Source: an uncultured Rhodopila sp.
GTDB lineage: Bacteria > Pseudomonadota > Alphaproteobacteria > Acetobacterales > Acetobacteraceae
Length of the DNA stretch: 64,000 nt
Assembly (NCBI RefSeq): GCF_903915725.1
Contig: NZ_CAIWTY010000086.1
Span: 1 to 64,000 of the forward strand
Direction of reading: 5' to 3'
In this document: one piece after another, positions 1 through 64,000 of the stretch
Position numbering within the stretch: the first letter of the stretch is position 1
How the letters are laid out: each line of letters starts with the position of its first letter
The notes under the pieces: model-generated
Told to the model about the DNA's origin: nothing
The model's input: the letters and a program-made list of their open reading frames with translations, nothing else
Databases searched by the model: none
Position numbers and translations under genes: made by a program

Positions 1-1
1 A

Positions 2-110
2 TACATGGCCGGAAGGGAGTCGATTCGGCCCGGAAAAGTACAGTCACATGGCCGTGATTACATGGCCACGTTTTTGGATGCTCCGGGGCGGATTTTCCGA
101 GATTTCCGCC
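2..110. repeat. short repeats at the left edge, possible mobile-element end
   Basis: The motif TACATGGCC occurs at 2-10 and 59-67, and CACATGGCC at 45-53. An inverted pair GGCGGA/TCCGCC frames 87-110. Spaced copies of one short motif next to a truncated gene resemble the multi-repeat ends of some insertion sequences such as the IS21 type. No transposase lies in the window, so the assignment is a guess. The isochorismatase homology breaks off just inside this stretch, at about 145, which fits an insertion or deletion here. Confidence 0.25.
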
Positions 111-144
111 AAATTATAGTAAGAGCAAGAGGGAAGCTCGGGCT

Positions 145-648
145 AACGGTCGTGGTGCATTCAGTAAGGGCGATGACATCGTATCCCTTCTCGTAACAGG
201 TGCGCATCGTTGATCCTACAGGGCAATTTATCAGGAAACCGCCAAGGGCTAACGTGGTGATGCCCCGAGCTCGCAGGATGAAATCGAGGTTGGTACTGGC
301 AAAGGCATCCAGGCCACGCTTTCCCTCGATCACGATGTCCGGCTCCTCGGGCGCCAGAACGTCGGCCAACTGGGGGCACCCCATGTGCCTTTGCGGAAGG
401 CCTTCGTGTCCACTATGGCTTTCTGGATGCCATACGGCTTGCTGCTCAGTTCATGATAATCAGGCGTAAAGCTTATTGGCGAAAAGATAATCGTGGCGCC
501 GAGTTCGCGGGCACGTTTTACACGTGGCAACCGTGTGGCCCAGCATGCCGGTGCTCTGCATCACCAACTTTACGGCCTCATGCAGGGCATCTCCCTCGGA
601 GGTGGAGTCGTTCTGATACTCGATTAGGACGAGAGCAGTTGATCGCAT
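145..648 (-). pseudogene. isochorismatase-family cysteine hydrolase, frameshifted
   Basis: Reading from an ATG at 648 (ribosome-binding site AGGAG), the product starts like an isochorismatase-family hydrolase with ALVLIEYQND. It then needs a frame change near 515 to continue as RVKRARELGATIIFSPISF, and another near 385 to continue as GKRGLDAFASTNLDFILRARG and STMRTCYEKGYDVIALTEC. The family's usual nucleophile motif N-C-C-V-E-S-T-M reads N-C-P-V-G-S-T-M, so the catalytic cysteine position is proline. Homology ends near 145 at repeat-bearing sequence and the C-terminus is missing. Two frameshifts, the lost nucleophile and the truncation make it a pseudogene. Family recognition is from motifs only. 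Confidence 0.75.
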
Positions 649-740
649 TGCGGGCTCCTATTCATAAACTGCGCTGGCCGTTACTGAGTATGCTGCCGTA
701 GTCGTTCGGCAATAGCGGTTAGCTGCGGCGATCGGCATCG

Positions 741-1301
741 TCAAGCAAGCACCGCGAGCTCGTGACCCAACGCGACCTCCGAGGCGCAGTTGTGCACCGC
801 GAAGGCAATCATCCCGTCCTGATCCGGCGGCGCATGTTCAAGAACAACCGTCGTCCCCGGAATGACCATGCGGGTAAACCGCGTGGCGGCGCACAGCAGC
901 GGCAACGGCTGATCGGCGCGATATGGAGCGGGTTCCAGATGCGGGCGCACTCGGTGTGGATATTCGATTGCCCGCGTGGAATGCCGATGCTTTCCCGCAG
1001 CGTAGCCCCGGACGGCATGCCGCGTTCGGCCCGCAAGGAGGGTAAACCCGAGGTGCACAAGGTCATCGAAAGCGCTGGTTTCGTCGCGGCCGATGGCGCC
1101 GAGATAGGCCGGGGACATCAACATCGGCCACTCCAGCGCGACGGTGAAAGTCGGAGGCGCAACGATGCCGCCCGGCCTTGCATCATCCAGGTAAATCGGT
1201 GCCGCCGAGCCGATCCCGGCGGCGAACGATAAGATCCGGCGCTTATCGATATCCACGATCCGGCGCCCGAGATTGGCGCCCAAAGCGGATTGCGGAATCA
1301 T
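741..1301 (-). pseudogene. MaoC-type (hot-dog) acyl dehydratase, decayed
   Basis: The first ~70 residues (IVAPPTFTVALEWPMLMSPA) look like the N-terminal FAS1-like dehydratase half of a two-hot-dog MaoC protein. The hydratase signature ARIWNPLH is in a different frame at about 923-955. The last strand pair (MVIPGTTVVLEHAPP, IAFAVHN) is back in the first frame. The encoded 186 residues are well short of the ~280-300 usual for this architecture, so internal sequence is lost as well as frame. The start codon overlaps the stop of the upstream acyl-CoA synthetase gene as ATGA, so this was the second gene of a CoA-thioester operon. An open frame persists but a functional dehydratase is unlikely. Confidence 0.7.
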
Positions 1302-2944
1302 TGGCCAAACCGCTCGCGTTTCAGCCGCATCCCGGAGGCTTCCCTGTCCCAGGTATCCTCCGTCACCCCTACCGTCCGCAGCGCGTGCTTTTCCACCTTG
1401 GATGTCGGTGTCTTCGGCAGCGCCTGGACGAAACGAATATAGCGCGGCACCATGAAATGGGCCATGCGGTCCGACAGGAAGGCAACCAATTCCGCCGGTT
1501 CGATCGTTTGTCCCGGCTTCGTCACGACAACGCCAAGCACGTCCTCCTCACCGAACTCGCTGCGCACGCCAACGGCGACAGCCTCCTGCACCGCGGGATG
1601 GGCGAGGATTTCCGCCTCCACTTCAAACGAGGAAATATTCTCACCCCTCCGGCGAATGGCATCCTTGACGCGATCGACAAAGAAGTAGTTCCCGTCCGCG
1701 TCCCGCCGGAACGCATCGCCCGTGTGGAACCATCCGTTGCGCCAGGCGCGCGCGGTGGCCTCCGGGTTGCGGTGGTAGCCGTGCGACATGGTCCAGGGCG
1801 TATCCGATCTCAGCACCAGCTCGCCGACTGTCCCGTGCGGCGCCTCGCAATCGTTGTCATCCACGATCCTGGCCTCGATCCCCGGACGCACCTGCCCGCA
1901 ACTGCCGCGCAGCGACGGGTTTGGTCCGGAAACGATTGGCGCGGACACTTCGCTCATGTTGAACAACGTCACCAGTTCAAAGCCGAAACGCTGTGCGATG
2001 GCCGGCGCGTCTTCGCCCAACGGAATGATGCCGGCGCGCCGTATGCCATGCGTGCGGTCCTCCGGACTCGGCGGCGTACGCGCCAGAAAGCCCGCCATGG
2101 CACCCAGCAGCAGGCACTGCGTCGTTCCGGTCCGGCGGCAGACATCGAAGAACGTCGCGGTATCGAACGGACCGAGCACCGCGATCGATGCGCCGCGCGC
2201 CAGCGCGCCGGAGACGTAAAGCGTCCCGCCGACATGAAACAGCGGCAGGTTGATCAGGTAGCGGTCATCCGGCGTAACGCCGCCAGTACAATGCCAGCCC
2301 ATCGTGTGCAGATGCAGATAGCTGGACAGGACGCCCTTCGAAGGTCCGGTCGTGCCGGAGGTATAGCAGATCGACTGCAAATCCCACGGTTGCAGGTTCG
2401 GCACGGTCACGCTGCCCGGATCGCCGTCCAGCGCGGTGAACGGCAGCAACGCAATGCCGAGCGCAGCGAAACGCGCAGCCTCGGACAGGGCTTTGTCCGG
2501 CGCCGTGAAGATCGTGGACAGGGCGCCGCGGCAGCCGTCCTCGACCAGGCGGTCCAGCAGATCTTCATGGACGATGGCGACGCGGGCATCCGAGTTGCCA
2601 ACCACATGGCCCAGCAGGCCGCCGCGATACGCGGTATTGATCGCCACCGACACCGCGCCAAGATGGTCCGTGCCGAACCAGGCCGCCAGCGCGCGGCGCC
2701 CGTTGGGCAGCCAGATCAACACCGTTTCGCCCTGTTTCACGCCCGCGGCGGCCAGTCCCGCGGCGATCCGAAGCGACTGCCGTTGCGTTTCCGCATAGCT
2801 CCAGGTCTCGCCATCCTCGAACGCCGCGAACACCCGCTCCGGCGTCGCCGCGGCGTGGCGCGCCAGGATCATCGGCAGCACGCAGCTCTCCGCCGGCGGC
2901 ATGCGAGGATCGAGCCCTGTCACTCCGGCGGCATCATGCGGCAT
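1298..2944 (-). CDS. acyl-CoA synthetase (AMP-forming, CaiC-like)
   Basis: A 548-residue member of the ANL superfamily that activates a carboxylic acid as acyl-AMP and then acyl-CoA, in the cytosol. The phosphate loop YTSGTTGPSKG lies at 194-204, the ATP/hinge segment GWFHTGD at 404-410 and DRVKDAIRRRGENIS at 424-438. The catalytic lysine is K516 in PKTPTSKVEK. Length and motifs are complete. The start ATG follows GGGGAGATC at good spacing. Overall it resembles crotonobetaine/carnitine-CoA ligases more than long-chain synthetases, but the substrate cannot be read from sequence. Its operon partner is the decayed MaoC dehydratase downstream, so the original pathway was probably degradation of an unusual acid and is now incomplete here. 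Confidence 0.85.
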   Translation of the reverse strand: MPHDAAGVTGLDPRMPPAESCVLPMILARHAAATPERVFAAFEDGETWSYAETQRQSLRIAAGLAAAGVKQGETVLIWLPNGRRALAAWFGTDHLGAVSVAINTAYRGGLLGHVVGNSDARVAIVHEDLLDRLVEDGCRGALSTIFTAPDKALSEAARFAALGIALLPFTALDGDPGSVTVPNLQPWDLQSICYTSGTTGPSKGVLSSYLHLHTMGWHCTGGVTPDDRYLINLPLFHVGGTLYVSGALARGASIAVLGPFDTATFFDVCRRTGTTQCLLLGAMAGFLARTPPSPEDRTHGIRRAGIIPLGEDAPAIAQRFGFELVTLFNMSEVSAPIVSGPNPSLRGSCGQVRPGIEARIVDDNDCEAPHGTVGELVLRSDTPWTMSHGYHRNPEATARAWRNGWFHTGDAFRRDADGNYFFVDRVKDAIRRRGENISSFEVEAEILAHPAVQEAVAVGVRSEFGEEDVLGVVVTKPGQTIEPAELVAFLSDRMAHFMVPRYIRFVQALPKTPTSKVEKHALRTVGVTEDTWDREASGMRLKRERFGQ

Positions 2945-3096
2945 CGTCGCGATCTCCCCGAATACTTTTCTTGCCGCGGATCATGCCAGGGAACCGCGCG
3001 GCGGCAAACCCGCCCGGCCGGAGCCATCTTGCATCGACAACGAAAATGCGCTTTCCTCAGCCGACTGAAAACGCGGCATGGGGAAGATCAAGCCAG

Positions 3097-5433
3097 ATGT
3101 GTCCAGCGCTCGTGCAATTCAGCTACCGTCCCGGCCTTAAATCGAACCCGTTCTCTAACGTGCGCCTGATCGGCAGTTGGGACGCGAACGGCGTCCCGGC
3201 ATCCGACTGGTCGTCAACACCGATGCACCCCGCCGTCGATCCCGATGGCTGCCCCTGCTTCGAAGCGCAGGTCGCGTTCGATCCGGCGCATGCCGGAACG
3301 ACCTTTGGCTGGGGCGTCAGGCTGGACGGTCCGGCGGGAACCGACCTGTGGGGCATCGCCTGCGAGGTTGACGATGAAGCCTCGACCGCCCGCCAGCTTT
3401 CGTTCGTGTTGCAGTCCGGGTCGCAGACCGTGTTCTACTACCTCACCTGCTGCTACCGCCTGGGCGCGATCAAGCTCGGCGGAGCAGCGCGTTTTTCGCT
3501 TTGGGCGCCGAATGCCCAAGCGGTCGATCTCGCCCTGGCAGATCCGGCGCGGGGGTATATCGCTGATGATGGCGAAGGGGCTTTGCAGCATCTTCCCGTG
3601 CAAAAAGACGACCAGGGCATCTGGAGTATCGGCCCCGCCGCCGCCCCGGCATTGGCTGACTTCGCAAGCCTCGCCGGCACGCCCTACATGTTTCGCGTCA
3701 CAAAGGATGACGGCAGTATCGTATACCGCACCGACATGTTTTCCCGCATGCAAATCGGCGCGGGCCAGATCGATCCGCAAGGAAAACCCTACCCCGGGCC
3801 GCCGGAAGCCCTGGACGGCCCTCATAGCTGTTCGGTGGTGTCGGACCCCGACGCGACGCAAGCCGATTCGTTTTGGCGTGATGAGTTCGATGCCAAGCAC
3901 CCGCTTCCGGTAAATGTCCAGGACCTGGTCATCTATGAACTGCATGTCGGCGCACTGGGCTTCGGCAAGCCGGATGCCGGGACGATCGACGACGCCATCG
4001 CCTTGCTGGATCACCTCACCGCGCTCGGCATCAACGCCGTCGAGCTAATGCCGATCTCGGAATTCGAGGACATCGCCAACTGGGGCTACGGCACGGCGCA
4101 GTTCCTCGCGATCGATCAGGCCGCGGGCGGCGCCGAGCGACTCATGGCCTTCGTCAAGGCCTGCCACCAGCGCGGTATCGTTGTCATCCTGGATGTCTGC
4201 TACAACCATTTTGATCCCAATGCGGATCGCGCCGAATGGGCTTTCGATTCAAACGACCCCACAAGGAATATCTATTTCTGGTATGAAGGAAAGCCGAGCG
4301 ACTATCCAAGTCCAGACGGCGGCTATATCGACAACATATCATCGGGATGGGCGCCCCGCTACGATCAGGAAATGGTCCGCCAGGTGTTCATCAGCAGCGC
4401 CGCCTGGTTCGTGGACCGTTGCCATGTCGACGGTTTTCGGCTCGACCAGACCAGTTCGATCCACCAATATCCGGCCATCCACGCGAACGGCCAGCCGGCT
4501 TCCCGCGCGGCGGCCTTCGGCACCAAGTTCCTCAAGCAGTGGACGCGGACGATGCGGCTGCTCAAGCCGGGCCTGTTCCTGAGCGCCGAGGATTACTCCG
4601 ACTGGGATGCCATGACCCAGCCCAGCCTGAACGGCGACGGACTTGGTTTCGATGTCACCTGGTACGGGGAATTCCACCACAACCTCGTGGAATTTCAGGG
4701 CGGCAACTACGCCGAGCTGATCAAGCAGTCGGGCTTTGGCGACAACCGCCCGCTGCAAATGGATTATTTCGCTGGCGCGCTGCGGACCAGCGCCAACACC
4801 AAGGTCGTCTATACCGAATCGCACGACGACTGCGGCAACCGCCCCGGTTCGGCACGCACAATCGTGCTCGCCGTCAACGGCGCGGCGCAGACCGGTGACA
4901 CGCGACGCTGGGCGGAAGCGCGCCAGCGTTTCGCCGCCGGCATGGCTTTGCTGTCCGCCGGCACGCCGATGTTCTTCATGGGCGAGGAAATCGGCGCGCA
5001 AAAGCCCTATACCTACGATACCTTCCTGCAAAATCGCGAGGATATCCTCGGCGACACCCTAAGCACCGGGGCCTTGCTGTTCGCTTACTACAAGGATCTG
5101 ATCCGGCTGAGCGTGGAAAACGCCGCCATCCGGTCACGCAACATCGATGTCGCGCTCACCGCCAACGCCGACAGGGTCATCGCCTTCCATCGCTGGGACG
5201 ATTCCGGTGAATTCCTGGTCATCGGGTCCCTCAGCGATACCGCGTTCAGCTCCGGATATTGGCTCCACAGCGACCGGATCGGCAACGCCGGCTGGACCGA
5301 GATCTTCAACAGCGACGCGCAGCCCTACGGCGGCTGGAACATTGGCAACGACGGTCAAAGGCTGCAGGCGGAAAACGGCGCGCTGAACGTGATCATCCCC
5401 GCGGCCGGCCTGGTGGTCTTGCGCCGCACTTAA
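3097..5433 (+). CDS. GH13 alpha-amylase-family enzyme with CBM48-like domain
   Basis: A 778-residue glycoside hydrolase family 13 protein. All four conserved regions are visible: region I DVCYNH (366-371), region II GFRLDQTS with nucleophile D450, region III LSAEDY with acid/base E498, and region IV SHDD with H576/D577. Ahead of the barrel is a CBM48/isoamylase-N-like sheet (ARFSLWAPNA, about 130-215), preceded by a further ~115-residue N-terminal domain (RLIGSWDANG) that also looks like a carbohydrate-binding fold. No signal peptide is visible, so it probably acts on cytosolic alpha-glucan. It resembles branching enzymes and maltooligosyltrehalose trehalohydrolases; exact activity is open. 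ATG 3097 was chosen because it precedes the domain and follows GGGGAAG; an ATG at 3046 is possible. Confidence 0.8.
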   Translation: MCPALVQFSYRPGLKSNPFSNVRLIGSWDANGVPASDWSSTPMHPAVDPDGCPCFEAQVAFDPAHAGTTFGWGVRLDGPAGTDLWGIACEVDDEASTARQLSFVLQSGSQTVFYYLTCCYRLGAIKLGGAARFSLWAPNAQAVDLALADPARGYIADDGEGALQHLPVQKDDQGIWSIGPAAAPALADFASLAGTPYMFRVTKDDGSIVYRTDMFSRMQIGAGQIDPQGKPYPGPPEALDGPHSCSVVSDPDATQADSFWRDEFDAKHPLPVNVQDLVIYELHVGALGFGKPDAGTIDDAIALLDHLTALGINAVELMPISEFEDIANWGYGTAQFLAIDQAAGGAERLMAFVKACHQRGIVVILDVCYNHFDPNADRAEWAFDSNDPTRNIYFWYEGKPSDYPSPDGGYIDNISSGWAPRYDQEMVRQVFISSAAWFVDRCHVDGFRLDQTSSIHQYPAIHANGQPASRAAAFGTKFLKQWTRTMRLLKPGLFLSAEDYSDWDAMTQPSLNGDGLGFDVTWYGEFHHNLVEFQGGNYAELIKQSGFGDNRPLQMDYFAGALRTSANTKVVYTESHDDCGNRPGSARTIVLAVNGAAQTGDTRRWAEARQRFAAGMALLSAGTPMFFMGEEIGAQKPYTYDTFLQNREDILGDTLSTGALLFAYYKDLIRLSVENAAIRSRNIDVALTANADRVIAFHRWDDSGEFLVIGSLSDTAFSSGYWLHSDRIGNAGWTEIFNSDAQPYGGWNIGNDGQRLQAENGALNVIIPAAGLVVLRRT

Positions 5434-5483
5434 GGGCCGTCGCACTATCGGCAAGTCCATGCCAAATCGGGAGGATCACAACA

Positions 5484-6845
5484 ATGAGCGGCACCGCCGT
5501 ATCTCAACCCCGTCGCCGTGGCCTGCAATCGGTCGCGCCGCTGTTCGTTGACCTGTTCGAACGCTACATGCCCGACCCCTTCGTTCTGGCGATCATACTG
5601 ACAGCGGTCACCGCCATCCTTGCGCTGCTGATTGCGCCCAAGGGCTCGCCCGAAACGATCGTCAGCACGTGGTATGCCGGCATCTTCGCGATCCTTGGTT
5701 TCGCGTTCCAGATGATCCTGATCCTCGCGACCGGCCATGCGCTCGCCCACGCGCCGATCGTGGAACGTTTGCTGCACCGGCTTGTGGCATTGGCGCGCAC
5801 CCCGAACCAGGCGGTGGTGCTGACCTTCCTGGTCGCCGCCGCCGCATCCCTGCTGAACTGGGGTTTCGGCCTTGTCGTTGGCGCAATCCTCGCCCGCGAG
5901 GTGGCGCGACAGGTGCGGGTGGATTTCGGCTGGCTGGTCGCCGCCGCCTATTCCGGCTTCGTCGTCTGGGCGAGCGGCATATCCAGTTCGATCGCCCTGA
6001 CCCAGGCGTCGCATGGCAACGCGTTGAACATCGTCGAAAAGCTCACCGGCCAGTTGCTGCCGCTCTCCGACACGGTGTTTGCGACGTTCAACTGGGTCCC
6101 CACGCTGCTGATCGTGTTGCTCATGCCGATTGTGTTCATCGCCATCCGGCCGGCGGATGCCGACGTGAATGCCTTCGTGCCGGAGCCGGACGCGCCGCCG
6201 CCACCGGCCGCGGTGTCCAACACCCCGGCCCGCCGCATGGACCGTTCGCCGATGGGTAGCCTGTTTCTGGTGGCGGCCGGACTTGCGGCTGTGCTGGTGC
6301 TGTGGCTGGAGAGCAAGCTCGCGCTCGACGTCAACATGGTCATTCTGATTTTCCTGATCGCCGGCATCGGGCTGCACGGGTCGCCAGTGGCTTACGGCGC
6401 GGCGATGAAGAATGCCGCGCGGCAGACCGGGGGCATGATGCTGCAATATCCATTCTATGGCGGCATCATGGGCATCATGTCGGGCACCGGCCTGGCCGAC
6501 TCGATCTCCAAGGCATTCGTTGCGGTCTCCAGCGACCATACCCTGCCGTTCTGGAGCTATATCTGCTCACTGATCATCACGTTCTTCGTACCGAGCGGCG
6601 GCGGCCATTGGGCCGTGCAGGGACCTTTCGTGGTGCCCGCCGCCGTCACCCTGCACGCTTCGATGGCGGGTTCGGCGATGGCGGTGGCGATGGGCGAGCA
6701 GGTCGCCAACATGCTTCAGCCATTCTGGGCCCTGCCGGTGGTGGCGATGGCAGGCATCGGAATTCAGCGCGTCATGGGTTACACCGTCGTGACGTTTGTC
6801 GTGACAGGGGTCATCTACGCTGCGGCGCTTTTGCTGCTGATCTGA
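5484..6845 (+). CDS. short-chain fatty acid transporter, AtoE family
   Basis: A 453-residue polytopic inner-membrane protein that begins in the way AtoE transporters do (LFVDLFERYMPDPFVLAIIL). It has about ten to twelve hydrophobic segments and the conserved loop residues FVPSGGGHWAVQGPF near the C-terminus. The family takes up short-chain fatty acids such as acetoacetate or butyrate. The ATG follows GGGAGGATC. The gene starts 50 bp after the GH13 gene on the same strand and could share its transcript, but the two functions are not obviously linked. It ends 19 bp from the convergent DUF4384 gene. The nearby acyl-CoA synthetase would be a natural partner for an imported acid; that link is inference. 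Confidence 0.85.
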   Translation: MSGTAVSQPRRRGLQSVAPLFVDLFERYMPDPFVLAIILTAVTAILALLIAPKGSPETIVSTWYAGIFAILGFAFQMILILATGHALAHAPIVERLLHRLVALARTPNQAVVLTFLVAAAASLLNWGFGLVVGAILAREVARQVRVDFGWLVAAAYSGFVVWASGISSSIALTQASHGNALNIVEKLTGQLLPLSDTVFATFNWVPTLLIVLLMPIVFIAIRPADADVNAFVPEPDAPPPPAAVSNTPARRMDRSPMGSLFLVAAGLAAVLVLWLESKLALDVNMVILIFLIAGIGLHGSPVAYGAAMKNAARQTGGMMLQYPFYGGIMGIMSGTGLADSISKAFVAVSSDHTLPFWSYICSLIITFFVPSGGGHWAVQGPFVVPAAVTLHASMAGSAMAVAMGEQVANMLQPFWALPVVAMAGIGIQRVMGYTVVTFVVTGVIYAAALLLLI

Positions 6846-6864
6846 TCGACATGATCGGAAAAGG

Positions 6865-8052
6865 TCATTCCTTGCGCGCGGTCGTCTCCGGCACGCGTTG
6901 CGTCGCGATGGTCAGTTGGTCCGACTCGATACGGGTCCCCCCAATGCGGCCGAACAAAGCATCCAGGTCGGTCGCAAGCTGATCGGGCAACCGCGCCGAG
7001 GATGCGCCGAGCAGCGCATGCGGCAGTTCCGGGGTGATGTCCCGGTCCGCGAACCAGCAACGAATCCGCTGGCTCACCGCGGCCGCGGTCAAACCGTTCG
7101 GCTGCCGCCGACCGGGGATCGATAATGGCGCGGAACCGCGCAGTTGCGCTCCGTCAACCGCGCCGGCCGGGAAAACCGGTTTTGCGGTGCCGTCTTCGTT
7201 CATAGCGACACAGTACAGGTAACCGTCCGTGCTCGCCGTCACGGTGACTGCGACCGGTTCGCCAGAGCGGTATTCCGGGTGCCTCCCCCGGTCGGTCGTG
7301 ATCCACACCTCCGGCCCAGCGACCGAACGGCTGAGCCTTTTCAGTTCCCCATCAAACTGGTCGTGGCACCCAAGCACCAGCCCGGCGGCGATCCGTGCCG
7401 GCCCGTTGGCAATGTTCGATGGAACGCCGCGGAAGGTGACTGTTGCCCGCGCCGCACCGCCGGTGGTGATCTCAAATTGGCTGCCGTCCTCTATCGGCAC
7501 ATCCGCGGGCCATTCTATCCGCTCCGCACCGGCCGGCCAGCCCAGCGTCCTGCTGCTACCCTTGCGCCGCAGCGCGTAAACGCCGGTCTCACCCGATGGC
7601 CGGGTGATCCACACCGATGTCGCGGACTCGACGCAATAGGTGCCGGAACGCTCGGGATCGACCTGGACATCGTCCAGCATTGGTCCGGACTGCGCCGAAC
7701 CCGTCGATCGCGTGCCGCCGATAACCGTAGCATCGACCCCGTGCATGCGAAACATGTCGGCCAGCATGGCGGCGTCTCCCGCAGCCCCGGCCGGTTGCTG
7801 CTGCGCCAGGGTGCCCTCAAACGGCCCGCGCAGGCGCAACGTTGCGCCGGACTGGAACAACAACGTAGCACTCGCACCCTCCGGCAAACTCAGCCGATCG
7901 GCGGAGGAAACCACCATGCCGGGGAGGTAGCCGGGCACGGTGGAGGCGAGCAGCACGGCATCCTCCGCATTGGCGGACCCCGGGCGGAGCGCCGCAACAG
8001 CCAGACTCGCACACACCACGGTCCGACTTAGGTAGTTCGAGATGCGCAGCAT
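6865..8052 (-). CDS. secreted FecR-like/DUF4384 protein
   Basis: A 395-residue exported protein. The signal peptide is MLRISNYLSRTVVCASLAVA with a likely cleavage after SANA (about 29). Residues ~35-90 resemble a FecR-type sheet (LPEGASATLLFQSGATLRL). The region about 265-340 is a DUF4384 domain (YRSGEPVAVTVTASTDGYLY, then PVFP), the same domain found at the end of the CsgG-like lipoprotein at 11.8-13.4 kb. The start at 8052 places AAAGGATC upstream; a GTG at 8082 would add ten residues. It is divergent from the DUF4399 pair, with 196 bp between starts. DUF4384 commonly accompanies caspase-fold or surface-anchoring proteins. Molecular role unknown. Confidence 0.7.
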   Translation of the reverse strand: MLRISNYLSRTVVCASLAVAALRPGSANAEDAVLLASTVPGYLPGMVVSSADRLSLPEGASATLLFQSGATLRLRGPFEGTLAQQQPAGAAGDAAMLADMFRMHGVDATVIGGTRSTGSAQSGPMLDDVQVDPERSGTYCVESATSVWITRPSGETGVYALRRKGSSRTLGWPAGAERIEWPADVPIEDGSQFEITTGGAARATVTFRGVPSNIANGPARIAAGLVLGCHDQFDGELKRLSRSVAGPEVWITTDRGRHPEYRSGEPVAVTVTASTDGYLYCVAMNEDGTAKPVFPAGAVDGAQLRGSAPLSIPGRRQPNGLTAAAVSQRIRCWFADRDITPELPHALLGASSARLPDQLATDLDALFGRIGGTRIESDQLTIATQRVPETTARKE

Positions 8053-8198
8053 GATCACAGATCCTTTTGCGTCGTGGTTCACTCTGGCGATTCCTGCGGC
8101 GGGACGCTGTGGAACCGTTCACAGTCCCGGCCTCGCGAGCGGGATAACGTAAAGTTTCATTGAGAGGATAAGATGAGGAACCCGCAATGTGCCGGACA

Positions 8199-8207
8199 TG
8201 CGATAAT
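8199..8207 (+). promoter_or_regulatory. candidate extended -10 promoter for the DUF4399 pair
   Basis: TGCGATAAT at 8199-8207 matches an extended -10 element (TG-N-TATAAT, one mismatch), 42 bp ahead of the first DUF4399 start. No good -35 is visible, which extended -10 promoters tolerate. A GGAAC at 8177-8181 lacks a CGTT partner at 16-17 nt, so an EcfG promoter is not supported. Confidence 0.3.
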
Positions 8208-8248
8208 ATAAGTATTCGTTTGCATCGGGGCGATCAAGGGAAACGGAC

Positions 8249-8680
8249 ATGAAGAAAAGGCACCTGTTCGCTTGCGTTCTCGCCGTATTGCCAGGCATCG
8301 CTGGCGGTGCCCACGCAGATCCAAAACCAATCGCGGAAGGCGCGAAGGTTTACATTATCTGGCCGCAGGATGGGCAGGTGATCCCCGGCGGAAAATTCTG
8401 GATTCGCATGGGCCTGAGCGGCGCGGGTGTCGCTCCGGCGGGGATCGAGAAGGCGAATACCGGTCACCACCATATACTGGTCGATACCGATCTGCCGCCG
8501 CTCGATCAGGAAATTCCCAACGACAAAAACCATCTCCATTTCGGCAAAGGCCAGACCGAGGCGCGCCTGGAGCTGCCGCCCGGAAAGCACACGATTCAGT
8601 TGCTGTTCGCGGACGATGCCCATGTGCCGCACAACCCGCCGCTATATTCAAAGAAAATCACAATCATCGTCCCGCCGTGA
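8249..8680 (+). CDS. secreted DUF4399 protein (first copy)
   Basis: A 143-residue exported protein with signal peptide 1-24 (cleavage after AHA). The rest is one DUF4399 domain. Histidines cluster in three conserved spots: TGHHHILVD (71-79), NHLHFGKGQTE (94-104) and AHVPHNPP (124-131). That distribution suggests metal binding in the periplasm, but the family has no established function that I can cite with confidence. The ATG follows AAGGGAAA. A second DUF4399 gene starts 12 bp downstream, so the two are one operon. The domain is known mostly as a stand-alone secreted protein in Proteobacteria. Confidence 0.8.
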   Translation: MKKRHLFACVLAVLPGIAGGAHADPKPIAEGAKVYIIWPQDGQVIPGGKFWIRMGLSGAGVAPAGIEKANTGHHHILVDTDLPPLDQEIPNDKNHLHFGKGQTEARLELPPGKHTIQLLFADDAHVPHNPPLYSKKITIIVPP

Positions 8681-8692
8681 AGGAGAGGTCGC

Positions 8693-9217
8693 ATGCATGA
8701 ATTGAAACGCCTGACCATTCTGGCCGGCGCTCTAGCGGTTGCGTGGGTTGCCGCACCGGCCTTTGGGCAAGCCCCTTCCACAACGCCGGATGCCGCGCAC
8801 GATCATGCCGCGCCCGAGGACGGCTTCAAGCGGACCCCGGCCCCCGCGGACGCATACGTCTATATCGGTTGGCCAAACGATAACGAGACGGTGCATACGA
8901 CGCACGTCCATGTCTGGTTTGGCACGCGAAACTTCGGTGTCGCGCCGGCGGGAACCAACAAGCCTAACACCGGCCATCATCACCTGCTGATCGATACGCC
9001 GCTGCCCCCGATGGACCTGCCGATACCGAACGATAAGAACCACCTTCACTTCGGGTTGGGCCAGACGGAAACGTTTGTGGACCTGCCCCCGGGCACGCAT
9101 ACTTTGCAGATCCTGATGGGCGACGCAGACCATGTCCCGCACGATCCGCCACTGATGTCAAAGAAGATCACGATCCATGTCGTCGGGCAGGACAATAAGG
9201 TGTCGCAGGCGCATTGA
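8693..9217 (+). CDS. secreted DUF4399 protein (second copy)
   Basis: A 174-residue exported paralogue of the preceding gene. It has an N-terminal signal (about 1-25, ending AFG) and then a linker rich in Ala, Pro and His (AAHDHAAPEDG) that the first copy lacks. The DUF4399 domain keeps the same motifs: TGHHHLLIDT (93-102), NHLHFGLGQTE (116-126) and DHVPHDPP (146-153). A strong AGGAGAGG precedes the ATG. The core sequences differ enough that the duplication is not recent. The pair may form a heteromer or serve different ligands; nothing in the sequence decides this. Confidence 0.8.
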   Translation: MHELKRLTILAGALAVAWVAAPAFGQAPSTTPDAAHDHAAPEDGFKRTPAPADAYVYIGWPNDNETVHTTHVHVWFGTRNFGVAPAGTNKPNTGHHHLLIDTPLPPMDLPIPNDKNHLHFGLGQTETFVDLPPGTHTLQILMGDADHVPHDPPLMSKKITIHVVGQDNKVSQAH

Positions 9218-9242
9218 AAGCGCGGCACCGGCGGTCAAATCT

Positions 9243-9272
9243 TCGTGGCGGGCAGGGCCGCCATCCACGCCT
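9243..9272 (+). repeat. degenerate single arm of a palindromic intergenic repeat
   Basis: This stretch, in the 139-bp gap between convergent genes, shares the string GCCATCCACGCCTT and the flanking GTGGCGGGC with the repeat element at 29,018-29,140. It folds only imperfectly (GGCGG/CCGCC). A decayed copy of the same REP-like family is the simplest reading. Confidence 0.5.
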
Positions 9273-9356
9273 TCGATGATGCGAGCCAATCGTTTATGCC
9301 GGCCTTTTTCGGCACGGCCGGGCGGCTTGGTTGACGGTGTCGCCCGACCGAAACGC

Positions 9357-11837
9357 CTACTCCGTATCCCGCGCCACGCGGAAGCCGTTTACGATATACC
9401 GTACCGAAGCGTCGTAATTTCCCCGATACGTTACCGTAATTTCGTCGTGTGGTGACCGGAACGACCCCCCTCGAAGCACACGTTTGTCGCAAGCCTTGCC
9501 CTCCCGCGGGGTCGAGTCGGTCGGCGCGCCGCGATAGGTCGGGAACCAGCAATCCGCAGTCCATTGCGCAACGCCACCGAGAATGTCGTACAGCCCAAAG
9601 GGATTGGGAGACATTGCATCCACCGGCATGGGTGCATAGGGGTCCTGCGTCCCACCGCAATCCGTGCAGTTCGCCAGCGACATGCCGACGGATTCACCCC
9701 ACCAGTAACGCGTGGTCGTTCCGCCGCGCGCCGCGTATTCCCATTCCGCCTCGCTCGGCAACCGATACGGATGCCCGCCGATGCTCGACAGCCAGGCCAT
9801 GTATTGCCCGACATCTTCCCAGCTTAGATTGTGGACGGGCGTGCGATCTTCGGCGACCCGCATGCGCGGCATGAAATTGCACGCCCTGGCCGCCATGCAC
9901 GCCTTCCATTCCGCCACCGTGACCGGAGTCAATCCGATAGCGAAAGAATGGACCTCCACCCGGTGGGCGGGAAGCGACTCGGGATCGTGCGCGCCCAGCC
10001 CCATCATGAAGCTACCCGCCGGGATGCGCACCATGCGCGGACAGGTCGGGCAGTCCTGAAACCGGTTCGCATCGGCGCCCTGGCCACGTGGCGCCGTCGA
10101 TACTCCGCCCATTGGCGGAACATTGGTCGCGACGACCATCGGTGGTGACGGAGCCGCCGGCTTGGGCGCAGGCGCTTCGGCTGGCGCATTCGCCGGAACC
10201 GTAGTCTGCGTCTTGGTTAGCTCAGCCTTGCCGCCGGCATGCGACCTGGCCGTATCAGCCACCTCCATGCGTCGGTGCCTAGCCTCCTCAGCGTAGCGTG
10301 ATGCCGGGAACAAGCGCAGGAACAGATCGAGTTCGGCTGGGTCCGTGCTGGTGCGAATGGTTTGCCACAAAGCCGCCTCCGGCCCCGGGTCGCTGATTCC
10401 GGACGCCGCGCCGACCTCGACATCGAGCGAACCCTCAGCCGAACCGCCATGGCCGTTATCCACGGTGTAGCGCAGGCTGCCCGCGGGTCCGGTGAAACCG
10501 GCTTCGGGCCAGAATGTCAGCTTGGTCAGTTCCTGCGGGGTCACGTGGTCGCCCGCACGCAGAAGCGCGGCCCCGTTGCGAACGGTGCCGCGTGGCAACG
10601 CGGTGATTGTGACGGTCAGCGGGTCGCCGTCCGGGCTGACTGGCGCAGGGATGCCCAACACCTGCTGGGCCACCTGAACGCGGTCCGGACCCGACAGGAC
10701 CGGCGGATGATGCGACGACCGCACGGTGATCGGCAGACTGGCGGTCACGCTTCCGCCGCGCCCATCTTCGATCAGGACATCGAGCGTTCCAGCCGAACCG
10801 ATGCTCTTGCCGTCCGGCTTGTAGACGGCTGTGTTCAGCCGCTCGGCTGACACCACCGTGTTGAGGGTCGCCGCACGGCCGTCGATCCGCACCTCGCCAA
10901 ACCGCGGCAGGCCGATGATGCGTACGGTCAACGGGTCCTGGTCGGGGTCGGTCGGTTCCGGCAATCCCAGCGCGGTCGGGCCGGACGCTTCGGTCACCTC
11001 CAGCGGCGCGACCGAGCCGATGACCGGTGGCCGGTTCGGCGGCCTCGGGTAGAAAAAGAACGGTTCGGCCCCCAGCGAGCTGAAGACATACGGTTCCTGC
11101 CGGTTATTGGTGGCACGCAGCACGGTGTCGCGCACGCTTCGAAAGAACAGGCTCAGCTCCAGGCCCGGGATCTGGAAATGCGCCAGCAAAGCGCTCGAAA
11201 ACGGGCTGTGTTCCAATCCGTCTTCAGCGATCTGATCGGCCTTCGCCGCCATCACCACCATGGTATTGCGCGGCACGTTGTCCACCCGTGCCAGCCCGGG
11301 CGTGGTCGCCACCGCGCGCCCCGCAATATTCATGGACCGCGAGACGCGTTCGATGAACGGATTGTTGCGGCAGCTATCGAGCAGGATGATGCCAATCCGG
11401 GACGCCTGCGATACCTCGCCTAGCAACCGGTCAAGCGGCATGGCTTCATACAGCAGGTCCCGCTCGCGTTCGAGTTTGGCGTCGGCCGGGATGAGGTAGT
11501 TCTCCTTGTCCACCTGCACGCCATGGCCGGCATAGTAGACGACCGCCACGTCGGCGGAGGCCGCGCGGATGCCGAACGCGCGGATGCCGCTGTTCAACGC
11601 GCGGAAGTCCGGATCGTAGAGTTCGGTGACGTCGAACTTCAGGCGGCGAAGGCTGTCGCCGATGGCGCGCGCGTCGTTGACCGGATTAGCCAGATGGGGG
11701 GCGTTCTGGTAGCTGCTGATGCCGATGACCAGCGCGATCCTTTGCTCGTCGGCGCGCGCGCCATGCGCGGCCACCAGCAGCCACAGGAACAGCACTGCGC
11801 GAACCGAAGGGAACGCGCGAACACAAACGGAGATCAT
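9357..11837 (-). CDS. secreted caspase-fold protease with Ig-like repeats and FGE-sulfatase-fold domain
   Basis: An 826-residue exported protein (signal 1-29, AHGARA). Residues 31-260 are a peptidase C14/caspase-like domain with the His-Cys dyad intact: H105 in YYAGHGVQ and C156 in ILLDSCRNNPF. Two cadherin/Ig-like modules follow (about 270-370 and 370-480, each with DPLTV), then a Pro/Ala linker. A formylglycine-generating-enzyme/EgtB-fold domain spans about 593-826 (IPAGSFMMG, RLPSEAEWEYAARGG, VLRGGSFRS). The paired active-site cysteines that follow RGGSF in true FGE enzymes are absent, so this domain probably binds or scaffolds instead of oxidising cysteine. The gene overlaps the upstream CsgG-like gene by four bases (ATGA). 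The caspase likely cleaves after Arg/Lys like other prokaryotic members; targets are unknown. Confidence 0.85.
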   Translation of the reverse strand: MISVCVRAFPSVRAVLFLWLLVAAHGARADEQRIALVIGISSYQNAPHLANPVNDARAIGDSLRRLKFDVTELYDPDFRALNSGIRAFGIRAASADVAVVYYAGHGVQVDKENYLIPADAKLERERDLLYEAMPLDRLLGEVSQASRIGIILLDSCRNNPFIERVSRSMNIAGRAVATTPGLARVDNVPRNTMVVMAAKADQIAEDGLEHSPFSSALLAHFQIPGLELSLFFRSVRDTVLRATNNRQEPYVFSSLGAEPFFFYPRPPNRPPVIGSVAPLEVTEASGPTALGLPEPTDPDQDPLTVRIIGLPRFGEVRIDGRAATLNTVVSAERLNTAVYKPDGKSIGSAGTLDVLIEDGRGGSVTASLPITVRSSHHPPVLSGPDRVQVAQQVLGIPAPVSPDGDPLTVTITALPRGTVRNGAALLRAGDHVTPQELTKLTFWPEAGFTGPAGSLRYTVDNGHGGSAEGSLDVEVGAASGISDPGPEAALWQTIRTSTDPAELDLFLRLFPASRYAEEARHRRMEVADTARSHAGGKAELTKTQTTVPANAPAEAPAPKPAAPSPPMVVATNVPPMGGVSTAPRGQGADANRFQDCPTCPRMVRIPAGSFMMGLGAHDPESLPAHRVEVHSFAIGLTPVTVAEWKACMAARACNFMPRMRVAEDRTPVHNLSWEDVGQYMAWLSSIGGHPYRLPSEAEWEYAARGGTTTRYWWGESVGMSLANCTDCGGTQDPYAPMPVDAMSPNPFGLYDILGGVAQWTADCWFPTYRGAPTDSTPREGKACDKRVLRGGSFRSPHDEITVTYRGNYDASVRYIVNGFRVARDTE

Positions 11838-13372
11838 CTGATAACCTCCACGGCCAGCCTGGCGTCAGCGACCCGCGCTCCGGGGACCCCGCGAAATTGC
11901 GCGGCGACCTCATCCAGCCCGCTGACCGGCAAGGGTTCAAGATCTTGCGCCTTCAACCGATCGGGCAGGCGCAGCCCGATCTCGGTGTCGGAGCCGAGAC
12001 ACGCGACCGCCTCGGACCCGCCGGGATTGTCGAAACGGAGGGAAAAGGACCGCTCGCCCGCGGGCGGGATTTCAATCTGCTGGCCAGCGCGCAGCAACGC
12101 GTCGGGCTGGAAGCGGTTCGGAAAGATGCGAGCGACCGTGCCGGCGGCGTCCTGGTAGAAACAATAGACATACTCATCCCGGGTCGGCTGCACGGAAAGC
12201 GCCATAGTTTCGCCGACGCGATAGGTCGGCTTCGGGCCGCGCGGGCTGCTGACAACCAGACCCGGCGGCGCGGCGGGCGGCGGCGCGGCCGTGCCTGCGT
12301 CATGCACGGGTGTGACCGCCACGGCTTTCGCGGCCGGATTGCGCGCATCTGAGGCCAGCAGCCGGTAATAGAGATCGAAGTCTACCCGGCCGTTCGGCAC
12401 CAGATCATTCTCCGCCTGATAGCGGGCGATGGCATCGGACAGCGCGGGACCCGACGAAGCGGCGGAGCCTTGCAGGTAGCCTGCCCGCATCAGCGCCGTG
12501 CTGACGAACCGGTTGCTGTCGGCCTCGGTCATGGTGTCATACCAGCCGCGTGCCTCGTTACGGAAATTGGGATTTGTCGATTCGATGCTCAGGCACTGCC
12601 AATAAGGCACGCGAGTCAACTTGCCGAGTACTTCGATGGTTGACAGCTCGATCAGGTTACGCACCGCTTGGTGGAATCCTTCGGACTTGTCCAGCGACAC
12701 GCTGAGCGAGAGGCCGGCCTTGCCGATGAACCCGCCGACATCGGCACCCTTGCCCGACTGCACCACGGCAATCGAGTTGCTTGCCGAAATACCCGGCATG
12801 ATCTGGCGGGTAACGAGCTTTCCCATGTTCAGGTCTATGGAAACGACCGACACAACCTGATAGCCGTTGATGGCGGCGTCAAGTCCGGGGATCGACACGC
12901 CGCCGCTTGCGGAGGATTGCAGGACATTGCTGTCAAGCTGAGTGATCGCGCCGCGCACATAGTAATTCGGTGCGACGAATTCTTTGTGCAAGCCGACCAT
13001 TTCGGAAAGTACTTGCACGTCGAGTTGCGTAGGGTCGTAATCGACAAAGTGAAAGGCATTGCTCTTGGCGGACATGCGGGACACCGCGGTGATGAACATC
13101 TCCTTGGTGCCGGTCGCGATCAGTCCGGTGGCGTCGGGAATGCCGGCCGTGGTGATGTAGATGTCCTGCTTGCCCTGGGCGATGAACATGTCGTCCATGC
13201 AGCGCAGGGCCTCGTTGAAGTTGCCGATGTTACGAACCACCGCGGTGCGCGGATTGGCTGCGTCATAAGCAGTCTGCGGGCGCGTCTGGCAGGCGGCGAG
13301 ACCGGTGAGCAGCGCCATCAGTCCGGCCGCCGGACGTCTGAAGAGCCGAGCAAGCCGGGCCGGTTGTGTCAT
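11834..13372 (-). CDS. CsgG/HfaB-like outer-membrane lipoprotein with PG-binding and DUF4384 domains
   Basis: A 512-residue lipoprotein. ATG 13372 sits after GGTGGAG; the signal ends in the lipobox LAAC with C28. Residues ~45-300 are CsgG/HfaB-like (YYVRGAITQLDSNV, SVVSIDLNMGKLVTRQIMPG, EGFHQAVRNLIELSTIEVLG), the family that forms export pores for curli or anchors the Caulobacter holdfast. About 325-375 looks like a peptidoglycan-binding repeat (ALMRAGYLQG, IARYQAENDLVPNGRVD). The C-terminal part (about 405-490, YRVGETMALSVQPTRDEYVY) is DUF4384. No curli subunit gene is adjacent. Coupled by overlaps to a 48-codon gene upstream and the caspase gene downstream, it probably works with the caspase at the outer membrane. 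Confidence 0.8.
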   Translation of the reverse strand: MTQPARLARLFRRPAAGLMALLTGLAACQTRPQTAYDAANPRTAVVRNIGNFNEALRCMDDMFIAQGKQDIYITTAGIPDATGLIATGTKEMFITAVSRMSAKSNAFHFVDYDPTQLDVQVLSEMVGLHKEFVAPNYYVRGAITQLDSNVLQSSASGGVSIPGLDAAINGYQVVSVVSIDLNMGKLVTRQIMPGISASNSIAVVQSGKGADVGGFIGKAGLSLSVSLDKSEGFHQAVRNLIELSTIEVLGKLTRVPYWQCLSIESTNPNFRNEARGWYDTMTEADSNRFVSTALMRAGYLQGSAASSGPALSDAIARYQAENDLVPNGRVDFDLYYRLLASDARNPAAKAVAVTPVHDAGTAAPPPAAPPGLVVSSPRGPKPTYRVGETMALSVQPTRDEYVYCFYQDAAGTVARIFPNRFQPDALLRAGQQIEIPPAGERSFSLRFDNPGGSEAVACLGSDTEIGLRLPDRLKAQDLEPLPVSGLDEVAAQFRGVPGARVADARLAVEVIR

Positions 13373-13515
13373 GTCGTCAGCTCCACCGATACGGTGGGAT
13401 CGCAGGCCGTGCAACCGTCGCTTGTATCGATCGAAATCATCTCCGCGAAGACTCCGTATCGGATGCCCGGCGGGGTCGCGACAGTCAGGCTGATGGCAAG
13501 ATCCATTATCGACAT
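13369..13515 (-). CDS. 48-residue small protein, translationally coupled
   Basis: A 48-codon frame starts at ATG 13515 after AGGAG (about nine bases upstream). Its stop overlaps the ATG of the CsgG-like gene as ATGA. The product has a Cys pair (DGCTACDP, about 33-40), no clear signal peptide and no family I recognise. The good ribosome-binding site and the four-base overlap are the main reasons to believe it, because the downstream gene's start is thereby coupled to it. It could instead be only a leader that tunes translation of the lipoprotein. The frame stays open upstream of 13515, but that extension shows no domain. Confidence 0.45.
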   Translation of the reverse strand: MSIMDLAISLTVATPPGIRYGVFAEMISIDTSDGCTACDPTVSVELTT

Positions 13516-13726
13516 TCCCGCCGCTCCTGTATGTGAGGGCCATGCCTCACGGACGTAGCATGCCATTACAGCCGTGACTCTACTGTGATCTGGCCAACTG
13601 TGGCGGCCGATTGTTGCATCAATGGCGTCGTTCTGCTTCACGATCGCTTGTGCTGCGGCGCGGTCGCGCCGAACGGACTCGCTATGACAAGCCTTTGCGT
13701 TCAGCATCCCCCCCGGAGGCTGGTGA

Positions 13727-14431
13727 ATGGCGCATGCTCCGACCAGCCGGGAGGACATCCTCGCCGGCCATTTCTTGTTGAGATACCTCCGCCCGGAGGA
13801 ACTTTCCCGTTTGGCGGCGACAGCAATCCTGACCCGCCATCGCACAAACGCAACGATCTTCCAGAAGGGAGATCCCGGACTCAGCATGATGGCGGTCGTC
13901 ACCGGCCGCGTGAAAATCTGCACCTTTTCCGCCGACGGCAAAGAACTGGTGCTCAACATCATCGATAACGGCGGCCTGTTCGGCGAAATAGCGGTGTTGG
14001 ATGGACAACCGAGATCCGGCGACGCCGTCGCGCTGGAGGACACCGAACTGCTGGTGCTGGAGCGTGCGCGCCTGATGCCGTTCCTGACCGCCAACCCCGA
14101 GATTCCGACGCGGCTGATCGCGGTTCTCTGTCAGCGGCTGCGCCAGACCAGCGAAGCGCTGGAAGACGCGTTGCTGCGCGACGCATCATCGCGGGTTGCG
14201 CGCGGACTGTTGCGACTCGCCGGCACGTTCGGCAAGCAGGAGGCGTCGCGCCTGCGCATCGACATCAAGCTCTCGCAACAGCAAATCGGCAACCTGATCG
14301 GCATTTCCCGCGAAAGCACCAATAAGTATATCGTCGATTGGAGCCGCGCGGGCTACCTGGAAGTCAGTAACGGTTTAATAACGATTCTGGACAGGACCGC
14401 GCTTGAAGACCTGTCGCAGGCTGAGCTGTAG
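13727..14431 (+). CDS. Crp/Fnr-family transcription regulator
   Basis: A 234-residue regulator. A cyclic-nucleotide-binding beta roll covers about 20-130. Its phosphate-binding cassette reads GLFGEIAVLDGQPRS (83-97) and retains E87, R96 and S97, matching the Glu and Arg-Ser that contact cAMP in Crp. No N-terminal Fnr cysteine cluster is present. A winged helix-turn-helix follows, with recognition region LSQQQIGNLIGISRESTNKY (182-201). The ATG follows GGAGG. It is divergent from the CsgG/caspase operon (211 bp between starts) and convergent with the adenylate cyclase, which it overlaps at the 3' end by 68 bp. It plausibly reads cAMP made by that cyclase and controls the neighbouring genes; both are inference. 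Confidence 0.85.
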   Translation: MAHAPTSREDILAGHFLLRYLRPEELSRLAATAILTRHRTNATIFQKGDPGLSMMAVVTGRVKICTFSADGKELVLNIIDNGGLFGEIAVLDGQPRSGDAVALEDTELLVLERARLMPFLTANPEIPTRLIAVLCQRLRQTSEALEDALLRDASSRVARGLLRLAGTFGKQEASRLRIDIKLSQQQIGNLIGISRESTNKYIVDWSRAGYLEVSNGLITILDRTALEDLSQAEL

Positions 14432-16250
14432 CCGCACCGGCGGACCGGGCGGTGGCGGAATCGATGCGATAGGCGGCTATCGTGCCATGCCGGCCGCGCA
14501 ATGCAAAGTTCCCGAGAGGAATGCCCGGGCAAAGGCCGCCGAGGCGCAGCCAGGTTGATTCGCCCACCACGATCGTGCAGTAGCGCGGGCCGGGTTCGGC
14601 ATACTCCTTGCCGAGTTGTTCCAACCGCTGGCCGACATTTGCCGTGTCGCCCAGCAGGCAGAACTCCATCCGCGCTCCCTTGCCCAGGCTGCCGGCGACC
14701 ATCGGGCCGGTGTGGAGGCCGACACGCAGGCCGCCCACCGGCAAGCCCTCGGCGCTCCACGAATCGTTCAGGCGCTGCATACCGGCTTCCATCGCCAGCG
14801 CGCAGCGGGCGGCGTTCTGCGCGTCGGCGGTAATGGCCGCCTCATCCAGCCGCGGCACCGGCACGCCGAATACCGCCAGGATGCCGTCGCCGACGAACCG
14901 CAGCAGCACGCCATCATGCCCCATGATCAGGGCGGCCATGGTGTCGATGTAGCGGTCCAGCCAAGCAATCAGCGGCGCGGGTTCCATGCCCTCGCAGATC
15001 GTCGTGAAACCGGCCACGTCTGCGTAAAGGACGGTTGCGGTCAGCTGCCGCGGGACCGGCCGCCCGCCCGCCATGAACAGGTCGCGGTCCTTCATGATCT
15101 CGTTGACAACCGGTTCGCTTACAAAGCGCGAGAACAACGCCCGCAAGGCCTTTCGGTCACGCCGCTCCGCCGCGCTGCGCCAGCCGCGCCCGGCGCCGCC
15201 TGCGATGACCAACGCCAACAAGGGCGCCGCGACCGGAACCAGCACGCCAGTGTATGCGTATGCCGCCAAAACCGCCGTCACGAACAGGATACCGAACGCC
15301 GCGAGCGCCGTCGCGAACAAGTAGCCGGTCACGACAACGCCCAGCGTGACCCCAGCCGCCGCCAATCCCGCCGTTGCCAGAACGGCTGCCCGGGGCATCG
15401 CCGCTTCCGGTTCGGCTCGGCGATCCAGCAGTTGCGCGACGACCTGAGCATGGATTTCGACCCCAAAGCTCGGCGGGCCAAATGTTGAGGCAATCGTGCG
15501 GTGCTCGTCGCTGCCGCTGATGAGGCTGCCAATCAGCGCGACCTTCCCTTTCAGCCAGCCCGCGGGCAGCAAGGCGATCGATTCCGCGGGGTAGGTCGGG
15601 ACGTCGGGTCCGGTATGCGCGCCGCGCGTGCTGCGCCGCCACTCGATCGGGAACGGCCGCACCGGCACCGGGGCGCCGAGCGCGCCAGCCACGGCGGCGG
15701 GAAAGCTCGGCGACCCTGTCACCGGATGCAAAGGCATGTGGTTGCGCACGACATCGTCGAACCGGTCCCGCGCCAGGTTGGCGTCCCCCGAACGCACTCC
15801 TTCCAAAAAACCATCCAAAACGGCCCGCCGATCGGCTGGCATCAGGGTGTCGGGAGCAATGCTGATGGCGACGACGGGAATGTCGTGACGCGTCAGTGCT
15901 CGGTGCAGCGCCGCGTCCTTCGCCGGCTCCGTCGGCCGATCGAGCAGGATATCCAATCCGATCGCGGCGACGCCTTTGCGCGCCAGGGTGTCGATCAGGT
16001 CTGCCAGAAACAGACGATCGACGGGGGAGCGATAGGGCAGCGCGGCCAGCGTTTCCTCGGTGATGCCGACCACGATAACGTCAGGGTTTGGTGCACGCAG
16101 CGGGCCCAGGTAACGGAACGCCAGCGCGTCAAACAGGCCTTGCGCCGCGGCGAGCGGAAACGGCGGCTGCGCCGAGGCCAGCGCAACGGCGGTCGCCCCC
16201 ACCAGCATGAGCGCGATACAGGCTGCCGCGCGCAGTCGCCTTTTATGCAT
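14364..16250 (-). CDS. CHASE2-domain class III adenylate cyclase
   Basis: A 628-residue membrane sensor-cyclase. One N-terminal membrane segment (about 8-27) leads into an extracytoplasmic CHASE2 domain (about 45-280; VIVVGITEETL, AAIGLDILLD, GKVALIGS). Three closely spaced membrane segments follow (about 286-352), then a class III cyclase domain (about 400-600). Metal aspartates are D411 (LYADVAGF) and D455 (FVGDGILAV). The purine/transition-state residues D535, N538 and R542 are present in LLGDTANVGQRLE. The usual base-selecting Lys before the second Asp motif is Arg (LLRFVGDG). Start ATG 16250 fits the membrane segment; a TTG at 16334 is possible. It is third in an apparent operon behind an OmpA-like protein and a small exported protein. 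The CHASE2 ligand is unknown. Confidence 0.85.
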   Translation of the reverse strand: MHKRRLRAAACIALMLVGATAVALASAQPPFPLAAAQGLFDALAFRYLGPLRAPNPDVIVVGITEETLAALPYRSPVDRLFLADLIDTLARKGVAAIGLDILLDRPTEPAKDAALHRALTRHDIPVVAISIAPDTLMPADRRAVLDGFLEGVRSGDANLARDRFDDVVRNHMPLHPVTGSPSFPAAVAGALGAPVPVRPFPIEWRRSTRGAHTGPDVPTYPAESIALLPAGWLKGKVALIGSLISGSDEHRTIASTFGPPSFGVEIHAQVVAQLLDRRAEPEAAMPRAAVLATAGLAAAGVTLGVVVTGYLFATALAAFGILFVTAVLAAYAYTGVLVPVAAPLLALVIAGGAGRGWRSAAERRDRKALRALFSRFVSEPVVNEIMKDRDLFMAGGRPVPRQLTATVLYADVAGFTTICEGMEPAPLIAWLDRYIDTMAALIMGHDGVLLRFVGDGILAVFGVPVPRLDEAAITADAQNAARCALAMEAGMQRLNDSWSAEGLPVGGLRVGLHTGPMVAGSLGKGARMEFCLLGDTANVGQRLEQLGKEYAEPGPRYCTIVVGESTWLRLGGLCPGIPLGNFALRGRHGTIAAYRIDSATARSAGAATAQPATGLQARSCPESLLNRY

Positions 16251-16337
16251 CGCCGACGTTACCCGAAGTCGAACAGACTGTTTCGGGCGGCAACCATCCG
16301 GGCCGCAAGCCATGTTTGACCGGTGGCCGTTCAAAAG

Positions 16338-16688
16338 TTACGGCACCCGTGGCGGCACGCCGATGAAAGGGCCACTACGGACCCCGGGCAGCCTTGGAAA
16401 AGCCCGTTCGGCGTTGTCGTGAGGATACCAGAGCAGCGGATTGAAGGTGCCCCAAGGCCAGGTGGCGCATGACGCAGACCACGGGTACTGGGATGCAAAC
16501 CCGCCAATCAGGTCGTATCGAATAACCACCGGCGGGTTCGCTTTCGGGCGATGGCCTCCGGTTGCGACCGCGGCGTTACCCGCCGCCGTCGCGGTGTCGC
16601 GGACCACCGTCGCCTGACCCCGGTCCACCGCGCGGCCGACGAACAGGACGGCCGCGGCGGCGGAGATCAGCCTGATTCGGGCAACCAT
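16338..16688 (-). CDS. small exported protein, function unknown
   Basis: A 116-residue protein with an N-terminal hydrophobic stretch (about 4-20, LISAAAAVLFVG) that could be a signal peptide. The rest is short, Pro- and aromatic-rich (GGFASQYPWSASC, WPWGTFNPLLWYP), and ends PFIGVPPRVP. I do not recognise the family. It starts 3 bp after the stop of the OmpA-like gene and ends 87 bp before the cyclase start, so the three genes are probably co-transcribed. The envelope location and the position between an OmpA protein and a CHASE2 sensor suggest an accessory role in envelope sensing; that is inference from context. Confidence 0.55.
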   Translation of the reverse strand: MVARIRLISAAAAVLFVGRAVDRGQATVVRDTATAAGNAAVATGGHRPKANPPVVIRYDLIGGFASQYPWSASCATWPWGTFNPLLWYPHDNAERAFPRLPGVRSGPFIGVPPRVP

Positions 16689-16691
16689 GAC

Positions 16692-17369
16692 TCAATCGAC
16701 CCGCGCGAACTGCACGCGGCGATTAACCGCATCGTACTTGTTGCTGACCAGCGGTTCGGCCATGCCCCTGCCCACCAGATCGAGGCGCGAAGGGTCCACA
16801 CCCTGACTTACGAGGTATTCGCCGACGGACAGGGCACGCTTCTCGGACAGGGAGACATTATAGGCGACCGAACCAACGGCATCCGTGTGACCCTCTACCC
16901 GCAATTTGATCGCCGGCGTTTCCTTCATCAACTGAGCAATCATGTCGACCATCTCGTGCGCCGAGTTCGGCAGCGCGGCGGAGTTGAAGCCAAAATTGAT
17001 ATGGTATGCGACCGCGCCGGGTTCGTCCGATGCCTCAGCCTTTTGACCGGGCATGCTGGCGGCGGCTTTGACCACCGGCGCCTGGGCTGATTTCGTCCTC
17101 GCGGACCGCGTGCGCGGTGTCGGAACCGCCTCTGTCGAGACAGGCTGAACCGCGCTCGGCGCGGACGCGGCCTCCGGCATCTGCAAGACGATCGAGCGGC
17201 TTGCGCCTGGGCGCGATTCCGGGATCAGGATGCTGCGAAGCTGCTCGATCGACGGAGCATCGTCGAACACGGCAACCGGCTGGGCCGGCGCGACGCCGGC
17301 AAACAGCAGCATCGCGGCCGACGCCAGAAACGCAATCCGGCTGAAGCGCGAAGAATGGGTGCGGGGCAT
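16692..17369 (-). CDS. OmpA-C domain envelope protein
   Basis: A 225-residue exported protein with signal peptide 1-29 (GVAPA), a variable Ala/Pro/Thr-rich linker (about 55-115) and a C-terminal OmpA-like peptidoglycan-binding domain. The domain shows INFGFNSAALPNSA, LRVEGHTDAVGS and NVSLSEKRALSVGEYL; the diaminopimelate-contacting Asp and Arg lie in GHTDAVG and NRRVQF. ATG 17369 follows AAGGAT. It probably tethers to the cell wall from the periplasm or outer membrane; no beta-barrel is present. First gene of the ompA-like/small protein/CHASE2-cyclase run. Confidence 0.85.
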   Translation of the reverse strand: MPRTHSSRFSRIAFLASAAMLLFAGVAPAQPVAVFDDAPSIEQLRSILIPESRPGASRSIVLQMPEAASAPSAVQPVSTEAVPTPRTRSARTKSAQAPVVKAAASMPGQKAEASDEPGAVAYHINFGFNSAALPNSAHEMVDMIAQLMKETPAIKLRVEGHTDAVGSVAYNVSLSEKRALSVGEYLVSQGVDPSRLDLVGRGMAEPLVSNKYDAVNRRVQFARVD

Positions 17370-17523
17370 GGCGAAATCCTTCTGTCGATGGACGCCCGGT
17401 AGGGGACGTCGCTGCCGACATACTGAGACCGCTACCGGCCCGCGGCTGTTGAGCCGTTCACTGCCTGCGCGCTGATCGGGCGTTCTTGTGTCACGACGCG
17501 GTGATCGAGCGCCGCGACGCCTG

Positions 17524-18393
17524 CTACCCCACCACCACCCGGATTGGCCCGGGTGCATCGGTGACCCAAAGCGGCGCAAATCCCGCCCGGTCGCCATCCG
17601 CCTGCGCCGGTACGGCGTCGTTCTGCAGGAAGTCGATCCGCCGCGCCCGCACATGCCGAACGCCCGGGGCATGCCCCAGCAAATTCAACGGCAGTGCCGC
17701 ACCGTACATCATCGCCGCCGCCGGACCGGAGTACCCGAACAGCACCACAGAAAACCCCGGTTCGCCCGGCACCGCATCGGCGGCCAGACGGAAGGTGCCC
17801 CCGTAAAGGCGCCCCTTGCTGATGATCACGCTCGACGCCTCGGTTTCCGCGCCATCGATCCGCATATGCACCGGCGGGAACCGGTAACGCGTCAGCTCCC
17901 GCATAGACTGCAGCACATAGGCGCCCTTGCCGAGCGCCTTCTTCATCGGAAAAGACATGTTTTGTACCACGTGCGCGTCGAATCCGACGCCCAGCATCTG
18001 CACGAACAGCCGAGTCCCGTCCGGGCCGTTCGCCTGGCCCGGCCACAAGGTGCAGGTGCGGCCGAAGGCCAGCGCTGCGGCGACCGCTTTCGGCGCGAAT
18101 GGCAGGCCAAGCTCGTGCGCCAGCACGTTCGCGGTGCCCAGCGGGATCACCCCGAGCCTGGCGCCCGACCCCATCAGCCCGTTGGCCACCTCGGCGATCG
18201 TGCCGTCGCCGCCGGCCGCGACCACCATTGGTTCGCCGCGCTGCACCGCCTCCTGCGCCAGGGCCTCGGCATGGCCGGCGCGTTGCGTCTCCGCGATGTC
18301 CAGCCGGACCCCGTTGGCGACGAGTACATCCAGCACGCGCCACAACAGGTTCGCGCGCCGACGCCCGGCGACCGGGTTGAACACGACGATCAT
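17524..18393 (-). CDS. diacylglycerol/sphingosine kinase family lipid kinase
   Basis: A 289-residue member of the DgkB/YegS/LCB5 lipid kinase family, which phosphorylates diacylglycerol or related lipids with ATP. The N-terminal VVFNPVAGRRR and the nucleotide motif AAGGDGTIAEVANGL (about 58-72) are intact, followed by GVIPLGTANVLA. The C-terminal half carries the family's beta-sandwich. ATG 18393 gives the canonical start of the fold; a GTG four codons upstream is possible. It is divergent from the LpxH-like phosphoesterase and GT4 genes (254 bp between starts); together they suggest phosphatidate/glycolipid metabolism at the inner membrane. The exact substrate is not readable from sequence. 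Confidence 0.85.
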   Translation of the reverse strand: MIVVFNPVAGRRRANLLWRVLDVLVANGVRLDIAETQRAGHAEALAQEAVQRGEPMVVAAGGDGTIAEVANGLMGSGARLGVIPLGTANVLAHELGLPFAPKAVAAALAFGRTCTLWPGQANGPDGTRLFVQMLGVGFDAHVVQNMSFPMKKALGKGAYVLQSMRELTRYRFPPVHMRIDGAETEASSVIISKGRLYGGTFRLAADAVPGEPGFSVVLFGYSGPAAAMMYGAALPLNLLGHAPGVRHVRARRIDFLQNDAVPAQADGDRAGFAPLWVTDAPGPIRVVVG

Positions 18394-18646
18394 GGCTGGT
18401 AGCACGCCTGGGAGAAACGGCAGTCTGACTGGAAGGGAATCGAGGGAAACCTTGCGCTACGGGACGATCAAAAGTGTATGCCTGCCATCGGGCCGCGTCA
18501 TTCCCGTGACGCCGCCATGACGGTTGAGTTACATTCGTCGTGACAGCCTGTGATCGCTTGCGTCATCGAATCTTAACGCGCGCGGCACACCGAGCGAGTC
18601 TATGTGCTGGCTTCGAATATGAACTCGCGAGAATAAACACCTCGAA

Positions 18647-19468
18647 ATGAACGCCATGTCGCCGATCGGCCTGCCGCCCGCCTACCGGACCATATTCATT
18701 TCGGACACGCACCTCGGCACGCGTGGCTGCCGAAGTGAATTCCTCGCCGACTTTCTCCGCAAATCGAGCTGCCAGAATTTGTTTCTTGTGGGCGACATCA
18801 TCGACGGATGGCGGCTGCGGAAATCCTGGTATTGGGATGAAAGCCACGACGAGGTGCTCAAGCAGATCGTCCGCTACGCCCGCTCCGGCACCGAAGTCAC
18901 CTATATCCCCGGCAACCACGACGAAATGTTCCGCAGCTGGCTGCCCATCGGACTGGAGATCTGCGGCATCAAGATGCGCCGGGAATCGGAGCACACCACC
19001 GCCGACGGCAAGCGCCTGCTGGTGATGCACGGCGATGAGTTCGACAGCATCGTGCGCTACGCCAAGTTCCTGGCGCTGCTCGGCGACTGGGCCTATACCG
19101 CCGCCCTGGGGGTCAACCGCTATTTCAATGCGGTCCGCCGTGTCCTGGGTTATCCGTACTGGTCGCTGTCCGCCTGGCTGAAGCGCCAGGTGAAGGAAGC
19201 GGTCAAGGCGATCGACCGGTTCGAGGCCGCGCTCGCCGCGGAAGCCCGCACCCGCGGCTTCGACGGCATCGTCTGCGGCCACATCCACCATGCTGAAATC
19301 CGAGAGGTCGGCGGGGTGCTGTATCTGAACGACGGCGACTGGGTGGAAAGCTGCACCGCTTTGGTAGAACATCACGACGGGCGGCTGGAGCTGATCGACT
19401 GGGCGGCGCTCAATCGGCTATCGTTCTTCCAACAGCCGCGCGCCAGCCGGATTCCCGCAACTGCCTGA
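18647..19468 (+). CDS. LpxH-like calcineurin-type metallophosphoesterase
   Basis: A 273-residue metallophosphoesterase with the full metal-ligand series: D20 and H22 in SDTHLG, D50 in GDIIDGW, N90-H91 in PGNHDEM, then MHGDEFD and GHIHHAEI. It resembles proteins annotated as UDP-2,3-diacylglucosamine hydrolases, the lipid A pathway step performed by LpxH. It is longer than enterobacterial LpxH (~240 aa), and alphaproteobacteria generally use LpxI for that step, so it may act on a different nucleotide- or phospho-lipid. It is followed 37 bp later by a GT4 glycosyltransferase and is divergent from a lipid kinase, a neighbourhood that supports a membrane-lipid role. Confidence 0.75.
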   Translation: MNAMSPIGLPPAYRTIFISDTHLGTRGCRSEFLADFLRKSSCQNLFLVGDIIDGWRLRKSWYWDESHDEVLKQIVRYARSGTEVTYIPGNHDEMFRSWLPIGLEICGIKMRRESEHTTADGKRLLVMHGDEFDSIVRYAKFLALLGDWAYTAALGVNRYFNAVRRVLGYPYWSLSAWLKRQVKEAVKAIDRFEAALAAEARTRGFDGIVCGHIHHAEIREVGGVLYLNDGDWVESCTALVEHHDGRLELIDWAALNRLSFFQQPRASRIPATA

Positions 19469-19505
19469 TTCACTTCTCCCGACGGAATTCGCAGGCGTCA
19501 CCGAA

Positions 19506-20540
19506 ATGCTGCCGCCCGCCCCTTCGCACCGCATCCTGATCGTCACCGACGCCTGGAAACCACAGGTCAACGGGGTCGTTCGCACCCTGACAACCGTGGT
19601 GGAGGAGCTGCGGGCGATGGGCCACGTCGCCGAGGTCATCGGTCCCGACCGGTTCCGCACCGTGCCGTGCCCGACCTATCCGGACATCTCTCTGTCGCTG
19701 CTGCCGCGCCGCCGGCTGGTGCGTCTGATCGAGGCGTTCAAGCCGGACGCGCTGCACATCGCCACTGAGGGCCCGCTGGGCCTGGCCGCGCGGCGCTGGG
19801 CGAAAAGCACCGGCTTTGCCTTCACCACGGCGTTCCACACCCGATTCGCCGAGTATATCAAGGCGCGGACAGGGATTCCGGTGCGGCCGATCTATGCCTG
19901 GATGCGCCGCTTTCATGGCGCCAGCCACGGCACCATGGTGGCCACGCAATCGCTGCGGGATGAATTGCATACCCGCGGCTTCCGCAACATCCGATCGTGG
20001 TCGCGCGGCGTTGATCTGGACCAGTTCAAGCCGAGCCCGCGCGAGGAATGGGACCTGCCGCGGCCGATATTCATCTATATCGGGCGGGTCGCGGTGGAGA
20101 AGAACATCGGCGCGTTCCTGGACCTCGACCTGCCCGGATCCAAGGTCGTCGTTGGTGGCGGCCCGCAACTGGCGTCGCTGCGGCGCGAGTATCCGGGGGT
20201 CACCTTCACCGGCCCGCGCTACGGCGAGGCTCTGGCCCGCGCCTATGCCGGGGCGGATGTCTTCGTGTTCCCCAGCCTCACCGACACGTTTGGACTGGTT
20301 TTGCTGGAGTCCCTGGCTTGCGGCACACCGGTTGCCGCCTTCCCGGTCACCGGCCCGAAGGACGTGCTGACCAGTTCCAGCGGCAAGATCGGCTCGGTCA
20401 GCACCGACCTGCGCGCCGCCGCCCTCGACGCCCTCACGGCCGATCGGCATGCCTGCCGGGAGCATGCGGAGAAGTATTCGTGGCGGGCCTGCGCGGAGAT
20501 CTTCCTGTCGCACCTCGTGCCACTGATGGGGCCTCGATAG
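19506..20540 (+). CDS. GT4 glycosyltransferase, MgtA-like
   Basis: A 344-residue retaining GT-B glycosyltransferase of family 4. The N-terminal domain begins ILIVTDAWKPQVNGVVRTL, with the Gly-Val-acceptor loop typical of glycolipid mannosyltransferases. The nucleotide-sugar site includes GRVAVEKN and the EX7E element near SLTDTFGLVLLESLACGTPV, where the first Glu position is Asp. No signal peptide is present. It lies 37 bp after the phosphoesterase and is probably co-transcribed. It resembles diacylglycerol- or phosphatidylinositol-linked sugar transferases, so a role in glycolipid synthesis at the cytoplasmic face is likely. The donor sugar is unknown. Confidence 0.8.
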   Translation: MLPPAPSHRILIVTDAWKPQVNGVVRTLTTVVEELRAMGHVAEVIGPDRFRTVPCPTYPDISLSLLPRRRLVRLIEAFKPDALHIATEGPLGLAARRWAKSTGFAFTTAFHTRFAEYIKARTGIPVRPIYAWMRRFHGASHGTMVATQSLRDELHTRGFRNIRSWSRGVDLDQFKPSPREEWDLPRPIFIYIGRVAVEKNIGAFLDLDLPGSKVVVGGGPQLASLRREYPGVTFTGPRYGEALARAYAGADVFVFPSLTDTFGLVLLESLACGTPVAAFPVTGPKDVLTSSSGKIGSVSTDLRAAALDALTADRHACREHAEKYSWRACAEIFLSHLVPLMGPR

Positions 20541-20574
20541 GGACCGGTCGAAGACGGCTGATCCCAATCTGGCC

Positions 20575-20820
20575 CGCTGAAGTCGGGGGGTCGCCCGGTT
20601 GGTTGCGTACCAGTTCCGGAGGTTCAATCCCGCCGAGCAGTTCGAACAGGGCCCGCATTGCCTAGCCGAAGTTTCCCGGCGTCACCATCGGCGCCGCAGC
20701 CACACCCCAGTGGAGAAGGACTCGCGTCTCCTCTCCCATCCAGCGGCCCTGGAGGGCAGCTTGCGCCTTTGGCCGGGCATACAACTCCGGCTCGACGTTG
20801 CGAATGACCGGGGTTGCCAT
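20575..20820 (-). pseudogene. FitA/VapB-type ribbon-helix-helix antitoxin, inactivated
   Basis: Starting at ATG 20820 behind GGGAGGT, the frame reads MATPVIRNVEPELYA and QGRWMGEETRVLLH, the N-terminal ribbon-helix-helix pattern of FitA-like antitoxins (compare consensus IRNL, GRSMEEE). A TAG at 20662-20664 stops it after 52 residues. The same frame continues at once with AMRALFELLGGIEPPEL, the usual C-terminal segment of this family, so the TAG replaces what is normally a Gln codon. A second lesion, an apparent one-base shift near the run of C residues, removes the normal end. No PIN-domain toxin remains nearby; downstream is the GT4 gene end. A relic of a toxin-antitoxin module inserted between lipid genes. 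Confidence 0.65.
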
Positions 20821-20943
20821 GCGCTACCTCCCAACACACCGAGGCCACATGCCAGCAAACCCGCGATCGTCGGGTAAAGCTGCCGCTGGACGCCACCCTA
20901 CCACACTTCCGTAACATCGCCTCCCCGTGCTACCCGCGCGGCG

Positions 20944-21615
20944 ATGAAATCTCTGCTACGCACGCGACCGGCCCGGGCCATGCTGGCGAGCCTGATTGGC
21001 GCCTACCTGACCGTCGCCCTGCGCACCACGCGCTGGACGCTGCTCGGGCAGGACCACCTTGCTCCGCACGCTGCCGGGGCCCCCGCTGTCCTGGCGTTCT
21101 GGCATGAGTTCCTGCCGCTGCTTCCGGGTTTCGCCCTGATCGCCCGCACCCTGCCGGGGTATCGTGCCACGCCGATGCACACCCTTGTCAGCCAGCACCG
21201 GGACGGCCGGTTCATTGGGTCAATAGTTAGACGCTTTGGAATCGACCCGATCCTGGGATCTTCGAGTCGGGGGGGCGCGGCCGGGCTGCGGAATTTGCTG
21301 ACAGTGCTGAAGAGAAGCGAGATCATCGGCATCACGCCGGATGGCCCGAGAGGCCCTCGCCGCCAGGCCGCCGCCGGGGTGGCGCAACTCGCGGCTTTGG
21401 CGGGGGTGCCGGTGCTGCCCTGCGCCGCGGCGACCCGGTGGCGGATTCAGCTTGATACGTGGGATCGGATGCCGATCCCGCTGCCGTTCGGCCGGGGCGT
21501 GCTGGTGTGCGGTCCGGCGATCGTCATTCCCCGTGACGGCTGGAAGGCGGCCATGCCGGCGATTACCGAGGCGCTCAACCAGGCGGCCGAGAGGGCGGCT
21601 GCATGGCTGGCATGA
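20944..21615 (+). CDS. DUF374 lysophospholipid acyltransferase-like protein
   Basis: A 223-residue DUF374 protein, a family related to glycerolipid acyltransferases and typically linked to kdtA in alphaproteobacteria. The N-terminal hydrophobic segment (ASLIGAYLTVALRTTRW) suggests membrane association. The conserved core is FWHEFLPLLP, SSSRGGAAGLRNLL and GITPDGPRGPRR. Its 3' end overlaps the start of waaA by 13 bp, indicating translational coupling. Known context for this family is outer-membrane lipid assembly; it may add or swap an acyl chain on lipid A or a related lipid. The reaction is inferred from family and neighbours. Confidence 0.8.
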   Translation: MKSLLRTRPARAMLASLIGAYLTVALRTTRWTLLGQDHLAPHAAGAPAVLAFWHEFLPLLPGFALIARTLPGYRATPMHTLVSQHRDGRFIGSIVRRFGIDPILGSSSRGGAAGLRNLLTVLKRSEIIGITPDGPRGPRRQAAAGVAQLAALAGVPVLPCAAATRWRIQLDTWDRMPIPLPFGRGVLVCGPAIVIPRDGWKAAMPAITEALNQAAERAAAWLA

Positions 21616-22880
21616 TCGCGCGTGTCGTTGGCGTGGCCTGGGCTGCCGCTGCCACGCTTTTGGCGCCGGTCCTGATGTGGAACCTGCGCCGCCGGGCGAA
21701 ACGTGGGCGCGAGGTAGCCGCGCGCCTGGGTGAACGCCGCGGCATCGACCCGGCGCCGCGACCGTCGGGCCGCCTGCTGTGGATCCACGCTGCCAGCGTC
21801 GGGGAAACGGTCTCCATCCTGCCCTTGCTGGAAGCCTTGCGAGGCCGGACGACGGTTTTGCTGACCACCGGGACCGCGACGTCCCAGGCGCTGCTCGATC
21901 AGCGCATTCCCGAACTCGGTCTGACCGGGCAAGTTCTGCACCGATTCGCCCCGCTCGACGTGCCCTCCTGGATCGCCCGGTTCCTGTCGCACTGGCAGCC
22001 GGACGCAGCCTGCTTCGTGGAAAGCGAGTTGTGGCCTAACCAGCTTGCCGCCTGCCAACGTCGCCGCATTCCGTTAATGCTGCTGAACGCCCGGATGTCC
22101 GACCGCAGTTTCACCCGCTGGCGGCGCGCAGGCTGGTTCGCCCGCCATATTCTGAGCGGCTTCGACCGGGTACAGGCGCGCAGCGATCAGGACGCCGAAA
22201 GGCTGCGATTGCTCGGCGCACGTGGCGTGGAATCTCCCGGCGACCTGAAATTCGCTGCGCCGCCCCTCCCGGTCGATCAGGCTGAACTCGGCCATCTTAG
22301 CGCCGCCCTGGCCGATCGGCCGGTGTGGTTGGCGGCGAGCACGCATCCGGGGGAGGAGGGACTGATCGCTGCCGCCCACCGGCAGGTCACGGCAACCCAT
22401 CCGGGCCTGCTGACTATCATCGTGCCGCGCCATCCGGATCGCGGCCCGGCGCTGGCTATGGAATTGTGCGCTTCGCGCCGCGCCGCCGGAGAGGGACCGC
22501 CGCGCGAGGGCATCTGGCTCGCTGATACGATGGGCGAACTGGGCCTGTGGTATCGGCTCGCGTCGATCGCCTTCGTCGGCCGCAGCCTAGTCGCGCCGGG
22601 GGGCGGGCAGAACCCGCTGGAACCGGCCCGTCTGGGCTGCGCCATTGCGGTTGGGCCGTACACCGGCAATTTCAACGATCACGTCGCCTTGCTGCGCGAT
22701 GCCGGCGCCCTGGAGGAGGTCGCGGACGCGGCGGCGCTGGCGGGCTTTGTCTCCGCCATGCTGGATGACCCTGCCCGGCGCGCCCGGCTTGGCGCGCAGG
22801 CTGCAGCCGTGGTGTGCCGGCACGCCGATCTGGCGGAGCGGACGGCGGAGACGCTGCTGTCGATGCTGTCGGTGCGCTGA
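21603..22880 (+). CDS. waaA: 3-deoxy-D-manno-octulosonic acid (Kdo) transferase
   Basis: A 425-residue GT30 enzyme that transfers Kdo from CMP-Kdo to the lipid A precursor on the cytoplasmic face of the inner membrane. An N-terminal membrane anchor (about 8-26) precedes the signature HAASVGE (about 60-66), which holds the catalytic Glu. Further conserved pieces are FVESELWPN, LLNARMSDRS, the C-terminal domain's PRHPDR and the substrate-site GGQNPLEPA. Length matches the family. It overlaps the DUF374 gene and precedes lpxK by 2 bp, so the three are one lipid A-Kdo operon. Confidence 0.95.
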   Translation: MAGMIARVVGVAWAAAATLLAPVLMWNLRRRAKRGREVAARLGERRGIDPAPRPSGRLLWIHAASVGETVSILPLLEALRGRTTVLLTTGTATSQALLDQRIPELGLTGQVLHRFAPLDVPSWIARFLSHWQPDAACFVESELWPNQLAACQRRRIPLMLLNARMSDRSFTRWRRAGWFARHILSGFDRVQARSDQDAERLRLLGARGVESPGDLKFAAPPLPVDQAELGHLSAALADRPVWLAASTHPGEEGLIAAAHRQVTATHPGLLTIIVPRHPDRGPALAMELCASRRAAGEGPPREGIWLADTMGELGLWYRLASIAFVGRSLVAPGGGQNPLEPARLGCAIAVGPYTGNFNDHVALLRDAGALEEVADAAALAGFVSAMLDDPARRARLGAQAAAVVCRHADLAERTAETLLSMLSVR

Positions 22881-22882
22881 CC

Positions 22883-23851
22883 ATGCCGGAAGCGCCGTCT
22901 TTCTGGTCGCATGACGGTGTGCTGGCCCACGTGCTGTCGCCGTTGTCGGCGGTGGGCGCTGCGCTGACGGCGCGGCGGGTGGCGCGTCCCGGATGGCAGG
23001 CGCCGGTGCCGGTGTTCTGCTGCGGCAATGTCACCGTCGGGGGCGCCGGCAAGACGACGCTGGTGCTGGACCTCGCGCGGCGTTTGAAAGACCGGGGCCG
23101 GGCGGTCCATGTGCTGCTGCGCGGCTACGGCGGTTCGGCGCGCGGGTTATACGGCGTGGCGCAGGACGATCCCGCTGCCCTGGTTGGCGACGAGGCGCTG
23201 CTGCTGGCGGCTGTCGCCCCCGCCTGGATCAGCGCGGATCGCGCAGCCAGCGCGCGGGCGGCCGTTGCGGCGGGAGCGGACGTGCTGCTGATGGATGACG
23301 GGTTGCAGAATCCGACCTTGCGGAAGAGCCTCTCAATCCTCGTCGTTGACGGCGGCACCGGATTCGGCAATGGCCGGGTGTTGCCGGCCGGGCCGCTGCG
23401 GGAGCCTGTTGGCGTGGCTGCCGCGCGATGCCAGGCAGCCGTCCTGATTGGTTCGGATGTCACCGGCGCGCTGTCTCGCCTGCCGCCGAAGCTACAGGTG
23501 CTACGCGCAAGCCTCGTGCAGGATGCTTCTATCGGCGCGCTGGCCGGCAAAAGAGTCCTGGCTTTCGCCGGAATCGCGATCCCGGACAAATTCTTCGCCC
23601 CGTTGCGCCAGGCGGGCGCGGTGGTGGCGGCGGCGCGGGCATTTCCTGACCATCATCCTTACACGGCACGCGACCTGGAAGCGCTTCAATCGCAGGCGGA
23701 CGCTCTTGGCGCGCGGCTGGTAACCACGCCGAAGGACGCCGTGCGGCTGCCGCCTGCAGTGCGTGCACGGATCTCCGTCATCGGCGTCGGTCTGGCCTGG
23801 GAACGCGCCGACGCGATCGAGCAGCTGCTCGACGCGGCCCTGACCGGGTGA
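22883..23851 (+). CDS. lpxK: tetraacyldisaccharide 4'-kinase
   Basis: A 322-residue kinase that phosphorylates the 4' position of the tetraacyl disaccharide in lipid A synthesis. The Walker A loop GGAGKTTL lies at 53-60, and the family motifs RGYGGSARG and LLMDDGLQNP are present. The N-terminal segment (LSPLSAVGAALTARR) is the amphipathic membrane-binding helix. The start ATG lies 2 bp after the waaA stop; upstream GTG codons fall inside waaA and are unlikely. Last gene of the DUF374-waaA-lpxK operon. Having waaA and lpxK together shows that this organism makes Kdo-lipid A. Confidence 0.95.
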   Translation: MPEAPSFWSHDGVLAHVLSPLSAVGAALTARRVARPGWQAPVPVFCCGNVTVGGAGKTTLVLDLARRLKDRGRAVHVLLRGYGGSARGLYGVAQDDPAALVGDEALLLAAVAPAWISADRAASARAAVAAGADVLLMDDGLQNPTLRKSLSILVVDGGTGFGNGRVLPAGPLREPVGVAAARCQAAVLIGSDVTGALSRLPPKLQVLRASLVQDASIGALAGKRVLAFAGIAIPDKFFAPLRQAGAVVAAARAFPDHHPYTARDLEALQSQADALGARLVTTPKDAVRLPPAVRARISVIGVGLAWERADAIEQLLDAALTG

Positions 23852-23925
23852 CCGGGTCCATGCCTCGTTTGCCCTGGCGCGAGAGTACAGCGTAGCATCG
23901 GCGGTCACCGTCGGAAGGAAATACA

Positions 23926-24690
23926 ATGCCTTCAACACGCTGGACCATGACTTTGTTTGCTGCCCGGCGAACACGATCAACTACGTCGATCGCGCCAACC
24001 TCGCCGTCGCGGCGCCCGTCATGCAGCGGGATCTTGGTTTCGACGCCGCGACGATGGGGTTGATCCTGGCGGGTTTTTCTGGACCTACTCCTTGCAAATG
24101 CCGTTCGGCTGGTTTGCCGACAGGTTCGGGGCGCGGATTTCGCTATCGGTCGCCGTGGTCTGGTGGTCTGTGTTTACAGCATTTACCTCCGTCGCGCGCG
24201 GCGCTCTCACCCTGCTGGTGTGGGCTGCCGCCTGCTGCTCGGTGTCGGCGAGGCGGGCGCCTATCCGTCCTGCGCCAAGGTCGCCGCGAACTGGTTTCCC
24301 CGCAGCGAGCGGGCGTTGGCCTTCAGCATCTTCGACAGCGGCTCCCGTATCGGCGCGGCGCTGTCGCTGCCTTTGGTGGCGTGGCTGATCAGTCTGTTCA
24401 GTTGGCAGACCTCGTTCATCGTGACGGGGATGCTCGGGGTGGTCTGGGTCGTGGTCTGGGTCGTGGTTTATCGCGACCCGGAAAATCACCGGTCGGTGAC
24501 ACCCGAGCAGCTTGCCCGGCTGCAAGCGGAACGCGGCACGATGTCGGCGGACGGGCAGACAGTCCCGTGGTCCTCGCTGTTCCGATACCGCACGATTTGA
24601 AGCATGATGATCGGCTTCTTCCGTCTGAATTTCATGATTTGCTTCTTCATAACCAGGTTCCCAACCCACTTGACCGCTGCCGGTGCGGGC
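23926..24690 (+). pseudogene. MFS anion:cation symporter family transporter, frameshifted and truncated
   Basis: An ATG at 23926 behind GGAAGGAA opens a frame that breaks within 25 codons. MFS homology then runs in successive frames: TINYVDRANLAVAAPVMQRD (about 23975-24035), SLQMPFGWFADRFGARISLS (about 24090-24150) and GVGEAGAYPSCAKVAANWFP (about 24240-24300) through SWQTSFIVTGML. After a stop at 24598 a last homologous piece reads MMIGFFRLNFMICFFITRFP, then homology ends. The pieces follow the order of a glucarate/galactonate-type ACS transporter, but only the first half to 60% is left. At least three frameshifts and the truncation mean no transporter is made. Confidence 0.8.
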
Positions 24691-24805
24691 GCGCGACAGA
24701 CCGGGGAAAAGCGTGGGCGGCGCACTGAGCCCGTCATGAGCATTCAGGTTTTGAAGCGCGCATCTGTGATAAGCGTCCGCTGCCGTTTCAGGTGTTAATT
24801 GCCCC

Positions 24806-25468
24806 ATGAACGACATCGTATTCCTGTTCGACGTCGACAACACCCTGCTGGACAACGATCACGTCCAGTATGAACTCGGCATGCATCTCGCCGCCGACTA
24901 CGGCCAGGAAACACACGACCGGTATTGGGCGCTGTTCGAAGATTTGCGCAGCACGCTTGGCTACGCCGACTATCTCGGCGCCCTGCAGCGCTACCGTCTG
25001 GAGGATTTGCACAACCCCAAAGTCCTGCGCATCGCCAACTGGCTCGTCGACTACCCGTTCGCCGATCGGCTGTACCCAGGGGCGTTGGAGGCGGTGCACC
25101 ATGTCGCGGCCTGGGGGCCAGCGGTTATCCTGTCTGACGGCGATGCCGCGTTCCAGCCACGCAAGGTCGAGCGATCCGGTCTCTGGCAAGCCTTCAAGGA
25201 CAATGTCCTGATTTATGTCCACAAGGAACAGGCGCTGGACGACGTGGAGCGTCTATATCCCGCCCGCCACTACGTGATGATCGACGACAAGCTGCGTATC
25301 CTGGAGGCGTTGAAGGAAAACTGGGGCGACCGGGTCACCACGGTCTTCCCGCGCCAGGGCCACTACGCCCGCGACCCCGAGGAGCTCCGCAAGCGGCGCC
25401 CCGCGGACATCAGCATCGACGCCATCGGCGACCTACTCGGCTTCCGGCGCGACCGCTTCCCGGAATGA
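24806..25468 (+). CDS. HAD-superfamily hydrolase
   Basis: A 220-residue haloacid-dehalogenase-fold phosphatase-like protein. Motif I is FDVDNTLLDND with catalytic D9 and D11; motif II is VILSDGDAA. The conserved Lys is in the segment HKEQALDDV, and motif IV is VMIDDKLRI. The cap region (about 20-85, LGMHLAADYGQETHDRYW) is helical. The substrate is unknown. The gene converges on the LplT-like transporter gene and their 3' ends overlap by 36 bp. It starts after the MFS pseudogene with no obvious link to it. Confidence 0.8.
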   Translation: MNDIVFLFDVDNTLLDNDHVQYELGMHLAADYGQETHDRYWALFEDLRSTLGYADYLGALQRYRLEDLHNPKVLRIANWLVDYPFADRLYPGALEAVHHVAAWGPAVILSDGDAAFQPRKVERSGLWQAFKDNVLIYVHKEQALDDVERLYPARHYVMIDDKLRILEALKENWGDRVTTVFPRQGHYARDPEELRKRRPADISIDAIGDLLGFRRDRFPE

Positions 25469-26734
25469 CCCCGCCCGCGTTCCCCGAAACGCGGCAAAAA
25501 TCAGTCCGGCGGCGGCAAGGTTCAAACCGGCGGCAACGCGAAGCACGCCGGGCGCGTCGAACCCGATCCCGGCAAGCGCCGCCGCAGTCCCCGATCCTGT
25601 GACCATGAACAGTGCATTCATGATGTTGTTCGCCGCGATCATCCTCGACCGCTGAGCCGGCGCCGCCGCCTCCTGGATGACGGCGTAAAGCGGCACCGAG
25701 AAGATCCCGCCGCAGACCGCCAAAAGCATCAGGTCCAGCAGCATCCGCCATCCAGCCGGCGCCTCCAGCACGGCCCAAGCCGAGACCAGCCCATGCGCGC
25801 CCGCCGCGGCGGCGGCGAAATCCCAGCAGAACACCGAGATCCCAACCGCGGCCATGGGCGTGAACCGGGCGGAGACCTGGCCGTGCAGCAGCCTCGCACA
25901 GCCGATGGAGCCGAGCCCGACGCCGACGGCGAAAACCGCCAGCAACAGGGTCAGTACGCTGCCCCCCGCCAGCATCGTATCGCGGGCAATGACCGGGAAT
26001 TCGGTCATCAGCGTCGCGCCCATCACCCAGAACCAGGACAATCCAAGCACCGACAGCCATATCGGCCGCACCGCCCGCGCAGCGCCGACGACAAGCAAGG
26101 TTTCTTTTGCGACATTCCACCCTGGGTTTAGCCCCGGATCTGCCGGCGGCAAAGCGGGCATCCGCACTGCTCCGAACAAACCGACAAGCGCCAGCACGAT
26201 ACCCGTCGCGCCGACAACCGCAGGGCCGGAGTCCAGCAGGATCAACCCTCCGCCCGCCACCGAGCCGCAGACGATGGATACGAACGTGGTGGCCTCGATG
26301 ATGCCATTGCCGGCGAGCAACTCGTCGTCGGCCAGATACTCCGGCAGGACGCCGTATTTTACCGGGCCAAACAGCGCTGCCTGGATGCCAAGGCCGACGA
26401 GCACCGCGAGCAACGCGGGCACGCTGGCGAACAGGAACGCCGCCGCGGCGGCGATCATCAGAACGATCTCCATCGTCTTGTAGATCACCACCAACCGCGA
26501 CTTTGAATGCCGATCGGCCAGGTTCCCGGCGGTGGCGGAGAGCAGGATATAAGGGGCGATAAACAGCGCGCCGGCCAGCGCTGACAGGCCGGCGCCGCCA
26601 ACGCCCAGGCGAAAGATCGCGAGGACGACCATCGCATTCTTCACCAGATTGTCGTTCAGCGCCCCACAGGATTGCGCCAGAGTCAGTGGCCAGAGCCGCC
26701 TGGACCTGATCAGTTCACTCAACGGCGCGGCCAT
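25433..26734 (-). CDS. MFS transporter, LplT-like (lysophospholipid flippase family)
   Basis: A 433-residue, 12-segment major facilitator. Its N-terminus (LAQSCGALNDNLVKNAMVVL) carries the pattern of LplT and Aas-LplT proteins, which flip lysophospholipids across the inner membrane for re-acylation. The inter-helix loop NLADRHSKSRLVVIYKTMEI and the segment FGPVKYGVLPEYLADDELL also match that family. ATG 26734 follows AAGGAT and begins just before the first helix; upstream frame is non-coding. No acyltransferase (aas) is adjacent, but the DUF374 gene 5 kb away could supply that activity. It is divergent from the IsdG-like gene with 78 bp between starts. Confidence 0.8.
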   Translation of the reverse strand: MAAPLSELIRSRRLWPLTLAQSCGALNDNLVKNAMVVLAIFRLGVGGAGLSALAGALFIAPYILLSATAGNLADRHSKSRLVVIYKTMEIVLMIAAAAAFLFASVPALLAVLVGLGIQAALFGPVKYGVLPEYLADDELLAGNGIIEATTFVSIVCGSVAGGGLILLDSGPAVVGATGIVLALVGLFGAVRMPALPPADPGLNPGWNVAKETLLVVGAARAVRPIWLSVLGLSWFWVMGATLMTEFPVIARDTMLAGGSVLTLLLAVFAVGVGLGSIGCARLLHGQVSARFTPMAAVGISVFCWDFAAAAAGAHGLVSAWAVLEAPAGWRMLLDLMLLAVCGGIFSVPLYAVIQEAAAPAQRSRMIAANNIMNALFMVTGSGTAAALAGIGFDAPGVLRVAAGLNLAAAGLIFAAFRGTRAGSFREAVAPEAE

Positions 26735-26812
26735 CCAGGTATCCTTTCGGGGCGATCGGCTTGTGGTATCATAAATCTCGATCCTCGATCCCCTGCGACA
26801 AGGAAACCGCCT

Positions 26813-27124
26813 ATGTACATCGCGATGAACCGCTTCAAGGTGCTGCCCGGCTCCGAGGCCGCGTTCGAGGAGGTCTGGCTGTCGCGCGATACGCACCTGC
26901 GCGGCGTGCCCGGCTTCGGATCCTTTCACCTGCTGCGCGGGCCGGTGAAGGAGGATCACGTCCTCTATTCGTCGCACACGATCTGGGACGACAAGGCCGC
27001 GTTCGAAGCCTGGACGACGTCGGAGGCGTTCCGCCATGCGCATCGTGGCGCCGGCGGGAACAAGCCGCTCTATCTCGGGCACCCGGAGTTCGAGGGCTTC
27101 GACGTCATCCAGACCGTCGAGTGA
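26813..27124 (+). CDS. antibiotic-biosynthesis-monooxygenase fold protein, IsdG/HmoA-like
   Basis: A 103-residue single-domain ABM-fold protein (IAMNRFKVLPGSEAAFEEVW, HTIWDDKAAFEAWTTSEAF). N6, W67 and H77 fall at the spacing of the Asn-Trp-His catalytic triad of IsdG-type heme-degrading monooxygenases. That raises the chance of a real heme oxygenase compared with generic ABM proteins, which lack the triad. The ATG follows AAGGAA. No heme-uptake genes are nearby, so physiological heme or iron supply is unproven. Divergent from the LplT-like gene. Confidence 0.75.
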   Translation: MYIAMNRFKVLPGSEAAFEEVWLSRDTHLRGVPGFGSFHLLRGPVKEDHVLYSSHTIWDDKAAFEAWTTSEAFRHAHRGAGGNKPLYLGHPEFEGFDVIQTVE

Positions 27125-27368
27125 GGGCGACGCAAGCTGCTGCGCTCTATCAGGGGTAACCTGACCCGGTATCGCGGCGTCCGGGGGGCCGGGTTGCGCC
27201 GGAGTGACCACGGATGGCCCGCGATGAACTTGCGGTCATTCGCTTCGCGCCTCTGGCGGTTTCACCGCGGACCGTGCCAACCTGATCGAACTGCCCAGGA
27301 TACCGGACAAATTCCACCATGATGCTTCGCTTCCCATTCGGCCAACCGCATAACCAGGGGCTGTGTTG
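27125..27368. other. intergenic stretch without a convincing gene
   Basis: This 244-bp gap between the IsdG-like gene and the ABC importer shows only short open frames without family resemblance or good ribosome-binding sites. It presumably holds the promoter of the importer operon; I could not pick a -35/-10 pair with confidence. Confidence 0.4.
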
Positions 27369-28964
27369 ATGATCGATCGACGGGGTTTACTGAAGACGGC
27401 CGCCGTGGCGGCAACCGGTGCCCTGGCGGCGCCCCGCCTGTCCCTGGCCGCCGGCAGCAAGACTCTGCGCTTCATCCCGCAAGCGAATCTCGCCAATCTC
27501 GACCCGATCTGGACCACGCAATACGTCGTGCGCAATGGCTCGCTGCTGATCTGGGACATGCTGTATGGCGTGAACGAAAAGCTCGAACCGCAGCCGCAGA
27601 TGGTAGAGGGACATGAGGCCAGCGGCGATTTCAAGACCTGGACCTTCAGGCTGCGGCCGGGGCTGAAGTTTCACGACGGCGAGCCGGTGCTGGCCAGGGA
27701 CGCGGTCGCCAGCATCGACCGCTGGATGGCACGCGATGCGACGATGGGCGGCGTGATCAAGAAACGGCTCGACGCGCTGGAGGCTGTGGACGACCGGACT
27801 TTCCGTTTCAGGCTCAGCCAGCCCTACCCGAAGATGCTGTTCGCGCTGGGCAAAAGCAGCACGCCCACGCTGTTCATCATGCCGGAGCGCATCGCGGCAA
27901 CCGATCCGTTCAAGCAGATCTCCGAGTATGTCGGCTCCGGCCCGATGCGGTTCAAACGCGACGAATGGGTGCCGGGCGCAAAGGCGATTTTCGAGCGCTT
28001 CGACGGGTATGTGCCGCGCGGGGAGAAGGCCGATTGGCTGTCCGGCGGCAAGCGCATTCATTTCGAGCGGATCGAATGGCAGATCGTCCCCGACGGCGCC
28101 ACCGCCTCGGCCGCGCTGCAAAACGGCGAGGTGGACTGGTGGGAAACGCCGCTGCCGGACCTGGTGCCGCTGCTGAGGCAGAGTCCGAACGTCGCGGTGG
28201 ATATCTCGGATCCGCTGGGGAATATCGGATCGTTCCGGATCAATCACTTGTATCCGCCGTTCAACGACGTGCGGGCCCGCCGCGCGGTGCAGATTGCTGT
28301 CAGTCAGGAAGACTACATGGGCGCCGTCGTCGGCGACGACCAATCGTTGTGGAGGACGCTGCCGGGCTTTTTCACGCCGGATACACCTCTTTATACCGAG
28401 TTTGGCGGCGAGCCGTTGAAGGGCAAGCGAGATTACGAACTGGCGAAGAAACTGTTGGCGGACTCCGGCTACAAGAACGAGCCGGTGGTGCTGCTGGTCG
28501 CCACTGACGTTGCCATTACCAAGGCGCAGGGCGACGTGACAGCCGATTTGCTGAAGCGCATCGGGGTCAACGTGCAATACCAGGCGCTGGACTGGGGCAC
28601 GGTCGGGCAGCGGCGCGCGAAGAAGGACCCGCCGTCCGAGGGCGGCTGGAACATTTTCCACACCTGGCATGCGGGCGCCGATTGCGTGAATCCGGCGCCG
28701 TATATTGCACTGGACTGCAGCGGCCCGACCGCCTGGTTCGGCTGGCCGAAATCGGACCTGGTGCAGGAGAAGATCGCGGCCTGGTATGACGCCCCCGACC
28801 TGGCGGCGGAAAAACAGGCGATCAAGGAGCTGAACAAGGCGGCAATGGACCACGTGGTGTATGTGCCGACCGGGTTCTTTAAGGGCTATCAGGCGTGGCG
28901 GAAGAACATCTCCGGGGTGGTGAAGGCGCCGTTCCCGGTGTTCTGGGACGTGACCAAGGCGTGA
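27369..28964 (+). CDS. ABC transporter substrate-binding protein, family 5 (peptide type)
   Basis: A 531-residue periplasmic binding protein. The N-terminus has a twin-arginine signal (DRRGLLK then a hydrophobic AAVAATGALAAP stretch), so it is probably exported folded. The mature part fits SBP family 5: LEPQPQMVEGHEASGDFKTW, WTFRLRPGLKFHDGEPV, and NHLYPPFNDVRARRAVQIAV. ATG 27369 follows CAGGGG at proper spacing; the GTG two codons upstream is too close to it. It is the first gene of a five-gene importer. Family members bind di- or oligopeptides, nickel or opines; the ligand cannot be told here. Confidence 0.85.
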   Translation: MIDRRGLLKTAAVAATGALAAPRLSLAAGSKTLRFIPQANLANLDPIWTTQYVVRNGSLLIWDMLYGVNEKLEPQPQMVEGHEASGDFKTWTFRLRPGLKFHDGEPVLARDAVASIDRWMARDATMGGVIKKRLDALEAVDDRTFRFRLSQPYPKMLFALGKSSTPTLFIMPERIAATDPFKQISEYVGSGPMRFKRDEWVPGAKAIFERFDGYVPRGEKADWLSGGKRIHFERIEWQIVPDGATASAALQNGEVDWWETPLPDLVPLLRQSPNVAVDISDPLGNIGSFRINHLYPPFNDVRARRAVQIAVSQEDYMGAVVGDDQSLWRTLPGFFTPDTPLYTEFGGEPLKGKRDYELAKKLLADSGYKNEPVVLLVATDVAITKAQGDVTADLLKRIGVNVQYQALDWGTVGQRRAKKDPPSEGGWNIFHTWHAGADCVNPAPYIALDCSGPTAWFGWPKSDLVQEKIAAWYDAPDLAAEKQAIKELNKAAMDHVVYVPTGFFKGYQAWRKNISGVVKAPFPVFWDVTKA

Positions 28965-29017
28965 CGGGACTTGAAATGCCCGCTGCCGCCCGGAGTCGTG
29001 GACAGGTATGCAGGCCG

Positions 29018-29140
29018 CTCGTCGCGGTGGGCGAAGGCTCGGCATCCGCTCTCGTCATGGCGGGCGAAGGCCCGCCATCCACGCCTTCGCTGCAATCCGC
29101 ACCGCAAGGCGTGGATGGTGGCCCTGCGGCCACCATGACG
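29018..29140. repeat. REP-like palindromic repeat element with three arms
   Basis: Two arms, 29,053-29,087 and 29,106-29,140, are inverted copies of each other (29 of 35 positions match). Each contains its own perfect 9-bp hairpin with a 4-nt loop: ATGGCGGGC/GCCCGCCAT and ATGGTGGCC/GGCCACCAT. The differences between arms are compensatory, so each stem still pairs. A third, degenerate arm at 29,018-29,050 repeats the left arm directly. This architecture is that of a bacterial interspersed palindromic element; similar GTCATGG...CCATCCAC strings are common between genes of alphaproteobacteria. It sits between the binding-protein gene and the first permease, where it may stabilise or attenuate the mRNA. 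Confidence 0.8.
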
Positions 29141-29167
29141 GAAACAGCCAGCGATTCCCCCCGCTAG

Positions 29168-30109
29168 ATGTTCGCCTACATTGCACGCCGGATTGCCTCC
29201 ACCATCCCGGTCGTCCTTCTGGTCGCCCTGTTCGTGTTCAGCCTGCTGTATATCGCCCCCGGCGATCCAGCCGCGATCATCGCGGGCGACCAAGCAACCC
29301 CTGCCGACGTCGACCGCATCCGCGCCTCGCTCGGCCTCGATCGGCCGTTCCTTGTGCGGTTCTTCGACTGGTTTTGGCATATTTTGCAAGGCGATCTCGG
29401 CACCTCGATCTTCACCAACCTGCCGGTCACCCACATGATTGCGCAGCGCATCGAGCCGACAGTGTCGCTGATGACGCTGACCCTCATTCTGTCACTGACC
29501 CTGGCGATCCCGATGGGCGTCATCGCCGCCTGGAAACATGGCACCTGGATCGACCGGGCGGTGATGATGGTCGCCGTGCTGGGTTTCTCCACGCCGGTCT
29601 TCGTCATCGGCTATGTATTGGCATACGTATTCGCGCTGCGTCTGGACTGGCTGCCGGTGCAGGGATTCACCTCGATCAGCGAGGGCCTGATCCCATTCCT
29701 GCGGAACCTGATCCTGCCATCGGTCGCGCTGGGCCTAGTCTACATGGCGCTGATCGCGCGCATCACCCGCGCGACGATGCTGGATGTGCTGTCGCAGGAC
29801 TATATCCGCACCGCGAAAGCCAAGGGCGTCGGTCAGCGCGGCATGCTGTTCGTTCACGCGCTTAAGAACGCCGCGGTTCCGATCGTCACCATCGTCGGCA
29901 TCGGTTTCGCGGCGCTGATCGGCGGGGCGGTGGTGACCGAGAGCGTGTTCGCCATCCCCGGCCTCGGCCGGCTGACCGTCGATGCGATCCTGCGACGCGA
30001 CTATCCGGTGATTCAGGGCGTCGTCCTGCTGTTCAGTTTCGTCTATGTCCTGGTCAACCTCGGCGTTGACCTTCTCTATACGCTGTTCGACCCGAGGATC
30101 CGCTATTGA
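29168..30109 (+). CDS. ABC transporter permease, DppB type
   Basis: A 313-residue inner-membrane permease with six predicted helices. It has the family's N-terminus ([20 protein letters not shown]) and the EAA-type cytoplasmic loop [17 protein letters not shown] that contacts the ATPases, followed by [18 protein letters not shown]. It forms the membrane channel with the DppC-type partner, which begins within its stop codon (TTGA overlap). It lies 203 bp after the binding protein, separated by the palindromic repeat. Complete length for the family. Confidence 0.92.
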
Positions 30110-31008
30110 GCGTCACCACGCCCGATTTCGCCGCCGCTCCGGACCTGCCAGCGATCCTGCCGGAGGCGAAGCAGCGCGGGCGGATCCTTGGGTTCATCTA
30201 CCGCCATCCGACGATTTGTGTCGGCGGCCTGTTGGTCGGAGTCATGATCTTCATTGCGATCTTTGCCCCGTATCTGGGAACCAGAGACCCGACGGCGCTG
30301 GCTCCGTCGAAGCGTACCCGCGAACCTTCGGGGTTGTACTGGTTCGGCACCGACATGCTCGGCCGCGACGTGTATTCCCGCGTGCTGTACGGGTCGCGAG
30401 TCTCTTTGATCGTCGGCTTTTCCGTCGCGTTGTTCGCCTCGGTGCTCGGCACGTTCATCGGCCTCGTGTCCGGCTTCATCCGCGGCCTGGACACGGTGAT
30501 CATGCGGGCGATGGACGGGCTTATGTCGATCCCGCCAATCCTGCTGGCCATCGCGCTGATGGCGCTGACCCGGGCATCGGTGCAGAACGTCATCATCGCC
30601 ATCAGCATCGCCGAGTTCCCGCGTGTCTCCCGCCTGGTGCGCGGCGTGGTGCTGTCGCTGCGCGAGCAACCGTATGTCGAGGCCGCGATCGCCTCCGGCA
30701 CCCGTGTTCCCGCCATCATCTGGAAGCATATCCTGCCCAACACACTGGCGCCGCTGATGGTGCAGGCGACCTTCATCTGCGCCTCCGCTATGATCACTGA
30801 AGCGACCCTGTCGTTCATTGGCGCCGGCACGCCGCCGATCATCCCGAGTTGGGGAAACATCATGGCCGAGGGCCGGGCGTTGTGGCAGGTGAAGCCCTTT
30901 ATCGTCTTCTTCCCGGCGATCTTCCTGTCGGTTACCGTCCTGGCGGTGAACCTGCTGGGCGACGGCCTGCGCGACGCGCTCGATCCGCGCCTGGCGAAGC
31001 GGCTGTAG
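30106..31008 (+). CDS. ABC transporter permease, DppC type
   Basis: A 300-residue permease. A ~30-residue cytoplasmic N-terminus precedes the first helix ([20 protein letters not shown]). The signature [19 protein letters not shown] and the coupling loop [20 protein letters not shown] are typical of the DppC/OppC group. The start is a TTG whose last bases form the TGA stop of the DppB-type gene, implying translational re-initiation. It pairs with the DppB-type subunit and is followed 4 bp later by the first ATPase gene. Confidence 0.92.
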
Positions 31009-31012
31009 CCCT

Positions 31013-32002
31013 ATGGCGCTGCTCGAAGTCGAGAACCTGCAGACCCATTTCGGCACGCCGGACGGCGTCGTCCGCGCCGTGGAGGGCCTGTCCTTCCACA
31101 TCGAGGCCGGCGAGACCGTTGGCATCGTCGGCGAGTCCGGCTGCGGCAAGTCGGTCACTTCGATGTCGATCCTGCGGCTCATCCAGGAACCGCCCGGCAA
31201 GATCGCCGGCCAAATCCGGTTCCAGGGCCGCGACCTGCTGAGAGTCTCCGAACACGAGATGCGCGACATCCGCGGCAATGCGATCTCGATGATCTTCCAG
31301 GAGCCGATGACCAGCCTCAACCCGGTGCTGACCGTCGGCCGCCAAATCAGCGAGACGGTCCGGCTGCACCAGGGCATGAACGCCCGCGACGCCGAGTCCA
31401 AGGCGGTCGAGATGCTCACCCTGGTGGGGATTCCGGCGCCGGCACGGCGGGTCCGGGAATATCCGCACCAGCTTTCCGGCGGCATGCGGCAGCGAGTGAT
31501 GATCGCCATGGCGCTGGCCTGCAACCCGAAGCTACTGATCGCCGATGAGCCGACGACCGCCCTGGACGTCACGATCCAGGCCCAGATCCTCGACCTGATG
31601 CGCGACCTGAAGACCCGCATGGGCTCGGCTATCATGTTGATCACCCACGATCTGGGCGTGGTCGCGGAAATGGCGCAGCGGGTCGTGGTGATGTACGCCG
31701 GCCGCAAAGTCGAGGAGGCCGCCGTCGGGGAAATCTTCGCCCGGCCGATGCATCCGTATACACGCGGCCTGCTCGGCGCGATGCCAAAGCTGGGATCGTC
31801 GCTCGAAGCCAACGGCCGCGGCAAGCTGGCAGAGATCGGCGGGCTGGTCCCCAGCCTGCGCAAGCCCATCGTCGGCTGCGCCTTCGCCGGGCGCTGTGCA
31901 ATGGTCACCGATGCCTGCCGCCGTATCGCGCCCGCGATCGAGGTCAAGCGACCCGCGCACCGCGTCGCCTGCCACTACGCCGGGCAAACGGTGCCCGCAT
32001 GA
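31013..32002 (+). CDS. ABC transporter ATPase, DppD type
   Basis: A 329-residue ATPase. Walker A is GESGCGKS (40-47), the signature is [16 protein letters not shown], and Walker B is [12 protein letters not shown] with the H-loop [11 protein letters not shown]. The C-terminal oligopeptide-ABC domain carries conserved cysteines in [15 protein letters not shown], as in family members that bind an iron-sulfur cluster there. Its stop overlaps the next ATPase gene's start (ATGA). It energises peptide-type uptake together with the DppF-type subunit. Confidence 0.92.
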
Positions 32003-33009
32003 ATGCGGACGTCGCGCTGTTGGAGGTGAACGGCCTCAAGAAGCATTTTCCCATCCATGGCGGCCTGTTCGGGCGGGAGACGGCCAGAGTCTACGCGGTC
32101 GATGGAGTCTCCTTCAGCATCCAGCGGGGCGAAACACTGTCGCTGGTGGGCGAATCCGGCTGCGGCAAATCGACCGTCGGCCGGGCAATCCTGCGCCTGT
32201 TCAAATTGACCGAGGGCGAGGTCTACCTGGACGGCGAACGCATCGACATCATGCGGGCCGGGCAGCTTCGTGGCATGCGCAAGCGGATGCAGGTGGTCTT
32301 CCAGGACCCGTTCAGCAGCCTCAACCCGCGCATGAAGGTGCGTGACATCCTCGCGGAACCGCTGATCAACTTCGGCATGGCGAGCGGGCGGGGCGACCTG
32401 ACCGCCAAGGTCGAAGCGCTGATAGACAAGGTCCGGCTGCCGCGCGACGCCATCAACCGCTTCCCGCACGAATTCTCCGGCGGTCAGCGGCAGCGCATAG
32501 GCATCGCCCGGGCTTTGGCGCCGGGTGCGGATTTGATCATCTGCGACGAGGCGGTATCGGCACTCGACGTCTCGGTGAAGGCGCAGATCATCAACCTGCT
32601 GGCCGATTTGCAGGATGAACTCGGGCTGGCGCTGCTCTTTATCAGCCACGACCTGGCCACGGTGGAGCATCTGACCCATCGCGTCGCAGTGATGTATCTG
32701 GGCAAGATCGTCGAACTGGCGGATCGTCGGGGTTTGTTCGCCCAGCCGCACCATCCGTACACGCGGGCCCTGCTGTCGGCCGTCCCGGTCCCCGACCCGG
32801 CGGCGAAACGCCAACGGATCATCCTGACCGGGGACGTACCCAGTCCGATCAACCCGCCCTCCGGTTGCCGCTTCCACACCCGTTGCCCCTATGTATTCGC
32901 CCGGTGCCGGGTGGAGGAGCCGGTGCTGCGGACCATTACAGATGGGCATTTGTCGGCCTGTCATCTGGACCAGGTCCCCGATGCGCAGGTGCTTCCGCTC
33001 GCATCGTAG
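31999..33009 (+). CDS. ABC transporter ATPase, DppF type
   Basis: A 336-residue ATPase, last gene of the importer operon. Walker [10 protein letters not shown] is at 51-59, the signature [16 protein letters not shown] is intact, and Walker B is [14 protein letters not shown]. It shows the DppF-type N-terminus KKHFPIHGG and ends with the cysteine motif [15 protein letters not shown] of the oligopeptide C-terminal domain. It starts inside the DppD-type stop codon. The complete set of five genes indicates a functional importer. Confidence 0.92.
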
Positions 33010-33099
33010 TTTGTCCTTTGAAATCGCAACGAAGCCGCTAAACCAAGCCGCGCCGGCATTTGTCATCCGCCGGATCGCGTAGAGGAGCCGTTGCGACAT

Positions 33100-35424
33100 A
33101 TGCGTCCGCCGCCGAACCCGAGATCTGAGGCTGGCCTGCTGTTTCCGGGGGCGGAGCTGATCCGCCTGCCGCCGGGTCCGCCCGTCCTCTGCATCATCGT
33201 CGATGCGGAGGAGGAATTCCAATGGGGCAGTCCGATTACGCCAATCGGACACACAATGTCTTCCATCCGCCATCAGCAGAAGGCGCAAGATCTGTTTTCA
33301 TGCTACGGCGCAAAGCCGACCTATCTGGTCACCTATCCCATCGTGTCCGATCCCGACGCGGTCGGCGTGCTCCGGGATTTCCTTGCCGATGGTAGTTGCG
33401 ATATCGGCGCCCAACTGCATCCATGGGTGACCCCACCTTTCGAGGGCGGAGGCGACGAGCGTCTGTCTTACCCGGGCAATCTGCCGAAGGCCTTGGAGCG
33501 CGACAAACTTCACCATCTGTCCGAAGCAATTCGTCATCAGTTCGATCTTTCGCCGACGGTATACAAGGCAGGCCGCTATGGCGTTGGACCGTCTACATTG
33601 TCGCTGCTGCAGGACGAGGGCTATCTCGTCGATACCAGTCTGATTCCCCGTACGTGTTATTCAGCCTCCGGCGGCCCCGATTTTTCATCCTTCGATTACG
33701 GGCCGTTCTGGTTTGGCCCGGGCAACCGGATGCTCGAGTTGCCGGTGACTCGAGCCTTGACCGGCTTGTGGGCGGAGCGAGCACCGTCGATCTATGAGAA
33801 GGCGGGAGAGCGGCCGTTTAGCGACGTCCGCGCCGCCGGTCTGTTGGCACGGGCCGGCCTCATGGAGCGGATAACTTTGTCGCCCGAAGGATCGGACCTG
33901 GCGGCAATGAAGCGCTTGACCCGCACCTTGCTGAAGCGTGGCGAGCGGATTTTCAACCTGAGCTATCACAGCCCGTCGCTGGAGCCGGGCCACACACCAT
34001 ACGTTTGCAGTCAGCAGGACCTCGCGGTGTTTCTCGACCGGCTGTCCGGTTATCTCAGCTTCTTTCGCGACGAACTGGGCGGCGTGTTTCTGACTGTGCG
34101 CGAGCTGCACGACCGCCTTCGCGAAGGCGAGCCGGACGGCAACGAGGCCCTCTTGCGGCTGCTTCCCGAGACGCGGACTGCCCCGGCCCGAGCAACGCCG
34201 AAAGTGCTCGGGGCGAAGCGGTGCCTCGTTGTCGCAAATATCTTTCCCCCGATCCATGGGGGGTCCGCGATCGTCTATGATAGCCTGGCCCGCTTCGGCG
34301 GCGGCCGGGTCTCGGTGCTCGCGCCGGAAAAGGACTATCGGGACGGCTGGCCCATAAAGGGCTGGCGCGAGTTCGATCGGCATGCTCCATTTAAGGTGCA
34401 TCGGATTTCTTTGTTACGTACCGGCTTCCTTCAGGTGGATGCCGGGAGGTTTCAACGCGCGGCCGGGGCTTTGGCCGATCTGGTCATACGCTTGAACGTC
34501 CTGCGCGCCATCCGTCGCATCGTCCGCGATGAAGACATTGCTGTCCTGTGCATCGGCGAACTCGTGGCCGGTGGATGGCTGGCTCGCGCGTGCCGGGTCC
34601 TGTTCGGGCTCAAGACGTTGATCTATGTGCATGGCGAAGAGATCAGCACCAGAAGCAACTACGACCGGGGTGGCCGGCGGCGGCGGCGGGCGCTGGCAGC
34701 CGCGGACGGAATTGTCGCGGTCAGCCGGTTCACCCGCGATGCTCTGGTCAACGGTTTCGGTGTGCGGCCTGAGAAGATCGAACTCGTGTCCAACGGTGTG
34801 GACCTGACCCGATTCGTGCCGCGGCCGCGGCCGGAGCCCCTCGTCCGCCGCTACGGCCTGGAAGGGCGGCGGGTGCTGCTGACAGTGAGCCGGTTATACG
34901 CCCGGAAGGGGATCGATCGTGTGATCGAAAGCCTGCCGCTGGTTTTGCAACGCGTCCCGGACCTGATCTACCTGATCGTTGGCGAAGGCAACTACCGGCC
35001 TGAGCTGGAGAAGTTGGTGGCGCTGCATGGTCTTAAAGCCAGCGTGGTATTCTCCGGAACGGTTCCGGACTACGAGTTGACCGATCACTATAGCCTGGGC
35101 GATGTTTTCATCATGGCCAACCGCGAGATGCCGGACGGTGAGACCGAGGGCTTCGGCCTGGTGTTCCTGGAAGCGAACGCCTGCGGTCTGCCGGTGATCG
35201 CTGGAAAGGCGGGCGGCAGCGTGGACGCGGTGACGGATCACGTGAACGGCCTGGTCGTTGACGGGAACGATGTCGCGGCGATCGCCGCGGCGTTGACTGC
35301 GCTTTTTGAGGACGAAGCTTTGAGCAAGCAATTGCGGGCCGGCGGCATCGCGGTTGCGAAGGCGTCGGGCTGGGATCGCCGGGTGGAGCAGTTCTTGCGA
35401 TTCTGCGACCGCCTGGAACAATAG
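33100..35424 (+). CDS. polysaccharide-deacetylase-like / GT4 glycosyltransferase fusion
   Basis: A 774-residue two-domain protein. Residues ~1-345 resemble a NodB-fold polysaccharide deacetylase of the WalW type: LCIIVDAEEEF in place of the usual TFDDG, GAQLHPWVTPPF, VYKAGRYGVG and NLSYHSPSLEPGHTPY, which supply plausible metal Asp and His ligands. From about 365 a GT-B family 4 transferase follows: LVVANIFPPIHGGSA, YVHGEEISTRSNYDRGG, TVSRLYARKGIDRVIE and the EX7E element EGFGLVFLE. No signal peptide or membrane segment is clear. ATG 33100 was preferred over TTG 33091. It opens a surface-polysaccharide region and is followed by a terminator. Substrates are unknown. Confidence 0.75.
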   Translation: MRPPPNPRSEAGLLFPGAELIRLPPGPPVLCIIVDAEEEFQWGSPITPIGHTMSSIRHQQKAQDLFSCYGAKPTYLVTYPIVSDPDAVGVLRDFLADGSCDIGAQLHPWVTPPFEGGGDERLSYPGNLPKALERDKLHHLSEAIRHQFDLSPTVYKAGRYGVGPSTLSLLQDEGYLVDTSLIPRTCYSASGGPDFSSFDYGPFWFGPGNRMLELPVTRALTGLWAERAPSIYEKAGERPFSDVRAAGLLARAGLMERITLSPEGSDLAAMKRLTRTLLKRGERIFNLSYHSPSLEPGHTPYVCSQQDLAVFLDRLSGYLSFFRDELGGVFLTVRELHDRLREGEPDGNEALLRLLPETRTAPARATPKVLGAKRCLVVANIFPPIHGGSAIVYDSLARFGGGRVSVLAPEKDYRDGWPIKGWREFDRHAPFKVHRISLLRTGFLQVDAGRFQRAAGALADLVIRLNVLRAIRRIVRDEDIAVLCIGELVAGGWLARACRVLFGLKTLIYVHGEEISTRSNYDRGGRRRRRALAAADGIVAVSRFTRDALVNGFGVRPEKIELVSNGVDLTRFVPRPRPEPLVRRYGLEGRRVLLTVSRLYARKGIDRVIESLPLVLQRVPDLIYLIVGEGNYRPELEKLVALHGLKASVVFSGTVPDYELTDHYSLGDVFIMANREMPDGETEGFGLVFLEANACGLPVIAGKAGGSVDAVTDHVNGLVVDGNDVAAIAAALTALFEDEALSKQLRAGGIAVAKASGWDRRVEQFLRFCDRLEQ

Positions 35425-35472
35425 CGAGGCGGCTAGAGAGGCCGTATGTCCGCCAGCGGGTTGCCGTCCCTT

Positions 35473-35497
35473 CGCCGCCGCGATCAGGCGGCGTTTT
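35473..35497 (+). terminator. rho-independent terminator after the fusion gene
   Basis: CGCCGCC (35,473-35,479) pairs perfectly with GGCGGCG (35,487-35,493) across a 7-nt loop and is followed at once by TTTT. It lies 49 bp past the fusion gene's stop, so that transcript probably ends here and the next transferase has its own promoter. Confidence 0.7.
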
Positions 35498-35597
35498 GTC
35501 GCAACCGCCCCGCACGTGGCAAGGGTGATGGTATCACGCTTTACACGAACGTTTCTTATCGCGTATTGACGCGCTTTATTCCGGAGCGCAGGGACCG

Positions 35598-36926
35598 TTG
35601 CTGAAATATTTCCGGGCACTCATGGCACTGCCTGGCAGGGCGGCGGCGCACATCCGTCTTTTGCGGCAGGATCCCGAACGTTTTGGCCGCAACCTGTTGC
35701 AATTCACTGATTTCGCCTTGTATGAAAAACGTCTGATCGACGTGATGAATGCCGTGCCGATGCATGTCGCCATCGACTCCAAGGCATCAGTCTCGCCGCA
35801 CCTGAACGTGCTGGATTCAGCCTTCACCCGCAGCGGAATGACCGGTGGACCAAACACCGTCGTCAATCTTGCTCTGCGCATCGCCCGGTTGGGTGTGCCT
35901 ATGCGTTTGGTTGCGACGGTGGACACCAGCACATTGGACCCGGCCTGGTTTCGTGCCCACGCCAAGCAACTGATTGGCGACGTCAATCTGCCGGACGTCG
36001 CCATCGTCTCGGCAGCCGATGCGATGCGGCCGCTGGTGGTCAGTCCGTATGATGTCTTTCTGGCGACCCATTGGACTACGGCTCAACAACTGAAGGCCGT
36101 CCTGCCGCGCATGGCGGTCCGGCAGTTTTTTTACATGCTCCAGGAGTTCGAGCCTGCTTTCTACGCATGGTCGAGCAATTATGCCCGGGCGCTGGAAACC
36201 TACGGGCTGGATTTCTGGCCGATTTTCAATGAGTCGCTGCTGGCGGAGTACATGCTTGGCCAGGACGTTGGGCGCCTGGGCGACCCGGCACTGCGCGAGC
36301 GCGCGACGATATTCGAACCCGCCGTGGAGGAGCGCCTGTTCCGCCCGCCCGCCCAACGGGACGCAGGCCGCCCGAAGCGGCTGCTGTTTTATGCACGCCC
36401 GACCAACACACGCAATATGTTCGGTCTTGGGCTGATGGCTTTGCGCCTGGCGTCCGCCGATGCCGCGTTTGCGGAGTGGGAGTTCCTGGCCATCGGCGGG
36501 CGGGGGAGCGTGCCGCCGATGGCGCTCGGGTCGGGCCATATCCTGAAGCCGGGAGCGTGGATGGACTACGAGGGCTACGCAAATTCATTGCGGCAGGCCG
36601 ACGTGCTGCTATGTCCGATGCTATCGCCGCATACGAGCTACCCCGTGCTGGAAATGGCCGCGACGGGAGGCCTGTCGGTGACGAACACGTTCGCCAACAA
36701 GACCCGGGCGTCTCTGGCGTCGCTGTCCGACAACATCGTGGCGGCCGAACCTACGGTCGAGGCGCTGGCGGCTGGTTTAATCGCCGCCGCCGAGAGGATA
36801 AATGCAGGTTATCCTCGCACCGCGTCTATCAGGATGGCCCGAAACTGGGAGGTGACCCTGGATCCGGCGGCGGAACGTTTGGCCGGTCTGTTCGACATCC
36901 TGTCGTCTCTCCGCTCCCCCATTTGA
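35598..36926 (+). CDS. glycosyltransferase, WsaF-like (rhamnosyltransferase family)
   Basis: A 442-residue GT-B protein of the WsaF/RgpF-like group. It shows the conserved acceptor-domain run VVNLALRIARLGVPMRLVA, then LATHWTTAQQL and FYMLQEFEPAFYAWSSNYA, and a donor domain with LLFYARPTNTRNMFGLG and DVLLCPMLSPHTSYPVLEMA. The family transfers rhamnose during surface glycan assembly. The start is a TTG at 35598 behind AGGGA; no ATG fits the conserved N-terminus. A terminator separates it from the upstream fusion gene. Its 3' end faces the convergent GT4 gene across 78 bp. Confidence 0.75.
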   Translation: MLKYFRALMALPGRAAAHIRLLRQDPERFGRNLLQFTDFALYEKRLIDVMNAVPMHVAIDSKASVSPHLNVLDSAFTRSGMTGGPNTVVNLALRIARLGVPMRLVATVDTSTLDPAWFRAHAKQLIGDVNLPDVAIVSAADAMRPLVVSPYDVFLATHWTTAQQLKAVLPRMAVRQFFYMLQEFEPAFYAWSSNYARALETYGLDFWPIFNESLLAEYMLGQDVGRLGDPALRERATIFEPAVEERLFRPPAQRDAGRPKRLLFYARPTNTRNMFGLGLMALRLASADAAFAEWEFLAIGGRGSVPPMALGSGHILKPGAWMDYEGYANSLRQADVLLCPMLSPHTSYPVLEMAATGGLSVTNTFANKTRASLASLSDNIVAAEPTVEALAAGLIAAAERINAGYPRTASIRMARNWEVTLDPAAERLAGLFDILSSLRSPI

Positions 36927-37004
36927 TCCGGGGCATTTGTCGAGGCGGAAACGGCGAGTTCGGCGGCCCACGGAGACCCAGGCCCGGTTGTGCCATGGCC
37001 ACGG

Positions 37005-38243
37005 CTATGGTGCGGCCCGACAGGCATCCCGGATCAGGTCCACGATCGCAAGTTCGACACGGCGGACATCGAAGCGGTCCCGCACCATGTCGCGGGCGGT
37101 TGTCCCATATCGGGCGCATAGGGCGTCATCGCGGAGAAGGGCGATGCAGACCTCCGCCAACGATGCGTCGTCTTCCCGCAGCATGATTTCATGGTTGTCT
37201 CGAAAGCCGAGTCCTTCCGCGCCGATGCGGGTGCTGACCATCGGGCGCGCGTAAGCCGCCGCCTCAAGCAACTTAAGGCGTGTGCCGCTTCCGGTTGTGA
37301 TCGGGGTGCAGACCAGACGGCTCTCGGCATAGATGGTCGCCAGATCGTCAACGAAGCCGCGAAACTCAACCCCCGGGGGGGCCGCGGATCGGGAGGGCAG
37401 GCGCTCGCTCTCCGCGCCGGCAATAAGCAGGCGAGCTGCCGGGACCCGGGCATAGATGCGCGGCCAGATGCAACGAATGAGACGTTCGGCGGCGATTATG
37501 TTGGGCGGGTGATGGTAGGAGCCGAGGAACAAGATGCTGGGCGCCGCCACAACGCCCGGCGGCGCGGGTGGAACGTCAATCGCGTTCGGGACGGTCTCAA
37601 CCTGTCGTGGGAAACCGAGATGCCGCAAATGCGCCGCATCCGCATTCGAGCAAACGAAGGCGCGGGTTGATCGAGCGACCGCCCGCCGCTCGGCCACGAG
37701 GAGGGCGGGAAGCTGCAACGCAAGCGCCCGTCTGACAGCGTCGAAAGGGGGAGCAAATGCAGAGCGAAGCTGGACGCGGTGGTAGATGTCATCGACATCA
37801 TAGAAAAGGCGCTTGGGCTTGCGACCGCTCGCCAGGATCGGAATCATCGCATCAAGCCGGTCCGCAAACACAATGTCAGGCGCGGCGTCAAGGCAGCGGC
37901 CAATCTGGTCGGCGGTCGCCGGACCGCCATAAGGATAAAGGGCTGTTTGATTGCCGGCGGAAAAAATGCCGGCGCCATAATAGTTCCACACCGTTTGCGG
38001 TCGCGCACGCCGTCCGATCAGCTTCACGTCGAGCGGGACCTGCCAGAAATCGGACTGGGCTGCACTAAGGCCAGCGGGATCGGCAGCGAGGCCCATCAGG
38101 TGTCCGGGCACGATGTGGACGATATCAATATGACGACTGATGCGGCCAAGCGCTCGCAGGAACGCGCCAAGCCGCCTGTGCTTGCCGCCGGCATCAGCGG
38201 CCGACAGGACCGGCAGCATCGGCGTAACGAAAAGCGTCCGCAT
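37005..38243 (-). CDS. GT4-type glycosyltransferase
   Basis: A 412-residue GT-B glycosyltransferase of the Glyco_trans_1_4 type. The N-terminal domain begins TLFVTPMLPVLSAADAGGKH and contains YDVDDIYHRVQL. The C-terminal domain has PSILFLGSYHHPPNIIAAERL and LVCTPITTGSGTRLKLLEAA, a form of the donor-binding region seen in exopolysaccharide transferases. ATG 38243 starts the fold directly. It is divergent from the flippase gene (128 bp between starts) and belongs to the same surface-glycan neighbourhood. Donor and acceptor are unknown. Confidence 0.8.
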   Translation of the reverse strand: MRTLFVTPMLPVLSAADAGGKHRRLGAFLRALGRISRHIDIVHIVPGHLMGLAADPAGLSAAQSDFWQVPLDVKLIGRRARPQTVWNYYGAGIFSAGNQTALYPYGGPATADQIGRCLDAAPDIVFADRLDAMIPILASGRKPKRLFYDVDDIYHRVQLRSAFAPPFDAVRRALALQLPALLVAERRAVARSTRAFVCSNADAAHLRHLGFPRQVETVPNAIDVPPAPPGVVAAPSILFLGSYHHPPNIIAAERLIRCIWPRIYARVPAARLLIAGAESERLPSRSAAPPGVEFRGFVDDLATIYAESRLVCTPITTGSGTRLKLLEAAAYARPMVSTRIGAEGLGFRDNHEIMLREDDASLAEVCIALLRDDALCARYGTTARDMVRDRFDVRRVELAIVDLIRDACRAAP

Positions 38244-38371
38244 TCTAATAATGTTCCAGCACTATTGGTGTTCCATGACCAGCCGATATGCCATGCGGCC
38301 TGTCCCGGCATCCCCGCAAGGCTATGATAATCGTTTGAGCGCAAGCCACCAATCCTGGTATTATTTCAAAC

Positions 38372-39913
38372 ATGAGCATTGATGCCCCGGCCGCCCAAGG
38401 TTCGTTGACGGGCAAGGCGATCATCGGCGCGGCCTGGCTATTGGCTTGGCGGGTCGTGACGCGGTCGCTTGGCCTCGTCAGCACGCTTGTCATGGCGCGG
38501 CTACTGCTGCCCTCGGATTTTGGCCTGGTAGCGATGGCTACGGCTTTCTCATATGGCGTCGAGGCGTTGTCTCAGCTCGGCCTGCAAGAGGCGCTGGTGC
38601 GCCGGCGGGAGGACGGCTTCGGCCTGCACCACACGGCGTTTACGCTACAGGTGGGACGCGCGCTGGCGACCGCGATCGTCATCGCGGCCGGCGCGCCGGT
38701 TGCAGCCGCGTGGTTTTCCGAGCCTCGATTGGTGACGGTGCTGTTCGTGCTCGCCGGGATCACGGTCCTGAACGGGCTGGAGAATGTCGGCATCGCCGAT
38801 TACCGCCGGGCGATGCGCTTCGACGTGCAGTTCAAACTGCTGTCGGTCCCACGTCTGGCCGGGTTCGCCGCGATGATCGGATACGCGCTGGTTTGGGGCA
38901 GTTACCGGGCGTTGCTGGCGGGAATGCTGGTGTCGTCGGTGGTTCGTGTCGCCATGAGCTACCGGCTGCATCCGTTTCGGCCGCGGCTGCGCCTTTCACG
39001 GTGGCGGGAGGTCGCGCGTTTCTCGTTCTGGACCTGGGCAACGTCGGCTGTGAGCCTGGTATGGGACCGCTGCGATCCCTTCGTGCTCGGGCCGGGCTTC
39101 GGTTCGGCAAAGCTGGGTCTCTACCTTCTGGCAATGGAGATCGCACTTCTGCCGGTCACGGAAATAGTCGCACCGGCAGCGGACGCGCTGTTCGCTGCAT
39201 TTTCAAGCGCGCAGAAGGACGGCGACTCGTCCGTGCATCACGCGCCCGAAGTTGCCGGGATCATCCTCCTGGGTGTGGCGCCTATCGTGCTGACCGTTTC
39301 AGCGGCATCGGGGCCGATCGTTGAGGTGATGCTGGGAACGAAATGGGTTGACGCATGGCCAATCGTTTCAGTGCTAAGTTGGGCATGCGTGTTTTCGCCA
39401 TTCAGCTTCATCTGCAGCATGGCATTGGTCGCCAACGGTCATGTCGAGCGGAACTTCGTTGCTAACGTCATCATGTCCACCGTCAAACTGACGGTGCTGC
39501 TCGTGGTGGTGTCGCTGACGGTCGATGGCGTCGTCATCGGAGCCGTGACTGCCGGGTGTGTCGCGATCGAGTCGGTCATTTTCCTGACGCTTCTGCACGG
39601 TATCGGCGGGGTCCGCATACGCCCGGCGCTCGGCGGCTTGTTGCGAGTGGTACTCGCTACTGGCCTGGCGGCCGGGGCGGTAGCGTGGTCGCGGCTGGGG
39701 TGGCAGGAGGGTGCTGGTTCCGTCGGAATAAACTTGATGCGCGGAGCCGCGATAGCGGCTGAGAGCGTAGGAGTGTTCGGGCTAGGCGTGTTGCTTTTGT
39801 GGCAGGCGGCAGGACGGCCTCCGGGGGCCGAGACACGGCTGGCCGGACTTGCGGCTTCTCGGCTTGCGGGTTCCCGCGTCCTGCGTTTTTTCCGGTCGGC
39901 GGTTACCTTTTGA
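38372..39913 (+). CDS. polysaccharide/lipid-linked oligosaccharide flippase (Wzx-like, MOP superfamily)
   Basis: A 513-residue membrane protein with about 12-14 hydrophobic segments, of the Polysacc_synt_3/oligosaccharide flippase type. Conserved N-terminal pieces are AIIGAAWLLAWRVVTRSLGL and LLPSDFGLVAMATAFSYGVE; a central loop reads DRCDPFVLGPGFGSAKLGLY. Family members move lipid-linked glycan repeat units to the periplasm. No Wzy polymerase or initiating sugar-phosphate transferase is found in the window, so the pathway is incomplete here or continues elsewhere. The ATG starts just ahead of the first helix. Confidence 0.8.
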   Translation: MSIDAPAAQGSLTGKAIIGAAWLLAWRVVTRSLGLVSTLVMARLLLPSDFGLVAMATAFSYGVEALSQLGLQEALVRRREDGFGLHHTAFTLQVGRALATAIVIAAGAPVAAAWFSEPRLVTVLFVLAGITVLNGLENVGIADYRRAMRFDVQFKLLSVPRLAGFAAMIGYALVWGSYRALLAGMLVSSVVRVAMSYRLHPFRPRLRLSRWREVARFSFWTWATSAVSLVWDRCDPFVLGPGFGSAKLGLYLLAMEIALLPVTEIVAPAADALFAAFSSAQKDGDSSVHHAPEVAGIILLGVAPIVLTVSAASGPIVEVMLGTKWVDAWPIVSVLSWACVFSPFSFICSMALVANGHVERNFVANVIMSTVKLTVLLVVVSLTVDGVVIGAVTAGCVAIESVIFLTLLHGIGGVRIRPALGGLLRVVLATGLAAGAVAWSRLGWQEGAGSVGINLMRGAAIAAESVGVFGLGVLLLWQAAGRPPGAETRLAGLAASRLAGSRVLRFFRSAVTF

Positions 39914-40065
39914 CAGAGTCTTCGGGCATCCGCGGCCTGGACGGATATACCGGCGGTCGCACGCCGCATCGCGGCCAAAATCATGATACGCAGTATTGAC
40001 CGGGAAGATGCCGCCGAGGCGGGTCGACCGAAAATCCAAATGCCCAGGCTCTGGGAATCAAAGGC

Positions 40066-41523
40066 TTAAGCTTGATTGCGCAGAAGCGAACGTAAGTTTC
40101 TCAATATAAAGGTCCGCGCGGGGTGCCGATAGACCCGCCATAGGCACCACATCCCTGCGATCAAGGCGAGCGAAGCGCTCTCGAGGAGCGCAGGCAAGGA
40201 TTCGGTCGTCGCGATGCCGGCGGTTATTGCCAGAAACCCTACAAGTCGAAATTTCTCGCGGGGAAACCGAGCGGTGTTGCCGCCCGTTCGGTAGGTGCAG
40301 TAGGTTGCAGACATCGTGAAAACCTGGGCGATTAAAAGCGCGACACCAATCACGCTTGATGACACGATAACTGGAATCGACAAATACTTCGTACACTGCA
40401 GTATACTATAAAGACTCATCCTATTTTCCGCAGGTTTTTTGTTGTATACTGAGAAAACCATCCTGGTAAGCACCAAAATCGCCACCCATTTGCCGAATGT
40501 CAAAGTTATATCTACGACATTCAGACCGTTCCGGCGATCCGGGAGCTCAAGTGTTACGGCGGCGCAAAATCCCAAGACCAATGCCCAGGCCCATGCGTGT
40601 CTCGGCAGCGGGAAATCCCGATACTGGATAACATCAGGCTTCAAGGTGGGCCTGACCTCGAACCGCGCCGATTCCATGTCATTCTCGAAATACCCGATCT
40701 CGTACACCGCTATGAATGACATGAAAAGCAAGCTCCGCCCCAACATACCGACAAGGGGGTCGCCGCCGCCGGACCAGGTTGCGAGAATCATGATTATGAA
40801 ATCAACAAACAGGACTTGATCCAACACATGATCACGACCGTATTTGGCCCGTGCCGTATAGCGAAGCGGGAAATAGCGGCTGAGATCAGCCTGTATGAGA
40901 GCGCCAACGGGCTTGATCAGATACGGAGTTTTTACTGCATTCAGGACGTCCATGTCATCTTCGGAATCAGTTATGAAAATCGCTGTGGACAAATCGAGCG
41001 GCGACCCGCTCGCCTTTATCAACTCCAGCTTCCGATCCTGAAGGCTGCGAATCTTCGGGAACCAGGGAGTACAAATGACAGACGCGTTCTGCCAAAAGCT
41101 CTCCTTTAGAAGGGGGCGAATGATGGGCGCGAATCCGAATGATACGATAGCAGTCCGGGAAGCCGGCCTGTTCATCAGGGCGGCGGCCAACGGGTGGTCC
41201 GTATGGGCCTGAAACAAGGCTGGCGCGTTCCTGCGCCAAGACAACAGGTTCCAGGGAGATAGGAAGATGATGAGGATGATGGTTATATAGTCACGTGCGC
41301 GTCCCCACCTCCGAATTGAAAAAAATCTCCAGGGGAAAAAGTCTCGCATTACAGCCAAAATGATCGATGCGAACCACTTGGGCCGAGCGGCCAGTATGAA
41401 TAGCTCTGTGCTATTGGAGCCAAACAATGTGTGATCGAAGTCAACCAGTAATGTATCCGGGCCTTGTACATCTTCCAAAAGCCGACTCGACACGGGTTCC
41501 CAGGAACCCTCGCGTTCGATCAT
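40066..41523 (-). CDS. HAD-domain polytopic membrane protein
   Basis: A 485-residue protein in two parts. Residues ~20-235 are a HAD phosphatase-like domain: motif I LLVDFDHTLFGSNSTE with D28 and D30, motif II AIVSFGFAP and motif IV ITDSEDDMDVL; two hydrophobic helices are inserted in the cap (ASIILAVM, YITIILIIFLSPW). Residues ~240-475 hold about six to eight membrane segments with a conserved-looking loop YEIGYFENDMESARFEVRPT, recalling but not matching the Asp-rich loop of UbiA prenyltransferases. The DNA is visibly AT-richer than its neighbours, suggesting acquisition. Placed beside glycosyltransferases and a flippase, it may act on a polyprenyl-linked sugar; that is a guess. Confidence 0.6.
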   Translation of the reverse strand: MIEREGSWEPVSSRLLEDVQGPDTLLVDFDHTLFGSNSTELFILAARPKWFASIILAVMRDFFPWRFFSIRRWGRARDYITIILIIFLSPWNLLSWRRNAPALFQAHTDHPLAAALMNRPASRTAIVSFGFAPIIRPLLKESFWQNASVICTPWFPKIRSLQDRKLELIKASGSPLDLSTAIFITDSEDDMDVLNAVKTPYLIKPVGALIQADLSRYFPLRYTARAKYGRDHVLDQVLFVDFIIMILATWSGGGDPLVGMLGRSLLFMSFIAVYEIGYFENDMESARFEVRPTLKPDVIQYRDFPLPRHAWAWALVLGFCAAVTLELPDRRNGLNVVDITLTFGKWVAILVLTRMVFSVYNKKPAENRMSLYSILQCTKYLSIPVIVSSSVIGVALLIAQVFTMSATYCTYRTGGNTARFPREKFRLVGFLAITAGIATTESLPALLESASLALIAGMWCLWRVYRHPARTFILRNLRSLLRNQA

Positions 41524-42015
41524 CCTCTTTTCTCCAACCGGGTCAACCTTGACGACAGCCGCCCGGCGCGGCGCGCTGCCACCGCGCTCGCAACCGAATC
41601 GATGGCATTGCGCGTGCCCTTCGTTCCGTCAAATGGTCCTTCACGTGCTGGCATCGGGCGTCCTTGGCCTTCAATACGATCGTTGAAAGCGCGTAGCCAA
41701 TCGGCAGGCCGGCCGCAAGTCCTGTTCGTCATCGTAGCAAAAGCGAGGGTGCCAGACGGCCGGAACCTCAGAGCAGGTTTTTCCGAATTGTCGATAGGAA
41801 TCTGGAGCGTTCCCTACGAACTGCGGGATCTTCAAGCGGATCGGCGCGAAAGCGGACATACGGAGACGCTGTTCGGTTGCGTTTTACGGAGCGCATCCGA
41901 GAGGACCATCGCAAGGCAATTTCTGTCCCTCTCGCCAACCCTGACTATTTCCTGACTCGTCAGGCGTCGCGCGATCGCCGCCTCGACGGACGCGCTTCAG
42001 ATGGTTTGCACCGGT
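41524..42015. other. 492-bp stretch without a convincing gene
   Basis: Between the HAD-membrane gene and mobA there are open frames on both strands, but none shows a recognisable family. One minus-strand frame (41,520-41,732, 70 codons) ends in an ATGA overlap with the HAD-membrane start and contributes GAGG upstream of that ATG, so it could be a leader peptide or chance. Base composition is mixed between the AT-richer gene and the GC-rich backbone. It may be the scar of the insertion that brought in the neighbour. Confidence 0.35.
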
Positions 42016-42585
42016 TCAGCTTCTGGCCTTCCAGAGTTCCTCCGGTGTGTTTACATTCAGGAACTGATCAAGGGGCGAAAGCGAAAACTCAACCTGGCGC
42101 GCGCCGATCCGTTCTGCGAACCGCCCCACGCTTCTGCTTCCCGGAGCCGAGAGAATCGTCCGCAGTTCACCGGCGCAGGCAACCGGCCAGGTTGCGACCA
42201 AATGGTGTCGTCTCCCACCGCTCGAAACGCCGCATGGCGGCGGCCAAAGCCATGCGGCCAGCCCGCGCGGAAGAAAGGGCGTATCGCAAGGCGCCGTCAG
42301 CAGCGCCGTCATCCCCAATCCGGCCGCCCACTCCAGACCCGCCAGCACCCCCGCCAACGGCCCCTGACCGGCGAAGTCTCCGTCCGGCAAAACAGGCAAT
42401 CCGAACGCGCCGAACCGCCCTGGGTCGCCGTTGGCGCTGATCGCCATAACCGGCAAATCCAGCGCCGCGATCACCGCCGCAAGCATGCTGCGGCCTCCGA
42501 CTGAAAGCAGTCCCTTATCGCCGCCGCCCATGCGGCGCGCCTGGCCACCGGCCAGGACAAGGCCGGCGATTCGATGCGCCGTCAT
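42016..42585 (-). CDS. mobA: molybdenum cofactor guanylyltransferase
   Basis: A 189-residue enzyme that attaches GMP to molybdopterin to form the MGD cofactor. The nucleotide-binding start GLVLAGGQARRMGGGDKGLL (about 8-27) is characteristic; GPLAGVLAGLEWA and APCDTPFLPRGL complete the family pattern. ATG 42585 is the only start that fits; frames running further upstream enter the tRNA gene. The ATG lies just 10 nt after the encoded CCA end of tRNA-His on the same strand, so the two are probably one transcript and mobA gets a very short leader after tRNA processing. No molybdoenzyme gene is in the window. Confidence 0.9.
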   Translation of the reverse strand: MTAHRIAGLVLAGGQARRMGGGDKGLLSVGGRSMLAAVIAALDLPVMAISANGDPGRFGAFGLPVLPDGDFAGQGPLAGVLAGLEWAAGLGMTALLTAPCDTPFLPRGLAAWLWPPPCGVSSGGRRHHLVATWPVACAGELRTILSAPGSRSVGRFAERIGARQVEFSLSPLDQFLNVNTPEELWKARS

Positions 42586-42595
42586 GAGGGGAAGA

Positions 42596-42672
42596 TGGGG
42601 CGAGCGATGGGACTCGAACCCACGGCATCCAAGACCACAACCTGGCGCTCTACCAACTGAGCTACGCCCGCC
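42596..42672 (-). tRNA. tRNA-His (GTG anticodon)
   Basis: A full cloverleaf is readable. The acceptor arm GCGGGCG pairs with CGCTCGC (one G-U), with the extra G at -1 facing C73 that marks tRNA-His. The D-arm begins GCTCAGTTGGTAGAGC. The anticodon loop TTGTGGT has anticodon GTG, and the T-arm is TTCGAGT between GTGGG and CCCAT. The CCA tail is encoded (42,596-42,598). Confidence 0.95.
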
Positions 42673-42686
42673 ATCCAAGGAGCGCG

Positions 42687-42715
42687 GTTTAGGCCCATTC
42701 GAACGCCGCCGTCAA
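42687..42715 (-). promoter_or_regulatory. candidate sigma-70-type promoter for tRNA-His-mobA
   Basis: On the minus strand TTGACG (42,710-42,715) and CTAAAC (42,687-42,692) are 17 nt apart, and the -10 ends 14 bp before the tRNA. The -35 is near-consensus; the -10 is weak (2-3 of 6). Position and spacing support it. Confidence 0.45.
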
Positions 42716-42802
42716 GATTCTGTCGGGCGCGTCGGAAAGGCAGGTGTCGATTGTCGGAAGGCACTTGCGGCAAGTCGCAATGACAGTGCAAATTCCCCTC
42801 CC

Positions 42803-44275
42803 ATGAGCGCAACCAATCCCCTTCCGCAATCAACAAACGGTCAGGCGCGGCCCCAGCCAGCCCCCGCCGTCACCACCAGCAGCGGCGAAACGGCCGATCA
42901 GGCACTGGCCCGTGCCCAGGCGGCGGCGCAGGCGAAACGGCTGCACGAAGCGAGCGGCATCTGCGCCGACGTCTTGGCCGCTGCGCCGGATCACCCCGCG
43001 GCGCTGGCGCTTCAGGGCATTATCTCCGGCATGGCGGGCAATTCCGATACGGCCGTGGCGCTGTTGCGCAGGGCGATTGAACTTCGGCCGGGCAACGCGA
43101 CGTGGTATGCGCATCTCAGCTCCCTCTGCCGGACGACCTACCGGATGGACGAGGCGCTGGCCGCAGGCCAGGAGTCGATCCGGCTGGACCCGAACAATCC
43201 AGAACATCTGGTCAATCTGTCACTCATATTCGTCGATGTCGATGACCGCGAGCGGGCTACCGCCTGCCTGCTGCGGGCCATCGGCCTGAAGCACGACCAT
43301 GCCGACGGTCACCTCGCGCTGGCTCAGACGCTGCTCGCCGCGGGCGATTTCGATGCGGGCTGGATCGAATACGAGTGGCGCAACCTGACCGAAGCGGGCA
43401 AGACGACAATGCCGGCGATGACCTCGGCGGCCTGGAACGGGATGCATATTCCGAACGGCAAGCTGCTGCTGGTGGGCGACCAGGGCTACGGCGACACGAT
43501 CCAGTTCGCCCGCTACATTCCGATGGCGGCGGAGCGGTGCCTGGAGGTGATTGTCGGCTGCAGCGCGGAAATGGCGCCGCTGCTGTCCAACATTCCCGGC
43601 GTGGCGCAGTACTGCCACCGCTGGACGGATGTGCCTGGCCACGCGGTGCATTGCCGCCTGTCCAGCCTGCCATACCTGTTCCACACCCGGCTGGACACCA
43701 TTCCCGCCGAAGTTCCGTACCTGAAGGCCGATCCGGCTCGCATCGAGCATTGGCGGCAGCGTTTGGCGGAGACGCTGCCTCGGGATGTCAAACGGATCGG
43801 ACTGGCCTGGACCGGTCGGCCGACGCATCCTAACGATCGCAGGCGCTCGATGGCACTGGTGCAACTACAGGCACTCGGAAATGCCGGACCGGCGGCCTTC
43901 GTGTCGCTGCAGAAGCCGATGCCGGCCCGCGATCTGGAGAGCCTGAAGCTGTTCCCGGGCATGACCGATTTCAGTGAGGATTTGACTGACTTTGGCGAGA
44001 CCGCGGCGCTGATGGAGAATCTCGATCTGATCATTACCGTCGACACGGCTGTGGGCCACCTGGCCGGCGCGCTCGGTAAGCTGGCCTGGGTTCTCATTCC
44101 CAAGGCCGCCGACTGGCGCTGGCTGCTGGAGCGGGAAGACACCCCGTGGTACCCGACCGTCAGACTGTTCCGCCAACAAAAGCCCGGCGCCTGGGACGAG
44201 CCGTTGGACAAAGTTCGCGGCGCATTGACGACAATGCTGGAACGGCAGGCTTTTGGCAAAACGCGGAAAAAATAA
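42803..44275 (+). CDS. TPR-repeat protein with GT9-like glycosyltransferase domain
   Basis: A 490-residue protein. After a short Pro/Thr-rich start, residues ~35-190 form four to five tetratricopeptide repeats (ALARAQAAAQAKRLHEASGI, AVALLRRAIELRPGNATWYA, ALAAGQESIRLDPNNPEHLV). Residues ~215-480 look like the heptosyltransferase/GT9 fold: LLVGDQGYGDTIQFARYIPM, KRIGLAWTGRPTHPNDRRRS and LIITVDTAVGHLAGALGK. TPR-GT9 fusions are common near motility or surface-glycan genes in proteobacteria; protein or LPS glycosylation is likely but the target is unknown. ATG 42803 starts ahead of the repeats; the frame upstream runs through the tRNA and is not coding. Divergent from the tRNA-His-mobA unit. Confidence 0.75.
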   Translation: MSATNPLPQSTNGQARPQPAPAVTTSSGETADQALARAQAAAQAKRLHEASGICADVLAAAPDHPAALALQGIISGMAGNSDTAVALLRRAIELRPGNATWYAHLSSLCRTTYRMDEALAAGQESIRLDPNNPEHLVNLSLIFVDVDDRERATACLLRAIGLKHDHADGHLALAQTLLAAGDFDAGWIEYEWRNLTEAGKTTMPAMTSAAWNGMHIPNGKLLLVGDQGYGDTIQFARYIPMAAERCLEVIVGCSAEMAPLLSNIPGVAQYCHRWTDVPGHAVHCRLSSLPYLFHTRLDTIPAEVPYLKADPARIEHWRQRLAETLPRDVKRIGLAWTGRPTHPNDRRRSMALVQLQALGNAGPAAFVSLQKPMPARDLESLKLFPGMTDFSEDLTDFGETAALMENLDLIITVDTAVGHLAGALGKLAWVLIPKAADWRWLLEREDTPWYPTVRLFRQQKPGAWDEPLDKVRGALTTMLERQAFGKTRKK

Positions 44276-44308
44276 CTCCAGGTCCTGGCGGCTTGCCGGG
44301 ATAACTGT

Positions 44309-44779
44309 CTACTTTGCCGGAGCAGGCTGAGACGAAATCGCCGACAACGGCAAGACCGCATCAGGATGGGTCATCGACGGCAAGAAATTGAATGTTATGC
44401 CCAGGACGAGCGCCACCCCGAAGACCGCCAGCAGCGCCCACTTCGGCAATTTGCTCTTCGCGGCAGCCGGTTTGTTATCGGAACGAGGCACCTGAACCTG
44501 CGACGGCAAAAGCAGAATAAGCCGCGACGCGGTGGTGCGGGCCTCGGCGATCGCCGCCGGTTCCAACGGCATCTGGGCAATGCTTTGCGCCAGCTTGTCG
44601 ATCGTCGCGGCCTTCGGCTGCTTCGCCCAGCGCGCCGCCTCCGCCCACGGATCCTGCCCGAGCCGCGCCAGCACCGACAGGATCGTCAGTCGCGAGCCGT
44701 TCAGTTCCGTGCCAACCTCGGCAAACAGGAAGTCGTTCAGGCCGGATTCTCTTAAGGCGAAGGCGTTCGAACTCGTCAT
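44309..44779 (-). CDS. single-membrane-segment protein, function unknown
   Basis: A 156-residue protein, unrecognised. The N-terminal half (about 1-100) is soluble and helical (LNDFLFAEVGTELNGSRLTI, LARLGQDPWAEAARWAKQPK). A single membrane helix follows near 113-130 (WALLAVFGVALVLGITF), with a short tail likely outside. ATG 44779 follows GGGAAATTG. The layout, a cytoplasmic helical domain with one C-terminal anchor, is seen in small regulatory or scaffold proteins but gives no function. It converges on the TPR-GT9 gene and is divergent from the next small gene. Confidence 0.65.
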   Translation of the reverse strand: MTSSNAFALRESGLNDFLFAEVGTELNGSRLTILSVLARLGQDPWAEAARWAKQPKAATIDKLAQSIAQMPLEPAAIAEARTTASRLILLLPSQVQVPRSDNKPAAAKSKLPKWALLAVFGVALVLGITFNFLPSMTHPDAVLPLSAISSQPAPAK

Positions 44780-44868
44780 ATCAATTTCCCTGTCACGCTG
44801 AGATCCGGCGGCCGATGACGCCGCGGACAAAGTTCCCTTCGCCGAACCGGATACCAACCGGTGTCTAC

Positions 44869-45303
44869 ATGAGCATCATGGCCGGCAATCGCAAGGCAAC
44901 ATTGCGGGATCGCATCGCAGGGCTGGTCCGGCGGCGTTGCAGCCTCTACGGTGCCTGGGTCATCGGAGGACATGGCGTGGACAAGAACGAGCTGACCGAG
45001 TGGGCGCTTCGCAACGGCTGGCAGCTCATTGCCGGCTGCCCCAGCCTGACCAAGCCGTCGCGCCCGCAGGAAGCGATCGTCCGGATCGTGTTCAAGACGA
45101 CCGTGGCCAATCTGGAGGTCAAGAAGCCAGCGGGGAAGTGGGAAAAGGTGGCCGGCCAGACCTATGCGAAAATCCAGGCGGATGCCGATACCGGACTGCC
45201 ATTGAATTTCGGGCTGGATACGATCCCGGGCTTCACGATGCTGATGCGGGAGAATAAGGACCGCATGGCCTTCGCCGGCATGTCCGGTACGGTAAAGGAA
45301 TAG
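44869..45303 (+). CDS. conserved-looking small cytoplasmic protein, function unknown
   Basis: A 144-residue basic protein with no signal or membrane segment; I do not recognise the family. Visible pieces are CSLYGAWVIGGHGVDKNELT, WALRNGWQLIAGC and PGFTMLMRENKDRMAFAGMS. The two candidate starts, 44869 and 44878, lack a strong ribosome-binding site; an earlier in-frame codon at 44815 would extend it into the promoter region of the divergent neighbour. It ends 12 bp from the convergent hemW gene. Confidence 0.6.
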   Translation: MSIMAGNRKATLRDRIAGLVRRRCSLYGAWVIGGHGVDKNELTEWALRNGWQLIAGCPSLTKPSRPQEAIVRIVFKTTVANLEVKKPAGKWEKVAGQTYAKIQADADTGLPLNFGLDTIPGFTMLMRENKDRMAFAGMSGTVKE

Positions 45304-45315
45304 TCCCGCCAGCTT

Positions 45316-46515
45316 TCACGCCACCAGCAAACCGAGCAGCGAGTCGAGACGAATCCGCCCCTCCCGCGTCGCGGCCATGCGCTCCGGCGTCAAGGTCAGA
45401 TAGCCGGCTTCAATCGCCTGCGCCAGGACATCGCCATCGACCGCCTGAGCGAGGGTCCGGCCCGTCCGGGCCTCAAACCAAGCCAGATCGATGCCTTCTG
45501 CCAGCCTCAGCCCCATCAGCAGCGCCTCCCTGGCCCGTTCCGGCGCATCGATCGCCGCATCGGAGGTTGTTCCTTCCCCCGCGCTTTCGACCCGCTCGGC
45601 CCATGGCTCCGGCGCCCGGTGCCGCCGCGTCGCCCGCAAGGTGCCATCAATGGTGACGCGGCCATGCGCGCCGGGACCGATGCCAGCGTAGTCGTGATAG
45701 CGCCAATACGCGAGGTTGTGCCGGCTTTCTTCGCCGGGGCGCGCGTAGTTGGAGATCTCATAGGCCAGCAGGCCGGCACGGGCGCATTCCTCCTCCGTCG
45801 CTTCATACAGTGCGGCGGCGGTGTCGTCGTCCGGCAGGACGATCCGGCCCTGCCGGTGCAGCGCGGCGAATGGCGTCGCCGGCTCAATGGTCAATTGATA
45901 CAGCGACAGGTGGTCCGCCGCGATCGCCAGCGCGGCTCGCAGTTCTGACCGCCAGGATGGCAGGTCCTGCCCGGGCCGGGCGTAGATCAGGTCGAACGAA
46001 ACGCGCGGGAACAGGCGCCGGGCCAGGCTCAGCGCGGCAACCGCTTCCGCGGCCGAGTGCTGCCGCCCGAGCGAGCGCAGCGCAGCCTCGTCGAGGCTCT
46101 GGATGCCGATGGACACACGGTTGATGCCAGCGGCGCGATAGTCCGCCAGGCGGCCCGCCTCGATGCTGGTCGGGTTGGCTTCCAGGGTGATTTCCAGATC
46201 ATCGGATGCATCGAAGTGCCGCGCCGCGTCGCCGAGAATCGCGCCGACGGTCGCGGGGTCCATCAGGCTGGGCGTGCCGCCACCGAAGAACACCGACGTC
46301 AGCCGCCGCCGCCCGAGTCGGGCAGCCTCGGTCGCCAGTTCCCGCCGCAGCGCGAGGGCGAACCGCTCCTGGTCGATGCGGTCACGCACATGGGAGTTGA
46401 AATCGCAATACGGGCACTTGGCCAGGCAGAATGGCCAGTGGATATAGAGCGCAAGGCCGGGACTTGCGGCGTTAGACCGGGTCCTGGCAGCCAGCGCGTC
46501 GGAATCGTGCGGCAT
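45316..46515 (-). CDS. hemW: HemW-like radical SAM heme chaperone
   Basis: A 399-residue radical SAM protein of the HemW family, formerly called oxygen-independent coproporphyrinogen oxidase-like. The cluster motif C-X3-C-X2-C is C30, C34, C37 (HWPFCLAKCPYCDF). FFGGGTPSLM, EANPTSIE, RVSIGIQSLD and the HemW-type LSLYQLTIEPATPF follow, with a C-terminal HemN-C domain. The extra cysteine immediately after the cluster that true HemN enzymes carry is Asp-Phe here (CPYCDF), which fits HemW. It likely delivers heme to membrane proteins. ATG 46515 gives the family length; upstream frame is non-coding. Confidence 0.88.
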   Translation of the reverse strand: MPHDSDALAARTRSNAASPGLALYIHWPFCLAKCPYCDFNSHVRDRIDQERFALALRRELATEAARLGRRRLTSVFFGGGTPSLMDPATVGAILGDAARHFDASDDLEITLEANPTSIEAGRLADYRAAGINRVSIGIQSLDEAALRSLGRQHSAAEAVAALSLARRLFPRVSFDLIYARPGQDLPSWRSELRAALAIAADHLSLYQLTIEPATPFAALHRQGRIVLPDDDTAAALYEATEEECARAGLLAYEISNYARPGEESRHNLAYWRYHDYAGIGPGAHGRVTIDGTLRATRRHRAPEPWAERVESAGEGTTSDAAIDAPERAREALLMGLRLAEGIDLAWFEARTGRTLAQAVDGDVLAQAIEAGYLTLTPERMAATREGRIRLDSLLGLLVA

Positions 46516-46597
46516 CAATGTCCAACCGGATGAAAAACCCTGTCTACAGCATTCTGTCCCGGGCGGCGCGCGGCAATCAGCCGCCGCCACGGTTTCG

Positions 46598-47821
46598 TCA
46601 GCCGGACGCTTCCGAGCCTTCAGCAGACGCCCGGCTGCTGCCCCACATCGCTGCGATTACCGGATTCGCCGTCATGCCATGCACAATCACGCTGAGCAGG
46701 ACCGTGCACGCGGCCGTCACCGCCAGCGTATTGCGGCCCGGCAATCCGGCGTCGAAGACGATGACGGCGAACACGATACTGGCGAGGCCGCGAGGCCCGA
46801 ACCAGCCGATGAACAGCTTCCTGCCGGTGCTCATGCCCGTCCCGGCGAGCGACAGAAAGACCGGCAGCATCCGGATCACGGTTAGGCTCAGCACCGCGTA
46901 AAGCGCGGCCTGCCAGGTGATCTGCCCGAGCAGCCTGCCAAGAACCGGACCGCCGAACGCCACCCATGTCAGCAGCGCGAGCACTTCGCCGGTGCTGGTC
47001 GCGCCGCCCAGCAGGTCTTGCTTGCGTTCGCCTTGCAGAAATCCAAACAGCAATCCGCCGGTGAAGCACGCGATGAAGCCGCTGCCGCCCAGCGCCTGCG
47101 CGGCCGTGAAGCAGAGCGCGGCCAGCGCAACGACCGGGATGTGTTCCCAATGCTGGCCGCTCCATCCGCGCCGGACCGCAAGCTTCAGTACCGCCACCGC
47201 GATGGCGGTCAGCACGAGGCCGGTCAGCAGGCCAATGCCGATCTCCTCGCTGACAACCAGGAAGATGTGCTGGGCGGTGCCGCCGGTGAGCTCGTGGCCG
47301 ATGGCGAGATCCAGCAGGATGATCACGACCGGCACGCAGATTCCGTCGTTCAGTCCGCTTTCCAGGTTGAGCGCCTCCCGCGTTGCCGATGGCACGGCGG
47401 CATTGCTCACGACAGGGGCGCCAAGCGCCGCGTCCGTCGGGGCGAGCAGCGCAGCGAGCAGTGCTACTTCCAGTATGTTAATCCCGGGAAATACCACAAG
47501 GCCGACCAGGAACCCGAGCACGATGGTCAGCGGCAACCCAATGAGCAGCAGCCTTTCCGGTAACGCAACCGTCTGCCGCACGACACCAAGATCGGCCCGC
47601 GCCGCATCAGTGAACAGCACCATCGACAACGCGAGCTCGGCGAGTGTCCGCAGGTTCTCCGAGCTGAGTTGCAGTTGCAGCACACCGATACCGGCCGGCC
47701 CGAGGACCAGCCCGAACACCGTGAACAGGATGGGACCGCTCAGCCAGGAGCGCTCCACACGCCCCGCCGCCGCGCTGTAAATCAGCACGACGGCGGCGAG
47801 GATCGCAGCATTTTCATACAT
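46598..47821 (-). CDS. cation:proton antiporter, CPA1 type
   Basis: A 407-residue polytopic protein with about 11-12 helices. The ion-binding region LAPTDAALGAPVVSNAAVP and ESGLNDGICVPVVIILLDL are the CPA1/NhaP signatures, including the conserved Asp in GLNDG. The loop IGWFGPRGLASIVFAVIV near the C-terminus also fits. It exchanges Na+ or K+ for H+ at the inner membrane. It follows hemW's reverse side with an 82-bp gap on the same strand, upstream of it, so they might be co-transcribed. No cytoplasmic regulatory domain is present. The ion specificity is not decided by sequence. Confidence 0.85.
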   Translation of the reverse strand: MYENAAILAAVVLIYSAAAGRVERSWLSGPILFTVFGLVLGPAGIGVLQLQLSSENLRTLAELALSMVLFTDAARADLGVVRQTVALPERLLLIGLPLTIVLGFLVGLVVFPGINILEVALLAALLAPTDAALGAPVVSNAAVPSATREALNLESGLNDGICVPVVIILLDLAIGHELTGGTAQHIFLVVSEEIGIGLLTGLVLTAIAVAVLKLAVRRGWSGQHWEHIPVVALAALCFTAAQALGGSGFIACFTGGLLFGFLQGERKQDLLGGATSTGEVLALLTWVAFGGPVLGRLLGQITWQAALYAVLSLTVIRMLPVFLSLAGTGMSTGRKLFIGWFGPRGLASIVFAVIVFDAGLPGRNTLAVTAACTVLLSVIVHGMTANPVIAAMWGSSRASAEGSEASG

Positions 47822-48186
47822 GGGACGGTCTGTCCGCGCGGAAGACCGGAAGCGGCAAGTACGGGTGTTCCCGATCCATGGCGTTCAACATTGCATGGCG
47901 GCCTTCGGTCAAAGAGACATCGACAATTGCCGCAAATTGGCGCCTGTTCGCTGCGGGCTTCATTGACGTAGCTCAACGGTGCAACAAAACCTGTCGTTTC
48001 GCTCAAACGCGGCAGGTAAATTCAGTTACTCCGCGTCAACGGAAGGCACCGTCCGGACGCTCATCCCCGGCCACAATGCCGGCTGGCACAGTTCGCAACC
48101 AAACGTCGCGAACAAGCCTTGATGTTGTCGTCCTTCCGGCCAACTCGGCCGCCATATCACCGTCATCAACACAGGAGCACGTTTCG
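47822..48186. other. 365-bp divergent intergenic region
   Basis: It separates the antiporter (minus) from the small His-rich protein (plus). Short open frames are present on both strands but none resembles a protein. It should hold both promoters; no clear -35/-10 pair or GGAAC/CGTT pair was found. Confidence 0.4.
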
Positions 48187-48384
48187 ATGGGTAAGCTACT
48201 TTTGGCTGCCGCCGCACTGGGAGGGTTGTTCGCGCTGACGGCCAACCCGGCCTCGGCCGCTCCGTCCGCCACCACACTAAATGTCGCCCCGGCTCACGGG
48301 CTGGTTACGAATGTGGACTATTACTATAACCATCGCCACTACCACCATCGCCAATGGCATCACGGGCACTGGAACTACTACTGA
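48187..48384 (+). CDS. small secreted His/Tyr-rich peptide
   Basis: A 65-residue exported peptide with signal 1-24 (LLLAAAALGGLFALTANPASA) followed by a ~40-residue mature part. Its tail is packed with aromatic and His residues (VDYYYNHRHYHHRQWHHGHW). ATG 48187 follows AGGAG. Similar short tails rich in H, Y and W occur in many small alphaproteobacterial exported proteins of unknown function; metal binding is conceivable from the histidines. Its 3' 80 bp lie antisense to the end of gluQ. Confidence 0.7.
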   Translation: MGKLLLAAAALGGLFALTANPASAAPSATTLNVAPAHGLVTNVDYYYNHRHYHHRQWHHGHWNYY

Positions 48385-49264
48385 GCCGAAAGGCTCCACC
48401 CCGCGCACCATTTGGGTGCGCGGGCGGAGCTTCCGCCCGCAACCGGTCGATAACCTCCGCCGGCGAAATGCCACGCTGCCGCATGTCGCGTAAGCTTACC
48501 GAGCGGTTTCGTTTCGCGAGACGGTTGCCCTCGGAATCGACGATCAGCTTGTGGTGCGCGTAGGCAGGAACCGGCCAGTCCATCAGCGCCTGAATCAGGC
48601 GGTGCAGGTCCGTAGACGGCCGCAAATCCTCGCCTCGGGTCACCAGAGTGACCGCTTGCACGGCATCATCGTGCGTCACGCACAAATGGTAGCTCGCGGG
48701 CGCGTCCTTCCGAGACAGCACCACATCGCCGAACGCCTCGGGTTGGCAAGCGACGCGGCCCTCTCCCGCTTCCTCATAGCAAAGCCCTGGCCGCAGCGCC
48801 GCCGCCATATCGAGCCGCAGTGCATACCGTTCGCCCGCCCCCAGCCGATCGGCGCGTTCCCCGGCGGAGATGCGGCGGCAGGTGCCGGGGTATAATGGCG
48901 CTCCGTCCGGAGCATGCGGTGCTGCCGCCGATGCAGACAGCTCCCGCATGACGTCGGATCGGGTGCAGAAGCACGGATAAATCAGGCCCTGCCCGGCCAG
49001 GCAATCCAGCACCGCCCGATACTCCGCCAGATGCTCGGACTGCACCCGCACCTCTGCATCCCAGTCCAGTCCAAGCCACGCCAGATCATCCTTAATGGCC
49101 TCGGCAAACTCCGGACGGCAGCGGGTCGGGTCGATATCCTCGAGCCGCAGCAGGAACCGTCCGCCAACATTCCGCGCCCGCTCCCGGGCGTTGAAGGCGG
49201 AGAAAGCGTGACCCAAATGCAGGTATCCGGTCGGGCTGGGCGCGAAGCGTGTGGTAACTGACAT
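48305..49264 (-). CDS. gluQ: glutamyl-Q tRNA(Asp) synthetase
   Basis: A 319-residue truncated glutamyl-tRNA-synthetase paralogue that charges queuosine in tRNA-Asp with glutamate. It has the class I HIGH-like motif HLGH (16-19), the zinc ligands CFC and YPGTC, and a KMSKS-like AKRNRS; the anticodon-binding domain is absent as expected. ATG 49264 is preferred, with an ATG three codons upstream possible. The C-terminal ~40 residues (from EAPPAHPNG on, Ser/Gly-rich at the end) extend beyond where the family usually stops after VIDRLRA. They are encoded by the inverted repeats and the antisense of the His-rich gene, so the stop appears to have been lost by read-through. Confidence 0.88.
   Translation of the reverse strand: MSVTTRFAPSPTGYLHLGHAFSAFNARERARNVGGRFLLRLEDIDPTRCRPEFAEAIKDDLAWLGLDWDAEVRVQSEHLAEYRAVLDCLAGQGLIYPCFCTRSDVMRELSASAAAPHAPDGAPLYPGTCRRISAGERADRLGAGERYALRLDMAAALRPGLCYEEAGEGRVACQPEAFGDVVLSRKDAPASYHLCVTHDDAVQAVTLVTRGEDLRPSTDLHRLIQALMDWPVPAYAHHKLIVDSEGNRLAKRNRSVSLRDMRQRGISPAEVIDRLRAEAPPAHPNGARGGAFRLSSSSSARDAIGDGGSGDGYSNSPHS
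48400..48440. repeat. two overlapping, mutually exclusive hairpins
   Basis: CCCGCGCACC (48,400-48,409) pairs with GGTGCGCGGG (48,415-48,424). GCGGGCGGA (48,420-48,428) pairs with TCCGCCCGC (48,432-48,440). The two stems share 48,420-48,424, so only one can form at a time. They lie 15 bp after the His-rich gene's stop and inside the 3' end of gluQ. No T-run follows, so rho-independent termination is not certain. Confidence 0.65.
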
Positions 49265-49308
49265 CGGCACCATATTACCGAATCCGCCGTTCAACGGGAG
49301 AGACCAGC

Positions 49309-49950
49309 ATGCCGACGCTCGACGCCATCCATTGGGGACCGGTCTCCAAGGCAAAGCCGAAACAGCTTGTGGTGCTGTGCCACGGCCTGGGCGCCGACGC
49401 CTTCGACCTGATCGACCTCGCGCCAGCCTGGGGGCATGCCTGCCCGGATGCGATCTTCGCCTCGGTCCACGCGCCTTTCCCGCACGATTCCGCATTTGGC
49501 CGCCAGTGGTGGAGCGTCGCGGACCGTTCGCCCGCGGTCATGGAGGCCGGCGTCCGCGCCGCCGCGCCTTATCTGCACGGTTTCCTCGACGCGGAACTGG
49601 CGCGGCTGGGACTCTCGGACTACGCCATCATGGGCTTCAGCCAGGGGGCTATGATCTCGCTGTTCACCGGCCTGCGCCACGCCGCCGCACCGCGCGCCAT
49701 CCTGGCGTTCTCCGGTGCACTGGTCGCCCCGGAATCGCTGGCGAAGGAGATCAAGAACCGTGCGCCGGTGCTGCTGGTGCACGGCGAGGCCGATGAGGTC
49801 GTCCCGGTCGCCCGCTCGCGCGATGCCGAAGCCTTGCTGAAGGCCGCCGCTGTCCCGGTGGAGGCGCACTACATCCCGCGTCTTGGCCACGGCATCGACG
49901 ACACCGGGATCTCGTTCGGTGCGCTGGCGCTGCAAAAGGGTTTTTCGTGA
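49309..49950 (+). CDS. alpha/beta-hydrolase, phospholipase/carboxylesterase family
   Basis: A 213-residue esterase of the small carboxylesterase (YpfH/acyl-protein-thioesterase-like) family. The oxyanion region is VVLCHGLGADAFDL. The catalytic triad is S111 (GFSQG), D162 (HGEADEVVP) and H194 (RLGHGID). No signal peptide is present, so it is cytosolic. It is divergent from gluQ, 44 bp between starts. ATG 49309 follows GGGAGAGA. Natural substrate unknown; short acyl esters are typical. Confidence 0.88.
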   Translation: MPTLDAIHWGPVSKAKPKQLVVLCHGLGADAFDLIDLAPAWGHACPDAIFASVHAPFPHDSAFGRQWWSVADRSPAVMEAGVRAAAPYLHGFLDAELARLGLSDYAIMGFSQGAMISLFTGLRHAAAPRAILAFSGALVAPESLAKEIKNRAPVLLVHGEADEVVPVARSRDAEALLKAAAVPVEAHYIPRLGHGIDDTGISFGALALQKGFS

Positions 49951-50107
49951 CGAAACAATGACGTTCGAAGGGCTGTTGATAACGCGGGTTGCGGCATGGA
50001 TGGGGGTCTGTCATAAAGCGCATAGGTTTTCGGCGGCGCACAATATCTGGCGGCTCGACGATGGATAACCGCCCGGGTGTTGCGTTCCGAGTCAATGGGA
50101 GCGGCGC

Positions 50108-50668
50108 TTGCCTGACGGCGGACAGCATTTTCCCGCGCTTGTGCTGAATGCGGACTTTCGTCCGCTATCTTACTTTCCGTTATCCCTGTGGTCCTGGCAG
50201 GACGCAGTGAAGGCGGTGTTCATGGATCGCGTCTCGGTGCTGTCCGAGTACGAAACCGAGGTGCACTCGCCCAGCATGACGATGCGGCTGCCCAGCGTCA
50301 TCGCACTGAAGGACTACATCCCGTCCGCCCGCCGCCCGGCCTTCACCCGGTTCAACGTGTTCCTGCGCGACGCTTTCCATTGCCAGTATTGCGGCGATCG
50401 CTACCCGGCGCCGGACCTGACCTTCGACCACGTCATCCCGCGTTGCCGCGGCGGCCGCACGACATGGGAGAACGTCGTCACCGCCTGCGGAAGCTGCAAT
50501 CTGCGCAAGGGGTCGTACCTGCCGCGGGAAATCCGCATGTTCCCGCGCTCGGCGCCCCGGCAGCCCACGACCTGGGAACTGCAGGATAACGGCCGAGCGT
50601 TCCCGCCGAACTACCTGCACCAGAGCTGGCGCGATTATCTGTATTGGGACAGCGAACTGGAAAGCTGA
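50108..50668 (+). CDS. HNH endonuclease family protein
   Basis: A 186-residue protein of the group related to McrA-type HNH nucleases that occurs as a conserved housekeeping gene in alphaproteobacteria. The zinc cysteines are C92-X2-C95 (CQYCGDRY) and C127-X2-C130 (CGSCNLRKG). The catalytic core is D107-H108 in FDHVIPRCRGGRTTWENVV, with N122. The N-terminal ~80 residues (LVLNADFRPLSYFPLSLWSW) are conserved in this group. The start is TTG 50108 behind GGGAG; no ATG fits. Target DNA and physiological role unknown. Confidence 0.82.
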   Translation: MPDGGQHFPALVLNADFRPLSYFPLSLWSWQDAVKAVFMDRVSVLSEYETEVHSPSMTMRLPSVIALKDYIPSARRPAFTRFNVFLRDAFHCQYCGDRYPAPDLTFDHVIPRCRGGRTTWENVVTACGSCNLRKGSYLPREIRMFPRSAPRQPTTWELQDNGRAFPPNYLHQSWRDYLYWDSELES

Positions 50669-50727
50669 TCCCCGTCGGCGCGCGGGTGCTGCCATGCTAT
50701 GGCGGAGCTGGCACGAGGTAGGATCGC

Positions 50728-51441
50728 ATGCACCGGTTCAGCGTAACCCACCACAAGATGATCGGCTCCACCAACGACGAAGCTCGCCGTCTGGCCGCCG
50801 AGGGAGCGCCGCACGGCACGGTCGTCCACGCCGATGAGCAATCTTCCGGCCGCGGGCGCCTCGCCCATACCTGGTTCAGCCCACCGGGCAATCTGTATAT
50901 TTCGATCGTCCTCCGCACTGGCCAACCGCCGTCTCGCACGGCGGAACTAAGCTTCGTCACCGCGCTGGCGGTGGCCGATACCGTGGACACACTGCTGCCT
51001 CACCAGACCCGTGCGAGACTGAAGTGGCCCAACGATGTGCTTGTCGATGGCGCCAAGATCGCAGGCATCCTGCTGGAGCAGGTGGACGAGGCCACGATCA
51101 TCGGCATCGGGCTCAATGTGCTGCAAGCGCCCGCCAACATCGCCTACAAAGCCACGACGATCGTTGCCTGCGGGGGAATCGCATCGGTGGATGGGGCCAG
51201 GGATATCCTGCTGGATCACCTCGGTTGCCATCTGGAGGTCTGGTCGCGCGATGGGTTTGGTCCGGTGCGCGACCAATGGCTGGAGCGGTCGTATCCCATA
51301 GGCGCCACAATCCGGGCCAATTCGGGCGGCGAATCGGTTGCCGGTGCATTTGCCGGGATGGACGCGGACGGGGCCTTGCTGTTGGATACCCCGTCCGGCC
51401 GTCGGCGGATCGTCGCGGGAGACGTTACACTCGGTGCATAA
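50728..51441 (+). CDS. birA: biotin--[acetyl-CoA carboxylase] ligase
   Basis: A 237-residue biotin protein ligase that attaches biotin to the carrier domain of acetyl-CoA carboxylase. It has the biotinyl-AMP loop GRGRLAHTW (41-49), KWPNDVLVDGAKIAGIL and the C-terminal SH3-like domain (ANSGGESVAGAFAGMDADG). There is no N-terminal helix-turn-helix, so it is the non-regulatory class. The ATG follows GAGGTAGGA. It starts 59 bp after the HNH gene. In related genomes birA is often near respiratory genes; here it stands alone. Confidence 0.92.
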   Translation: MHRFSVTHHKMIGSTNDEARRLAAEGAPHGTVVHADEQSSGRGRLAHTWFSPPGNLYISIVLRTGQPPSRTAELSFVTALAVADTVDTLLPHQTRARLKWPNDVLVDGAKIAGILLEQVDEATIIGIGLNVLQAPANIAYKATTIVACGGIASVDGARDILLDHLGCHLEVWSRDGFGPVRDQWLERSYPIGATIRANSGGESVAGAFAGMDADGALLLDTPSGRRRIVAGDVTLGA

Positions 51442-51455
51442 CCAACACCCCGAGG

Positions 51456-51797
51456 CTACTTGCTGCCTCCGGTCGTCCCGTCGGTCCGTGCATTCGCGGT
51501 TCCGGTAGCAGCGCTCGCCTGGCTGCTGCTTGACCCTGGAACGACCGTCCGGCCCGTCCCACCCGGGGTGCGCGGGTCGGACCTGGCGCCTGAATAGCTT
51601 TCCATAGAGCCGCGGGAGTGCACGTCACCTGTATTCATCCCGGACTTGGTCGTGCTGTCGGCAGTGCCGGGCGCGGCTGTCATGGAACGGTTGCTGCCAT
51701 AGTTTCCGGCCGGATTGGTGCCTTGTGCCATCGCGCCGGTCAACGAAGCCGAGAGCAGCGCCGCCGACAGCAGCAGCGAGCGTGAGATAGTAAGCAT
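51456..51797 (-). CDS. small secreted Ser/Thr/Gly-rich protein
   Basis: A 113-residue exported protein with signal peptide 1-24 (SLLLSAALLSASLTGAMA). The mature part is low-complexity and hydrophilic (GTADSTTKSGMNTG, SSSSQASAATGTANARTDG), probably disordered in the periplasm. I do not recognise a family. A near-consensus EcfG-type promoter lies 54 bp upstream, which would make it a stress-induced envelope protein. Convergent with birA, with a 14-bp gap. Confidence 0.65.
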   Translation of the reverse strand: MLTISRSLLLSAALLSASLTGAMAQGTNPAGNYGSNRSMTAAPGTADSTTKSGMNTGDVHSRGSMESYSGARSDPRTPGGTGRTVVPGSSSSQASAATGTANARTDGTTGGSK

Positions 51798-51851
51798 GGA
51801 TTATGTCCTTCGGAATGAACCGGGCGAAAAGCGCGCGGTCTCGTTCGCCAG

Positions 51852-51876
51852 AACGCAGGCCTCGCGGTTCGGTTCT
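51852..51876 (-). promoter_or_regulatory. candidate EcfG-type promoter (one mismatch)
   Basis: On the minus strand AGAAC (51,872-51,876), 16 nt of spacer and CGTT (51,852-51,855) match GGAAC-N16/17-CGTT except for the first base. It ends 54 bp before the start of the Ser/Thr/Gly-rich secreted protein. Confidence 0.35.
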
Positions 51877-51894
51877 ATAGTGTGCGGTGCGGCA

Positions 51895-54492
51895 TCACGC
51901 AGACTCAACCATATGCAGCACCGCCACGGGAAAGTGCGCGAACAGCGTGTCCAGCCGAAGCTCCGGCTGCATCATTACCGCCTCGCCGAACACATTTCGC
52001 GCCGATCGGCGGTGCAGTTCCGGGGGTAGGGCGAGGGTATTGTGCCGCAGGACGTCGGGGTCCAACTGCAACCGCTCACCGGGTCGCAGCAAGCCTTGCA
52101 CCAATCGCGGTGCCACGACGACCAGCGCGGACGCCGTATCGATCCGGGCAAAGGCAATCATCCTGTCGGCTAACGGCCCCTCGACCACTAACGGCATGTA
52201 GGTTCCTCGAGCGAATAAAGCCTCGGCCCGTTGCCGCAGTTGCAATACGGCATGTATCAGCGCCTGCTTGAGCGTTCCGTCGCGCCACGCGTCCAAAATT
52301 TGCCCGGCCTCCGTGGCAGCCGCCAGCGCGGCGCGGCGCCGGTCATAGTCCACCGGGCGGCGATTATCGGGATCGACCAGGCTGAAATCCCAGAACTCGG
52401 TGCCCTGAAAGAAATCCGGCATGCCCGGGACGGTCATTTTCAGCACGGCCTGGGACAATCCGTTCACCGCCCCGGCCGGCGCGATCAGGTCGATAAACGG
52501 CCCTGCCAGCGCCAGGAAGCCGCTTGCCGGCTCGAACAACCGATGCAGGAAGTCCCGCGCCGTCGCTTCGTAGTCCTCGTTCGGTTCGGTCCAGTCGGTG
52601 CGCAGCTTGGCCTCGCGCAACGCCTTCTGCTGCCAGCCCGCCAGCCGTTCGACAAATTCGCCGATCCCGGCCGGGTTGGACGCATCCAGGTCCAGCGGCC
52701 AGGCGCCGGCGATCATTTGATACAGCATGACCTCGTCGCCCGGATCGGGCCTGGGGGCGCCCGGGTTTAGCGCCAGGGCCCGGCGGACGAATGTCTCCCA
52801 CGCCTCCGGCACCTCGCTGATCACCGCCAGGCGGGCACGCAGATCCTCGCCACGCTTATGGTCATGTGTCGCCGTCGCCAGCATCCCGTCCGGAAACGCC
52901 GCCAGCCGATCGGCCGCGGCTTTGTGGAACGAGGCGACGGACGCTCCGAGGCGGGCGGCGTCGAAACCAACGTCGTTGCGCGATAGCAATCGGCCGTACC
53001 GGTAGAATGCCGTATCTTCCACCGCCTTCGCCGCAACCGGAGCACTGAGCTGCTGGAACCGCGTGCCGGCCAGCTTGCGCAGCCGCAACGTCTCGCGCCC
53101 GCCTTCCTCACCGCCCAGCCAACGATCCAGGCGATCCAGCACAGCATGCGCGGAAGCCGGCGACCCATCCTTCGCGGCATTCAAAGCCTTGCCAAACGCC
53201 ATCTGATCCGATGCGGACCGTTTCAGTCCCGCAGCATACCCGCGATACACCGGAAAATGCGACAGGAGTGAAATAAGGCCACGCCGGATCGCCGCCGCCG
53301 AGGTGTCCCGCGTCCTGGTATCGAGCCGCGCCAGGGTATGCAGCGCGGAGGTCACCGCGCCAAGCTGAGCCTCAAACCCGCGCTGCAGGATTTCCCGGCG
53401 GGCCGCGGTTTCTTCCTGCTCGAACGCAGCCGGCCGGTGCGTCAGCTCGTGCCACAGCTGCGCCAGCGCCTCCTCACTGGAGGCATCGTGCTGCACCGCG
53501 CTGACCTGATCCATGAAGTCATAGCCGCTGGTGCCGTCCACGCTCCAATCGGCTGGCAGCGATTCGCCCGCGCCGAGGATCTTTTCCACCACCAGATAAG
53601 CCCGGCGATCCGGTGCGATCTCATCAAGGCGGTGGCGAAGCCGGCGGCAATAGCCGGGAGGGTCGGACAATCCATCCACATGGTCCACCCGGAAACCGTC
53701 GATCAACCCGTCGCCGTATAGCCGAAATAAAGTGGCATGAGTTTCTTCAAACACTTTCGGATCTTCAATCCGCAGTCCCGCCAGGCCGTTGATATCGAAG
53801 AACCGCCGCCAGTTGATCTCGTCACCCGCCACGCCCCACCATGCCAAGCGATAGTGTTGCCGTTCCAGCAGCGTATGCAGCTGGCAGCGGCCGCTCGGGT
53901 TGGAGGTATCGAACGATTCGAACCCGCACTCGGCGATATGCGCGTAGTCGTTGGGGTCGATGGGAAAATCGTTGTCAAAATAACGAACTACCGGTTCGCC
54001 CTTGGGCGATTGCGCCAAACGGATCTCCCCGGCTGCAAGCGCCTCTCCGTACGGGCGGCCGAGAAACGGTGCCAATACCTTGCCGCGCAGGTCCGGATCG
54101 CCACATTCCCAGTCCACGTCAAAGAAATCCGCATAACGGCTGGCGCGGCCATGGCGCAGCAGTTCGGTCCACCACGGATTGTCGGCACCGCCCACCGCCA
54201 TATGGTTCGGCACGATATCGACGATCAGCCCCAGCCCCGCCGCCCGCAGCGCAGCAACGAAATTACGCAGCCCCGGCTCCCCTCCGAGTTCCGTATTCAC
54301 CGATGTCGGGTCCACCACGTCATATCCATGAATCGACCCCGCCCTGGCCGTCAGGATCGGCGACGAATACACATGACTGATGCCGAGATCGACAAGATAG
54401 GGGATCAGGGCTTTCGCATCCGCGAATGTGAAACCCTTGTGGAGCTGAAGCCGCATCGTCGCCCGAGGACGGGCGAAAACGGTCTGCGTCAC
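51895..54492 (-). CDS. treY: maltooligosyl trehalose synthase
   Basis: An 865-residue GH13 enzyme that isomerises the reducing-end alpha-1,4 bond of maltooligosaccharides to the alpha,alpha-1,1 bond of a maltooligosyltrehalose. The N-terminus RLQLHKGFTFADAKALIPYL, region I IVDIVPNHMAVGG, region II GFRVDHVDGLSDP, region III LVVEKILGAGE and region IV TATHDHKRGED are all present, with catalytic Asp, Glu and Asp. The start is a GTG overlapping the malQ stop (GTGA); the next ATG would cut into the first strand. Last gene of the treZ-malQ-treY run. Confidence 0.95.
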   Translation of the reverse strand: MTQTVFARPRATMRLQLHKGFTFADAKALIPYLVDLGISHVYSSPILTARAGSIHGYDVVDPTSVNTELGGEPGLRNFVAALRAAGLGLIVDIVPNHMAVGGADNPWWTELLRHGRASRYADFFDVDWECGDPDLRGKVLAPFLGRPYGEALAAGEIRLAQSPKGEPVVRYFDNDFPIDPNDYAHIAECGFESFDTSNPSGRCQLHTLLERQHYRLAWWGVAGDEINWRRFFDINGLAGLRIEDPKVFEETHATLFRLYGDGLIDGFRVDHVDGLSDPPGYCRRLRHRLDEIAPDRRAYLVVEKILGAGESLPADWSVDGTSGYDFMDQVSAVQHDASSEEALAQLWHELTHRPAAFEQEETAARREILQRGFEAQLGAVTSALHTLARLDTRTRDTSAAAIRRGLISLLSHFPVYRGYAAGLKRSASDQMAFGKALNAAKDGSPASAHAVLDRLDRWLGGEEGGRETLRLRKLAGTRFQQLSAPVAAKAVEDTAFYRYGRLLSRNDVGFDAARLGASVASFHKAAADRLAAFPDGMLATATHDHKRGEDLRARLAVISEVPEAWETFVRRALALNPGAPRPDPGDEVMLYQMIAGAWPLDLDASNPAGIGEFVERLAGWQQKALREAKLRTDWTEPNEDYEATARDFLHRLFEPASGFLALAGPFIDLIAPAGAVNGLSQAVLKMTVPGMPDFFQGTEFWDFSLVDPDNRRPVDYDRRRAALAAATEAGQILDAWRDGTLKQALIHAVLQLRQRAEALFARGTYMPLVVEGPLADRMIAFARIDTASALVVVAPRLVQGLLRPGERLQLDPDVLRHNTLALPPELHRRSARNVFGEAVMMQPELRLDTLFAHFPVAVLHMVESA

Positions 54493-56558
54493 TGCCGAGG
54501 TCGCTCCGCCGCCATGAAGTTTATCCGCCGAGCCACCGCTTCCTCCTGCAGGATTTCAGCCGCCGGGACCTGCAGCCGCCGGCGCCAATTCGGATGTTCC
54601 GTCACCGTGCCGGGCAGGTTCGGCTGCTCCTCCTCGCCAAGGAAATCCTCAAGCGGGATCAGCGACAATGGCACTTCCGTCTTGGCAACATACCTGACGG
54701 CCGCATCAACGACGCGGTCGGTCTCTTCCGGAGACGGAACCGGTCCCTCGCCGACGTGCTCACGCAGGAACGCATCCCAAAGCAAAGGCCGATCCTTTTC
54801 GCGTTCGGCACGAATGGTGGCGGGATCGACGCCTTCGCCGAGCCGCCCGTGTTCATGCCGCACCTCGATATCGCTGCCTTTCCACCAGCCGGCAACGGTC
54901 GGAAGGTCGTGCGTCGAGGTCATCGCCACCGCGCTGCTGCCCCACCCGCGTGGCGGAGTAAAGCCGGCCTGCGTATCACGCTCGAACCAAAGGACACGCA
55001 TGCCGTGGATCCCGCCTTGTTCCAGCATATCGTGGAAACCCTCGGGCACGGTTCCAAGGTCTTCCCCGATCACGACGACGTTGTGCCGAACCGACTCCAG
55101 CGCCAGCAGCCGCAACAGATCGACAACAGGGTAATTCAGATAGGCACCATCTGCCGGCGATGCGCCCTCCGGCACCAGCCATAGCCGCGCCAGCCCCATC
55201 GCATGATCGACCCGGATGCCGCCGACGTGACGCATGGCCGAGCGCAAGGTCGCAAGGAACGGCGCGAACCCGTTGTCTTCCATGGCGCGCGGCGAGAAGC
55301 CTGTCAGGCCCCAGTCCTGGCCCTTGGGGTTCAGGAGATCCGGTGGCGCGCCGATGGTCAGGCCGAGCAGGGTGTCACTTTGACGGCTCCAGGCATGGCT
55401 GCCGTTCGGATCCATGCCGACCGCGAGATCGCCAATCAGCCCGATCCGCATGCCCGCCTGCCGCGACGCAAGTTGGGTTTCGTTTACCGAACGATCTGTT
55501 AACCATTGCAGGAATTGATGAAACAAAATCTCTTCCGGCTGCGACTCGGCAAAGAACGCCACCGCCGCACCACGCGGATCGCGCAAATCGGCTGGCCAGG
55601 TGCGCCATTCCCGCTTCGGCATGCGGGCAGCATGAAGCGCCTCGAAACAGGCATGCTCATACAGCAACGGACCCCGATCGGCGCGGAAGCGCGCGAAGTC
55701 CGCGCCCAAGGCGCCATCCCAGTCGCTGCCATCCAGGAAGCTATCGAACAACTTGCGCAGCACGGCATATTTGGCCGCGGATGCCGCCGGCCAGTCGATC
55801 AGGCCATTGGATAGCCCCGGTTCGGCACCGGGCACCGCGCTCAGTGCCGCCGCGTAGGCTGCCGCGCCAAAGACCAGTTCCGGCGCCGCATGCAGCGGGT
55901 TCAGGAACAACCGGCTCGACGGCGAATACGGTCCGAAGCGCTGCGGATCCGCCGCATACAGAGCATGCATCGGACTAAGCGCGATGGCGTCGGCGCCGCG
56001 CTGCCCGGCCACGCGGGCAAGCTCGGTCGCGCCCGCAAGATCGCCGATACCGACATCGCCCGGATGGCTGAGGCCGTAAAGCTGCGCCGACAGGCCCCAC
56101 AGACGCGCATCGGGAACCACGTCCTCGATCGAGCGGCACCGCGCGGGAGATACCGCCAGCACGATCTCGCGGTCTTCGACGCGCAGGCGGTGATAGCCAA
56201 TCTCGGCAATCGCGGGGATACGCAGACGGCCACGGGCGGGCAACAAAGCGATCTCACGCGTGTCGCCGCGTTCCAGCAGCAATTCAGCCGGCTGCGATTC
56301 ATTGCCGCCAACGTCCAGCCGGGTCGGACGGCCGGCAACCGCGGTCACCAACGGCGGAAGATCGGCCAGGCTGCTGCGTTTGCTCAGCACCCGGCGGCTG
56401 GATGACAATTCGCGCCCCGTGTCGGCGGGAAGACCGAGGGCGGCCAGCACGTGGCGCAGAACCGGCGCAGACACAACGTGCGGCCGGCCCGCATAGTCCT
56501 GCCACTCGACCGCAATACCCGCCCGGCGGGCGAGGTCGCGTAGGACTTCGTCGCTCAT
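54489..56558 (-). CDS. malQ: 4-alpha-glucanotransferase (amylomaltase)
   Basis: A 689-residue GH77 enzyme that moves maltooligosyl units between glucans and releases glucose. The catalytic motifs are GIRVDHAMGLARLW (nucleophile Asp), VIGEDLGTVPEG (acid/base Glu) and TSTHDLPTVAGWW (stabilising Asp). The N-terminal ~110 residues (LARRAGIAVEWQDYAGRPH) form the extra domain of bacterial MalQ. It overlaps treZ (ATGA) upstream and treY (GTGA) downstream, so translation of the three is coupled. It would rebuild the short chains left by TreY-TreZ cycling. Confidence 0.95.
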   Translation of the reverse strand: MSDEVLRDLARRAGIAVEWQDYAGRPHVVSAPVLRHVLAALGLPADTGRELSSSRRVLSKRSSLADLPPLVTAVAGRPTRLDVGGNESQPAELLLERGDTREIALLPARGRLRIPAIAEIGYHRLRVEDREIVLAVSPARCRSIEDVVPDARLWGLSAQLYGLSHPGDVGIGDLAGATELARVAGQRGADAIALSPMHALYAADPQRFGPYSPSSRLFLNPLHAAPELVFGAAAYAAALSAVPGAEPGLSNGLIDWPAASAAKYAVLRKLFDSFLDGSDWDGALGADFARFRADRGPLLYEHACFEALHAARMPKREWRTWPADLRDPRGAAVAFFAESQPEEILFHQFLQWLTDRSVNETQLASRQAGMRIGLIGDLAVGMDPNGSHAWSRQSDTLLGLTIGAPPDLLNPKGQDWGLTGFSPRAMEDNGFAPFLATLRSAMRHVGGIRVDHAMGLARLWLVPEGASPADGAYLNYPVVDLLRLLALESVRHNVVVIGEDLGTVPEGFHDMLEQGGIHGMRVLWFERDTQAGFTPPRGWGSSAVAMTSTHDLPTVAGWWKGSDIEVRHEHGRLGEGVDPATIRAEREKDRPLLWDAFLREHVGEGPVPSPEETDRVVDAAVRYVAKTEVPLSLIPLEDFLGEEEQPNLPGTVTEHPNWRRRLQVPAAEILQEEAVARRINFMAAERPRQ

Positions 56559-58291
56559 GCACCACTCTCCAGATAGGCTGCTGTCACTGGTCCGGGACCC
56601 CGCGGATCGCCGGACGCGTAGAGCAGACGGCCCGGTGGGACATCAAACGAAACCGCTTCCGGTCCCAGATTTGCTGCAATCGTCAGACGCGAACCGTCAC
56701 CCAGGCGCCACCCGGCAATGACCGCCTTTGGCCCGACGGCCTTGGCGCCCGTCGATACAGTGCCGGGCAACCGCGGCGCGATCTCGCGCAGCCGCAAATC
56801 GATCAACCGCTGATACAGGGCGAAGCGTTCATCCGATCCGGTTACGCCAGCGCGGGGGAGGCATGCGGCGAAGGTGTCCGCAGCGTTCGGGTCGGGAATC
56901 TGTTCGCGTTTTTCCGGATCGGCGAACGCCGGGAATCCGGCAAATTCCTGGCGGCGCCCTTCGCGCACCGCGTCCGCCAGCTCGTTGTGGTGGTCGGTGA
57001 AGAACAGGAAGGGAGTCGTGCTGGCAGTTTCCTCGCCCATGAACAGCAAGGGAACCTGCGGGCAGAGCATCTGCAAGGCGATCGCCGCCTCCAGCGCGGC
57101 TGCCGAAGCCAGCCTGGTCAATCGCTCGCCGAATGCGCGGTTGCCGATCTGGTCGTGGTTCTGCAGGAACAGTACGTGGGCATAAGGCGGGAGATCGGTT
57201 GACGGTTCGCCGCGGTCGGCCTTCAGGTATTCCGACCGTTCACCCTGATACACCCAACCTTCAGCCAGCACGCGGGCAAGTTTTGCGGCGGGATCGCTGG
57301 CATAGTCGGCGTAGTAGCCGCCATCCTCATCCGTCAGCAGCACGTGCAAGACGTTGTGGCCATCGTCGTTCCATTGCGCATCGACTGCCTTGCGCAAATG
57401 CGAGGCGTTGTTGTGATGCTCCAGGATCAAATGCGTATGCCGTCCCGGCTCGACCGTGGTGCGGACCACCGCTGCCATTTCCTCTACCCAGTCCTGCTCC
57501 TGGATCGCGTGGACGGCGTCGAAGCGCAGCCCGTCGAACCGATACTCCATCAGCCACATCAGCACGTTGCAGATGAAATAGTCCCGCACCTCGCGGCGCC
57601 GGAAGTCAATGGCCGGTCCCCACGGCGTATGCACATCCTCGCGAAAGAATTGCGGGGCGTAGCTGCTGAGGTAGTTTCCATCGGGACCGAAATGATTGTA
57701 CACGACGTCCAGGAACATCATCAGTCCAAGGCCATGGGCCGAGTCGATCAGTTCCTTGAGCTCCTCCGGCGTGCCATAGGCCGAGTCGGGAGCGAAGGGC
57801 AGCACGCCATCGTAGCCCCAATTGCGCCGGCCGGGGAAATCGTTGACGGGCATCAACTCGATGGCGGTGACGCCGAGGCTCTTCAGCCGTGGAAGGTCGT
57901 CGCGGATGCCGCGGAATCCACCCGCGATCCCGGCGTGAACCTCGTAGATGATGGCCTCATGCCACGGGCGCCCGCGCCACTCCGGATGGCGCCATACGAA
58001 GTCGTCAAACGCGACGACACTGGCATCATGCACATCCGGCGCCTGAACCTTTGAAGCCGGATCGGGCACCATCAGCCCGTCGGACAGACGATAGTGGTAT
58101 TTGGTCCCGGGTGGCACCGGAGCGACCGCCTCGAACCAGCCATCGGCCGAGCGCTGCATCGGCAGCAATCCGCCGCCATCGACGGCGACCGAAACCGTCT
58201 CCTGTGCCGGCGCCCACAGGCGGAACGCCACGGACCCGGTATCAAGCCGAATCGCACCGAACCGGCACGCAGGGAACGCCTTGTTGTTCAT
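56555..58291 (-). CDS. treZ: malto-oligosyltrehalose trehalohydrolase
   Basis: A 578-residue GH13 enzyme that releases trehalose from maltooligosyltrehalose. An N-terminal CBM48-like domain (VAFRLWAPAQETVSVAVDG) precedes the barrel: IIYEVHAGIAGGFRGI, MFLDVVYNHFGPDGNYL, DGLRFDAVHAI with the nucleophile, LILEHHNN with the Glu, and FLQNHDQIGNRA. ATG 58291 follows GGCAGGC; the frame upstream is non-coding. It has its own EcfG-type promoter 109 bp upstream, within the 186-bp gap that separates it from glgB. First gene of treZ-malQ-treY. Confidence 0.95.
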   Translation of the reverse strand: MNNKAFPACRFGAIRLDTGSVAFRLWAPAQETVSVAVDGGGLLPMQRSADGWFEAVAPVPPGTKYHYRLSDGLMVPDPASKVQAPDVHDASVVAFDDFVWRHPEWRGRPWHEAIIYEVHAGIAGGFRGIRDDLPRLKSLGVTAIELMPVNDFPGRRNWGYDGVLPFAPDSAYGTPEELKELIDSAHGLGLMMFLDVVYNHFGPDGNYLSSYAPQFFREDVHTPWGPAIDFRRREVRDYFICNVLMWLMEYRFDGLRFDAVHAIQEQDWVEEMAAVVRTTVEPGRHTHLILEHHNNASHLRKAVDAQWNDDGHNVLHVLLTDEDGGYYADYASDPAAKLARVLAEGWVYQGERSEYLKADRGEPSTDLPPYAHVLFLQNHDQIGNRAFGERLTRLASAAALEAAIALQMLCPQVPLLFMGEETASTTPFLFFTDHHNELADAVREGRRQEFAGFPAFADPEKREQIPDPNAADTFAACLPRAGVTGSDERFALYQRLIDLRLREIAPRLPGTVSTGAKAVGPKAVIAGWRLGDGSRLTIAANLGPEAVSFDVPPGRLLYASGDPRGPGPVTAAYLESGA

Positions 58292-58399
58292 GCCTGCCTT
58301 CCTCGGCTGCGTCGCGCGCCGCCTTGGCGAAACCCGCGACCAACAGCGGTCAAATATCGCATCCATGCCGTTTCATTGAGCATCGACGCTTGTTCCCGA

Positions 58400-58425
58400 A
58401 ACGGGGCACCCGCCCGCATCGTTCC
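58400..58425 (-). promoter_or_regulatory. EcfG-type (general stress response) promoter of treZ-malQ-treY
   Basis: On the minus strand GGAAC (58,421-58,425) and CGTT (58,400-58,403) are separated by exactly 17 nt. This matches the consensus GGAAC-N16/17-CGTT bound by the alphaproteobacterial general stress sigma factor EcfG/SigT. The -10 ends 108 bp before the treZ ATG, in the gap after glgB. Trehalose genes are typical members of that regulon. Confidence 0.65.
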
Positions 58426-58477
58426 ACCGCTCCGTGCGAATTGGTCCAAAAACGGCCAGGAAACCAGGCCGAACCGC

Positions 58478-60669
58478 TCAGTCGAGCGCGAGATACAGCA
58501 CCGCTAGCGGCGGTAGCGTGAGAGACAATGACTGCGCTTCGCCATGCATCTGGACCGGCACGGTTTTGACGCCTCCGTTGTTGCCCATGTTCGAGCCACC
58601 ATAGATCGACGCATCGGTATTCAGCAGTTCCCTCCAGAAACCAGGGCGCGGGACGCCGATGCCATAGCCCAGTCGCGGAACCGGTGTCATGTTGCAAACG
58701 ACAAGCACCGTGCGGCCATCGTCGTGACCTTGCCGCAGGAAAGCGAAGACTGAGTTGGCTGTATCGTTGCCGATGACCCAGCGAAAGCCGCTCGATATGG
58801 AATCGCGTTCATGCAGAGCATGTTGACTACGGTAAAGACCGTTCAGGTCCCGCACCAGTGTCTGAATGCCACGATGGGTGTCGTAATCAAGCAAATTCCA
58901 GTCAATCGAGGCATCGTGATTCCACTCGCTCCACTGAGCGATCTCGCCGCCCATGAACAGCAGCTTTTTGCCGGGGTGGCCCCACATGAATCCGAAATAC
59001 GCGCGCAGGTTGGCGAAACGCTGCCAGTTGTCGCCTGGCATTTTGCAAATCAGCGAGCCTTTTCCGTACACAACTTCGTCGTGCGACAGGGGCAGCACAA
59101 AGTTTTCCGAGAATGCGTACAGCAGGCCGAACGTCATTTCGTTATGATGATAGCTGCGGAATATCGGCGCGAACTCCATGTAGTGCAGCGTGTCGTGCAT
59201 CCACCCCATGTTCCACTTGAAGGTAAACCCGAGGCCGCCGTCGCGGATCGGGCGCGACACGCCGGGCCACGCGGTCGATTCCTCGGCAATCGTCATGGCG
59301 CCGTGGCTGCGTTCCTCCGCCACGGCATTGAAATGGCGCAGGAAGCCGATGGCTTCCAGGTTCTCCCGGCCACCATAGATGTTGGGAATCCACTCGCCTT
59401 CCTTGCGGCTGTAATCGCGATACAGCATCGAGGCGACCGCATCGACGCGAAGGCCGTCAACGTGGAAATACTCCAGCCAGTGCACGCCGCTGGCGATCAG
59501 GAAGCCTTGCACCTCCCGACGGCCGAAATTGTAGATGAAGGTGTTCCAGTCCTGATGGAATCCCTCCTTCGGGTCCGCATGCTCGAACAGCGGCGTGCCG
59601 TCGAACCGAGCCAAGCCGTGCGCGTCGGTGGGGAAATGCCCGGGCACCCAGTCAATGATCACGCCGACACCGGCGCGATGGCAGGTATCGACGAAGCGGG
59701 CGAATCCCTCCGGCGGACCGAACCGCCCCGATGGCGCGAACAATCCCAGCGGCTGGTAACCCCAAGAGCCGCCGAACGGATACTCCGCGATCGGCATCAG
59801 CTCGACATGCGTGAACCCCAGCTCCACTACGTACGGCACCAGCCGATCGGCCAGCTCTTCCCAACTGGCGATGCGGCCATGGCCGGGACGGAACCAGGAT
59901 TCGCAGTGCACTTCGTAAATCGACAGCGGCGCGTCGAAGCGATGCCGCGGCGCACGGGTCTCCATCCAGGCCTCGTCGTGCCAGACGAACGGCTCCGGAT
60001 TGGCTACCACCGACGCTGTCGCCGGCGGCTGCTCGGTGGCCTTCGCCAGCGGATCTGCTTTGTCTGGCAGGCGGGCGCCATCCGGCCCGACGAGTGCAAA
60101 TTTATACCGGGTCCCCGGGCCAACCCGCGGCAGGAACAGTTCCCATACGCCGGACGGGTAGCGCAGACGCATCGGATGGCGGCGGTTGTCCCAGGTGTCG
60201 AAGTCGCCGATGACCGAAACCGCCCGAGCGTTCGGCGCCCACACGGCGAAGCGCGTGCCCCGCACGCCGTCTATCGTCATCGGGTTGGCGCCGAGGGTGA
60301 AGGCGATCTCGAACAGCCGCCCCTCATTGAACAGGTGCAGGTCCGTTTCGCTTAGCAGCAGGTCGTAGGAATAGGAATCTTCGACCTCCTGCACTGCGCC
60401 CGGCCACTGGATGCGGAAGCGGTAGGGTTCGTGGCCCTCCACCCGGCCCATGAACAGGCCGGCCGGTTCCGTCGGCGACAGGGTGCCGAGACGCCGCCCG
60501 TCGCTGCGCGCAACCACCTCCACCGCCTCGGCGCCGGGCAGAAAGGCGCGCACGTAGCGGCCGGCGCCGGTTTCGAACGGCCCCAGCACGGCGAACGGGT
60601 CGCGCAGGCAGCCATTCGAAAGCTGCCAGGACTGCTCCGGAGAAATCGACGGGATCACGACAATGTCAT

Positions 60670-60673
<4 letters not shown>
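58478..60673 (-). CDS. glgB: 1,4-alpha-glucan branching enzyme
   Basis: A 731-residue GH13 enzyme that makes alpha-1,6 branches in glycogen-like glucan. It has two N-terminal modules: a branching-enzyme N domain ([20 protein letters not shown]) and CBM48 ([19 protein letters not shown]). Then come [45 protein letters not shown] (nucleophile), [12 protein letters not shown] (Glu) and [12 protein letters not shown]. Length matches bacterial GlgB. The ATG overlaps the stop of the treS-mak gene (ATGA), so branching and maltose-phosphate supply are coupled. Confidence 0.95.
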
Positions 60674-63966
<3,293 letters not shown>

Positions 63967-64000
63967 TCAGGCTGCTCCGGTGAGACGCCATACTGAGAAC

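Follow-up and report, generated by a model that had tools for sequence, protein, structure and literature searches.

A probable CRP-controlled system for secretion of amyloid-like surface fibres, with an exported caspase, in an uncultured Rhodopila sp.

What common task, if any, joins an exported caspase, a pore-like lipoprotein and a cyclic nucleotide circuit in a single block of bacterial genes? The block lies in a stretch of 64,000 nucleotides analysed here from an uncultured Rhodopila sp. (the window), and the original prediction took it for a system that surveys the envelope, makes cAMP and drives a surface protease and anchoring machinery. All the genes on which that prediction was built were recovered within positions 6865-17369 by Pfam and NCBIfam searches, as follows.

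6865..8058 (open frame 6865-8082), minus strand: secreted DUF4384 protein (DUF4384, 38.8 bits; Pfam/NCBIfam)
8107..8124, no strand assigned: palindrome of CRP type, CTGTG-N8-CACAG, in the intergenic stretch from which the DUF4384 and DUF4399 genes diverge
8249..8680, plus strand: secreted DUF4399 protein rich in His, the first of two (128.9 bits)
8693..9217, plus strand: the other secreted His-rich DUF4399 protein (123.2 bits)
9357..11837, minus strand: exported caspase (C14) with Big_9/cadherin-like domains and an FGE-like domain (Pfam/NCBIfam)
11834..13543 (open frame), minus strand: CsgG/HfaB-like lipoprotein with PG-binding and DUF4384 domains (Pfam/NCBIfam)
13727..14431, plus strand: Crp-type regulator (cNMP_binding and HTH_Crp_2)
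14364..16334, minus strand: CHASE2 class III nucleotide cyclase (CHASE2 and Guanylate_cyc)
16338..16688, minus strand: small exported protein of no known family, in the same place in L020, L021 and L023
16692..17369, minus strand: OmpA-like exported protein (OmpA, 78.8 bits)

The stop of the CsgG-like gene and the start of the caspase gene share 4 bases, and the 3' ends of the cyclase and Crp genes overlap tail to tail. The true start of the CsgG-like gene is probably near 13318-13375, and for the OmpA-like gene, whose open frame spans 16692-17672, the start at 17369 is favoured by coding score. The DUF4399 protein encoded at 8249..8680 carries the conserved motifs TGHHH and NHLHFG. A FecR identity was considered for the DUF4384 protein at 6865..8058, which looked FecR-like, and was rejected, given that no FecR match was obtained at E up to 0.1.

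In searches of 250 genomes, set at the order level and with all rows shown belonging to the same family, the CsgG-like protein, the CHASE2 cyclase and the caspase-FGE protein in full length each matched strongly in one identical set of five genomes, which includes the window's own and spans three of 58 genera. Rearranged blocks were detected in Azospirillum, Skermanella and Caenispirillum, and conservation as a block in several genera, the test that the original prediction had set for itself, was thus borne out. We compared 23 loci (22 relatives plus the window), which are related and hence not independent, L045 and L066 belonging to one genome; nine of the 22 relatives' loci run into contig ends. 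The secreted DUF4384 gene is present at 17 of them, the Crp gene at 16 (including the window's cyclase-overlapping Crp), the cyclase at 15, leaving out a partial match of 89 bits at L055, and a channel gene at nine, excluding a match in the window, which is the Crp gene itself, and a fragment at L061. The caspase-FGE protein was found in all eight genomes examined.

The Azospirillum block has the same gene content in a different order from that of Acetobacteraceae. Skermanella and one Rhodospirillales MAG have a pore locus devoid of the caspase genes, which are carried by a second cluster elsewhere, and in Geminicoccaceae pore and caspase are unlinked, the caspase standing alone. The changed gene order, this solitary caspase and the occurrence of DUF4399 alone in seven of the 250 genomes would suit a chance neighbourhood of separately useful envelope genes, but despite the shuffling the genes are found together or in two sub-clusters, four components occur in the identical five of 250 genomes and CRP-type sites are shared, so that we regard mere coincidence as very improbable.

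The loci also contain secreted repeat proteins, to which we gave the working names SUBA, SUBB, SUBD and, for a Cys-rich one, CYSX, and which are candidate fibre subunits; the repeat motif used for them was selected after inspecting those proteins. At least one subunit-type gene lies beside the block at 16 of the 23 loci, and strong SUBA matches occur in exactly the five family genomes (of 250) that possess the block. In the window's own genome the subunit operon is on another contig (C33:25898-27934), and two Rhodopila MAGs have subunit-type genes apart from the block. The subunit profiles gave no match in Paeniroseomonas, Skermanella or Geminicoccaceae. Small secreted repeat proteins were spotted by eye in Skermanella.

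At one locus of Roseicella frigidaeris (G249, L022) the channel-OmpA-cyclase-Crp part is missing beside CsgG and a single SUBA copy is present, while in its relatives two near-identical SUBA copies flank that part. Recombinational excision was considered and rejected, given that the part in question was located on another contig of this genome, C59 (5,631 bases), which terminates in a piece of SUBA; an assembly break at a repeat accounts for the gap.

Because subunit genes are located beside the block and on C33, we read the block as machinery that secretes and assembles fibres, and prefer this to envelope surveillance. Our analysis makes it reasonably probable that the locus serves CRP-controlled, CsgG/HfaB-type secretion of amyloid-like surface fibres, with the periplasmic caspase as a processing or licensing factor. 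The surveillance reading, in which the cyclase would report the state of the envelope to a surface protease and anchors and the repeat proteins would be incidental, draws on the CHASE2 cyclase, Crp and the exported proteins, on CRP-type sites in front of the OmpA, DUF4384 and DUF4399 genes, and on the clusters of caspase and sensor genes that occur without the pore in Skermanella and one MAG. Against it, SUBA shares exactly the block's five of 250 genomes and the subunit genes are fronted by CRP sites of the same type, and we now hold that reading to be quite unlikely.

The predicted structure of SUBA is a beta-solenoid (mean pLDDT 86.7), and together with the repeat pattern it suggests that the repeat proteins may form fibres. 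A Foldseek search with SUBA gave no significant match, the top one being FapC (E 0.015, probability 0.06); in structure comparisons the CsgA fibril was equalled or outscored by generic beta-helices, and FapC had a lower score (Z 4.1). PDB sequence searches with the SUBA and SUBB profiles returned nothing useful.

Three known fibre systems were compared with the locus. It resembles curli (CsgA-G) in its secreted Gly/Asn/Gln repeat subunits and perhaps in a CsgG kinship of the pore protein, to which weak matches point at 18 of 23 loci. With E. coli controls positive in each case, the curlin repeat (PF07012) and CsgF (PF10614) were not found in the window's own genome and each detected in one of ten genomes (G251, on a contig other than the block's and away from the block, respectively), and CsgE (PF10627) was found in none of the ten, the own genome included. 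The locus is not curli, since the search of its genome found neither the curlin repeat nor CsgE nor CsgF. Of the earlier statement that no curli or holdfast subunit is adjacent and that the block is not a standard curli locus, the second half stands, and the first, taken to mean that no fibre subunit belongs to the block, gives way to the repeat-protein genes beside 16 of 23 blocks and the operon on C33. Pseudomonas Fap likewise has secreted repeats rich in Asn/Gln, and its secretion requires FapD, a cysteine protease of the periplasm (PMC5557850); FapD, however, is a C39 peptidase and the enzyme here a C14 one, and the Fap pore is the FapF barrel instead of a CsgG/HfaB-like protein.

The third system, HfaABD of Caulobacter crescentus, includes a lipoprotein akin to CsgG and believed to export surface proteins of the curlin type (PMC6707917). 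The locus in the window differs by its caspase, its DUF4399 proteins and a cyclase paired with Crp, and also by the presence of PG-binding and DUF4384 domains. The pore protein itself (11834-13543) matches DUF4384 with 78.9 bits and PG_binding_1 with 24.7 bits. HfaB is its top-scoring profile, matching weakly in 23/23 pore proteins, and the CsgG profile matches weakly in 18 of the 23 at E up to 0.1; in the window the CsgG match, at 17.1-17.4 bits, falls short of its cut-off (20.8 bits), and the HfaB match reaches 36.2-36.8 bits against an equivalog cut-off of 300, so that the protein is not an Hfa equivalog. The lipobox Cys is invariant in all 23. The predicted structure of the CsgG-like protein is poor (mean pLDDT 57), and a PDB sequence search with its profile found no CsgG chain.

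These matches bear on the possibility of a holdfast-type anchor, modelled on HfaA and HfaD with HfaB in Caulobacter, in which the pore would export a small set of surface proteins to fasten a polysaccharide or layer onto the outer membrane, and no free amyloid fibre would be made. Besides the rank of HfaB among the pore profiles, the OmpA and PG-binding domains suit anchoring, and the available part of PMC6707917 describes HfaA as CsgA-like and HfaB as CsgG-like. The HfaB score of 36.8, however, lies far under the cut-off, none of ten scanned proteins of the subunit and channel types matched an Hfa model at E up to 1, and SUBA, with its long repeats, looks suited to a fibre; such an anchor is thus unlikely. 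For eight subunit-type proteins of relatives, NCBIfam yielded no match to HfaA or HfaD at E up to 1; the scan of the subunits in the window's own genome used Pfam.

Within the fibre system that we favour, the caspase would act in processing. Caspase homologues are widespread in bacteria, and to our knowledge a function has been proposed for few of them. The protein at 9357-11837 combines Peptidase_C14 (108 bits), two stretches of Big_9 and an FGE-sulfatase domain (170.9 bits); the His-Cys dyad described as intact in the exported caspase is indeed present in 20/20 caspases aligned, and the caspase domain aligns with paracaspase MALT1 (E 4.8e-9). By fold match and dyad, it is a paracaspase-like C14 caspase-clan protease. 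A working formylglycine-generating enzyme requires a C-terminal active Cys pair, and because no Cys follows the RVLRGGS motif in the window protein, its FGE domain, whose nearest relative is PvdO, is probably not such an enzyme. The identical domain pair occurs in bacterial caspase-FGE proteins (metacaspases), with 33 sequences reported in PMC3501461; the window's protein is tied to a secretion locus, whereas the passages of that report that concern these proteins give neither neighbourhood nor tested function. One caspase homologue, that of Microcystis, cleaves an antitoxin, according to part of PMC7935541.

A candidate substrate is SUBD, in which [AV]-Ser-Arg is kept in 14 of 15 aligned sequences; the remaining one has no Ser-Arg, though a caspase is present at its locus. 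The specific proposal that the paracaspase-like enzyme cuts SUBD after [AV]-Ser-Arg, licensing export of solenoid fibres via the CsgG-like pore under CRP control, is tentative and in our view rather doubtful.

As for control, CRP-type sites number 46 over the whole loci against 6.3 expected. The zones that reach 300 bases upstream from block genes account for 14% of the sequence and contain 36 of these sites. CRP-type sites front the OmpA, DUF4384 and DUF4399 genes, and the same site type fronts the subunit genes. A site with at most one mismatch occupies the place of the 8107..8124 palindrome in L041, L042, L043, L044, L045 and L048. The window alone has one CRP-type site against 0.8 expected, the CTGTG form in its own genome is no commoner than the backward control (8 versus 8), and its SUBA operon has a two-mismatch site only. 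The initial scan covered 49 hand-picked intergenic stretches from 14 sources, and later scans covered whole loci. Because such palindromes precede block genes across several genera, the Crp-controlled regulon that had been predicted is supported.

The predicted "CHASE2 adenylate cyclase" holds as to its CHASE2 and Guanylate_cyc domains and its metal-binding Asp residues, both retained in 17/17 cyclases aligned, and "adenylate" is an assumption: the first specificity position is Arg in all 17, and the second is Cys in the window and Ser or Thr in other families. Arg at the first position with Ser or Thr at the second we take to be the more adenylyl-like look, and because of the Cys, cGMP was considered as a product. 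A sensing cyclase and a surface machine are compatible with the block. In Sinorhizobium meliloti, CHASE2 cyclases and the Crp-type regulator Clr similarly act on genes for periplasmic proteins, but with other targets and another DNA box, and the part of PMC5498481 describing them mentions neither a caspase nor CsgG.

A cyclase signalling to a caspase effector would also fit a cell-death or phage-defence system, and PADLOC gave weak matches to Pycsar cyclases (PycC up to 72.7 bits) and to a caspase model, besides one to PycTIR of 28.2 bits. These matches look generic, as cyclase and cNMP domains in common would produce them. Moreover, the caspase is an exported and not a cytosolic protein and the cNMP protein is a DNA-binding Crp, which makes defence extremely improbable.

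In the fibre secretion and assembly system that we propose, the block would supply the pore, protease and control part. The CHASE2 cyclase would sense something outside the inner membrane and produce a cyclic nucleotide, most likely cAMP, which the neighbouring Crp would bind to turn on the block promoters. The CsgG/HfaB-like lipoprotein would be held to the wall through its own domain and the OmpA-like protein, and we infer that SUBA, SUBB, SUBD and CYSX cross the outer membrane through it and may then stack into amyloid-like beta-solenoid fibres. Processing of a component, perhaps SUBD at Ser-Arg, would fall to the exported caspase and would permit secretion or assembly, a role like that of the periplasmic protease FapD in Pseudomonas.

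The caspase is tied to the proposed fibre secretion by its co-occurrence, by operon structure and by regulatory sites in common, which yields a hypothesis with a candidate cleavage site, and the carriers include genera with cultured strains (Azospirillum, Roseicella and Skermanella). If it is true, the widespread bacterial caspase-FGE proteins would gain a substrate and a pathway, giving a bacterial caspase a testable job, and the CsgG/Hfa/Fap kind of system would be extended to bacteria for which the literature searched describes none.

Domain matches in Pfam and NCBIfam bore out the gene list that had been proposed for the block (window 6865-17369), which comprises:

Minus strand, secreted DUF4384 protein
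Minus strand, caspase-FGE protein
Minus strand, CsgG/HfaB-like lipoprotein
Minus strand, CHASE2 cyclase
Minus strand, small exported protein
Minus strand, OmpA-like protein
8249-9217, plus strand, two DUF4399 proteins
Plus strand, Crp regulator

The stop of the CsgG-like gene and the start of the caspase gene overlap by 4 bases. Contig C86, to which the window corresponds, belongs to a 6.7-Mb genome in 111 contigs, and a named search gave uncultured Rhodopila as the nearest named relatives (94% identity in the CsgG-like protein). Both TGHHH and NHLHFG, a His cluster conserved in all seven aligned sequences of the DUF4399 pair, are present, and this cluster looks metal-binding. Elsewhere in the same genome, a second caspase-family gene (C73:1-20000, locus L030, about 11333-12022; 67.4 bits) adjoins another exported caspase-like frame.

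Together with the window, 22 loci found by named search gave a set of 23, nine of them cut by contig ends. The 22 came from Rhodopila MAGs (3), Roseicella (2), Dankookia (1), Paracraurococcus (2), Paeniroseomonas (1), a Roseomonas MAG (1), Azospirillum (7), Skermanella (1), Caenispirillum (1), Rhodospirillales MAGs (2) and a Geminicoccaceae MAG (1). After correction of the counts, profiles matched caspase and DUF4399 in 18 loci each, secreted DUF4384 in 17, OmpA and Crp in 16 each and the cyclase in 15; in Azospirillum gene order is altered and content much the same. A caspase-FGE protein was found in all eight whole genomes searched, five without and three with a caspase at the locus. In Skermanella and one Rhodospirillales MAG the caspase gene is clustered separately, together with genes for OmpA, the cyclase, a DUF4384 protein and two DUF4399 proteins, so the genes seem to fall into two sub-blocks, pore plus subunits and caspase plus sensor, which Acetobacteraceae and Azospirillum have side by side. 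The caspase gene of Geminicoccaceae stands by itself. An MscS-like channel with a cyclic-nucleotide-binding domain occurs in 9 of the 23 loci, adjoining the block in relatives (L020:3106-4467, L021:2289-3692, L023:16643-18040), where it might serve as another receptor of the cyclase product; no mechanosensitive-type channel was seen at the block in the window.

The original prediction, which noted no adjacent curli or holdfast subunit, could not draw on the relatives: in most of them small secreted proteins, which we call SUBA, SUBB, SUBD and the Cys-rich protein, flank the block, with at least one such gene in 16 of 23 loci (SUBA 8, SUBB 13, Cys-rich 13, SUBD 14). The window's genome has these genes together in one operon, located on contig C33, and two other Rhodopila MAGs have a similar arrangement. 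SUBA consists of repeats of about 36 residues (GGxNxNxAxGxxSxAxQxxxTxGG), SUBB carries the motif GVNxAxGxxSxAxQ, and SUBD, the type present in most loci, has an N-terminal part followed by an Asn/Gln-rich tail. No scanned protein scored above cut-off in Pfam or NCBIfam (Pfam only for those of the window's genome). Two or more copies of the motif G-x-x-[NS]-x-A-x-Q, picked after the proteins had been viewed, are present in 27 frames, compared with 0.05 frames per shuffled set. The SUBA model is a beta-solenoid (mean pLDDT 86.7, poor only at residues 1-30, the signal peptide region); its best matches among the 168 chains compared are beta-helices (Z 11.9 for SufB/D) and the CsgA fibril (rmsd 7.5, Z 9.7), a result that does not single out amyloid. 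Paired SUBA copies (L021:1476-2084 and 7663-8271; L023:12089-12709 and 18202-18822) form direct repeats flanking the channel-OmpA-cyclase-Crp part. In one genome the two copies agree at every one of 665 bases and in another they are almost identical, a pattern that suggests gene conversion or recent duplication.

The expectation that the block would be conserved in several genera was upheld among 250 genomes from 58 genera, the window's own included, all those shown being of one family. At E 0.001 the CsgG-like protein matched in 10 genomes, strongly in only five (the window's own, G057, G189, G245 and G249) from three genera, and exactly these five have the SUBA profile, the CHASE2 cyclase (E 1e-60) and a full-length caspase-FGE protein, for which four more genomes pass E 1e-60 with partial matches only. 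The naive chance of two 5-in-250 sets coinciding is about 1 in 7.8 billion (250 choose 5), a figure rendered far less extreme by shared ancestry. In the window's genus the distribution is patchy (block in two of the eight genomes listed, the window's own included). DUF4399 is less tightly tied, with two copies in each of the five and one in seven other genomes; in one of the latter, G184, a caspase-FGE end adjoins DUF4399 at a contig start, so this genome may be a sixth carrier. A further genome of the window's genus has a diverged, contig-end-truncated CsgG-DUF4384 relative (L024:211-1146 on G220:C34, and L025 on G220:C56). Weak CsgG-type relatives in G118 and G247 (L027, L028) have very large frames (999 to 1567 aa) of secreted appearance nearby, perhaps another secretion type. 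A 1095-aa frame in G116 (L026:7460-10747) has two DUF4384-like stretches, and tblastn found no other block gene nearby.

Regarding regulation, the most widely shared palindrome among 49 intergenic stretches picked by hand is the CRP site, CTGTG-N8-CACAG, present in 5 of 14 sources; in 20 shuffles the number never exceeded 3. TGTGA-N6-TCACA with at most one mismatch occurs 46 times in the 506 kb of whole loci, against 6.3 expected, and 36 of these sites fall in the 300-base zones upstream of block genes, which cover 14% of the bases. Such sites front SUBA, SUBB, SUBD, OmpA, cyclase (L057) and channel genes as well as the DUF4384/DUF4399 pair; the loci concerned are from Acetobacteraceae, Azospirillum, Caenispirillum and MAGs. 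A single site (8107-8124) is present in the window, against 0.8 expected by chance, and its genome has the CTGTG form 8 times, equal to the backward control; at such chance-level numbers the window by itself is no proof of CRP control, which the conserved position of the site provides. The Crp sequence retains the Arg-Ser and Thr-Ser pairs with which E. coli CRP binds cAMP. In the proposed route the cyclase would act through Crp on the block promoters, where the sites are seen.

The CsgG-like protein has the lipobox Cys in all 23 loci, and its kinship is weak yet uniform (HfaB 23/23, CsgG 18/23); such a pore would export the subunits. The caspase, whose catalytic dyad is intact in 20 of 20, is probably exported, judging from its N-terminus. 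The closest precedent is the periplasmic protease FapD, a cysteine enzyme; amyloid secretion depends on its active-site Cys (PMC5557850). Orthocaspases cleave after positively charged residues (PMC6426788). Our guess is that [AV]-Ser-Arg, found between the N-terminal part and the tail in 14 of 15 aligned SUBD proteins, is the caspase cleavage site; the lone exception is in L061, a locus with a caspase.

The locus is not curli, in agreement with the first proposal that it is not a standard curli locus: of the 10 genomes searched, one has curlin repeats and CsgF, at another place than the block, none has CsgE, and the window's genome has none of the three. Nor is the pore an Hfa equivalog. The genome with curlin repeats, a Rhodopila MAG that also has the block (G251, L106-L110), carries them on contig C9 together with CsgF; contig C49 has another CsgF gene. 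In the literature searched, mostly open-access, we found no paper combining CsgG and DUF4384 and none naming such a locus in its title or the start of its abstract; a word search of the main text of the 2012 curli survey (PMC3521004) returned none of six terms, among them Azospirillum, HfaB and caspase, and passages of PMC6707917, PMC3501461, PMC5498481 and PMC5557850 name no such locus. We rate the locus as a new form within the CsgG/Hfa/Fap kind of system.
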